Part shown: positions 1 to 40,187 of the stretch, piece after piece
How positions within the stretch are numbered: position 1 is the first letter of the stretch
How the letters are laid out: every line of letters starts with the position of its first letter
NCBI GenBank assembly: GCA_015486845.1
Contig: WFQU01000060.1
Coordinates: 1 to 40,187 of the forward strand
DNA from: Anaerolineae bacterium
GTDB taxonomy: Bacteria > Chloroflexota > Anaerolineae > JAADDB01
Reading direction: 5' to 3'
DNA length: 40,187 nucleotides
Notes under the pieces: model-generated
Told to the model about the DNA's origin: nothing
Database searches by the model: none
The model's input: only the letters and a program-made list of their open reading frames with translations
Program-made: the position numbers and the translations under genes

Positions 1-99
1 GCAGTGGACGCAACCTTGACGTAGCCCGCCACGGCACCGGAGTGGAGGCTTTAGCCGGTGTTGACGCTGCTAAGCCACCTAAAGGCTCGACGCCAGTTG

Positions 100-420
100 T
101 AAATTTTCATTCGCTGTGGTGTGCCGTAGGCTCATGATAACTCCCTTGAAAATAAACTTCTCTGGAGGGTAGCCGAGGGCAATGCCCTCGGCTACCCTCT
201 ACCTTGTCCGGCAATTAGAAATCGCTGCTACAACTGCGAAACCTGCCTGCGCAGGTTGCATGCTAATCGCCGTAGGGCGATTTTGCAAACGTTGCCGCGA
301 CTTTTAGTCGCTGGGCCAAATTGCTACCCCCGGCCCCCAATTCTGGGGGTGTGTTGTTGCTCCTCCTAAGGTTGGGGGACAGGGAGCGTTTTCAGCCGCT
401 ATGGTACGCCGCAGGCCCAT
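100..420 (-). repeat. Intergenic palindromic repeat mosaic, copy 1
   Basis: The first 446 bases hold no convincing gene. From about 100 to 420 there is a reverse-oriented copy of a modular repeat found again at 8176-8381, 19401-19916, 26392-26975 and 39824-40140. In order it holds a start-codon-like module (near 100-145), a near-perfect palindrome (165-199), a core of about 113 bases (203-315) built from small inverted repeats such as AATCGCC/GGCGATT and CCTGCGCAGG, and a C-tract module near 325-365. No transposase or terminal repeats are visible. Bases 1-99 show nothing I recognise. Confidence 0.85.
165..199. repeat. 35-bp near-perfect palindrome
   Basis: Arms GAGGGTAGCCGAGGGCA (165-181) and its exact reverse complement (183-199) are separated by one base. 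A shorter version with 13-bp arms sits at 8355-8381, next to another copy of the repeat core. It would form a strong hairpin or cruciform. It may act as a terminator in either direction, but no T-run follows. Confidence 0.85.
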
Positions 421-446
421 GCCAGCTCCATTCCGATGGAATATCG

Positions 447-3110
447 TCAAACCTGGACGGCATGAATCTGTTTCATAAGCATGTCGAACCAGCGTTTATC
501 CCGTTTCCACTGACTACCCGGGCAATCGGTACAACGAGGATGGCCGGCAACGCTCTGGCAAAGACCCTGGCCATTGCAGCTCGTGCAATCCACGCTATCT
601 ATATAGCCGGGAAATTCCTTGTGGCCCAGCACATTCTCTTCCGGAATGTGCAACAAAGCCATCAGCCAGGCCACGAGCTTGCCGCCGGATAAAAGCTGCG
701 CCTCTGTGGGCAAGCGATCGTCGTTGAAATCACCGTTAAAAGCAACACCGACAGCATAACTATTGTTGTCGCCCACATGATACGAAACCGTCTCCAACCG
801 ATTCGTCTGATAAATCACACCATCCGAAGCAATATAAAAATGGTAACCAATACCCGGCCAGCCACGGGTATTAACATGGTATCTTGCAATAGCTGCGGGC
901 GTAAATTCGTGAGGATCGCCGCTATGATGGATGGCGATATGCGTAATAGCCGCAAGGGAGCGGGTCGCATACCGCTTCGACGGATGTTTTAGTAGGCTAT
1001 CAACCAAATCTTGCATGGAGGGTTGCACTGGCAAAGGCTTTTGCGCCTGAGCCAACGAAGCTTCCAACGCGGAAACTTTCTCCTGTAATTGCGCCACCAA
1101 CTGCTGCAATGCGCCCTTATCCGCAGCGGATTGTAACTGCTCGGAGACTAAGGCCAATAAACGCTCTTTGTATTTGCCATCATGCAGCCACTGGTAGCCG
1201 GGAGAAAGATAAGCAATTTGCACCAACTCGCTCAAGCCATAAATATCGTGAATGGTCAAATGCAACGTGCTAAGCAGCCAGGCGATCAGGTCGGCGGCCG
1301 CCTTTAGTTGCGGAAATGGAGGAATCTCCAAAGTAAAATTGCCGGCCAAACAAATATTCACGCCATGCCACAAATACGGCTGTTCCTTGCTGACCGTTTC
1401 CGTGAGTGGTTCCGTCTGTAAGATCGTGCCATCAGCCAGAATGTAATACTGATAGACAATTCCCGGCCAACGCTCACGGTGGGCGGCAACGATATCGGCC
1501 AGAGGACGATTGGCGTCGACGGCGGTATGGTGCAGCACAATTTCCGTGATCTCTGTCAGTGGCCGCTGAACCATGGCCAGCTCATCGCGGGACAATTCGT
1601 GGATTTTATCCACGATAGGAGGCGGCTCGACGCCCTTTTGAGCGTTCCCGACGGCAGCCGTGGTAATCTCTTGCAACCGCTGTCGCGCCGTCAAAAGCTC
1701 TTGACCAATGGGCAGCAGTTGCACGCTGGTCGCCCCCGTGGCCTGCAAAGCAATCCTCTGAAAATATTGCGTGCGCGTACCCCTTTCCAGCAAAGTATCG
1801 GTCAAAGGATAACCTGTAATAGGCAATCCATAGCGGAAATAGAACGCCAAAAAAGGTTGCTTGACCACATGCCCCGTTTCGTCGAAAAAGCGCGACGACT
1901 CCGCCGTCAAAACTACTTTGATGGAAACACTATACGGGTTCGCTTTCTCCTCGGAAAACCAGGCTACGCCTTCACGCACCAAATCCCATTGCAAAACATA
2001 TTCGCCGGGATCAGCCGGCGCGGCAAACTTCGCCGTTAGCGTAACCGCTTTGCCCGGTGCTAAATCGGCGGGCAAAGCAGTGCGATACCCTTTCGTGGCT
2101 GGCACTTCAGCGCCGCCAGGAATGAACCAGCGGTAGCCCAGTCGCACCGGATGATCACCGCCGGCCGGCCACGTCTGCGTGCCAGTATTCACTAAAGTGA
2201 ACCGCGCTTCCGCCATGCCGCCTAAAGGAATTTGTGTTGGCACTTGTGGGCTCTCCCAACGCACCGCCCACGGTTGCGGTTGTGGCCGGGGCACTTTGGC
2301 CACCTCATAAGGAATAGGCGTAATGCGGCCATCTTTCTTTCGCCAGGCGTACATTTCCCAGCGCGGGTCGGGCGAAGAGAGAATGTAAGAAGAAGCAGAG
2401 CCAATATAGGCATAGCGCTGCAAAAGCGTGTAGTAATCCATATACTCCTTGGCAATGTGCGCTTCTTGCACCTGGCCAGGCGGGGTAGCATCACCAAATT
2501 CCGTAATCTCGATCACTTTATTGGGAAACCGCTGGTGATATGGCAAAAAGTGCATGCCCCACGTTGGATCGGTCATGTGGTCGTATTGCCAATAACAATG
2601 CACGCCCAGCCAATCCGCGGCATTTATCGCCGGACGACAAACCTCTGCCCAAGCTAAATCGGAGGGTGCCACAGGTTGCAAGGCCAGGCCAGGAAAACCG
2701 AAAGAACCTTGCGGGACCGCGGCTCTCAGTTTCGACAATACCGCCAAGAACCAATCTCGAAAATCAGCAGCATCGGATAGTGCCCCCCCCCATCCTTCAC
2801 CCCGATTGGCCAAATTAGGCTCATTGTGGATTTCGAAGCGGTGCGTCCATTTGAGCAATTGCTTGAGCCGCGGAATGGCCTGATTAACGAACGCATCCGG
2901 TGTGGGGTGTTGCCCTTTACAATCACAGAAAATACGAACGATAAACTGCATCTCAGGATTAATTTGCCGGGAACGAATATAAATTTCATCGCTATTGAGC
3001 GTCATGGTCTTCAGAAGCTCAATTTTAGCGATGCGCATGACATCGAAATCTACGTCAGGGAATGTTTGCGTGTCATTTCGTGCGTGCAGCCCAACTAATG
3101 CCCTTCCCAT
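447..3110 (-). CDS. Glycoside-hydrolase-like / NBR1-Ig / tandem PGRP amidase fusion protein
   Basis: Large multidomain protein, probably acting on cell-wall glycan and peptide. The ATG at 3110 is chosen because AAGGAG lies 7 bases upstream; a TTG at 3116 is too close to it. Residues 1-275 look like a TIM-barrel glycoside hydrolase of clan A type, with NEP (E97 as candidate acid/base) and ITEFG (E204 as candidate nucleophile). Residues about 280-400 resemble an NBR1-type Ig domain. Residues about 405-455 hold the FF-x-ETGH module common in Chloroflexota proteins. Two PGRP/amidase_2 domains follow (about 515-655 and 700-885), joined by a short coiled coil. The second keeps all zinc ligands (H728, H830, C863). 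The first keeps H527 but has L626 and S636 in place of the other two, so it is probably a non-catalytic binder. A five-cysteine stretch (C842-C863) is inserted before the last zinc ligand. No signal peptide is visible, so export is unclear. Confidence 0.85.
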   Translation of the reverse strand: MGRALVGLHARNDTQTFPDVDFDVMRIAKIELLKTMTLNSDEIYIRSRQINPEMQFIVRIFCDCKGQHPTPDAFVNQAIPRLKQLLKWTHRFEIHNEPNLANRGEGWGGALSDAADFRDWFLAVLSKLRAAVPQGSFGFPGLALQPVAPSDLAWAEVCRPAINAADWLGVHCYWQYDHMTDPTWGMHFLPYHQRFPNKVIEITEFGDATPPGQVQEAHIAKEYMDYYTLLQRYAYIGSASSYILSSPDPRWEMYAWRKKDGRITPIPYEVAKVPRPQPQPWAVRWESPQVPTQIPLGGMAEARFTLVNTGTQTWPAGGDHPVRLGYRWFIPGGAEVPATKGYRTALPADLAPGKAVTLTAKFAAPADPGEYVLQWDLVREGVAWFSEEKANPYSVSIKVVLTAESSRFFDETGHVVKQPFLAFYFRYGLPITGYPLTDTLLERGTRTQYFQRIALQATGATSVQLLPIGQELLTARQRLQEITTAAVGNAQKGVEPPPIVDKIHELSRDELAMVQRPLTEITEIVLHHTAVDANRPLADIVAAHRERWPGIVYQYYILADGTILQTEPLTETVSKEQPYLWHGVNICLAGNFTLEIPPFPQLKAAADLIAWLLSTLHLTIHDIYGLSELVQIAYLSPGYQWLHDGKYKERLLALVSEQLQSAADKGALQQLVAQLQEKVSALEASLAQAQKPLPVQPSMQDLVDSLLKHPSKRYATRSLAAITHIAIHHSGDPHEFTPAAIARYHVNTRGWPGIGYHFYIASDGVIYQTNRLETVSYHVGDNNSYAVGVAFNGDFNDDRLPTEAQLLSGGKLVAWLMALLHIPEENVLGHKEFPGYIDSVDCTSCNGQGLCQSVAGHPRCTDCPGSQWKRDKRWFDMLMKQIHAVQV

Positions 3111-3165
3111 AATCAATCTCCTTCGAAAATAGAACGCAGATCAACGCTGATGTGCGCCGATAAAC

Positions 3166-3239
3166 GCTGATCTCAAATATATTACGCCCGCAATACGAAA
3201 ATTCCTGTTATTAAACCCGGTTCATACTATTGGCCACGA
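3166..3239. repeat. 74-bp dispersed repeat, copy A
   Basis: This stretch upstream of the fusion-amidase gene matches 17788-17861 with only a few substitutions and no gaps. Both copies lie upstream of minus-strand genes and are preceded by the motif GCTGATC seen throughout the window's spacers. It has no coding potential and its function is unknown. The remainder of 3111-3361 shows nothing else clear. Confidence 0.8.
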
Positions 3240-3361
3240 TCAAGCGCATACCAACGCACGGCGACAACACTATGTAAGCGCTCGTTGCCAACAGGATGGC
3301 AGCGGATAGCAGAAAAAGTTGTGCACTGAATTTCCTGCCAATGCGGCAGGACTTCAACGTG

Positions 3362-4333
3362 CTATGAGAGCAAAAAGGGGTCTCCTTTTTTGACTAAGGC
3401 ATCCAATTGTTTTTTGATCGCGCCGCTATCCTTGCCAGTTAGCCGGCGCACTTTCACGCCGGCAGATCGCAAACGCTGTTCAGCCTCTTCCGAAATCTTC
3501 CAGGTTGGGCCAATAATCGTAACCCTGGCAGCTAATAAAGCGCCGCTTAGAGAGAAACCGGCTGTAGGATGGTAATGCGCAATATAATTTTCTGCGTTGA
3601 GCCAGTTGCTTCGGTCCCATTCGCCCTCCTGACACCAAAATAGGAGGTAATGATCGATCTTCTTACCACTGGCACGAGCCAACAACCTTTTTCTCACGTC
3701 AGTCACGGCGTCTAAAAGCTGCTGGTGCCAGTGCAAACCCTGGCGCCATTGTTGTCCCGGACAAGGAATTTTTCCCTGGAAAAAAGGTAAATCATTATGT
3801 CCAACGACGTTCTCTATCGGTAAGGCCAAAACATGCAACAGCCAAACAATAAGGCTGGCACCAGCATCTATCTGCGCCGCGGTGGGCACAAATTGGTCGA
3901 ATTTGCCAGCGAAACAAATTCCAACGCTATATGGGTTAGCCGGCCCAGCCTGGTAGGAAACCATTTCCAAAGCGTTGCCCTGCTGAATCCTGCCGTCTGG
4001 CAGGATGTAGAAATGGAAACCAACGCCGGGCCACCCCAACTGCTCCACGTGGTACTTGGCAATATCAGCTAAAGGGATATTAGCCGCCACACCGCTCTGG
4101 TGTATGACAATATGGGTAATTGCGCTAAGAGAACGCCGCTGATAACGCTTCGTTGCGTGCTGCAACAACTGATCGGCCAGCATTTCTATGGCCGGTCTCG
4201 GCGCTGTAAGTAATGTCTTGCCATCCAACCTCTGTTCCAGCCAAGCAAGCCTGGCACGCAATCGATCAGCTTCATTGCGCAAAGCGACACACGCCGTCTC
4301 TGGAGCTCCTTCTGCCGTCGTCGTTGTCTTCAT
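3362..4333 (-). CDS. N-acetylmuramoyl-L-alanine amidase (PGRP/amidase_2 family)
   Basis: Predicted zinc amidase that would cut the muramoyl-alanine bond of peptidoglycan. AGAGGAG stands just upstream of the ATG. After a short helical N-terminus (about 15-36), the amidase_2 domain spans about 50-210. Its zinc ligands are H78 (IHQSG), H179 (GHND) and C191 (CPGQQW), and the GWPGVGFHFYI core motif is present. This domain closely resembles the second PGRP domain of the downstream 447-3110 product, so the two genes are likely paralogues. Residues about 225-323 form a separate C-terminal domain that I do not recognise; it ends in a hydrophobic strand-rich region. No signal peptide is evident. The activity is an inference from the intact ligands. 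Confidence 0.85.
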   Translation of the reverse strand: MKTTTTAEGAPETACVALRNEADRLRARLAWLEQRLDGKTLLTAPRPAIEMLADQLLQHATKRYQRRSLSAITHIVIHQSGVAANIPLADIAKYHVEQLGWPGVGFHFYILPDGRIQQGNALEMVSYQAGPANPYSVGICFAGKFDQFVPTAAQIDAGASLIVWLLHVLALPIENVVGHNDLPFFQGKIPCPGQQWRQGLHWHQQLLDAVTDVRKRLLARASGKKIDHYLLFWCQEGEWDRSNWLNAENYIAHYHPTAGFSLSGALLAARVTIIGPTWKISEEAEQRLRSAGVKVRRLTGKDSGAIKKQLDALVKKGDPFLLS

Positions 4334-4486
4334 TATACTCCTCTAATCGGTTTGCGGGGTGGTAGCATCAGGCTGTTTCTCTGATAACGCTTCTAAAAGA
4401 TGGGCCATGTTACTCGTAATTCCTTTTCCACGAGCATGGGTGCCGTTCTCGCTCCGGCGAGTGGCGGCACAATCTCAATTTCACCT

Positions 4487-4840
4487 TTACCCACCCAGTA
4501 GGTCGGCCAAATCGGTCAAGTCACGCTCCCGCAAAATTGAGCGTTTCCAACTGCTAATCATCGGCACGGTAAACGGGAGCAGGCGCAAACTATAGTAAGG
4601 TGGCAAAATTGGGATGCCGACCATATCACCAAAAACTATCAACACGAAAAGTTGCTCTAAATTGCCCCTTTCTTTGTAAAGGTACCGGGTCATATCGTAA
4701 TAAGTCATCCCGTAAATAAAGCCTTTAGCTAACATAAGGATATGACGCCACTTAAGCCGCCAAGACGATAACCTTTGCTGCTTGCGCCTAACAAACATAT
4801 CGTGCGCCCCCCCCTGACTCAATACATGCCAGACATTCAA
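4487..4840 (-). CDS. Conserved-looking small protein coupled to the FHA regulator
   Basis: Function unknown. The protein is 117 residues from a TTG that overlaps the stop codon of the FHA gene (TTGA); an ATG at 4798 would give 103 residues, so the start is uncertain. The central part carries YKERGNLEQLFVLIVFGD followed by a hydrophobic, proline-rich stretch (GIPILPPYYSLRLLP), then a charged C-terminus (RERDLTDLADLL). This arrangement resembles small uncharacterised Chloroflexota proteins that I know only as conserved hypotheticals. The hydrophobic segment may be a membrane or docking helix. Tight coupling suggests it works with the FHA/winged-helix protein. Confidence 0.75.
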   Translation of the reverse strand: MNVWHVLSQGGAHDMFVRRKQQRLSSWRLKWRHILMLAKGFIYGMTYYDMTRYLYKERGNLEQLFVLIVFGDMVGIPILPPYYSLRLLPFTVPMISSWKRSILRERDLTDLADLLGG

Positions 4841-5490
4841 ATATTTTCTAAACGAAAACCATGTCCGCGTACTGTCACGATGTAATGATGCTGTGCGTCG
4901 TACTCGGCCAGTCGTTCACGCAGCCTGCGCACCAAAGCATCAATAGCTTGTTCTGTCACCCCCGCCTTACTGTCCTCAGGCCAAACAGCTTCCACGATAG
5001 CGTCACGAGACACAACATTTCCACCTTGTTGCCAGAGGAAAGACAGAAATCGGAACTGCGCTGGCGATAGTGGGGGGCTAATTTCCCGTCCGTTGACCCA
5101 GACAGTACGCCCCGGTACAGACATGCGCAGTCCCAACGGTACAGCGTGTTGGGCTTCCAACGTCAACGGTTCCGTTTCCTCGGCGCCGACAAACGCCAGC
5201 TTAAAACGCATCGCAATCTGTACCTCATCACCATCGACCAAACGTGTTGGTGCCACAACAAGCTCACCGTTACGAAATGTCCCGTTCTTGCTGTGCAAAT
5301 CCTCCAGATGGTAATGCCCCTCTTGCAGGAAAATCCGAGCATGGCGGCGGGAAACCACCCGATCCGACAAAACAATGTCACAAGTAGGGTCGCGGCCGAT
5401 TAATAGCGATTGTTCCCCTAAAAGCCAACGACGCCCTCCTTGACTCCCTTGTGACAATATTAGCATAGCTTTTTCTTGGATTTTTGGCAA
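4837..5490 (-). CDS. FHA-domain / winged-helix (OmpR-PhoB type) transcriptional regulator
   Basis: Predicted cytoplasmic DNA-binding protein that senses phosphothreonine through an FHA domain. The TTG start at 5490 is preferred because AAGGAG lies 8 bases upstream; the internal ATG at 5466 has no good ribosome site. The FHA domain (about 28-101) shows GR at 32-33, SRRHA at 47-51 and the SKNGTF loop at 67-72, the usual phosphopeptide-binding pattern. The C-terminal winged helix (about 125-215) is of the trans_reg_C type and ends in VRGHGFRL. There is no receiver domain, so signalling probably comes from a Ser/Thr kinase, none of which is encoded in this window. It overlaps the small downstream gene by four bases. 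Confidence 0.9.
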   Translation of the reverse strand: MPKIQEKAMLILSQGSQGGRRWLLGEQSLLIGRDPTCDIVLSDRVVSRRHARIFLQEGHYHLEDLHSKNGTFRNGELVVAPTRLVDGDEVQIAMRFKLAFVGAEETEPLTLEAQHAVPLGLRMSVPGRTVWVNGREISPPLSPAQFRFLSFLWQQGGNVVSRDAIVEAVWPEDSKAGVTEQAIDALVRRLRERLAEYDAQHHYIVTVRGHGFRLENI

Positions 5491-5632
5491 GGGTCAATCT
5501 CCTTACTAAGGCCGAGAACAAATAAATACCGAAACATCCGCTCGTTATCCAATAATGTGCGCGTGATGCCCATTTCTGTTTAAACATTACTTCTCGCTTC
5601 TACTCCCTCAAATGTCGAAAAATGGCACGGAA

Positions 5633-6280
5633 TTAGTAAACGCGTTCCAAGGCATCCTCTGGAGAAAGCGGATCGTCTAAAGAGCGCAAATAGATATATT
5701 TGAAAAGATCGCGCAAAATAGCTGCTAACGGCGCAGCCAGCAACATACCCATTAAGCTCCAAAGTTGATTACCAATAATATACATAATAATGATATAGAT
5801 AAGCCACTGGCGAGCCAGTTGTGTTGTCTGCGGCACATTTTCCTGATAGCGAAGCCATAAATATCGGCTAAGACCTCTCACGTGCTGCAATAACGACGGC
5901 CAAGCAGCGGCTAACCTTTCCATTTGTGCGGCAAACGGTGGCACTAACGCCACAATGAATAAAACAAAAAAGTCCAAATCCGGCCAAGTAGACCATGCAA
6001 TGGCCAACGGCCGGGCTATGCCTCACTTACGAAGGAAAGAAGGGAATAACGTCAGGCACCCATTAACCAACGATGCCAATAAATAAGCGCCAAGAAGGCC
6101 AATTATAGTAGGGATCAAGGCATTCCAGGATGCATACAGTAGCCACGCCAACAAAACAAACGAAACAGTAACAAGCATGAAACGCCGTCGATGTTGTCGC
6201 GGCAAATTCAACCACGACAATACCCAAGACCAAACCGAAACGCTATTATGATTTATGGAAGAGGTCTCGGATTGCTGCAT
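5633..6280 (-). pseudogene. Remnant of an AI-2E (PerM/UPF0118) family transporter
   Basis: Two reading frames in the same phase are separated by a single TGA (6023-6025). The upstream piece carries the N-terminal membrane helices (AWLLYASWNALIPTIIGLLGAYLL). The downstream piece carries the following linker (PPFAAQMERLAAAWPSL) and then jumps directly to the family's C-terminal block (LWSLMGMLLAAPLAAILRD). Intact members have about 350 residues; here about 215 remain, so roughly 130-150 residues of the central membrane region are missing as well as the nonsense codon. Translation would start at the ATG at 6280 or 6301, inside the end of tlyA. The reading across the stop is continuous with the family, so this is decay, not two genes. 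Confidence 0.8.
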
Positions 6281-7058
6281 CAGGGGTAACCTCCGTTTCA
6301 CATGCAGTACACCATGCCGCTAAGAACTCGATATTCCCTTTGGCCCCCTGTATGGGAGAACGTATGACGCCCAGCAACAGCCAACCGAGCGTACCTGCTT
6401 GCGCTAAGACTTTTTCCACAACGCGTCGGCGCACCGCCGCATCCCGGACGATACCGCCTTTCCCCACATTGCGACGCCCGGCTTCAAATTGAGGCTTAAT
6501 CAGCGCTACCACCCAGCCTTCCGACTGCAAATAGCGCCCGACTTGCGGTAGTACCAGCCCCAGACTGATGAAAGAAACATCAATCACTGCCATGTTTACC
6601 TGCTGCGGAAGCTTGTCCAGGTAGCGGACATTGGTGCGTTCCAACAGCCGCACCCGAGAATCCTGGCGCAGCTTCCACGCCAATTGCCCGTAACCCACAT
6701 CCACAGCATACACCCGCGCCGCGCCACGCTGCAACAGACAGTCAGTGAAGCCGCCGGTGGAAGCGCCAATATCTGCCGCCGTCGTACCTGTCACGTTCAA
6801 CGAAAAGGCATCCAGCGCCGCCGCCAGCTTGTATCCGCCTCGGCCAACATACGGTGAGCGCCCCTGCACGGTGAGCGCCGCCTGAACATCCACTTGCTGT
6901 CCCGGCTTTTCACCTTTCTGTCCGTTCACAAAAACCTGCCCGGCCATGATCAACCGCTGCGCCTCTTCACGGCTCCCCGCCAACTCCTTGGCAAACAACA
7001 GCCGATCTAAACGGTCTTTCTTTGTGCGGAGCTGCCCACGGGCTACGTCATGCCTCAC
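6246..7058 (-). CDS. tlyA: TlyA family 16S/23S rRNA (cytidine-2'-O)-methyltransferase
   Basis: The protein has an N-terminal S4 RNA-binding domain (about 16-75, with the RLDRLLFAK and GQVFVNGQ signatures) and an FtsJ-like SAM methyltransferase domain. The SAM motif [11 protein letters not shown] lies at 97-107, and [15 protein letters not shown] and LIKPQFE carry the usual K-D-K catalytic positions. Its 270 residues match the family. TlyA is known to methylate ribose at conserved rRNA cytidines and affects capreomycin sensitivity in mycobacteria. The start is a GTG overlapping the TerC stop codon by four bases (GTGA), so it is translationally coupled to the exporter gene. The older label hemolysin is not supported by the sequence. 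Confidence 0.93.
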
Positions 7059-7993
7059 GTGCTACACTCCCCATCATTCGCTGGCACTGCCGACACAGAC
7101 TCCACCGAGAATTTCGCAAAACGGCGTTGGAACCCAATAGTTACTTGCTTGCCAAGCCAGGCAAAAGGAAAAAACAGCGTATCTAATGCGACACTAACCC
7201 AACACAAAAAATGCCCCATCACCCGCAGCAATGGATCGACAAAATGCAAGAAATGCCAACGGCCATATAGCCACACCAACAGCAAGGTTGCGAGCGAGAC
7301 AGAGAATTTCACCATATCGTGAATATTCATATGAATGAAATCTTCGATGATCAACTCGATGCCGATGTTAAGGATAAGCAAATAGGCGGCGTGTACCAAA
7401 ATAGGCTCTTTTTCCACCACCAAAGAGAATATCCCCGCAGCGAAACGCATGACCAAAATACCCAACGCTACGCCCAAAACCACCACCCAGAACTCATCGG
7501 AAAGCGCCACCGCTGCAACAACATTGTCCAGGCTGAAAGCTAAATCGGCCAGCTCCACCGCAACGACCACGCTCCAAAACCCTTTGCCCTTGGGAATAAT
7601 AACTTCAAGCTCGTCTTCCTCCTCCTCATTGGCAGGCGGTGTGGTCATTAACGCCGCGAAATGATCCGATGCCAGCTTAAACAAGTAAGCAGCCCCAATC
7701 AATCTAAGCCAGGGGTTACTGATGATATACGTGGCGAAAAAAAGCATAGCCGCCCGGCCAACATAAGCCCCCAGTAGACCAACCTTAAGCGCGGCTTGTC
7801 TTTGATGCCCCAAGAGGTGGAAAGAGGAGCGGTGAAAAATATCTAAACGCTTCGGCCAGGGAATGTATTCATCATCCGGCAAGTGGGCAACCATAGCCCC
7901 CAACACCGCCGCATTATCAATGGACAAAATGCCCTCTAAGAAAATCAACTGCAAGACAATGGTAATTATCGAACTAAGGGAATATGCCCCCAT
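7055..7993 (-). CDS. TerC family integral membrane protein, probable metal (manganese) exporter
   Basis: A multi-helix membrane protein with the two TerC hallmark segments, [11 protein letters not shown] near the N-terminus and [14 protein letters not shown] in the middle, whose acidic and Asn residues are thought to bind metal. An acidic loop (NEEEEDELE) separates the two halves. The ATG at 7993 is chosen because GGGAGGA lies about 9 bases upstream and a TATAAT promoter box (8019-8024) overlaps the more distal ATG, which therefore cannot be in the transcript. From this start the protein has 312 residues. Members such as YkoY and Alx export Mn(II); the substrate here is inferred. The C-terminus extends into further hydrophobic helices and is longer than in many relatives. 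Confidence 0.9.
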
Positions 7994-8018
7994 GCCTGTT
8001 GTTCCTCCCATGGCCGAC

Positions 8019-8046
8019 ATTATACCACAGACCCTATTTCCTTCAA
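8019..8046 (-). promoter_or_regulatory. Sigma-70-type promoter of terC-tlyA
   Basis: Reading the minus strand, TTGAAG (8046-8041), a 16-bp spacer and a consensus TATAAT (8024-8019) are followed after about 10 bases by the GGGAGGA ribosome site of terC. The leader would be only about 20 nucleotides, leaving no room for a yybP-ykoY-type manganese riboswitch. Confidence 0.75.
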
Positions 8047-8112
8047 AGAGGACTTTCCGGCTATCAAGGCACATCCAGCCATTTCCAGCGTCTTAAACAT
8101 CCTTCACGGCTA

Positions 8113-8141
8113 TTGACAAAGCACACATAGCCGGTTATACT
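8113..8141 (+). promoter_or_regulatory. Strong sigma-70-type promoter ahead of the padR-minD operon
   Basis: TTGACA (8113-8118), exactly 17 bases, then TATACT (8136-8141). Transcription would begin near 8148 and run through the whole repeat mosaic at 8176-8381 before reaching padR, giving a leader of about 265 nucleotides rich in hairpins. Confidence 0.75.
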
Positions 8142-8175
8142 TTCCCCCGGCTTATGATTATGAAACATCACGTGG

Positions 8176-8381
8176 GTTGGGGGCCGGGGGAGCGATTCGG
8201 CCCAGCGACTGAAAGTCGCGGCAACATCTGCAAAATCGCCCTACGGCGATTAGCCTGCAATCTGCGCAGGCAAGTTTCGCAGTTGTAGCAGCGATTTCTA
8301 ATCGCCGGACAAAGCAGACTGCGTTGATCAGCGCTCTATTTTTTGGAGGAAGGAGTAGCCGAGGGCAATGCCCTCGGCTAC
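8176..8381 (+). repeat. Palindromic repeat mosaic, copy 2, forming an operon leader
   Basis: It holds the G-tract module (GGGGGCCGGGGG), the core repeat (8201-8312), the GCGTTGATC module and the GTAGCCGAGGGCA palindrome (arms 8355-8367 and 8369-8381). The orientation is opposite to copy 1. The element lies between a consensus promoter and the PadR gene, so its hairpins should be present in the mRNA leader. Confidence 0.85.
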
Positions 8382-8414
8382 CATCCAGAGAAGTCTATTG
8401 TTAGAGGAGCTATA

Positions 8415-8867
8415 GTGGGAGGGAGAGAGATAACAAAACATAGCTGGCAACAACCAGTCCGACGCCGAGGGCGATTTTTACACGCAGGACTCCTGGTTTT
8501 GCTTCTACAAGGAGAGAGTTACGGCTACGCATTGGTGGACCGGCTGTCGACATTAAGCCTGCCGCCGGGCACCTTCGCCTATGGTGTTGTTTATCGTATG
8601 TTGCGCAACATGGAAAGGGAAGGTCACGTCTCTTCTCGCTGGGAAACTTCCAGTAAAGGTCCGCAACGCCGCTTGTATCGTATAACACCAAAAGGTGAGG
8701 AAGCATTACAAATGACCATGGGGAGTTTATGGGAAACAGCAGCACTTATACAACAACTAACTGCTGCTTATGAACAAGCATCATCTGAGCAATCCAATCA
8801 CGACAAAATACACTTAGGAGAGAATAATCATGAAAATTGCAGTAACAACCACAGCACCGGACATTGA
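8415..8867 (+). CDS. PadR family transcriptional regulator
   Basis: Predicted winged-helix repressor of 150 residues. The GTG at 8415 is chosen because AGAGGAG lies five bases upstream; the longer frame from 8343 would translate the repeat palindrome. The PadR core is clear: LLVLLLQGESYGYALVDRL (helix 1-2 of the wing domain), GVVYRMLRNMEREGHV (recognition helix region) and RLYRITPKGEEAL (wing). A short C-terminal helical tail follows, ending in a low-complexity Asn/His-rich stretch that overlaps the next gene by 38 bases. PadR proteins often respond to small molecules or stress and repress their own operon. Here it heads the MinD/ferredoxin operon, so control of that operon is likely. The target site was not identified. 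Confidence 0.88.
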   Translation: MGGREITKHSWQQPVRRRGRFLHAGLLVLLLQGESYGYALVDRLSTLSLPPGTFAYGVVYRMLRNMEREGHVSSRWETSSKGPQRRLYRITPKGEEALQMTMGSLWETAALIQQLTAAYEQASSEQSNHDKIHLGENNHENCSNNHSTGH

Positions 8868-9231
8868 TGCCATGATAGAAACGCGTTATGGCCGAGCATC
8901 GTATTTCGTCATCGTCGATAGCGAAACAATGGCCTGGGAAGCTAAGGCTAACCCGGGCAGCAGCGCCGGCGGCGGAGCAGGCATCCAAGCGGGCCAGTTC
9001 ATAAGTGCGCAAGGAGCAACGGTCGCTGTCAGCGGCGGCTTCGGGCCCAATGCTTACGGAGCGCTATCCGCAGCAGGCATCAAAATGTACACAGCCCAAG
9101 GCGGCAGCGTACGTCAGATCGTGGAAGCGTTTAAAGCAGGAGCGCTTACGGAGGTCAGAATGCCCACAGGTCCGGAACGACACGGCGGCAGAGGCTCAGG
9201 CCGTGGTCGTCGCGGCGGAGCAGGTTGGTAA
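8830..9231 (+). CDS. NifX/NifB-C-terminal-like protein (dinitrogenase iron-molybdenum cofactor binding family)
   Basis: A 133-residue protein of the NifX/MTH1175-like fold. The N-terminus MKIAVTT starts the domain, YGRASYFVIVD is the typical second strand, and GGFGPNAYGALSAAGIKMYTA is the conserved centre. The last about 20 residues are a Gly/Arg-rich tail (GGRGSGRGRRGG). A ribosome site (AGGAGAGAATAATC) precedes the ATG. Stand-alone members bind or carry metal clusters, and in sulfate reducers a similar protein (ORP) sits beside paired MinD ATPases with ferredoxin inserts. No nitrogenase gene is present, so a role in FeMo cofactor synthesis is not implied. It is followed one base later by the first MinD gene. 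Confidence 0.87.
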   Translation: MKIAVTTTAPDIDAMIETRYGRASYFVIVDSETMAWEAKANPGSSAGGGAGIQAGQFISAQGATVAVSGGFGPNAYGALSAAGIKMYTAQGGSVRQIVEAFKAGALTEVRMPTGPERHGGRGSGRGRRGGAGW

Positions 9232-9232
9232 G

Positions 9233-10102
9233 ATGATCATCACCGTTGCCAGCGGTAAAGGGGGCACCGGCAAAACAACCGTGGCCGTAAACCTGGCGCT
9301 CTCTATTGCCAGCGCGGACCACTGGCCGGGGAAGCCCCTTCTTTTCGTCGACGCGGACGTAGAAGAACCCAACGCCCACCTGTTTTTGAAGCCAGTCATT
9401 CAGACACAGGAACCTTTTGGGCTACCCATTCCTCACGTGGACGCAGCCAAATGCCAATTATCGGGAAAATGCGCACAAGTGTGTGAATTCCACGCCATTG
9501 CGGTTCTGGGCACAAAAGTGTTAGTTTTCCCCGAACTGTGTCATGGTTGCGGTAGTTGCACCCTGGTTTGTCCAGAACAAGCGATTCACGAAGAGATTAA
9601 CCAAATTGGTGTCATTGAAAGCGGTCAAGTGGAAGGCGTGCCAATTTCGTTTCTGCGCGGCGTGTTAAATGTCGGAGAGGCATCGGCTACGCCCCTTATC
9701 CGTGCTGTAAAACAGCGCTTGCCGGCCGGGCGCACAGTGATTATTGATGCACCGCCGGGAAATTCCTGCCCGGTAGTGGAATCCATGCGCAAGAGTGACT
9801 TCGTGCTTTTGGTAACAGAACCAACGCCGTTTGGCCGACACGACTTGGCATTAGCTGTGCAAGTAGCGCGCGAGGAAATAGGTCTACCGGTGGGTGTCGT
9901 AATCAACAGAGATGGCATCGGAGATGACAGCGTTGACCGATTCTGTGGTGAGCATAATGTCCCTATTTTACTGCGTATCCCCATGGATCGCGCCATTGCC
10001 GAGGCCTATTCAGACGGCGTACCATTAGTGAATATCCAGCCAGCCTATAAAACGACATTTATTAATCTCTTCCGGCGCATCCAGCAGGAGGTCCAACGAT
10101 GA
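9233..10102 (+). CDS. MinD-family P-loop ATPase with inserted ferredoxin domain (first of pair)
   Basis: Cytoplasmic MinD/Mrp-type ATPase of 289 residues. The deviant Walker A motif GKGGTGKTT is at 8-16, the FVDADVEEPN switch at 38-47, and IIDAPPG at 170-176. An inserted 2x[4Fe-4S] ferredoxin lies at about 68-120. Its second cluster motif is complete (C103, C106, C109, C113). The first motif reads C74, S77, C80, C84, with serine where the second cysteine is expected. The ATG at 9233 follows the previous stop by one base, and the gene overlaps the next by four bases (ATGA). Such proteins are usually paired and are thought to act in iron-sulfur cluster assembly or delivery, or in cell-division-linked complexes. 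The exact role here is not known. Confidence 0.9.
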   Translation: MIITVASGKGGTGKTTVAVNLALSIASADHWPGKPLLFVDADVEEPNAHLFLKPVIQTQEPFGLPIPHVDAAKCQLSGKCAQVCEFHAIAVLGTKVLVFPELCHGCGSCTLVCPEQAIHEEINQIGVIESGQVEGVPISFLRGVLNVGEASATPLIRAVKQRLPAGRTVIIDAPPGNSCPVVESMRKSDFVLLVTEPTPFGRHDLALAVQVAREEIGLPVGVVINRDGIGDDSVDRFCGEHNVPILLRIPMDRAIAEAYSDGVPLVNIQPAYKTTFINLFRRIQQEVQR

Positions 10103-11001
10103 AACAATTAGTCATTCTCAGTGGCAAAGGCGGCACAGGCAAAACCAGTGTCACTGCCTCATTAGCTCATTTGGCCGCTCGAGAAACGAGGATCGTTTTA
10201 GCTGATGCTGACGTGGATGCGGCAAACCTTGACCTCTTGTTAGCTCCCACCATTTTAGAAAAACATGATTTCAGCAGCGGCGTCATTGCCAAAATCGATC
10301 CAGCTGCGTGTATTTCCTGTGGTATCTGTACGGATGTTTGCCGATTTGACGCTATCGACGTCATTGACGGCGTGTACACCGTAGATGAGATTGCCTGCGA
10401 TGGCTGTGCAGCTTGTTTCTACCAGTGCCCGGCGAATGCAATTTCACTGCCGACACCGGTCGTCGGCCAATGGTTCCATTCCGACACGCGCTTTGGGCCG
10501 CTACTGCACGCGCACTTGTTCGCCGGCCAGGATAATTCCGGGAAATTGGTGACACTGGTCAAACAAGAAGCAAAATTGTTAGCCTTGGATGAAAATCGGG
10601 AATATGTCATTGTGGACGGACCGCCGGGAATAGGGTGTCCTGTCATATCGGCAGCCTCCGGCGCAGACATGGCACTCATTGTCGTCGAGCCCACCGTTTC
10701 CGGCGTGCACGACCTGGAACGAGCCTATGCCACCACCGCACATTTCGGCATACCAACGATGGTTGCCGTCAATAAGACGGACATCAACCCTGAACGCAGC
10801 CAAGAAATTATTGCTTATTGCCAACAAGTCGGGTTGCCCCTTATCGGCACCATCCCTTTCGATACCATCGTCACAGAAGCAATGGTCAACGGCCAACCGA
10901 TTACAGAATATGCCCCGACGCACCCCGTCTCAGCCGCCATGTACAGTCTCTGGGAACAAATCAGGACAGTGATGCAAAATGACAAGGCTTCGAAGAAGTA
11001 A
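10099..11001 (+). CDS. MinD-family P-loop ATPase with inserted ferredoxin domain (second of pair)
   Basis: Paralogue of the preceding gene, 300 residues. The Walker A motif GKGGTGKTS is at 9-17, LADADVDAANLDL at 34-46 and IVDGPPG further on. The ferredoxin insert (about 64-117) has two complete motifs: C71, C74, C77, C81 and C100, C103, C106, C110. AGGAGG lies upstream of the ATG. The four-base overlap with the first ATPase suggests equal expression, so the proteins probably form a heterodimer. In Desulfovibrio the related orp operons encode a comparable MinD pair plus a NifX-like protein. That is a family parallel, not proof of the same function. Confidence 0.9.
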   Translation: MKQLVILSGKGGTGKTSVTASLAHLAARETRIVLADADVDAANLDLLLAPTILEKHDFSSGVIAKIDPAACISCGICTDVCRFDAIDVIDGVYTVDEIACDGCAACFYQCPANAISLPTPVVGQWFHSDTRFGPLLHAHLFAGQDNSGKLVTLVKQEAKLLALDENREYVIVDGPPGIGCPVISAASGADMALIVVEPTVSGVHDLERAYATTAHFGIPTMVAVNKTDINPERSQEIIAYCQQVGLPLIGTIPFDTIVTEAMVNGQPITEYAPTHPVSAAMYSLWEQIRTVMQNDKASKK

Positions 11002-11004
11002 ACC

Positions 11005-11334
11005 ATGATAGAAGAAACACGACTTACTAATAACATCTCGCCCGATAACTTGAAAGAAACGATCATCTGGCGACTAAAAATGGTCATCGACCCGGAAACT
11101 GGTGCCGACGTGATTCGTATGCGGCTAATCGAGGATCTTCACGTGGATCAACAAGGCAGTGTCTATTACAAATTCCGACCCTCTTCGCCCATTTGTCCCA
11201 TCGCCGTCCAATTGGCCATCGACATCAAAAAGGCTGTAGCAGAAGTGCAGGGCGTCAAACGGCAAGAAATTGAAGTCGTAGGTTACATGCAAGCAGAGCA
11301 ACTCACAACCTTGATAAACGCGCCAGAAGCGTAA
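11005..11334 (+). CDS. DUF59/MIP18-family iron-sulfur assembly protein (SufT/PaaD-like)
   Basis: A small protein of 109 residues with the hallmark VIDPETGADVI (27-37) and the conserved SSPICPIA segment with C64. The family includes SufT, PaaD and eukaryotic MIP18, which help mature iron-sulfur proteins. It begins three bases after the second MinD gene and is the last gene of the operon. Together with two ferredoxin-type MinD ATPases and a NifX-like protein, this strongly suggests a cluster-handling operon. No signal peptide or membrane helix is visible. Confidence 0.88.
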   Translation: MIEETRLTNNISPDNLKETIIWRLKMVIDPETGADVIRMRLIEDLHVDQQGSVYYKFRPSSPICPIAVQLAIDIKKAVAEVQGVKRQEIEVVGYMQAEQLTTLINAPEA

Positions 11335-11476
11335 CCATCGACACAAGCCAGTGGAATCTCTACCCGGATGCAAACACCCCGGGTACAAAATGGAAAGCCT
11401 TGCGGGCCGAGAACACAGCCGCAACAGGACCTTACATTTAATGACAAGATAGCTCTCGGTAAGCGTCCAGAAATGA

Positions 11477-11513
11477 TTTCCCTGTTTAGGCGTTGTACTT
11501 CTAAACAGGGAAA
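11477..11513. terminator. Hairpin after the minD operon, possible terminator
   Basis: A 12-bp perfect inverted repeat (TTTCCCTGTTTA at 11477-11488 and TAAACAGGGAAA at 11502-11513) has a 13-base loop. It lies 140 bases after the DUF59 gene. No clear T-run follows on the plus strand, so it may only stabilise the mRNA end. Nothing else is visible from 11335 to 11570. Confidence 0.5.
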
Positions 11514-11571
11514 AACTGGACCTGCCCCACGGGCGTAACACAATTAAATTGTTACTCGTCCCGTCCACGCT

Positions 11572-11600
11572 TTGACAAACAAACTACTTTTCCATACAAT
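11572..11600 (+). promoter_or_regulatory. Sigma-70-type promoter of tRNA-Cys
   Basis: A consensus TTGACA (11572-11577), a 17-bp spacer and TACAAT (11595-11600) sit 15 bases before the mature tRNA 5' end, giving a very short leader. Confidence 0.8.
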
Positions 11601-11615
11601 ATATTTAGTTATCGA

Positions 11616-11692
<77 letters not shown>

Positions 11693-11794
11693 TTATGGTT
11701 AATCTCACCACACTGGTATCCAAATTAGCAAGTTTCATATTCTATTCAATTCAGTACACAGCATATTAAGGTAAATTCGAAAGAAGGCCACCCC

Positions 11795-14700
11795 ATGAAA
11801 AAACGCTTCCTGGCAATTATCGTCTTCCTGCTTTTGCTGTTCCTGGCGCGAAACACCTTAGCATCCACAACCAAACACGTTGATTCAACGATTTTTGCAC
11901 CAGGGCGTGTTTTGGTCCAGTTAAAGTCACCATCTCCCCGCCAGCGTGCGACTTTTTTTGCTGAGCGAAATTTGCAAATCATTCGAGAAATCAAGCGTCT
12001 GCACATCCAAATCGTGGCTGTTCCCGCCGGACAAGAAATGATGTGGGTCAAACGTTTGCGCCGGCTACCGGCTGTCTCTTTCGCCGAGCTAGACTACCAA
12101 TCCCACACGTTGCTCACACCGAACGATCCACAATTCTCCCGGCAATGGAACCTACGCCAAATCAATGCGCCGGCAGGCTGGGACATCCAGACCGGCAGCA
12201 ACGCTGTCGTTATCGCCATCATCGATACCGGCGTCGACCTGACTCATCCCGACCTGGCCGGCAAAATCGTCGCGGGCTACAACTTTGTCAATAACAACAA
12301 CCAGCCCCAGGACGACAACGGACACGGAACACACGTGGCCGGTATTGCGGCTGCGATTAGCAACAACGGCATAGGCGTAGCCGGCGTGGATTGGGCTGCA
12401 CGCATCATGCCGCTCAAATGTTTGAACAGCGATGGTTCTGGCTGGGACAGCGATATTGCCGACGCGACCCGCTGGGCCGTAGATCACGGCGCTAAAGTGA
12501 TCAACATGAGTTTTGGTAGCACGACCCCCTCTGCAACCCTGGCCAACGCTATTGCATACGCGCATAATCATGATGTACTTGTCGTGGCGGCAGCCGGCAA
12601 TGAATTCGAGCAGGACAACAATATTGAGTATCCTGCTGCGTTTCCTTACGTGATGGCAGTAGCTGCCACCAACAACCAAAACCAGCATGCGTCGTATTCC
12701 AATACCGGCAACTATATCGATATTGCTGCGCCCGGTGGCAACGCCGCTGCCCAAATTTTAAGCACTATCTGGCGCGGAACGGGCCTGGCTTACGACATCA
12801 TGTACGGCACTTCCATGGCAACGCCGCATGTGGCCGGCTTGGCGGCGCTGGTCATGGCGCAAAACCCGCAATTAACGGCGGACCAGGTTGCCTGGGCCAT
12901 CGAAAGTAGCGCCACCGACCTGGGACAGGCCGGCCGGGATAACATTTTCGGCTACGGGCAGATAGATATGGCGGCCGCATTGAACGCTGCAGGTCATCTC
13001 TCTCCCATGCCCACGGCAACGCCAGCTCCACCTACCCCCACTCCGCTACCCGGCGACGCGTATGAGCCGGATAACAATTGCTCTGCTGCAAAAGTAATCC
13101 AGCCGGGAATAATCCAGCACCACAATTTCAACACGCCCAGCGACGAGGATTGGGTAGGCTTCACATTGGACAGCCCGGCCGACATCGTCCTGCAAACCAG
13201 TAACCTGACGGGCAATACCGACACAGTTCTCGAGCTATATGATGGCAATTGCCAACATCGCTTGGCCCGCGACGATGATAGCGGCGTAGGAGTGGCTTCT
13301 CGCATCGAAATGGATAGCTTGCCGGCCGGCCAATACTATGGGCGTGTCTTGCTTTACGGCGGAAATAACTTCGATAGCGATAGCAGTTATGACCTGACTT
13401 TGACGAACAATGTAATACCGGCTTGCCTAGCCGAAAGCGCACATCCTTACCCCAATAACCTGGACCGGACATGGGTTATCACCAATAGCAACGCCAGTGC
13501 GCTTACCTCACGTGTCCATTTCTGGCGTATCGAAACAGAAGACGGCTATGACTTCCTGGATATCGAGGATAGGCAAGGACAAACCGTCCAGCAGTTGACC
13601 GGCGCCTACGAAGATTGGTGGAGTGACCCGATCCCCGGCCGCGTGATTCGACTTCGTCTATCCAGCGACAGTTCCATCCCTGCGTGGGGTTTCTGTGCTG
13701 ACAAAATCGCAACGGTGGCCAACCGCCCGGCTAATTCCATCGCCATTGCCCCGCCCGAAGCAACGTTGCGCTCGGGGACAATCATACCCCTGCTTGTGAC
13801 CGCTGTACTTAGCGATGTGGTGGATAGTGCTGACTTCCGACTTTCCTTTGATCCCGCCCTGTTGCAAATCGTCGACGCCGTCGGACATCCGGTCGATGCG
13901 ATCCAGCCGGCGAGCACGTTGACGGTGACATTGCAGAACAAAGTGGACAATCAAGCAGGCCGCATCGACTTTGGCGTGGGCCGATCGCCCCAAGCTGCGC
14001 CTATCAGCGGCACATTGACTTTAGCAACATTCTACGTGCAAACGCGCGGCGCAGGCGATACGGCTATGCGATTCCAATCCGGTACGGCTTTCTTCCGGCA
14101 TGGCTTGGCCATACCGTTAGCCATCGACAACGGGCACTACCACATCACCGGCCTGTTGCGCGGCACAGCCATATTAGAGGGTCATACGCCCCAGCACCAA
14201 GCCGGGAAACGGTTGCGGCTGCACATGACGAATGGTGCCGGCATTTCCACGACGATGACGACAACGCTGGACAACGTCGGGAACTTCAGCGTTACCGTTC
14301 CTTATAGCGGAACATTCACGCTAACGGTCAAAAGTGCTCACGCGCTGGGCAACCGTCGCCACCATGTCCGGATTCCAACAGCCAATCCGGTGGCCATGGG
14401 CACTCTGCGGGAGGGAGATGCTAACGGTAACAACCGGATCGCCGGGGCCGATTACTCCCTGCTGGTGACCGCTTTTGGCACCACGCCGGGCGCGACAGGT
14501 TGGGACTGGCGCTGCGATTTTAACGATGACGGCGTTATTGATTCCCACGATTTCCAACAAATCGTGCGTAATTACAACATGCAGGGGCCGATGGAGGTCG
14601 CAACACACGCACAAGCAATCCTCTCGCGACAACCGGTTACGCTCACGTTGCATAGCAGGAATATGGTTGTGCAGGCGGGAACAATATTTACCGTAACTAT

Positions 14701-15091
14701 TGCATTACATAGTCCGAAACAAAATATCGATGTCGCAGATCTCGTTCTCCATTGGCCTGATCACCCGTGGCGACCGTTGCCGCGGGTCCAATTAGGCTCG
14801 CCGCTTTCTGTTCTGTTGCACCAGAAAGTCGAGCCGCACATATTGCGCGTGAGTGCGGGCAGGCCGGTAACGCCACAAAATACGTCTGGCCAATACACGG
14901 TTACCCAAATAGCGTTCCGTGTGTACGGTAACACCCAACCCGGCATGTATACGATGGATTTGACGGGCAGCAAGCTCTTCTACCGGGGCAATGCTATCGG
15001 TTTCACGGCACCGGCGCTGCACATCACCATCGAAAATGCCCTGCACCGCACCACGTATTTGCCTTTCATTGGGGCCAGAAATGGACAGTAA
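11795..15091 (+). CDS. Secreted subtilisin-like serine protease (S8) with PPC, CUB-like, cohesin-like and dockerin-like modules
   Basis: Secreted protease of 1098 residues. A classic signal peptide (KKR, then a hydrophobic core, cleavage probably after TLA at 23) is followed by an inhibitory prodomain (about 35-105). The catalytic domain runs from about 115 to 400 with D144, H177 and S340, and N269 as the oxyanion-hole residue. A Pro/Thr linker (405-419) leads to a pre-peptidase C-terminal domain (about 420-538), then a CUB-like beta domain (about 549-642) and a cohesin-like beta domain (about 645-780). A dockerin-like pair of calcium loops follows (DANGNNRIAGAD at 875-886 and DFNDDGVIDSHD at 908-919), then a second cohesin-like region (940-1080). 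The last residues read TYLPFIGARNGQ. AAGG precedes the ATG. Substrate unknown; probable nutrient or surface protein degradation. Confidence 0.92.
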   Translation: MKKRFLAIIVFLLLLFLARNTLASTTKHVDSTIFAPGRVLVQLKSPSPRQRATFFAERNLQIIREIKRLHIQIVAVPAGQEMMWVKRLRRLPAVSFAELDYQSHTLLTPNDPQFSRQWNLRQINAPAGWDIQTGSNAVVIAIIDTGVDLTHPDLAGKIVAGYNFVNNNNQPQDDNGHGTHVAGIAAAISNNGIGVAGVDWAARIMPLKCLNSDGSGWDSDIADATRWAVDHGAKVINMSFGSTTPSATLANAIAYAHNHDVLVVAAAGNEFEQDNNIEYPAAFPYVMAVAATNNQNQHASYSNTGNYIDIAAPGGNAAAQILSTIWRGTGLAYDIMYGTSMATPHVAGLAALVMAQNPQLTADQVAWAIESSATDLGQAGRDNIFGYGQIDMAAALNAAGHLSPMPTATPAPPTPTPLPGDAYEPDNNCSAAKVIQPGIIQHHNFNTPSDEDWVGFTLDSPADIVLQTSNLTGNTDTVLELYDGNCQHRLARDDDSGVGVASRIEMDSLPAGQYYGRVLLYGGNNFDSDSSYDLTLTNNVIPACLAESAHPYPNNLDRTWVITNSNASALTSRVHFWRIETEDGYDFLDIEDRQGQTVQQLTGAYEDWWSDPIPGRVIRLRLSSDSSIPAWGFCADKIATVANRPANSIAIAPPEATLRSGTIIPLLVTAVLSDVVDSADFRLSFDPALLQIVDAVGHPVDAIQPASTLTVTLQNKVDNQAGRIDFGVGRSPQAAPISGTLTLATFYVQTRGAGDTAMRFQSGTAFFRHGLAIPLAIDNGHYHITGLLRGTAILEGHTPQHQAGKRLRLHMTNGAGISTTMTTTLDNVGNFSVTVPYSGTFTLTVKSAHALGNRRHHVRIPTANPVAMGTLREGDANGNNRIAGADYSLLVTAFGTTPGATGWDWRCDFNDDGVIDSHDFQQIVRNYNMQGPMEVATHAQAILSRQPVTLTLHSRNMVVQAGTIFTVTIALHSPKQNIDVADLVLHWPDHPWRPLPRVQLGSPLSVLLHQKVEPHILRVSAGRPVTPQNTSGQYTVTQIAFRVYGNTQPGMYTMDLTGSKLFYRGNAIGFTAPALHITIENALHRTTYLPFIGARNGQ

Positions 15092-15112
15092 CTGCTATTG
15101 GAACAACAGAGC

Positions 15113-15754
15113 ATGGCATTGACATACTCTTGGCGCGAACGGAATATCTTAGGTGCGGTGGCGATTGCGTTGTTAGGCTTGCTGATAGGCTGGCAATTTC
15201 TGGTCGTAACGACAGCCAGGGCCAATGCCTCCCCGCCTCACACCTGTCGCAATCTCATTCGCAACGGCGGCTTCGAAAATAGCACGGCCTGGTACACCTA
15301 CACGGTTAATGGGCATGTCCTACTAAGTACTAAGCATCCGCACAGCGGGCATCGTGCTCTCTATTTAGCTGGTGGCAATGGTGACCGGGACGAGGCGTGG
15401 CAGGTCATTACAGCGCCGGTCGGCAGCACATTCCGGCTTACATATTGGTGGCAGGTGGGAAGCTGGGAACGTTTTCCGGCCCACGATTGGCTCACCGTCT
15501 CGCTGCAAACAGCCGGCGGGGCGCTTTTAACCAACATCGCTACGTACAACGACGGCGATCAGAGCCCCGATTGGCACCGAGCAACTTTCACGCTGACCGG
15601 AGCGCTGCCGCCGGGTCAGCTGCGTCTGCGCTTTTGGGCCACGACCGATGACACCAATCCAACCGACTTTTTCATTGACGACGTCGACCTCGAGGCATGC
15701 CAAACAACATTGCCACGCCGGCTTTTCTTTCCTTTCCTTAGCCAGTTTTGGTAG
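15113..15754 (+). CDS. Secreted or membrane-anchored protein with a carbohydrate-binding-like beta-sandwich
   Basis: Starts 21 bases after the protease and probably shares its transcript. The ATG at 15113 gives 213 residues; a TTG at 15098 is possible, and neither has a good ribosome site. An N-terminal hydrophobic segment (LGAVAIALLGLLIGWQFLVV) ending near ARA-NA is a signal peptide or anchor. The remainder starts with NLIRNGGFEN, the opening motif of many CBM4/9-like and related jelly-roll domains, and ends with FFIDDVDLE, the typical last strand. The C-terminus RRLFFPFLSQFW resembles the YLPFI tail of the upstream protease. Ligand unknown; sugar binding is an inference from fold resemblance. 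Confidence 0.75.
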   Translation: MALTYSWRERNILGAVAIALLGLLIGWQFLVVTTARANASPPHTCRNLIRNGGFENSTAWYTYTVNGHVLLSTKHPHSGHRALYLAGGNGDRDEAWQVITAPVGSTFRLTYWWQVGSWERFPAHDWLTVSLQTAGGALLTNIATYNDGDQSPDWHRATFTLTGALPPGQLRLRFWATTDDTNPTDFFIDDVDLEACQTTLPRRLFFPFLSQFW

Positions 15755-15780
15755 CGAGCGACAGCCTATCCGGGGAGGGT

Positions 15781-15815
15781 TAGAAGTTCAACTTCTTGGA
15801 GAAGTTGAACTTCTA
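15781..15815. repeat. Perfect 16-bp inverted repeat, possible bidirectional terminator
   Basis: TAGAAGTTCAACTTCT and its exact reverse complement flank a TGG loop. It lies between the convergent ends of the secreted-protein gene and bacterioferritin, where a two-way terminator would be expected. The same palindrome recurs at 19809-19841, 26812-26848 and 39824-39856. Confidence 0.85.
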
Positions 15816-15889
15816 TGTGGAGAAAAAAGAACGCCGGCTGCTTCAACAGCAACCGGCGCTTGGGTAATTCCGGTAAACAAGGGAAAAAC

Positions 15890-16381
15890 TTACTCGCCGC
15901 CTAAGGAAAGGCTCTTGCTGCGTTCGATAGATTGCAGCGCTAAATAACGATCGCCAAAACGATCAATATTACCCATTTCGGTGTCATACTGGTCGAAATG
16001 GCGTTCCTCGTCTGCGACCAGTGCCTCGAAAAGCTTCTTGGAACCGGAGTCGTTGTTTGCCGAGCATTCCTTGGCCCACACATTATATTCCTGGACGCTA
16101 TCTTGTTCCATCTTACTCGCTAAGGCCAACATGGACTTAACATCGTGAATTTTCTGCACATCTGCAGCCACGACCATTTCTACTTCGCCTTTCAAGAACA
16201 AAATACGCTCAGCCAATCGTTCGACGTGCAACATCTCTTCGATGGCCGTCCTCTTGAAAAGGCCGGCCAGGAGGTCATAGCCTTGATCATCACTATGAAA
16301 ATGGAAATACATGTATTGATGAACAGCTAATAACTCATCCGCTACAGCTTTGTTAAGTAGGTCAATGCTCTTTTCGTACAT
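15890..16381 (-). CDS. bfr: Bacterioferritin
   Basis: Iron-storage and detoxification protein of 163 residues. The ATG at 16381 has AAAGG nine bases upstream; a TTG at 16411 would add residues foreign to the family. The di-iron ferroxidase ligands are in place: E16, E49 and H52, E98, and E125 with H128. M50, between the first E and H, corresponds to the axial heme ligand, so this is a heme-type bacterioferritin and not a plain ferritin. It is the last gene of a minus-strand run after superoxide reductase and peroxiredoxin, which fits removal of Fe(II) during oxidative stress. Confidence 0.93.
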   Translation of the reverse strand: MYEKSIDLLNKAVADELLAVHQYMYFHFHSDDQGYDLLAGLFKRTAIEEMLHVERLAERILFLKGEVEMVVAADVQKIHDVKSMLALASKMEQDSVQEYNVWAKECSANNDSGSKKLFEALVADEERHFDQYDTEMGNIDRFGDRYLALQSIERSKSLSLGGE

Positions 16382-16451
16382 AACTTGTTGCCTTTCTGCC
16401 TGTTTGGGCAAAATAAAATATAGCTAAAAGGTCTTACCTCTCCCGGTCAGA

Positions 16452-16835
16452 CTACTCCGTCTCCCATTTCCACAAACCGTGCAAATTGCAATACTCGCGC
16501 GCCTTTTCCGGCATTTCGCTTATTGAGAAAATAGCTACAGGCGGCTCGCCAGGCTTCAGGAATTGGTGATAGACCTTGCCATCGCTAATGACCTCCACCC
16601 ATTGAATAAAGTGTTTCTCTTCCATGGGATGAAGCGTGCTCCCCACAGTTACTTTGACGCCTTCGTTAACTTTTTCCACCACCGGCACATGTTTCTCCGT
16701 GGCAGAATCAGCCGTTCGTTCTTTCAACAACAACATCGGTTGGCCACAACAGGTCAGCTCGCCTTTGCCGGCGTGCAATACTTCCACGATATTACCGCAA
16801 ATTTTGCATTTGTAGACCTGCAACTTCTCTGTCAT
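16452..16835 (-). CDS. dfx: Desulfoferrodoxin (2Fe superoxide reductase)
   Basis: Reduces superoxide to hydrogen peroxide without releasing oxygen, a typical defence of anaerobes. The ATG at 16835 is chosen because AGGAGG stands nine bases upstream; an upstream start at 16862 lacks support. The N-terminal desulforedoxin domain has C10, C13, C29 and C30 for center I. The catalytic center II ligands are H49 (EKHVPV), H69 and H75 ([11 protein letters not shown]), C116 and H119 (YCNLHG). Lys48 beside H49 is the usual active-site lysine. At 127 residues it matches the class. It lies between peroxiredoxin, which would remove the peroxide formed, and bacterioferritin. Electrons normally come from rubredoxin, which is not in this window. 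Confidence 0.95.
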
Positions 16836-16920
16836 CGTTACTACCCTCCTTATAAAACTCAACTAAATTAAAAAAGCGGATGCAAGAACTATCTCTGCAA
16901 CCACCAACGCGCGCCGGCAT

Positions 16921-17562
16921 TTAAACCGCCTTGTGACAGAACCACCAATCAAAGCAGTCGTAATCCTTGGGGCGTTGCTCGGCGGTGTCCACATCGGAAG
17001 CCGGCGGTACAATCACTTCGCTGCCGATAAGCTCATTTTCGGGCCAATTGGCCGGCAAAGCCACGTCATGGGCATCCAAAAGCTGGAAACCTTTCACCAT
17101 GCGCAGGATTTCCTGCATGTTCCGGCCCAATTCCTGTGGATAGTAGAGGATCGCCCGGATCGTGCCCGTGGGATCGACAATGAATACCGCTCGGACGGTC
17201 GTGGTACCTTTGCCCGGATGAATCAAACCCAAAGCATGGGATACATCGGCTGTGTGGTCCGCAATAATCGGGAACTTAATTTCCACTTTCAGGTTATCCT
17301 TGATCCATTCCACCCATTTAATATGAGAGAACACCTGGTCGACGCTAAGACCGATTAGATCGCAATTCAACGCCTGGAATTCGTCGTAAAGCTTCTGAAA
17401 AGCTACAAACTCAGTCGTGCATACCGGCGTAAAATCGGAAGGATGGCTAAAAAGGATGAACCACTTGCCGCTATAATCACCGGGCAGATATTTCACGCCA
17501 TGTGTCGTCTGTACTTCCAACTCCGGGAAAGGATCCCCTATCAAGGCCATTCGATTTTCCAT
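16921..17562 (-). CDS. Peroxiredoxin (Prx6/archaeal-type thiol peroxidase)
   Basis: Reduces hydrogen peroxide and organic peroxides. The peroxidatic cysteine is C48 in PVCTTEF. The C-terminal arm holds C203 and C209 ([11 protein letters not shown]), the pair seen in archaeal-type enzymes such as that of Aeropyrum, so a thioredoxin-like donor is likely. The length (213) fits the Prx6 group. GGAGG lies seven bases upstream of the ATG. It is the first gene of the oxidative-stress run and is preceded by a consensus promoter with a palindrome. The 85-base gap to the superoxide reductase shows no terminator, so co-transcription is probable. Confidence 0.95.
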
Positions 17563-17690
17563 CTCAATACCTCCATATTCTCGAAACAGTTCAAACTTGT
17601 TTCTCTTGTTCGTTCATATTCCTGTTGCAACATCCCATTTGGCGTGCACGAGCCGTTTGCGGACGATACATTGCCTAATACGATAAACTA

Positions 17691-17723
17691 ATTATACTTT
17701 ATAAACTCGATTATTGCAATAAT
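17691..17723 (-). promoter_or_regulatory. Promoter and palindromic operator of the oxidative-stress operon
   Basis: On the minus strand TTGCAA (17719-17714), a 17-bp spacer and a consensus TATAAT (17696-17691) form a good promoter, with a leader of about 120 bases before peroxiredoxin. The -35 is buried in a perfect 14-bp palindrome, ATTATTGCAATAAT (17710-17723). This suggests a repressor site of Fur/PerR or Rrf2-like type, though it does not match the PerR consensus exactly. Confidence 0.7.
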
Positions 17724-17787
17724 AAATCAGCGCGTTTACTTCGCTAAATAAGCATCCTGAAATAATCTCCATAGAACGCTGATCAAA

Positions 17788-17861
17788 GCTGATCTCAAAT
17801 ATATTACGCCAGCAATACGAAAATTCCTGTTATTAAACCCGATTCGTACTATTGGCCACGA
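17788..17861. repeat. 74-bp dispersed repeat, copy B
   Basis: Nearly identical to 3166-3239. It lies between the divergently facing promoter of the peroxiredoxin operon and the end of the site-2 protease gene. The rest of this spacer up to about 17980 contains a short G-rich inverted segment and no gene. Confidence 0.8.
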
Positions 17862-17979
17862 CGCAGCCAAAACTATTTTTCAAGGGATCTGGAGGGGGAA
17901 ACGCCCCCAATAGTATGCCCCTCTTTTTCGGTACGGGGGGAGCTAAAGCCTGCAATCCCCAATCTTATCAAGAGATTTT

Positions 17980-18040
17980 CATCCGCTGTGGTGCGCCTGT
18001 CTGCGCGCCTGCACAGGCAGACCGCCGGCCCATACCGACT
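17980..18040 (-). repeat. Start-codon-module fragment of the repeat mosaic
   Basis: The stretch reads, in reverse, as the ACCACAGCGGATGAAAAT module seen near 100-145, 19401-19470, 26392-26455 and 26971-27011. It is joined here to a GC-rich segment (TCTGCGCGCCTGCACAGGCAGA). No core repeat is attached. Confidence 0.6.
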
Positions 18041-18058
18041 CTCTTTCCGCATTCCTTC

Positions 18059-19186
18059 CTAATTAGGCACCGGCAGGCCGGATAGTGTTCGTAAATAGCT
18101 TATGATATCTTCCCGGGTAAGCATCCCCACAATGCGTCCTGCTGACATGACCGGCAACTGGTTGACGCCGTCACGATCCATCGCCGTCAGTGCTTGCCAC
18201 AGATCCGTGCCGGGCTGCACAAACCGCAACGCGGCACCAGAAATCATCACCTGGGTCACTTTAGTTGCGGACCAACGATTACGAGGCACAGTGGTCATTA
18301 AATGAGGCGTCAATAAACCAATCACCTTACCATCTCGTTCTACAATAAAACTCCGTTCACCGTTTCCCAAAATATGCTCATCCACCAAGTCTTGTAATGT
18401 CGTGTCTGGCAAGATGCTCACGTAGCGGCGACTCATTGCGTCGCCAACCCGATGTCCTGCCAGCAAGTCCTGTAGCCGTTGCTGACGCATTTGCGATGCT
18501 GCAGCGCCATCTAAGAACCAGCCAATAAAAGCAATCCATAGCCCATTGATGAAATCACCGGCGAATATTTGCCACACACCCACGAAGATAAACAAATAGC
18601 CGATGGCGGTGCCGACATTGCCAGCGAGGCTCGTAGCCCGGCGCAAATTGCCTGTTATACCCCAAACAGCCGCCCGAAAAACACGCCCACCGTCCAACGG
18701 GAAACCGGGAATTAAGTTGAACGCGCCTAAAATGACGTTGATATAGGCCAAATACTCCATCAGCGCCAACAAAGGCGCAACAGGCTCGGCAAGGTACCGC
18801 AGCAGACCAAATAATCCACCTAATGCGAAACTCACCAACGGGCCGGCAATAGCAATCAAGAATTCAATCTTCGCGTTGGGGGGATCAGAAACGATCTGGG
18901 AGATGCCCCCGAAAATGAACAAAGTAATACTACGCACGCGAATTTTATAGTGCAAAGCAACTACTGAGTGGCCAAGCTCGTGCAAAAGCACGCTGACAAA
19001 AAGCAGCACGGCCGTAATAGCGCCTAAGACCCAATACTCCACGACTGGCCAATGCTTGAATGCTTGCGGATAGTAACCGACAGCCAATGTCCAAGTGAGA
19101 AGCACAAAAACCAAGAACCAAGAATAATCGATTTCTATGGGAATTCCTAAAATACGTCCCAAAAAGATAACTCGCTGCTGTTTCAT
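18059..19186 (-). CDS. Site-2-protease-type zinc metalloprotease (M50) with CBS domains
   Basis: Intramembrane protease of 375 residues. The ATG at 19186 has AAGGA eight bases upstream; an in-frame TTG at 19204 is part of that ribosome site. HELGH (H69, E70, H73) lies in a membrane helix, and the third zinc ligand is the Asp of FPLDGGR in a later helix. About six hydrophobic helices occupy residues 15-235. Two CBS domains follow (about 245-375), which usually bind adenine nucleotides and may gate the protease. This architecture is the SpoIVFB-like, CBS-bearing subgroup. Substrates are unknown; membrane-bound regulators are typical. No partner anti-sigma factor is seen nearby. Confidence 0.93.
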   Translation of the reverse strand: MKQQRVIFLGRILGIPIEIDYSWFLVFVLLTWTLAVGYYPQAFKHWPVVEYWVLGAITAVLLFVSVLLHELGHSVVALHYKIRVRSITLFIFGGISQIVSDPPNAKIEFLIAIAGPLVSFALGGLFGLLRYLAEPVAPLLALMEYLAYINVILGAFNLIPGFPLDGGRVFRAAVWGITGNLRRATSLAGNVGTAIGYLFIFVGVWQIFAGDFINGLWIAFIGWFLDGAAASQMRQQRLQDLLAGHRVGDAMSRRYVSILPDTTLQDLVDEHILGNGERSFIVERDGKVIGLLTPHLMTTVPRNRWSATKVTQVMISGAALRFVQPGTDLWQALTAMDRDGVNQLPVMSAGRIVGMLTREDIISYLRTLSGLPVPN

Positions 19187-19400
19187 TATGTGATTCCTTT
19201 GCACGGTTCAGTTCATGTGGCCAACACCAAGACAATATCCCAATCTAAATCATCCAATTGGCGAGCACAAGTCAACCAATTCACATTACTATTATAGCAT
19301 AATACAGGGAATTGACGGAGAATAGAGAGATGGGAAATAGGAAAAGGATGGCGGAGAGGGAAGTATGGAAAGTCTTCAATAAGTAGGCTTATACACATAG

Positions 19401-19916
19401 GAGTCATCATGGGCCTTCGGCCTGCCTGCGCGGGCACGCAGACAAGCACACCACAGCGGCTGAAAATGCCCCCTACCCCCCAACCTTGGGGGCCGGGGGT
19501 AACGGATCCGGCCCAGCGACTCAAAGTCACGGCAACATCTGCCAAATCGCCCTACGGCGATTAGCAGGCAACCTGCGCAGGCAGGTTTCACAATTGTAGC
19601 AGCGATTTCTAATCGCCGGGCGAAGCAGCCTGCGTTGATCTGCGTCCCACTCCCGTGCGCCGGCCCCTTGCCGCCGCGGCGGCGGGTACGTCAAGATAAG
19701 GTCCGCTGCCAAGAGGCTGCTTAACACCAGCCCCTTTCTAAGGGGCTTATTATTTACGTAGCACGGGGATTTGACCCCCGTGCGCTCGGGCGGCCAACCC
19801 CGTCAATTAGGAGTTCAACTTCTCGAAGAAGTTGAACTCCTTTAAAGAAAACCTGATTTTTTATCTGCGTGCGCAGCCTGCGTTGATCTGCGTCCCATCT
19901 TATTTTCAGAGAAGTT
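19401..19916 (+). repeat. Composite palindromic repeat, long copy X
   Basis: A multi-hairpin element of about 516 bases that corresponds, module by module, to 26392-26975 in the same orientation. It includes the start-codon-like module, the core (19512-19623), a GC-rich CCGCCGCGGCGGCGG segment, hairpin AGCCCCTT/AAGGGGCT (19729-19747), hairpin GCACGGGG/CCCCCGTGC (19761-19783) and the AGGAGTTCAACTTCT palindrome (19809-19841). It fills most of the 800-base spacer between the site-2 protease and the MMPL gene. The part nearest the protease (19187-19400) shows nothing else. Confidence 0.88.
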
Positions 19917-19983
19917 ACGCAGTTCAGCCAGGCAATTGAAAGCGCAGTGCATTGGTGATACCACTATTGTATGCGTCGCTCCC

Positions 19984-22900
19984 CTACTTATTGTCATCGG
20001 GGAATTTCGCCGGCCACCAGTTCCAGCGGCCCAATAGCACCACAATGGCCGGCACAATAGTCGTGCGCACAATAAACGTGTCCAACAAAACGCCGACGGT
20101 GATGGCAAAAGCAAGCTGAACCAATCCCAACAATGTCGAAGACATCATGGCGGCAAAAGTGCCGGCCATGATAATCCCGGCGGAGGTAATAATGCCGCCG
20201 GTGCGTTGCAACGCTCTTTGCGTGCCCGCTCGCGTGCCCAAGATAGCTGTTTCCTCTTTGACCCGGCCCATCAAGAAAATATTATAGTCCATGCCCAACG
20301 CAATGAGCAGAACGAACATGAAAAACGGCACCCACCACGTCAGATCTTTGTGCATGATATCGCCAAATAGCAAGCGGGTAACGCCCAGCGTGGCACCATA
20401 GCTCAACAAAATGGTCGCCAACAGATAAATCGGCGCCACAATGCTACGCAACAACAAAATCAAAACGATAGCAATACCGCCGATGACCAGCCACATCACG
20501 CGGACCGTGTCCTTGGCCATGACATTCTCCAAGTCCAGCAAAATAGCCTCGCCGCCACTAATATAATTCTTTTCCTTCTCTTGAGACATCACGTTCCGCA
20601 ACCGTGCCACAGTATCCAAAGCTTTGGGTGAGTAAGGTTCATTGGCTAAAACAACTTGAACTCTGGTAGCGTCACCATTAGTGGCAGTGTACGTCTCCAC
20701 CAACCGGTTTAGACCGCTCTCGTTACCTGCTAACGCGGCGGGAATGAAGAAATCGTTTCCCTTATGGCGGGCGAAATAGGCGGCCAGGTTCTGTAAAGCG
20801 TCGTGCAATGCACGGCTGTCAGTTTTTAACGTTTTCTGGATGGTATTAGCTACAGAAGACGAACCGCTGTTTGGGGCTACGTAAGTGGCCGTGGGCATCT
20901 TGGTCGCGACGCTTCGGCTCAGTTGTCCCAAAGCAGTGCTCAGTTGATCCATCCCTTTGGATAATGCCAGGCGAGGATCGGGCGTGCCGGCAGTGCCGGG
21001 CAACGTTGTTTGCGGCTGGAAGGTCACTTCCGGCATCTCTTGGCGCACGATCTTGGCTAAAGAAGCCATGTTAGCCGAAGCGCCGGCCAGCTCCTGAGCC
21101 AGGCTTTGCACCTGCGACGATAGCGCGCCCTGGCTGGCTGTTGCCGTGGGCGGGATAAATGTTGTCTGTGGCATCTGCTTTTGCACCGTGTCAGCTAAAT
21201 CGGTCAAGGCGCCGGCCAGTCCAGTAAATGCTTTTTGCGCCTGGGGCAAGAAAGTGGCTGCTTGGGCCGGATCGGTGGGAACAGTCGCGTTACGCATCTG
21301 CCCCGTGATGGTTTTGGCCGTTTGGTACGATGCTGTAGCGGCTAAACTGGGGAAAGTCTTGGCCATAGCGGCCAAATAATCGTCCATCACGCCCATTTGC
21401 TCCGCTAAAGTCGGCTGACCTGGCTTCGGCGCTAACGCCGCCGGATTCGTTGCCAACGCTTGCGCCGAAGTGTTCACTTGTTGTGCCATATCATCGAGCT
21501 GGTGGCTCAACAAGAGTTGTTGGCGCAACGCGGTGATCGTTTTTTGCACATTTTGCAAGTGCACCGTGGCTGCTCCGAAAGCCGATTGCCGGGCCAAAGC
21601 GGGGTAGGCAGTAACTAATTCCCGCAGATAGCTGCCCAACGTCTCAAGATTTCCGTTGCCCGTTGTTGGCTGCAGCATAGTTTGTAATTGCGTCGGATCT
21701 TGCATTTGCTTAGCACTGGTTGCTAACGAAGCCGAGACCTGCTCTAACTGCGTGGAAACCAACAGAGACTGGCTAATCTGTTTAATGGTGGCATCAATGT
21801 TGTCCAGGGCGGCCGTCGCCTGGCCGTATCCGTTCAGCGATGTCAAGTCCGGGTAAGCAACAGTCAGATCCGTCAGATAGGTCCGGAGCGCAGCAAATTG
21901 GTCGTGCATGGTAACCAGGCCCGCGGTGCCGGTGGCCGTTGATGATGTGCCGCCCGCTTGTAACTTTTGAGCGGCGGCGGCTAATTGCCGGCTGATTAAT
22001 AATTGGCCGTGGACTTTTTTAAGGTCCTGTTCCAACTGATTTAGCGCATCCACCGTCGCTTGGTACCTCTTATCCTGGGCCACAGCGGGCATAGCGGTGG
22101 ATAGTCCCTTAAAGTAAGCGTGCAGAGTAGTGAATTGCTGCAATGTGGCTTCGTAGCCCTGGCCGGTCAATGCTTTAACCCCCGTTTTTTGTAGGTCAGA
22201 GTGGTCGATTCCGTCAGCGATGCGCTGCAACTGTTTATCCACGCGCAACGCGTCCCCCTGAGCCGGGTCTTTCGTGCCGGCGGGTAAGGTGATGCTGCGT
22301 ACATCGGCGATGCCGGGCAAAGCGCGCATTTTCTGTGTGAGCGCGTCGGCGTAGGCCAATCCCGCCGGGCTACGCGCATCCACGCCGGTTACGATGATGT
22401 CCAATGGCTGCATTTCCCCGGCGCCGAAATGATCCGCCAATAGCAAATACCCGGCTTTGGAAGGCGTATCGTTGGGCAGATCGGCTAACATATCAAAGCC
22501 CTGTTTTTGACCCCGGCCATATAGTGCCAACGGGACCAAAACCAAGATGCCAAACAACAGCGGTATCCACGGCTTGTGCGCCACCCAATCCGCCAGCCAA
22601 ACCCAAAACCGAGAATCTTGGTTATGGTGTTTGGGATGCAACGGCCAAAAGGCGTATTCTTTCAGAATAGAAAGCAACGCCGGCGTGAAGGTCAATCCGG
22701 CCAGCAAGACGACGACAATGCCGATGGCCAAGCTGGGGCCAGTGTTGGAGAATAATTTCATTTTGGCGAAAAACATACCAATCATACCCACAATGACCGT
22801 GCCGGCGCTACTGGTGATGGTTCCGCCTACGCGGGACACAGTCTTTTGAGCAGCTTCTTGCCCGGGCACGTCATCAGCCATAAATTCACGGAAACGACTG

Positions 22901-23688
22901 ATCAAGAAGAGACAATAATCGGTGCCGGCGCCAAAAAGCAGCACGACTAAAAAGACATCGGTGATGCTGGAGATGGTCCAGCCAAAGGTGCTCATCCAGG
23001 CAATAAGACCCCGCGAGATGCCGTACGACATGGCGATGGTCAGCAGCGGCACCAGCGGCGAGACCGGCGAGCGGTAAATAAGCAACAGGACTAAAATGAC
23101 CAAGAGAATAGTCAGCCAGGTAGTACGATTGGCACTTTCCATCGCTTTGTCTTTGTAATCGACGACGGTGGCAGTGCTGCCAGTCACATAGCCGGTCAGG
23201 CCGGATGGCGCTTTATCCAACTTCTTCTGCATGGTTTTAATCATGTTGACAACAGCCGTGTTTTCCGGTGATCCCAAGAGATTCACGAAAATGATGGCCA
23301 CTTTCCCATCAGCGCTAATTAATTGGTTTGCCAAAGCGGGATCGACTGGAGAAAGAACGGTACCGATCTCCTTTGGGTCTAAATCGTTCTGCACCCAACG
23401 GGTGATCTCGCCAATGTACTTCTGAGCTGCTTCGTCCCGCATGGAGCCTTTTTGCGCTTCCAGCACTAACACAGCTTGGCTGGGCGAACTCTGCTTGGGA
23501 AAATATTTGGCGGCCATCTCAGCTGCAACGATGCTGGGCTCTTGGGCCGGCAGATAACCACTTTGATCCGAGATGGCCACATCACTAAGGTTGGGTGCCC
23601 AGATAGTGACAACAGCCAACACGATAAGCCAAAATGCAATGATGGGATAACGATGCTTGCTGGCCAAATGGCCAATTTTCTCAAACAT
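19984..23688 (-). CDS. MMPL/RND-family transporter with a very large repeat-containing extracytoplasmic insert
   Basis: Membrane transporter of 1234 residues. One N-terminal helix (about 13-32), a first membrane bundle (about 190-390) and a second (about 1065-1225) give the RND layout. Each bundle has the MMPL motif, GAGTDYCLFLISRFRE (253-268) and LGMDYNIFLMGRVKEE (1131-1146), whose Asp-Tyr pairs carry the proton relay. Between them, residues about 505-985 form a helical extracytoplasmic extension. This contains three to four copies of a unit of about 80 residues (516-580, 594-662, 678-745, partial 762-800) and three copies of a unit of about 47 residues ending in a MP-x-x-TF/TY motif (838, 885 and 930). 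AAAGGA precedes the ATG. The TetR gene lies 66 bases upstream. Likely export of lipids or hydrophobic compounds; substrate unknown. Confidence 0.92.
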   Translation of the reverse strand: MFEKIGHLASKHRYPIIAFWLIVLAVVTIWAPNLSDVAISDQSGYLPAQEPSIVAAEMAAKYFPKQSSPSQAVLVLEAQKGSMRDEAAQKYIGEITRWVQNDLDPKEIGTVLSPVDPALANQLISADGKVAIIFVNLLGSPENTAVVNMIKTMQKKLDKAPSGLTGYVTGSTATVVDYKDKAMESANRTTWLTILLVILVLLLIYRSPVSPLVPLLTIAMSYGISRGLIAWMSTFGWTISSITDVFLVVLLFGAGTDYCLFLISRFREFMADDVPGQEAAQKTVSRVGGTITSSAGTVIVGMIGMFFAKMKLFSNTGPSLAIGIVVVLLAGLTFTPALLSILKEYAFWPLHPKHHNQDSRFWVWLADWVAHKPWIPLLFGILVLVPLALYGRGQKQGFDMLADLPNDTPSKAGYLLLADHFGAGEMQPLDIIVTGVDARSPAGLAYADALTQKMRALPGIADVRSITLPAGTKDPAQGDALRVDKQLQRIADGIDHSDLQKTGVKALTGQGYEATLQQFTTLHAYFKGLSTAMPAVAQDKRYQATVDALNQLEQDLKKVHGQLLISRQLAAAAQKLQAGGTSSTATGTAGLVTMHDQFAALRTYLTDLTVAYPDLTSLNGYGQATAALDNIDATIKQISQSLLVSTQLEQVSASLATSAKQMQDPTQLQTMLQPTTGNGNLETLGSYLRELVTAYPALARQSAFGAATVHLQNVQKTITALRQQLLLSHQLDDMAQQVNTSAQALATNPAALAPKPGQPTLAEQMGVMDDYLAAMAKTFPSLAATASYQTAKTITGQMRNATVPTDPAQAATFLPQAQKAFTGLAGALTDLADTVQKQMPQTTFIPPTATASQGALSSQVQSLAQELAGASANMASLAKIVRQEMPEVTFQPQTTLPGTAGTPDPRLALSKGMDQLSTALGQLSRSVATKMPTATYVAPNSGSSSVANTIQKTLKTDSRALHDALQNLAAYFARHKGNDFFIPAALAGNESGLNRLVETYTATNGDATRVQVVLANEPYSPKALDTVARLRNVMSQEKEKNYISGGEAILLDLENVMAKDTVRVMWLVIGGIAIVLILLLRSIVAPIYLLATILLSYGATLGVTRLLFGDIMHKDLTWWVPFFMFVLLIALGMDYNIFLMGRVKEETAILGTRAGTQRALQRTGGIITSAGIIMAGTFAAMMSSTLLGLVQLAFAITVGVLLDTFIVRTTIVPAIVVLLGRWNWWPAKFPDDNK

Positions 23689-23754
23689 GCTAATTCCTTT
23701 CTGTCGATGTAATTTATCGGAACAGGCATAGCGTCCAAGTTCCAGGTAAATTGG

Positions 23755-24351
23755 TCACTTAACAGCAATATTTTGCAAAATGAGCTGTATTCCTTTTTCT
23801 GCTAAACGGCTCCAATCAGCGCCCTCGGGGTCCACAATGCTTTGTAAGAAAAGCCCAAAGGCTAAAGAAACAATGACATGGGCCGCAATATCCGGATCGA
23901 CCGACTGCAATGAGCCCTCCGCTATCCCTCGTTCAATAATCCCCCGAAAATACTCTTTGTAGCGGTCATAGGGGGCTCGTATCGAGCGGCGAAACTGCTG
24001 ATCCCGGGTCGCCTGCCGCCAAAATTCCAGGAAAATGGGGAGTTGCTCGTCCGGTATCTTGAGGATTTGGTTAGCAGCCTTGGCCATGATTTGCAATTGC
24101 TCCCGGGCAGTGGTTGACTGCGCCCGAATTTCAGCCAATTTAGTATCCAAGCTGGTAAACCATTGGTCTCGCAAAGCTAAGAAAACAGCCTCCTTGCTGG
24201 GAAAGTGGTAGTAAAATGCCCCTTTGCTGACGCCTGCATCCTGACAGATTTTAGCTACGCCGGTAGCGTCGTAGCCTATCGTGGCAAAACATTTGGCCGC
24301 GGCCTGCAGGATCTTTGCTCTTGTTGTTTTACTCCGTTGCTGTCGGGTCAC
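23755..24351 (-). CDS. TetR/AcrR family transcriptional repressor
   Basis: Predicted repressor of its own operon including the MMPL transporter. The GTG at 24351 is chosen: AAGGAAGGG lies nine bases upstream, the protein then has the usual 198 residues, and the promoter and operator lie just beyond. Reading further upstream, to 24543, would translate the promoter. The HTH domain (about 12-58) shows the classical GVSKGAFYYHFPSKE signature. The ligand-binding domain is all-helical. The gene is followed by the MMPL gene after a short gap, so a drug or lipid ligand of the transporter probably releases repression. Confidence 0.92.
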   Translation of the reverse strand: MTRQQRSKTTRAKILQAAAKCFATIGYDATGVAKICQDAGVSKGAFYYHFPSKEAVFLALRDQWFTSLDTKLAEIRAQSTTAREQLQIMAKAANQILKIPDEQLPIFLEFWRQATRDQQFRRSIRAPYDRYKEYFRGIIERGIAEGSLQSVDPDIAAHVIVSLAFGLFLQSIVDPEGADWSRLAEKGIQLILQNIAVK

Positions 24352-24391
24352 TTCACCCGTCCCTTCCTTTTTCCTCACTAACTCCGTAAAA

Positions 24392-24438
24392 TACCGACCG
24401 GTTGGTACTATTTTAGGCAAAGAACGAATTCTCGTCAA
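24392..24438 (-). promoter_or_regulatory. Promoter with TetR-type operator upstream of the tetR-mmpl operon
   Basis: On the minus strand TTGACG (24438-24433), a 17-bp spacer and TAAAAT (24415-24410) are followed two bases later by the near-palindrome TACCGACCGGTTGGTA (24392-24407, as read on the plus strand), which would cover the transcription start. It is of the ACCGACCGGTCGGT class described for several TetR proteins. Confidence 0.8.
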
Positions 24439-24824
24439 ATCAGAGCAGCAAATTTCAAACGGGTCAATCCAGTGGCCCCAGTTCATTTTTTGCATTCGCA
24501 CAGTGATTGCTTCAACAGGGTCACGGCCGTAGCCAACCCGCAACCGGAGGCTAAAAGCATAGAAACCCCCACGGGACAGTGATTCCGACCCATTAGGAGC
24601 TTCCGCTTCATGCGTCTAATCCGTTCCGTTCACGATCGGGCAGGCGCACACGATGCAATGGCTATTCGCCCCATCTGACTATTTGGCGCCGCCGTAGGAT
24701 AGCATGACCGATATAGACATGGTTAGAAACCGCATCACTCTCAAAACATTTTGCGCCCCCTGCCAAATTTAGAATTGCTATCGACCCATCAAATTTTAGC
24801 ATCACAACAAGCGATTGGCCATTA
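24439..24824. other. Gene-free spacer
   Basis: About 385 bases between the tetR promoter and the end of the PLP-enzyme gene. Short open frames exist but lack ribosome sites and family resemblance. I see no hairpin repeats of the mosaic type here and no clear terminator. Confidence 0.5.
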
Positions 24825-26015
24825 TTAGTCCGGAATCTTCGCCAAAGCTTGGGCGAAATCGGCAATGAGATCGTCGCTCTCTTCAATGCCGGCGCTGAAT
24901 CGCACTAAATTATCGCTGACCCCTATTTCAGCCCGTTCGACCGGCGTGAGATTGTAATAACTCAGCAACGCCGGCTGTGAAACCAGACTCTCCACGCCGC
25001 CCAAGCTGGGCGCGATGGCACTAAGTTGCAGCGCGTCCACAAAATGGGCTGTCTCCATCAGGTCTGCCGCCACAGTGAAGCTCACCACGCCGCCGCCGCC
25101 GCGCAGCTGTTGCTGGGCGAGAGCATAATCGGGGTGGCTCGGCAGACCGGGGTAGAAAACTGTGGTTATTTTGGGGTGTTGCTCTAAGTAGCGAGCTACG
25201 GCTAAACCGTTTTCGTTCTGGCGCTGCACACGCAGTGCTAAAGTTTTCAGCCCACGCAAAAGGAGGTACCCGTCGCCCGGCGAAAGCGTGTTGCCCAAAG
25301 AACCTTGCAACGCCCGCACCGGTTGTACCCGCTTCGCGGCGCCGACTACCGCCCCGGCCAGCAAATCGTTGTGCCCGGCTAAATATTTAGTGGCGCTGTG
25401 CAAGACTAAGTCAATGCCATACGACAGCGCTTGCAAATTAACCGGCGTGGCAAAGGTCGCATCGATAACCGTCAAAATATCATGATCCCGCCCCAAGGCC
25501 GCAACGGCCGCCAAATCAACTACCCGCAAAAAAGGATTAGTCGGCGTTTCCGAGAAGATCATTTTCGTTGTCGGGCGCAAGGCTGCGGCAATAGCTTCCA
25601 CCCGCGGTGCCACAAGCGTAACTTGCACCCCCACTTGCCGCAGAAAGTTCTCGCTGAATAGCCGGCTATGCCGATAAACATCGTTGGTAATAACTAAATG
25701 ATCGCCCGGGTGCAAATAAGCGAGGAAAAGTGTCGTCACGGCCGCCATACCACTGCTCAACAATAGTGCGTCTTCACCGCCCTCTAAAGCGGCAATCTTC
25801 TTCTCAGCGGTGCGCACCGTGGGATTACCATAACGCCCATATTCCACCCGCTCACCGTTGTTTCCGCCACCCTTCTGGGCCATGACAGAAATTAACTCCG
25901 CAGTGGTATGAAAGACAAACGGTGCGCTATGAACAACTGGCATGGTCACGCTGTGGTAACTGTGATTTGATTCTCCGGCGTGAACCGCTAACGTACTGAC
26001 ATGTTGTATTGTCAT
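24825..26015 (-). CDS. Trans-sulfuration PLP enzyme (cystathionine gamma-synthase / lyase or O-acylhomoserine sulfhydrylase type)
   Basis: Cys/Met metabolism enzyme of 396 residues. The ATG at 26015 has AGGAGG six bases upstream; a longer reading to 26126 would run into the terminator and riboswitch. The PLP-binding lysine is K210 in HSATKYLAGHND. Other family marks are EYGRYGNPT (58-66), SSGMAA (87-92), ETPTNP (156-161) and IDATFATP (184-191). Upstream lie a SAM-I riboswitch and terminator, so expression falls when S-adenosylmethionine is plentiful, which favours a role in methionine biosynthesis. The exact reaction among family members cannot be told from sequence alone. Confidence 0.93.
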   Translation of the reverse strand: MTIQHVSTLAVHAGESNHSYHSVTMPVVHSAPFVFHTTAELISVMAQKGGGNNGERVEYGRYGNPTVRTAEKKIAALEGGEDALLLSSGMAAVTTLFLAYLHPGDHLVITNDVYRHSRLFSENFLRQVGVQVTLVAPRVEAIAAALRPTTKMIFSETPTNPFLRVVDLAAVAALGRDHDILTVIDATFATPVNLQALSYGIDLVLHSATKYLAGHNDLLAGAVVGAAKRVQPVRALQGSLGNTLSPGDGYLLLRGLKTLALRVQRQNENGLAVARYLEQHPKITTVFYPGLPSHPDYALAQQQLRGGGGVVSFTVAADLMETAHFVDALQLSAIAPSLGGVESLVSQPALLSYYNLTPVERAEIGVSDNLVRFSAGIEESDDLIADFAQALAKIPD

Positions 26016-26076
26016 TACTTCCCTCCTGGGACAATTCGCGAGAAGGGAGCGGCAGGGCAGAAAAACAGGAGCTAAG

Positions 26077-26103
26077 AAAAATCCTCTCCTTCGGGAAGAG
26101 AGG
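26077..26103 (-). terminator. Riboswitch-controlled intrinsic terminator
   Basis: On the minus strand CCTCTC pairs with GAGAGG around a short loop, followed by ATTTTT (26081-26076). It lies between the riboswitch and the start codon of the PLP enzyme, so it is the expression platform. Confidence 0.85.
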
Positions 26104-26127
26104 CGCTGATAACCATCATGACACATC

Positions 26128-26237
26128 CTCTCATCTTCCAGAAGAATTCTGCCGGAATTGGCACCACGGTTTAGATTATACTAAACCAGGTTGCCGAGGC
26201 TTCACAGGGCCGGTCCCTCCGCCTCTCTGGATAAGAG
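26128..26237 (-). promoter_or_regulatory. SAM-I (S-box) riboswitch
   Basis: A 110-base aptamer read on the minus strand. P1 pairs CTCTTATC (26237-26230) with GATGAGAG (26135-26128). Between them are the conserved AGAGGCGGAGGGACCGGCCC, GTGAAGCC, CGGCAACC, a variable P3-type hairpin (GGTTTAG/CTAAACC) and GGTGCCAATTCC. All parts match the S-box consensus. It is followed by an intrinsic terminator and then the trans-sulfuration gene. Confidence 0.96.
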
Positions 26238-26391
26238 TTTTGTTTTTTCTGCTTGCAGGTTAGCAAACATTGACAAGGATACTAACACAAAAGCGCACAA
26301 CAGTCAAACGGGCGAGGGCAAGACCGATAACGCTGAGTCACCGTCTATAGAGCTCGCGGAGAACGCAGAGATAAAAACAGCTATTTCGGAG

Positions 26392-26975
26392 GCGTCATCA
26401 TGAGCCTTCAGCCTGTCTGCGCGGGCACGCAGACAAGCGCACCACAGCGGATGATGCTCCCACTTTGGGGGGAGCAATACACCCCCAGAATTAGCGGCCG
26501 GGGGTAACGATTCGGCCCAGCGACTAAAAGTCACGGCTACATCTGCAAAATCGCCCTACGGCGATTAGCAGGCAACCTGCGCAGGCAGGTTTCGCAGTTG
26601 TAGCAGCGCTTTCTAATCGCCGGGCGAAGCAGACTGCGTTGACCTGCGTACCATTCCGGTTCGCCGGCCCCTTGCCGCCGCGGCGGCGGGGTACGTCAAG
26701 GTAACGTCCTTTGCCAAGAGGCTGCTTAACACCAGCCCCTTTCTAAGGGGCTTATCATTTACGTAGCACGGGGATTTGACCTCCGTGCGCTCGGGCGGAG
26801 AACGCCGTTGATAAGAAGTTCAACTTCTCGCAGAAGTTGAACTTCTTAAAGGGAGCCTGATTTTTTAGACGCTGCGTCAACTGATTTCCAGAGGAGGCTA
26901 TTTTTCGACCATTATTTTTTATCTGCGTGCGCAGCCAGCGTTAATCTGCGTCCTATTTTATTTTCAGAGGAGTTA
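26392..26975 (+). repeat. Composite palindromic repeat, long copy Y
   Basis: The second long copy, matching 19401-19916 with many small changes and an extra stretch of about 65 bases near its end. It holds the core (26516-26627), the GCCCCTT/AAGGGGC hairpin (26734-26752), the GCACGGGG hairpin (26766-26788) and the TAAGAAGTTCAACTTCT palindrome with 17-bp perfect arms (26812-26848). It ends directly in the ribosome-site/start module that precedes rpiB. Confidence 0.88.
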
Positions 26976-26977
26976 TC

Positions 26978-27013
26978 ATGAGCCTACGACACACCACAGC
27001 GGATGAAAATTAA
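26978..27013 (+). other. Tiny start-codon module with an 11-codon frame
   Basis: AGAGGAG (26966-26972), five bases, then ATG and the frame MSLRHTTADEN with a TAA stop. The same ribosome-site-plus-ATG module recurs near 26402, 19409 and, reversed, at 135. It may be a leader peptide of the rpiB transcript or a fossil 5' gene end carried by the repeat. I do not claim that it is translated. Confidence 0.35.
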
Positions 27014-27063
27014 GATCAGCGTGCATCAGCGTTAATCTGCGTTCTATTTTCAGAGGAGAAAAC

Positions 27064-27504
27064 ATGAAAATTGCCTTGGCCAGCGATCACGCCGGCTTTC
27101 CATTAAAAGAAGAAGTCCAGACACACTTGCAAAGCCTTGGCCACGAAGTGCTGGACTTCGGAACCAATAGCACGGCCTCGGTGGATTATCCCGATTATGC
27201 TCGTCCAGCCGCCCAGGCAGTCGCCGACGCTCGGGCAGACTTGGGCATCGTCATTTGTGGCACCGGCCTGGGGGTTTGCATGACCGCCAACAAAGTGACA
27301 GGCATCCGAGGTGCACGCTGCACCGACGAGTATTCAGCCCGCATGAGCCGTCGCCATAACAATGCTAACGTGCTTTGTTTGGGACAACGGGTCACAGGCG
27401 TCGGCTTAGCACTAAGCATCGTGGATGCCTGGCTGGTCGAGACCTTCGCAGGTGGCCGCCACGCCCGACGCGTGGCAAAAATCGAAACAGGACACCAACA
27501 TTGA
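27064..27504 (+). CDS. rpiB: Ribose-5-phosphate isomerase B
   Basis: Interconverts ribose 5-phosphate and ribulose 5-phosphate in the pentose phosphate pathway. The 146-residue protein has the RpiB/LacAB signature: SDHAG at 7-11, DFGTNS at 31-36, the catalytic C65 in ICGTGLG, NKVTGIRGARC at 76-86 and H98 near RRHNNANVL. AGAGGAG precedes the ATG and belongs to the repeat-derived spacer. It is followed after about 60 bases by a glycosyltransferase gene, with which it may share a transcript. Confidence 0.95.
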   Translation: MKIALASDHAGFPLKEEVQTHLQSLGHEVLDFGTNSTASVDYPDYARPAAQAVADARADLGIVICGTGLGVCMTANKVTGIRGARCTDEYSARMSRRHNNANVLCLGQRVTGVGLALSIVDAWLVETFAGGRHARRVAKIETGHQH

Positions 27505-27565
27505 TCGCAACGACAAGAAATAGCTCCTTCACCACCAGAATATTCCCAGGAATAGCTACCCAAAC

Positions 27566-28696
27566 ATGGAAATCGGCTTAGATGTCAGCCGGCTGGACCG
27601 GCCACAGCGCACCGGCACCGAGAATTATGCCTATCAAGTCAGCAAACGGCTGCTGGCTGCAGCCACAGTTCGGAATTTCCGGCTGCGCCTCTACGCTCGC
27701 GGTGCGCTGCCACCGGAACTTTTCCCGGCGGCCGCCGGGCCGTGGTCAGTACATACATTGCCCTGCCGGCGATTGTGGACGCATCGCTGCCTGCGCCGGG
27801 AAGTACGCACTAATCCGCCAAATGCGCTTTTCGTGCCGGCCCATGTCTTGCCAGTAGGCGCACCAGCATCGCTGCCGCAAGTAGTAACGATCCACGACTT
27901 GGGCTATATTCACTTTCCGAAGGCGCACCCCTGGCGGCAACGGCTCTATTTGCGTTGGTCGACATGCTACAGTGCCCACCACGCCACTCGCATCATTGCT
28001 GATTCTCACGCCACAGCGGACGATTTAATGCGCTATGAGGCCGTTCCTGCCACTAGAATAGAGGTCGTTTATCCGGGCTGGGATGAACATTTTCGTCCGA
28101 CAAGCGAGGCGACACATATGAAATCCGTCCGCCAGCGCTACCATCTGCCAGCAGCACCCTATCTGCTTTACGTGGGCACGCTACAACCCCGCAAAAATAT
28201 AGGACGGCTGTTACAAGCGTGGCAAAAAATCGTCCACAGCGGGACAGACGGAGGCGTCATCCTAGTATTAGCCGGCGGCAGCGGCTGGCTCTTAGCCAAC
28301 TTGCCGGCCCAAATCGAAGCGTTAGGCTTGACGGGCCGCGTGTTCTTGCCCGGCTATATTGCCGGCGAAGATTTGCCGGCGCTACTTTCTGGCGCGTTGG
28401 CTTTCGTCTTTCCCTCCCTCTTCGAGGGCTTCGGGCTGCCAGTTTTAGAAGCGATGGCCTGTGCGACCCCGGTGCTGACTGCTAACAGTTCCTCCCTGCC
28501 GGAAGTTGCCGGAGACGCAGCGTTGCTCGTCGACCCCCATTCGGTGAGTGCCATTGCGGATGGCATCCGGCGACTATTGGCGGAACCGGCGCTGCGAGCC
28601 GATTTAGTGCGCCGCGGGACAGCCAATCTGCGCCGTTTCTCCTGGATAAAAACTGTTGACCAAATTATCGACTTGCTGGAGGATATTGCCACATGA
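27566..28696 (+). CDS. Glycosyltransferase family 4 (GT-B fold)
   Basis: Retaining glycosyltransferase of 376 residues, probably cytoplasmic face of the membrane. The acceptor-binding loop RTGTENYAYQ lies at 15-24. The donor domain has YVGTLQPRKNIGRLL (202-216) with the phosphate-binding R209/K210, and the EX7E pair E287/E295 in LFEGFGLPVLE. The next gene overlaps by four bases (ATGA). The neighbours (a WecG/TagA enzyme and a MurJ/Wzx-like flippase) suggest assembly and export of a surface polysaccharide. The sugar donor cannot be predicted. Confidence 0.92.
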   Translation: MEIGLDVSRLDRPQRTGTENYAYQVSKRLLAAATVRNFRLRLYARGALPPELFPAAAGPWSVHTLPCRRLWTHRCLRREVRTNPPNALFVPAHVLPVGAPASLPQVVTIHDLGYIHFPKAHPWRQRLYLRWSTCYSAHHATRIIADSHATADDLMRYEAVPATRIEVVYPGWDEHFRPTSEATHMKSVRQRYHLPAAPYLLYVGTLQPRKNIGRLLQAWQKIVHSGTDGGVILVLAGGSGWLLANLPAQIEALGLTGRVFLPGYIAGEDLPALLSGALAFVFPSLFEGFGLPVLEAMACATPVLTANSSSLPEVAGDAALLVDPHSVSAIADGIRRLLAEPALRADLVRRGTANLRRFSWIKTVDQIIDLLEDIAT

Positions 28697-29490
28697 CGCC
28701 CCCCACCCCGACCTGGCCCAGCATTATGATTTTGGGCGTGCGCGTGCACCGGCTGAGCTGGGCAGACGCGCTGCACGGTGTCGAATTGCTCATGGCAGAT
28801 GGCCGGCAACACCAAATCGGCACAGTCAACCCGGAATTCGTCATGCAGGCCCAGCACGATCCCGCTTTTCTCAACCTGCTGAACAGCTTAGATATGGCTT
28901 GGCCAGATGGCATCGGCCTGCTTTGGGCTGCGAAACTGCTACGCTGCCCTATCCCGGCGCGAGTCACCGGTTCCGATGGCGTACCGCGTATGGCAAAACT
29001 AGCAGCTCAGCATGGTTGGAAGCTTTTCCTGTTAGGCGCGGCGCCCGGCGTAGCAGCGGCAGCGGCAGTCCAGTTACAAAAACGCTGGTCAGCGCTGCAA
29101 ATCGTCGGCAGTTTCGCTGGATCGCCGGCTCCGGCGGAAGAGAATGCCATCATCCAGCGGGTGAATGCAGCCCAGCCAGACATCCTTTTCGTGGCTTATG
29201 GCGCCCCGGCACAGGACTACTGGATCCAGCGCAATTTGCCCCGACTAACCAGTGTGCGCTTAGCCATGGGCATCGGAGGCAGCCTGGATTTCATTGTCGG
29301 CAAACAACAACGGGCACCGGCATGGGTGCAACGAATCGGCCTGGAATGGCTATACCGGCTATGGCGGGAACCATGGCGCTGGCGGCGGCAATTAGCGCTA
29401 CCCCGTTTCGCCGTAGCGGTGTTGCATCAACACCGGCGAAAAGACACAATCTGTCAAAATAGCAAGGCCGAGGTGTCGAATGGCGCATGA
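28693..29490 (+). CDS. WecG/TagA/CpsF family glycosyltransferase (GT26)
   Basis: The protein has 265 residues. Family marks are the TVNPEFVM segment (44-51), WPDGIGLLWA (70-79) with D72, GSDGVPRM, LFLLGAAPGVA and the VAYGAPAQDYWI and GIGGSLDFIVGK motifs. Members transfer N-acetylmannosamine(uronate) or similar sugars onto a polyprenyl-linked acceptor in wall teichoic acid, ECA or exopolysaccharide synthesis. The C-terminus is basic and rich in Arg/Trp (WRWRRQ), suitable for membrane contact. It overlaps the preceding gene by four bases and the following flippase by eleven. Confidence 0.93.
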   Translation: MTPPTPTWPSIMILGVRVHRLSWADALHGVELLMADGRQHQIGTVNPEFVMQAQHDPAFLNLLNSLDMAWPDGIGLLWAAKLLRCPIPARVTGSDGVPRMAKLAAQHGWKLFLLGAAPGVAAAAAVQLQKRWSALQIVGSFAGSPAPAEENAIIQRVNAAQPDILFVAYGAPAQDYWIQRNLPRLTSVRLAMGIGGSLDFIVGKQQRAPAWVQRIGLEWLYRLWREPWRWRRQLALPRFAVAVLHQHRRKDTICQNSKAEVSNGA

Positions 29491-31036
29491 ACAAACAGAG
29501 GCCACACCAGGATTAGCCCATTCCGCGGCGCTATTAGCTTTCGGCAACGTAAGCAGCCGCGGCTTAGGTATGGTGCGCGACATGGTCATCGCCTATTTCT
29601 TGGGCGCCTCGGTCGGCGTTGCATCTTTCGTCTTAGCGAATCGGCTGCTGCGTTTGCTCTACGACCTGCTCATCGGCGGCATGCTTAGCGCCGCATTGGT
29701 GCCGGTCTTCGGCGAATATACATCGAAAGAGCAACAGCCTGAACTGTGGCGCTTGGTCTCCATCGTTTTCACGATCCTGTCCCTAATCGTGACAGCCCTC
29801 ATCTTGCTCATTGAACTATTCGCCGTGCCATTGGCGCGCCTTTTGGCCAGCGGACAAGCGCCGGCCCAGCAGTTAGTGACAGCTCACTTCTTCCGCTTGA
29901 TGGCACCAGCGGCCCTTTTGCTCACCGCCAGCGGCGTTTTCACCGCTACCCTCTACGCGCTGAAGCGCTTCCATTACCCGGCTCTCATCACGGCAGTGTA
30001 CAATTTAGGCATCTTGATCGCGGTACCGCTGTTAGCCGGCAAATTGGACGCTTTCAGCTTAGCCGTGGGGGTGTTGACCGGCGCTTTCTTCCAGCTCAGT
30101 ATCGCTTACAGCGGCGTGCGGCACGGGCATTTGCGTCTGAATTTTTCCTGGCATCACCCGGCGCTGCGCCGGATCATCTTTCTCTATTTGCCAGTAGCGG
30201 TGAGCTTGCTGGTGGGCATGGGGCAAGGACTCTTCGACGGTTATTTAGCCACATTCACCGGCGACAGCAGCCTGGTTTACATGGCCAATGCGACGACACT
30301 GGTACAACTACCATTAGGGTTAATAGCGATGGCGGTGGCCAATGCAGCATTGCCCTCATTGGCAGGATTGCACACGGCCGGGGAGAAAGCAGCCTACGGC
30401 GACACGCTAAGTCGCAGTGTGCGTTTCGTGCTTTATTTGACTTTACCCGCCGCGATGTTGCTTTTCGTGCTGGCGCCGCAATTGATCGGCCTCATTTACC
30501 AACACGGTCGCTATGTAGCCAAAGATGCCTGGCAAACAGCCTGGGCGCTGCGCGGCTATAGCTTGGGGCTGACATTCGCCGCGCTGGATTGGCAACTCAA
30601 TTACGCTTTTTACGCCCAACAAGACACGCACACACCGACTATTGTCGGCATTATCGCCGTCGCCGTGTATGTCGTCATCGCCCTATGGCTAATGAAACCG
30701 TTAGGCATGTTGGGGCTGGTCTTGGCCGATTCCAGCAAGCATTTCAGCCACGCTTTGATGATGACTTATCTAACCCGGCGCCGGGTCGGCCATCTGCCCA
30801 TCTGGGGCGCAGCGGGAAAGATGGCAGCAATCACACTGTTAGTGGGCGGCGCGGCCTGGTTTGGCACCGTCTGGTTAGGTGGACACCTTGCCGTCTCCCG
30901 GCTGGTCGGCGATTTGCTCTTGCTGGTCACCATCGGCGGCGGCAGCGCTGTAATCTACTTCCTTTTAACACTCTGGGCCCGATTGCCGGAAAGCCGGCAG
31001 ATCTTGCGTTTAGCCAGACACGGCGCAGCCCATTGA
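29480..31036 (+). CDS. murJ: MurJ/MviN-type lipid flippase (MOP superfamily)
   Basis: Membrane protein of 518 residues with about 13-14 hydrophobic helices. The N-terminal NVSSRGLGMVRDMVIAYFLGAS and LLIGGMLSAALVPVF segments are typical of MurJ/MviN, which flips lipid II across the membrane in peptidoglycan synthesis. Its coupling to two glycosyltransferase genes raises the alternative that it flips a different polyprenyl-linked glycan, as Wzx proteins do. The gene starts inside the end of the GT26 gene. A strong hairpin (31203-31244) lies 170 bases after its stop. Confidence 0.9.
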   Translation: MAHEQTEATPGLAHSAALLAFGNVSSRGLGMVRDMVIAYFLGASVGVASFVLANRLLRLLYDLLIGGMLSAALVPVFGEYTSKEQQPELWRLVSIVFTILSLIVTALILLIELFAVPLARLLASGQAPAQQLVTAHFFRLMAPAALLLTASGVFTATLYALKRFHYPALITAVYNLGILIAVPLLAGKLDAFSLAVGVLTGAFFQLSIAYSGVRHGHLRLNFSWHHPALRRIIFLYLPVAVSLLVGMGQGLFDGYLATFTGDSSLVYMANATTLVQLPLGLIAMAVANAALPSLAGLHTAGEKAAYGDTLSRSVRFVLYLTLPAAMLLFVLAPQLIGLIYQHGRYVAKDAWQTAWALRGYSLGLTFAALDWQLNYAFYAQQDTHTPTIVGIIAVAVYVVIALWLMKPLGMLGLVLADSSKHFSHALMMTYLTRRRVGHLPIWGAAGKMAAITLLVGGAAWFGTVWLGGHLAVSRLVGDLLLLVTIGGGSAVIYFLLTLWARLPESRQILRLARHGAAH

Positions 31037-31202
31037 AACAGCTTTAATTCTACCGAGAACAAGCAACGCCGGCGCATAACCGTTCTGGCCTCAGTTATGA
31101 TAAAACCAGAACGTCCCATCCGGATCGATTGGGCGTTGGAGATCATAGCTGTTGTCTTGCAGATACCCTAACTTAATTCAGCCGTCCAAGAGGAATTCTT
31201 AC

Positions 31203-31244
31203 AAAGACGCCAATCCTTTTTCTGTTTTCGGATTCGGCGTCTTT
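31203..31244 (+). terminator. Strong hairpin after murJ, probable terminator
   Basis: AAAGACGCCAATCC (31203-31216) pairs with GGATTCGGCGTCTTT (31230-31244) with one bulge. It sits after the end of the glycan operon and is followed by a pyrimidine-rich stretch (GCTCTTTCCC). The T-run within the right arm would suit termination. Confidence 0.7.
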
Positions 31245-31737
31245 GCTCTTTCCCGAAATCCCCTTCGTGCGACTATATTACTAACGAAACCATGCCGGAT
31301 CATCAAAAAAAACAAATAGAATCCTGGTAGCGTATCGCTAAAACACCTTTCTTGATCACGCCATGGACACTAATACCCGTCAACATGGATATCCATAGTT
31401 GTCGTTGCTCGCTTAGGCATTTATAATTGTCCTATGGGGAAATATAGTTGCCATTAACCATGCCTGGCCTTTTGGCATGTTTTGAGTAATGCGTTGGCTT
31501 CTGTCTGCGTCATCACTGCGGGCATTATCCCGCTTATTGTAGACTGGCCATAGACTAACCTATTAGTAGAAATTGCCGTCGGACTTCTAATTTTAGTTCG
31601 TTCCGACCATGTACGCACAGAGTTTGCATAGCATCTCAACCAGGCTCAAACGGCACACTACCTGGCGACAGATACCATGTATATAGCGTCTCCGAGGCGA
31701 CTATTTTGAAGGCGCAATAAATGACGAGGAGAAGAAT
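31245..31737. other. Gene-free, AT-richer spacer
   Basis: About 490 bases without a convincing gene. Short minus-strand frames exist (for example ending near 31454) but resemble no family I know. The stretch just before the next gene ends in GAGGAG, its ribosome site. It may be remains of a deleted gene. Confidence 0.5.
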
Positions 31738-32268
31738 ATGGTAAAAATTGCTTTTTGTCCCACGATGGAACCTTATGCTGAAAAAATCGCTCAGTTGGCA
31801 GAGATCGAAATAGTCCCCTTGCAAAGCGCAGGACAATCCATGTCCAAGCTCAGGATGGGACAGGTGGATGGTACACTGATTGGCCGATATGCTAAAGGCT
31901 ACGAATTAGATACTGATACAAAGCGAGCTATTTTGAAAGGTGGCTATACGCTGGTTTATAAAGACAAAGTAGGCATTAATGAAAGCCAATTGAAGCAGAT
32001 TATTATCAATACGTATTTTCCACAGGACGAGATTCAGGTTTTCATCCCGCTATTTGGAGAAATTCACTATTTCAATTCTCTAAATGACTGCCTACAGGAT
32101 AATTTAGAAACCCCCGTTTTAATCAACTGGCGTGATTATCGCGATGCGTTCGAGCTGCTAATTCCAATGAATGCATATGGCAAAACACCCCTTTTCCGCG
32201 CTCCCGTTTTGTATTACAAGGGAATTGAGGCAGAGATTGTTAGCGAAATCAAAAACTCAATGCAATAA
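31738..32268 (+). CDS. Hypothetical protein, AT-rich orphan
   Basis: Function not recognised. A good ribosome site (GAGGAG, six bases upstream) supports the ATG start of this 176-residue, apparently soluble protein without signal peptide. The opening MVKIAFCPTMEPYAEKIA, alternating strands and helices, and the segment QVDGTLIGRYAKG vaguely recall the periplasmic-binding-protein fold, but this is only an impression. Its DNA is clearly more AT-rich than the glycan operon before it and the Wadjet operon after it, which suggests a different origin. It is convergent with jetD. No partner gene is evident. Confidence 0.75.
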   Translation: MVKIAFCPTMEPYAEKIAQLAEIEIVPLQSAGQSMSKLRMGQVDGTLIGRYAKGYELDTDTKRAILKGGYTLVYKDKVGINESQLKQIIINTYFPQDEIQVFIPLFGEIHYFNSLNDCLQDNLETPVLINWRDYRDAFELLIPMNAYGKTPLFRAPVLYYKGIEAEIVSEIKNSMQ

Positions 32269-32405
32269 CACTAAGATACAAGATGGGGTAGGAACGTGCT
32301 TTCCCAGACTTGGAGGCCGGGGGACATTCCCCAAGTTATTGAGAAGATTTCTGTCATCAGCCATTGGCTCATTTAGTGGCTGTCTAAAAATAACTTCCCG
32401 TTTGT

Positions 32406-32488
32406 GTCATTGCGAGGCTGATAGGCCGAAGCAATCCCCAAGTTTGCAAGTCGGAGATTGCTTCGGGGCTACGCCCGCTCGCAATGAC
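32406..32488. repeat. REP/MITE-like hairpin element
   Basis: Nested inverted repeats: outer arms GTCATTGCGAG (32406-32416) and CTCGCAATGAC (32478-32488), inner arms GAAGCAATC and GATTGCTTC. This CATTGCGAG...CGCAATGA type of element is widespread in bacterial genomes. It lies in the spacer between the orphan gene and the end of the Wadjet operon; the rest of 32269-32577 shows only a G-rich stretch. Confidence 0.8.
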
Positions 32489-32577
32489 AGTTGGGGAAAT
32501 TTATTCTTGGACGATTACTTAGCTTCTGAATCTTCGTAATGGGCCGTCAATTAGAAATTCGCCAGAGTTCTATCGCT

Positions 32578-33840
32578 TTATTGGAACTGAAACCCCTCCT
32601 GCTCGAGCTTAAGTCCACGCGCCAGCATATGCGTGATCAGCGGTTGCAAGTCGGCCAAAATCGGATAGCCTTGCACCCGTTCTAAAAGACGCCGGTCGTT
32701 CAACGTCAGCGGCTTAGCCCAACGGGCGTGAGCCTCCAACGTGGCTATATCCATACGAAACGGGACAAAGCGCGGCGAAACCAGCTTGCGCAGTTGGGCC
32801 AAGATGTTCAGCCCCCCATAATCCAGATCGGCCCAGACCTGCAACGGCACATCGGGCGGTAACGTCTCCGTCAGGCAACGCAACACATGCCGCACGGGCG
32901 GGGCCGGATTACCCCACAGACAGAGCGCGGCCAGCCCGTCACCCTCGTGGCGGATCAATTCGTAAAACGACGCCAGGTTCTCCACGCAGACAATGCGCCG
33001 GGCAGAGGTTGTATCCACGCTCACGCGGCTCGTGCGGGCAGCCATCAGCGCGGGGATACCGACGGCCGGATAAAAATTAGCCAGTGAAGTGACCTGACCA
33101 GCGGGGTCTACCAGACGCCAGGGGCCGTAGAGATAGACATGGGTGGGGTTGGCGACCAGCCCCAGTTCTCGCAGCGCCTCGTTGGGGGTCAGATGGCGAT
33201 AAGCGTGACGGCGCGATAGCGTCGCCAGGGCGCCTTTCAACCTTTCGAAGAGCTTGCTGTCGTTGAACACCCGCACGCTGAAAACGCGATACGGCGTCTC
33301 CTCTTCGATCTGGTCGAGGGCAATCATGGCCGCCAGTAGATGACGATTGAAGTTAGGGTCGGCCAGGATGAACGGGGCCGGCGATTTGCCGGCGCGCAAC
33401 TGGCTCAACGTCCGGTCGATCGCTAACCGCCGCCAGTCCTCCGCCGCGAAGCGAAAGCGATCACCTAACAACAGCTCGCGCAAGACCGCGCGCTGGGCCG
33501 CCAGGGGCTCACGTTCCAACCAGGGAAAGAGGTCGGGCGCGTGTTCCGGCACCAGGGTAACCGCCTCCAGCAAATGCCCCTCCTCGCCCGGCAGCCAGAG
33601 CAAGTGCACCAAACCGTGCGCGGCCATCTTGCCCAATTGCTCGTTGGTCGTCTGGCGCGGGGCCGGATCGAGCTGGCTGTTGTAGCCGGGCAAATCGAGC
33701 AGGCTCAGATGCACGCGGATGGCCCGCCGGATGGGGCGTTGGGGGTCGCGCCGTTCGTAAATGTCCAACAGGGCGTTAATGACGGCCGCAACGTCGGGGG
33801 AAGGGGTGAAGGGCAAATGCAAAGTTATAGGCACGCACAT
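32578..33840 (-). CDS. jetD: Wadjet defence protein JetD (Toprim nuclease subunit)
   Basis: The nuclease of the Wadjet system, which cuts small circular DNA once the JetABC motor has stalled on it. The protein has 420 residues. The C-terminal Toprim-like domain keeps its metal-binding acids: E287 in VENLASFYEL, and D338 and D340 in WADLDYGGLNI. The N-terminal part (about 1-230) is the DUF3322-like arm, ending in a helix-rich region. It starts 14 bases after the jetC stop with a weak ribosome site, so translation may be coupled. It is the last gene of the operon. Catalytic residues appear intact. Confidence 0.9.
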   Translation of the reverse strand: MCVPITLHLPFTPSPDVAAVINALLDIYERRDPQRPIRRAIRVHLSLLDLPGYNSQLDPAPRQTTNEQLGKMAAHGLVHLLWLPGEEGHLLEAVTLVPEHAPDLFPWLEREPLAAQRAVLRELLLGDRFRFAAEDWRRLAIDRTLSQLRAGKSPAPFILADPNFNRHLLAAMIALDQIEEETPYRVFSVRVFNDSKLFERLKGALATLSRRHAYRHLTPNEALRELGLVANPTHVYLYGPWRLVDPAGQVTSLANFYPAVGIPALMAARTSRVSVDTTSARRIVCVENLASFYELIRHEGDGLAALCLWGNPAPPVRHVLRCLTETLPPDVPLQVWADLDYGGLNILAQLRKLVSPRFVPFRMDIATLEAHARWAKPLTLNDRRLLERVQGYPILADLQPLITHMLARGLKLEQEGFQFQ

Positions 33841-33854
33841 TCTCGCATCGTCTC

Positions 33855-36800
33855 TTATGTCTCCAGGCGTTCGGCCATCTCACGTTTGTCGATCTCTAAC
33901 ACAAAGGCGTGATTGTTCTGGCGGACGACGGTACGGACGCTATCAACGTAAGGCAACAGGCCGCCGGCCTTGTCGGGTGGCGTGGCGAGGACCACCTGCA
34001 AACCGGTGTCCACCATGAATTTCAGGGCGCTGGCGGTGCGGGCGGTATCCATTTTGCCAAATGCCTCGTCAAAGAGGGCCAGCCTGATGGTGTCGGAGGG
34101 ACGGGGCTGATTCAGACGGTAGGCCTGGGCGAAGCTGGCAGCCATGGCCACGTAAAAAGGCGTGGTGGTTTCGCCCCCCGATTTCTTGGTGCTGATCTGG
34201 CTGTGGAGGGCCCGGTCGCCGTTGGGATAATGGATGCGGATATCGTAAGCTAAATAGTTACGGTAATCTTGCAAACGGCGCAACTCAGGTGACAGTTCGT
34301 CGTCCGGGCCAATCGTGAGGCGCTCGAAAAGTAGGTCCCAGCCTTCCTGGTGCTGGCGGCGAAAATCGCTGTCGAAAAGGGAAGCACCCAACACGGCCCG
34401 GCTATCCATGATCATGTCGTAAACATGGCGCAAGTCGGGGGCCGGCTTAGTGATGAACTCGTAGCGTTCGCCGCCGAAACGCAGGCGGGCCAGGGTCGCG
34501 TTGAGGTAACCAAGCTGAGCCCGAGCATCCTCGATCTGCTCGCGCAGGCGATGGATGAAGTTCTCCACCAACTCCTGCTCGGCCAGAGCCCGTTGATGGG
34601 CGACGCGTTCCTCATACTCCGGCAATTCCGACTCGACGTACTTCCGGCGTTCGATCATGTAACGATTGGCCTCTTCGTCGTCATCGTAGCCAAAATCGTG
34701 GTGTAAACTATACGCCTGTTTGGCCTCACGCAGCCTGTCACGCGCTCGCGCCTCGGCCGTCGTGTAGTCACCCTCGTAGCGCGTCGCGTTCTCTAACACG
34801 GTTTCCAAAGCCTGGCGCTCACGTCGCCGTTGATATTCCTTCGTGACGTCCTCCAGCATCTCGCCAGCATCTTCGAACAGCAAATACTGGTGGGAAAGCT
34901 CGGTAGCGACCGTGGCCTGCTGCTCCAGGTCAGGGATCACCTCGGTATCCAGCACCTCCATCCGGGTTTGCAGACTACCGATGTCCCGCTCGGCCTCGGC
35001 TAATCGCGCCTGGCGCTCGTCGACGGCAGTGCGACAACGCGCTACTTCGGCCTGGAGCGCCGCGATGGTATGCGTATCCAGGTCTGCCAATTCCCGGCGC
35101 AATGCGGCCAGGGACGCCGTTAGTTCGGGCAGACGTATCAGGGCCAGCCAATCACGTTCGAGTTCGATCAGGCCACGCACCCGGCCTCGGGTCAAATCCA
35201 GACGTTGTTCCAGCTCGCCCAGTTGTGCCGCCAGGCCCGCCAACTCCTCACCGACAGCAGACAAACGCTCCTCGCGCTCTTCGATCTGCCGGGGAAGTGC
35301 GCGCTCACCGATGAACCAACGGCGATAGCGACGCGGGTCCAGATGACTGCTGCTGTAGTTGCGGCGCACAAAGCATTCACGTGTAACAGCCCGGCGGTGT
35401 TCACGTAACGCTTCCAGGGTATCGCACTCGACGTAGCCCCCCAGCAACAAATCAACGTAGGCCCGAGCAGCCGCGTGGTCAGTCTGCACCTCGCCGGCCA
35501 AACGCCCGGCACCGCTCCGGCGGATCCTGCCCTCTCCCACGGCGCGCAAGATGCGGGCGCTATCCGGCAGGCCGACGCCGTGCAGATTATCTTTGAAACG
35601 ACGGTCCCGGTAAATGCGCATCGCGGCGTTATAGTGGGTCGGCGGCACCAGCAGGTGAAAGCGAGCCGCGCCCAGCACCCCCTCTACGGCGTCCTGCCAG
35701 GCGTCGTCGGGAATTTGCAGCGTCTGGCAGAGGTAAACAACATCCTCTGGCTCAAGACCCAGCTCGGTCTGCAACAGGCGTCGGAGACGCGCTGCCGCCG
35801 GCGCTTCAGCCTCATAGCTGGCGTCGCGGTTGCCGGTGCGTAACTGAGCGATCTCCTGCTGCAGGCGGTCACCCTCCTCACGCAGGGCCCGCACCCGATC
35901 GGCCAGTAAAGCGCGCTGATCAGCATAAACATGCCCCAACGCTTCGAGCACAGGCTGTAAGTCGGCAATCGCCGCCAGCACCGCGGCCCGTTCACCAACC
36001 ATTTTCTCTTCCTCAGCGGGCAGGTCGCTAAACGCCGCTACTTCGGGCGGGACAGGTTGGCCGTCAGAGGTGAGCAGGTCGCGCAGGGTCTGCATAGCAG
36101 CCACTTCGGCGGCCAGCGCCGCGGTGAGGTCAGCTTGGCGACGGCGCATGGTCTCCAACTCGGCACTTTGGGCGGCGATGGTCATGCGCAATTCCTGTTG
36201 GCGGGTCGCGGTGGTATCGGTTTGCAGGGCAATCTGGGCCTGGAGCAATGCTTCCTGAGCGATCTTGAAACTTTCCTGCAAGCCATCCCGGAGCAGTTCA
36301 GCGCGTTGTAAAGCCAGATCGACCTCATCCCGCTCCAGCCGGCGATGTTTGAGCTCACCTAACACGGTATCGGCCTCGGCTTGCCGACGGACATAGCCGT
36401 TGGTGATGCGGCGCCTGCGATTGGCCAGGCGCTCCTGGTCGTGTTCTTCGATGCGATCGAGTTCAGCGATGCGTTCGCGGATGTCGGTCACCAACTGCTC
36501 GAAGTGACGTAGCGTCTCCAACTGTTCTTGCAGCGTTTTGACATCCACCAGGTTTTCGTCTAACAGATAGTCACGGACGAAATCGCGGATATTAGTCAGC
36601 GGGCTGAAGGCCACACCCTTGACGATCTTGGCCGGGAAGCTGTCTTTGAGCTGGCCCAAACGGTTGAGCAGGTGCAGGCGATAGTCTTGCAGGCGGGTGA
36701 AAACCTGCGCCCGCGCGCCCACAGGTAGGGCAAAATGCTCCAGGTGGCGACGAAAAGCCCGCGTGTCGAACAGTTGGCCGGGGGTCTTGAAAAACCAGGC

Positions 36801-37199
36801 GTCGTTCAGCTCAGCGTTGTGAACGATGAAATAGGTCACGTCGGGGGCGTGATTGTCCTGATAGGCATCGATGACCGCACCATGCACGAAATAACTGCCG
36901 TCGGGGTTGGCGAATTCGAGCGCCACCAGGCCGGTAGTGTCGCCGCGCAAGTAGCGCCGGCCCTCGATGCCCAGCTCACCCCGCACGTAAGAGCTCAGCG
37001 TGCGCCGGCTGCCGGACATGGCAGCCAGGTTGAACCTGACGTCGCGCTGGCCGCCCACCAGCGCGAACTGGATGGCGTCGAGGATAGTGGATTTCCCCGC
37101 GCCATTAACGCCGATGAAATAGGTGGTGCCCTGGCAGTGGATGGTGCTGTTTTCGAAGAGGTGCCAGTTGACCAGCCGGATGCGGGTAAGTTGTTTCAT
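33855..37199 (-). CDS. jetC: Wadjet defence protein JetC (SMC/MukB-like ATPase)
   Basis: Motor subunit of 1114 residues. The N-terminal head has Walker A GVNGAGKST (30-38). Long coiled coils follow (roughly 230-430 and 640-870), rich in Glu, Arg, Leu and Gln, with a globular hinge between. I see no CXXC zinc hook, so the hinge is SMC/MukB-like and not Rad50-like. The C-terminal head has the ABC signature SGGE (1007-1010), preceded by TKK, and Walker B LALFDEAF (D1044, E1045). JetC dimers extrude DNA loops with JetA and JetB. The ATG overlaps the jetB stop by four bases. The domain order and length fit the family. Confidence 0.93.
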   Translation of the reverse strand: MKQLTRIRLVNWHLFENSTIHCQGTTYFIGVNGAGKSTILDAIQFALVGGQRDVRFNLAAMSGSRRTLSSYVRGELGIEGRRYLRGDTTGLVALEFANPDGSYFVHGAVIDAYQDNHAPDVTYFIVHNAELNDAWFFKTPGQLFDTRAFRRHLEHFALPVGARAQVFTRLQDYRLHLLNRLGQLKDSFPAKIVKGVAFSPLTNIRDFVRDYLLDENLVDVKTLQEQLETLRHFEQLVTDIRERIAELDRIEEHDQERLANRRRRITNGYVRRQAEADTVLGELKHRRLERDEVDLALQRAELLRDGLQESFKIAQEALLQAQIALQTDTTATRQQELRMTIAAQSAELETMRRRQADLTAALAAEVAAMQTLRDLLTSDGQPVPPEVAAFSDLPAEEEKMVGERAAVLAAIADLQPVLEALGHVYADQRALLADRVRALREEGDRLQQEIAQLRTGNRDASYEAEAPAAARLRRLLQTELGLEPEDVVYLCQTLQIPDDAWQDAVEGVLGAARFHLLVPPTHYNAAMRIYRDRRFKDNLHGVGLPDSARILRAVGEGRIRRSGAGRLAGEVQTDHAAARAYVDLLLGGYVECDTLEALREHRRAVTRECFVRRNYSSSHLDPRRYRRWFIGERALPRQIEEREERLSAVGEELAGLAAQLGELEQRLDLTRGRVRGLIELERDWLALIRLPELTASLAALRRELADLDTHTIAALQAEVARCRTAVDERQARLAEAERDIGSLQTRMEVLDTEVIPDLEQQATVATELSHQYLLFEDAGEMLEDVTKEYQRRRERQALETVLENATRYEGDYTTAEARARDRLREAKQAYSLHHDFGYDDDEEANRYMIERRKYVESELPEYEERVAHQRALAEQELVENFIHRLREQIEDARAQLGYLNATLARLRFGGERYEFITKPAPDLRHVYDMIMDSRAVLGASLFDSDFRRQHQEGWDLLFERLTIGPDDELSPELRRLQDYRNYLAYDIRIHYPNGDRALHSQISTKKSGGETTTPFYVAMAASFAQAYRLNQPRPSDTIRLALFDEAFGKMDTARTASALKFMVDTGLQVVLATPPDKAGGLLPYVDSVRTVVRQNNHAFVLEIDKREMAERLET

Positions 37200-37813
37200 G
37201 CCTCATCCGCCTCCTGCACCCGATACCGCCTGACCCAGGCCTCCATCTCGTCCGCCGTTTGCACGGGCAGGATCATCTTGATCGAGCCGCGCAGGCGCAA
37301 ACGGGCTTCGCTGTCCCGCACGTCGATGCTGCGCCCTTCCAACGTTTCGATCAGCCCCAGCCGGCGCAGATGGCGCAAAATCCGCTCATATTGACCGATA
37401 CCCAGAGCGCGCTCCTTGCCGGTAATGGTGCGGTATTCCTCACGCACCTCGCCAATAGTGACCACCGGATCGGCGGCCAGGCTCAATTGCTCGACCTGCT
37501 CCTCGTAAAGTTTGCGCAGGACGACGATCATCAAGGTTTCGTCGAGCTTGTAACGCGTCCGGCAGTAGCTGAAATTAGACACGATTTGGAAGACACGATG
37601 GTAATCATCATGCAGCAAAGTGAAGCCGGCCAGGGCCAACAACGTCTCGAACACGGGCCGGTGCCGGTAGACCGTGTAGTAATCGTCCTTGTCGGTCTCT
37701 ACATCCTGGTAGAGAAAAGGCCGGCCCAGCAGCCGGTTGATGATGCGCGGCACGTCCCGGCGCACTCGCTCGGGCAGGCCGGTGGATTCCAAAACGGTAG
37801 CGGTGTTGAACAT
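37196..37813 (-). CDS. jetB: Wadjet defence protein JetB (MukE-like winged-helix subunit)
   Basis: Small KITE-type partner of the JetC/JetA complex, 205 residues, resembling the DUF4194/MukE-like group. Recognisable parts are IINRLLGRPFLYQDVETDKDDYY near the N-terminus, a helix-rich centre (LDETLMIVVLRKLYEEQ) and a winged-helix region with LRHLRRLGLIETLEG. Its ribosome site, GGCAGG, lies in the last codons of jetA, six bases away. Its stop overlaps jetC by four bases. Assignment rests mainly on its position between clear jetA-like and jetC genes and on its size. Confidence 0.85.
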   Translation of the reverse strand: MFNTATVLESTGLPERVRRDVPRIINRLLGRPFLYQDVETDKDDYYTVYRHRPVFETLLALAGFTLLHDDYHRVFQIVSNFSYCRTRYKLDETLMIVVLRKLYEEQVEQLSLAADPVVTIGEVREEYRTITGKERALGIGQYERILRHLRRLGLIETLEGRSIDVRDSEARLRLRGSIKMILPVQTADEMEAWVRRYRVQEADEA

Positions 37814-37819
37814 GGTCTG

Positions 37820-39268
37820 TTACCTGCCTCGCTCGAAGGTAAAGGGTTTTTTCACCAGGCGGAACGGCTGCACCAGATATGGACCGATCTCCAGCGGGTC
37901 ACCGTCCGCCGGCTCGACGCCGTAATCGACCTCGGGGTGATGCCCATAAGCCAGGGTGAAGATCGCCCATTGCATGTCGGCAAAGAACTCCGGCGGCAGC
38001 TCACTGGCACGCAGGCTATGGTTGCCGTTGAGGAACCGGTGCACGAACTGCTGAACCTTGCGCGGTGTGATGATGGCGCTGATCTCCTGCAGGGTTGCCA
38101 GACGCAAGCTATCAGCATCACCCGGATCGAGCACGGGCTTGACGATAGTGGCCGGCGTGAAAGGCGCCCGCCTGGTCGGCATACTGTAAAAACTATTGAT
38201 GTCAGGCGCGTCCACCGGATCATACTTCAACGCCGGCGCATCCTTTGGCAAGAATTCCAGGCCGGCACCTTGTAAGCGTGCTAACTTACCGGCTAACGCC
38301 GCCAGCCGGTCCTTGAAGTTGCCATTGGCACTGCCCAATTGGTAGCGGACCTGACGCAGCGAGGTGCGCAAATACTGAGCGTGACGGCGGTCAATTTCGT
38401 CCAGCAAAGGGTCCAGGCTCTCCAATTGTTCGATGATGAAATGCAGATAGTGGCTGATCTCGCTGGCCGCCTGGGCCGGCGAAAAGCGACGTTGCGTGGC
38501 CAGATCGGCCGCCGCGTGATCAAGCCACGCGTCATCCAATTGCCAGGTTTGCAGGCGGGTGATGATAGCTCTCCTGTAACGCGAAACGTGGTCACTGGTC
38601 TTGAGCGCGTGGTAAGCGGCACCCAAAGCCGGTGCGTAGTCGTCGAACTGCATGCGCATCAGCTCGGGGACGGGGCGATCTTTGGTTACACGCTCGGTGT
38701 AGCGGCGGATGTTCTGATTCAACTCGTTGAGACCACGCACCATCTGCCGCACGTTCTCGTAGGCTTGCGTGACCGCCAGAGCGGGCGAGAACTCCTCGTT
38801 CTCGCTGGTGAGCAGTTGGTGGGCCGCGTAAAGCTGACCGGTGTACTCACGCGGCTTCTGTTGCTGGATGTTACGGAAAGCCTCTAACAGGGTGAAAGCA
38901 TAATCGGGCAGGATGATATACTCGGTGTAATCAGCGTGCTGCTCGCGCTCGAGCCAGCCGGCCTCGGCCAACCGACGCAGCATCCAACTGGCGTATTCCG
39001 GCACCGACCTCTCGCCAATCACACTGGCTTCCCCGTCCGCGACAGCACCAGCAGCGATCTCGGCAACCGCTTCGGCATTGCTCAAATAGTCCACAATTTC
39101 AGCCAGCACCACTTCCCGCGTCAGACCAAAGCGGTTGAACTCAGCCAGATCGTAAATGCGCAGCAGAACCGCCATGTAATGACGTTGTAAATTGGCGTAG
39201 CCGCTACTCCCCAAGATGTTGAAAAGCTGAGGCGGCAAACTGTCAAACGGATTCGGGGATCTATTCAT
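37820..39268 (-). CDS. jetA: Wadjet defence protein JetA (kleisin-like subunit)
   Basis: Kleisin-type subunit of 482 residues that links the JetC heads. The N-terminus (FDSLPPQLFNILGSSGYANLQ) and the following winged-helix-like region match JetA-type proteins. The middle (about 150-330) is helical and probably coiled. The C-terminal domain (about 390-482) is rich in aromatic residues and ends in LVQPFRLVKKPF. Its ATG overlaps the stop of the upstream XRE gene by four bases, so the regulator and the defence genes are translationally coupled. I do not assign the Wadjet subtype with certainty. Confidence 0.87.
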   Translation of the reverse strand: MNRSPNPFDSLPPQLFNILGSSGYANLQRHYMAVLLRIYDLAEFNRFGLTREVVLAEIVDYLSNAEAVAEIAAGAVADGEASVIGERSVPEYASWMLRRLAEAGWLEREQHADYTEYIILPDYAFTLLEAFRNIQQQKPREYTGQLYAAHQLLTSENEEFSPALAVTQAYENVRQMVRGLNELNQNIRRYTERVTKDRPVPELMRMQFDDYAPALGAAYHALKTSDHVSRYRRAIITRLQTWQLDDAWLDHAAADLATQRRFSPAQAASEISHYLHFIIEQLESLDPLLDEIDRRHAQYLRTSLRQVRYQLGSANGNFKDRLAALAGKLARLQGAGLEFLPKDAPALKYDPVDAPDINSFYSMPTRRAPFTPATIVKPVLDPGDADSLRLATLQEISAIITPRKVQQFVHRFLNGNHSLRASELPPEFFADMQWAIFTLAYGHHPEVDYGVEPADGDPLEIGPYLVQPFRLVKKPFTFERGR

Positions 39269-39555
39269 ACAGAATCCCTTGAGTAATCGGCGGGGCGGAT
39301 AGGCACGGGATCCATTACCCCCCCTACCCCATCACGCCAAACCAAAATATCACCCGGCACACATTGCAACACGCCACACAATCTGGCTAACGCCCCCAAA
39401 TCCACGTAACGCGCCGTGCCGGCATCAAGCCGATAAACCAGGTCCTTAGGAACATCCGCCCTGGCAGCTAAGCCACGCAGGGAAAGCCGTTGGCCCGTAG
39501 CCGCCTGGAGTTGTCCTAACAAAATGGTCAGTCGATTGGCAGTGCTAATTTCCAT
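39265..39555 (-). CDS. XRE/Cro-type helix-turn-helix regulator at the head of the Wadjet operon
   Basis: A DNA-binding protein of 96 residues. The HTH core runs from about 22 to 75 (LRGLAARADVPKDLVYRLDAG, then LGALARLCGVLQCVPGDILVW), close to the small YozG/Xre-type regulators. AGAGGA lies nine bases before the ATG. The gene overlaps jetA by four bases and is preceded by its own promoter with several CAGATGT/ACATCTG motifs, which are candidate operators. It probably represses the defence operon until a trigger appears. The tail after residue 75 (MDPVPIRPADYSRDSV) shows no known domain. Confidence 0.85.
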   Translation of the reverse strand: MEISTANRLTILLGQLQAATGQRLSLRGLAARADVPKDLVYRLDAGTARYVDLGALARLCGVLQCVPGDILVWRDGVGGVMDPVPIRPADYSRDSV

Positions 39556-39627
39556 CAGATGTTATCCTCTACCTTTTCGCACATCTGTTCCAATTAGTCC
39601 GACTGTACCACGCTTTAGTCCAGATGT
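39556..39627. promoter_or_regulatory. Candidate XRE operator motifs
   Basis: CAGATGT occurs at 39556-39562 (touching the start codon) and at 39621-39627 (overlapping the -35). Its reverse complement ACATCTG lies at 39581-39587. The last two are inverted arms whose centres are 40 bp apart, about four helical turns, flanking the -10 and the start site. This suits looping or cooperative binding by the XRE protein. It is an inference from repeats only. Confidence 0.5.
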
Positions 39628-39630
39628 CAA
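39602..39630 (-). promoter_or_regulatory. Promoter of the XRE-jetABCD operon
   Basis: On the minus strand a consensus TTGACA (39630-39625), a 17-bp spacer and TACAGT (39607-39602) lead to a predicted start near 39595, about 40 bases before the XRE start codon. Confidence 0.75.
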
Positions 39631-39823
39631 GACGGATGTGCGCTTCAGTAGACAGGAACCCTTCCGTAATTCCATCATCCGGGTCAATCCAGAACCATAA
39701 CGGCACATTGGTAGGTTTTCCACATGAACAACACGCCGGGCACAGACGGCCGGCGGATACAGCGGTGGCGTTGATACCAACGCTACCGCCGGTACAGCGG
39801 CTGAGAACCTCTCTATGTCGAAT

Positions 39824-40140
39824 AGAAGTTCAACTTCTGCGAGAAGTTGAACTTCTTAAAGGGAGCCTGATTTTTCGGATGCTCCGCGCCTTGGCGCCGC
39901 CGCGTCAACTGATTTTGAGGGGAGCAACACACCCCCAGAATTGGGGGCCGGGGGGCACTTTCGGGGCAGACTTGAGAAGAAATGCAACGGAGATAGGCAT
40001 GTCGTTAGTTGATGATGGCAGATGGCTCCCGGCGACTAAAAGTCACGGCAACGTCTACAAAATCGTCCTACGGCGATTAGCCTGCAACCTGCGCAGGCAG
40101 GTTTCGCAGTTGTAGCAGCAATTTCTAATCGCCGGACAAG
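39824..40140 (+). repeat. Palindromic repeat mosaic, copy 5
   Basis: It begins with the AGAAGTTCAACTTCT palindrome (39824-39838 and 39842-39856), followed by the same TAAAGGGAGCCTGATTTTT stretch as copy Y, a C-tract module (near 39920-39955) and the core (40031-40140). It continues toward the window edge with the GTTGATCGGCGCTCTATTTTT module. The spacer 39631-39823 has no gene. The right end of the unit lies outside the window. Confidence 0.85.
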
Positions 40141-40187
40141 GCACATCAACGTTGATCGGCGCTCTATTTTTCGGAGGAGAGGGTGGC

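What the first reader, a model, noticed from the sequence alone, without database searches (positions are those of the whole stretch)
32578..39630. Complete Wadjet (JetABCD) operon headed by a coupled XRE repressor gene
All four defence genes are intact: JetC has Walker A, signature and Walker B, and JetD has E287 and D338/D340. The operon starts with a small XRE gene overlapping jetA by four bases, with its own consensus promoter. Most descriptions of Wadjet list only jetA-D. A built-in transcriptional switch would explain how a potentially harmful DNA-cutting machine is kept silent and induced by an incoming plasmid.
Basis: partly seen in the sequence, partly recalled or inferred. Interest (0 to 1): 0.75.

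Follow-up and report, generated by a model that had tools for sequence, protein, structure and literature searches.

The report
Wadjet operon with XRE and SOS box
This is a complete plasmid-destroying Wadjet defence operon from a Chloroflexota bacterium; it begins with a small DNA-binding protein gene that always travels with it, and its promoter carries what looks like the cell's DNA-damage (SOS/LexA) switch, a control not described for Wadjet in the papers I could search.

Summary
In detail: jetA-D are intact (type I Wadjet), headed by a 96-aa HTH_26/XRE gene that overlaps jetA by 4 nt behind a TTGACA-N17-TACAGT promoter. The XRE is a fixed part of one Chloroflexota Wadjet lineage: directly upstream of jetA in all 22 testable loci, absent from distant Wadjets. 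Just after the -10 lies GGAACAGATGTGCG (39578-39591); in 16 of 22 orthologous promoters this site is a perfect GAAC-N4-GTTC, in six (window included) it has one mismatch. That is the lexA autoregulatory box of the same genomes, and of class genomes without the XRE. A matrix built only from lexA promoters ranks this site first of 40,174 window positions, and the xre-jet promoter first in 19 further loci. A separate dyad, TTGTC-N10-GACAA, at or upstream of the -35 is the candidate XRE operator. Best model: dual repression by LexA and XRE, so SOS (DNA damage, incoming single-stranded plasmid DNA) releases Wadjet. The window's own box is the weakest of the 22. Binding by LexA and by XRE is inferred, not tested.

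The parts
39265..39555 (-). xre, 96-aa HTH_26/XRE protein, first gene of the operon
   Evidence: HTH_26 2.5e-9; profile hits at E<1e-28 only beside jetA, one cut by a contig end; 30 invariant residues in 13 homologues
37820..39268 (-). jetA (kleisin-like subunit of Wadjet type I)
   Evidence: PF18982 1.6e-84; PADLOC JetA1 7e-91
37196..37813 (-). jetB (KITE-like subunit)
   Evidence: DUF4194 2.2e-23; PADLOC JetB1 8.6e-36
33855..37199 (-). jetC (SMC ATPase), Walker A at residues 30-37, signature at 1007-1010
   Evidence: PADLOC JetC1 4.4e-264; motifs
32578..33840 (-). jetD (Toprim nuclease), E287, D338, D340
   Evidence: JetD_C 9.6e-15; PADLOC JetD1 7.4e-74; residues invariant in alignment A2
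39265..39268 (-). ATGA overlap of the xre stop and jetA start (translational coupling)
   Evidence: overlaps of 4 to about 23 nt in most related loci
39625..39630 (-). -35 hexamer TTGACA
   Evidence: TTGACA in 22 of 22 orthologous promoters
39602..39607 (-). -10 hexamer TACAGT, TG-extended
39578..39591 (-). candidate LexA (SOS) box GGAACAGATGTGCG just downstream of -10
   Evidence: Rank 1 of 40,174 window positions with a matrix made only from lexA promoters; orthologous site perfect in 16 of 22, one mismatch in 6 of 22
39616..39635 (-). candidate XRE operator O1, CCGTC-N10-GACTA, overlapping -35
   Evidence: Rank 2 of 40,163 window positions with a dyad matrix trained on other loci
39636..39655 (-). 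second, weaker candidate XRE operator O2, CTGTC-N10-CACAT, abutting O1
   Evidence: 7 of 10 matches to TTGTC-N10-GACAA at the conserved offset of -25 from TTGACA
39566..39569 (-). likely ribosome-binding site GAGG of xre
   Evidence: Read from the sequence

Best explanation
A complete type I Wadjet operon, xre-jetA-jetB-jetC-jetD, transcribed from one near-consensus sigma-70-type promoter under two repressors. (1) The co-transcribed XRE protein binds a TTGTC-N10-GACAA dyad at or just upstream of the -35 and limits its own operon. (2) LexA binds a GAAC-N4-GTTC box at about the transcription start and represses until RecA on single-stranded DNA triggers LexA self-cleavage. Incoming conjugative or damaged DNA, or breaks made by JetD itself, would thus raise Wadjet output. 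Shown here: gene content, constant xre-jetA linkage, overlap, promoter, identity of the box with lexA boxes. Inferred: binding by LexA, binding by XRE, repression rather than activation by XRE, the inducing signal.
For: Wadjet identity. XRE linkage: 22 of 22 testable loci; no jetA-free XRE of this family in 396 class genomes; mirror-tree r=0.69, Mantel p 1e-4. LexA box: in 22 of 23 lexA or lexA-like promoters of XRE-bearing genomes and strong in 11 of 13 lexA promoters of genomes without the XRE, so the box does not depend on XRE. In the window's own genome the only AGAACN4GTTCT palindrome is in the lexA promoter. The lexA-derived matrix gives the xre-jet promoter as best site in 20 of 20 loci and nothing above 5.4 in 12 distinct XRE-less Wadjet promoters; outside lexA and jet promoters only 2 such sites in 184 kb. 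XRE dyad: a matrix from the O1-class promoters ranks the promoter dyad first in the whole locus in 8 other loci. LexA of this genome keeps the Ala-Gly cleavage site (IRAGYPIP), Ser (EGDSM) and Lys (TLKRY). GAAC-N4-GTTC is the LexA motif of B. subtilis and Gram-positives (PMC3323433); conjugation induces SOS in recipients (PMC2958807).
Against: The window's own box is the weakest of 22 (score 11.8; weakest training lexA box 14.3), and its nearest relatives also have worn right halves, so LexA control may be weak or being lost in this sub-clade. The promoters are orthologous, so the 22 are not independent. XRE binding to either motif is not demonstrated; XRE might instead bind the GAAC box. No expression data.
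Confidence: 0.72

Rival explanations
1. One reading: XRE alone is the switch; it binds the GAAC-N4-GTTC palindrome as its own operator and is released by a plasmid-borne signal. The likeness to the LexA box is coincidence.
For: The palindrome is present wherever XRE is, and absent from Wadjet promoters without XRE. A palindrome overlapping the start site is typical of XRE operators (general knowledge).
Against: The same box is in lexA promoters of the same genomes and of genomes without this XRE. Another conserved dyad is available for XRE. The odd variants GTGC and GGAAC seen in jet promoters also occur in lexA promoters.
Confidence: 0.12
2. In the window's genome the LexA layer has decayed: XRE is the only working regulator, and LexA control persists only in relatives with perfect boxes.
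For: Lowest matrix score of 22 promoters; sub-clade mates are also imperfect. The window has the second-best dyad match of 40,163 positions for XRE.
Against: GTGC-type and GGAAC-type boxes serve lexA itself in relatives, the GGAAC one in the window's own family (G503). It is still the best LexA site in 40 kb.
Confidence: 0.2
3. XRE is an activator bound at about -50 (O2) that is needed for promoter firing, with LexA as the only repressor.
For: In O2-class loci the dyad ends 5 bp upstream of -35, a possible activator position.
Against: The promoter is near consensus in all loci, so an activator is hardly needed; in O1-class loci the dyad straddles the -35.
Confidence: 0.15
4. The XRE protein is a structural or DNA-loading accessory of the JetABC complex rather than a regulator.
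For: Exclusive linkage to one JetA clade, overlap with jetA, co-divergence.
Against: Cro/C1-type HTH family and a conserved dyad in its own promoter.
Confidence: 0.08

Closest known systems
Wadjet type I (JetABCD; MksBEFG/EptABCD relatives)
   Same: All four subunits, order A-B-C-D, Walker and Toprim residues
   Different: Extra coupled xre first gene and a LexA-type box; searching the held Wadjet review for regulation terms found no Wadjet regulator (PMC10586767)
LexA regulon / SOS boxes of the GAAC-N4-GTTC type (Gram-positive, and lexA promoters of this class here)
   Same: Same palindrome at a promoter; some lexA promoters also place a box after -10, as here
   Different: The controlled operon is an anti-plasmid defence machine; no held paper has the words Wadjet and LexA with SOS response, and the four with Wadjet and SOS are on other subjects by title and abstract
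CapH+CapP, CapW and CapK+CapS regulators of immune operons
   Same: Regulators encoded upstream of defence operons that control them in response to DNA damage (PMC13373217)
   Different: No peptidase, WYL or kinase partner seen beside this xre; the damage link here would go through the host LexA
BrxR (WYL) autorepressors of defence islands
   Same: Regulator gene tied to defence operons; BrxR homologues co-localise with Wadjet among others (PMC9122601)
   Different: WYL-domain protein of another family

Membership tests
Wadjet type I | jetA, jetB, jetC, jetD intact, co-directional, in that order | tested here: met
Wadjet type I | JetC Walker A, ABC signature, Walker B | tested here: met
Wadjet type I | JetD Toprim acidic residues | tested here: met
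   E287, D338, D340 invariant in five aligned JetD
Wadjet type I | Restriction of small circular plasmids | not testable with these tools
   Needs a transformation assay
Cro/C1-type (XRE) transcription regulator | HTH domain of the Cro/C1 family | tested here: met
   HTH_26 2.5e-9, above its cut-off
Cro/C1-type (XRE) transcription regulator | Binds its own promoter | tested here: inconclusive
   Conserved dyad TTGTC-N10-GACAA found with a cross-validated matrix; binding not tested
LexA regulon (SOS) | Box matching the lexA autoregulatory box of the same genome and clade | tested here: met
   the window copy has one core mismatch and the lowest score
LexA regulon (SOS) | LexA with cleavage site and Ser/Lys in the same genome | tested here: met
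   Residues read from the translated lexA; domain hit
LexA regulon (SOS) | Induction by DNA damage | not testable with these tools
   Needs expression data
CapH+CapP module | Adjacent peptidase gene beside the HTH repressor | tested here: inconclusive
   None inside the operon; upstream only 632 bp remain to the contig end

The most novel reading that the evidence does not exclude
A whole Chloroflexota lineage of Wadjet belongs to the SOS regulon: LexA plus a dedicated, co-evolving XRE regulator jointly gate an SMC-nuclease anti-plasmid system, so that single-stranded DNA from an incoming plasmid arms it.
Probability: 0.6. Interest if true: 0.78.

Novelty: new variant of a known kind. Interest (0 to 1): 0.62.

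Why it matters
How Wadjet expression is controlled is little described: I found no Wadjet regulator in the held literature. A conserved SOS box would link plasmid cleavage to the signal that conjugation itself produces, and makes a simple test possible: does DNA damage or mating raise jetA? It would also tie a DNA-cutting defence to the host's main damage response, with possible positive feedback from breaks made by JetD.

Tried and rejected
Single-sequence PDB searches of XRE, JetD and JetC gave nothing; the XRE profile gave only marginal HTH hits. The generic dyad-register scan did not isolate one clear register, so a cross-validated matrix was used instead. The half-site CGACAAA after -10 was considered as a further XRE site, but I saw no consistent partner arm. 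LexA boxes were sought upstream of distant Chloroflexota Wadjets and four plasmid-borne Wadjets of Bacillota and Pseudomonadota: none. One of those four has an HTH gene upstream on the same strand (L131, not overlapping jetA); its promoter has no box either.

Full report
Five co-directional minus-strand ORFs run xre (39555-39265), jetA (39268-37820), jetB (37813-37196), jetC (37199-33855), jetD (33840-32578). Pfam, and PADLOC's type-I models, identify all four Wadjet subunits. JetC has GVNGAGKS at 30-37 and SGGE at 1007-1010; JetD E287, D338 and D340 are invariant among five homologues. The window is a complete 40,187-base contig of a 3.28-Mb, 182-contig genome; its named relatives are Chloroflexota MAGs, several labelled Anaerolineae or Anaerolineales.

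The XRE gene is a fixed part of this Wadjet lineage. JetA relatives of 55% identity or more all have it immediately upstream, where the upstream DNA is present; Chloroflexota Wadjets with JetA at 26-32% identity do not. A profile of 13 XREs searched in 396 genomes of the class gave 18 strong hits. Seventeen are followed by jetA; the eighteenth is cut by a contig end. Two weak hits (E about 1e-13) are a different, jetA-free gene. Over all sources, 22 of 22 testable loci are linked. XRE and JetA distances correlate (r=0.69, Mantel p=1e-4). The xre stop usually lies at or inside the first codons of jetA: the overlap is 4 nt in the window and up to about 23 nt elsewhere, with one locus (L028/L068) showing a gap instead. 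This is the pattern of translational coupling (inference).

The promoters upstream of xre share TTGACA in 22 of 22 and have a TATAAT-like -10. After the -10 every one carries GAAC-N4-GTTC with no mismatch (16) or one mismatch (6); in shuffled promoters the rates are 0.08% for none and 2.2% for at most one. The site lies 30 or 37-41 nt from the start of TTGACA, so it overlaps or closely follows the expected start site.

That palindrome is the LexA box of these bacteria. In the window's genome the only AGAACN4GTTCT is in the lexA promoter, TTGACAAAGAACGCATGTTCTGCTATAAT. Of 23 lexA or lexA-like genes from XRE-bearing genomes, 22 have it with at most one mismatch, mostly in the -35/-10 spacer. In 12 class genomes without the XRE hit, 11 of 13 lexA genes have a strong site, one a weak one, one none; so the box belongs to LexA whether or not XRE is there. 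Variants that look like damage in the window's site (right half GTGC; first base G) occur in lexA promoters of relatives: AGAACAAATGTGCG in G605 and G623, AGAACACTTGTGCT in G412, GGAACATTTGTTCT in G503 of the window's own family. In G208 the lexA box itself sits after the -10, as in the jet promoters. GAAC-N4-GTTC was described as the B. subtilis and Gram-positive LexA motif (PMC3323433).

As a blind test I built a matrix from 22 lexA boxes only. In the window the best of 40,174 positions is 39578-39591, in the xre promoter (score 11.8; 0.22% of random 110-nt window stretches reach it). In 19 further loci the best site of the whole locus is again the xre promoter. Among 183,713 positions of assorted loci, 18 reach the window's score and 16 of those lie in lexA or xre-jet promoters; one of the other two is upstream of a gene beside lexA. 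None of 12 distinct XRE-less Chloroflexota Wadjet promoters (best 5.4) nor of four plasmid-borne Wadjets has a site. The window's box is nevertheless the weakest of the 22, below every lexA box used for training (minimum 14.3).

A second conserved element is TTGTC-N10-GACAA. It straddles the -35 in one set of loci (8-9 of 10 matches in L016, L073, L074, L076-L079) or lies exactly 25 nt upstream of TTGACA in another set, perfect in three loci. A matrix trained on the first set picks the promoter dyad as the best site of the whole locus in eight loci outside it (L032-L036, L002, L014, L067), and ranks the window's own dyad (39616-39635) second of 40,163 positions. It does not rank first in the remaining loci tested (L028-L031, L069, L080). 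I take it as the XRE operator; this is inference.

Model. XRE (autorepression at the -35) and LexA (block at the start site) both hold a strong promoter. SOS removes LexA; entry of single-stranded plasmid DNA by conjugation is a known SOS trigger (PMC2958807). What releases XRE is unknown; it has no sensor domain, so it may only set the level. Known DNA-damage switches of immune operons (CapW, CapH+CapP, CapK+CapS; PMC13373217) act through other proteins. No held paper holds Wadjet, LexA and SOS response together. Absence from this library is not proof of novelty.

Scores. Wadjet plus XRE is near certain. LexA control of the clade I put near 0.8, of the window's own promoter lower; XRE autoregulation through the dyad about 0.65.

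Noticed in passing
window 202-315, 8201-8350, 19512-19644, 26516-26648, 40028-40185; also L037 790-946: A dispersed intergenic repeat of about 115-160 nt, five copies in 40 kb plus one beside lexA on another contig, about 85-93% alike, folding into a long branched hairpin (z -3.6 to -5.7); no Rfam match.
   Followed up: partly
window 19802-19871, 26807-26876, 39817-39886: A second short repeat with a strong hairpin (GAAGTTCAACTTCT...AGAAGTTGAACTTC) near three of those copies, one of them about 190-260 nt upstream of the xre promoter.
   Followed up: no
L014 (promoter near 3230-3243), L035 7755-7768: In two relatives the xre start codon ATG lies inside the LexA box a few nt after the -10, suggesting a leaderless mRNA whose start codon LexA would cover.
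   Followed up: partly
G443, G507, G632, G640, G579 (L096-L100): A second lexA-like gene, in three genomes close to the first, usually with two GAAC-N4-GTTC boxes flanking the -10.
   Followed up: no
L047, L056 (G318), L060 (G361), L037 664: Other GAAC-N4-GTTC-like sites lie ahead of what look, by eye, like DNA-translocase-type ATPase genes, possibly a further SOS target in this class.
   Followed up: no
window 26128-26237 and 24825-26126: A SAM riboswitch directly upstream of a Cys/Met-metabolism PLP enzyme gene, an ordinary arrangement.
   Followed up: no
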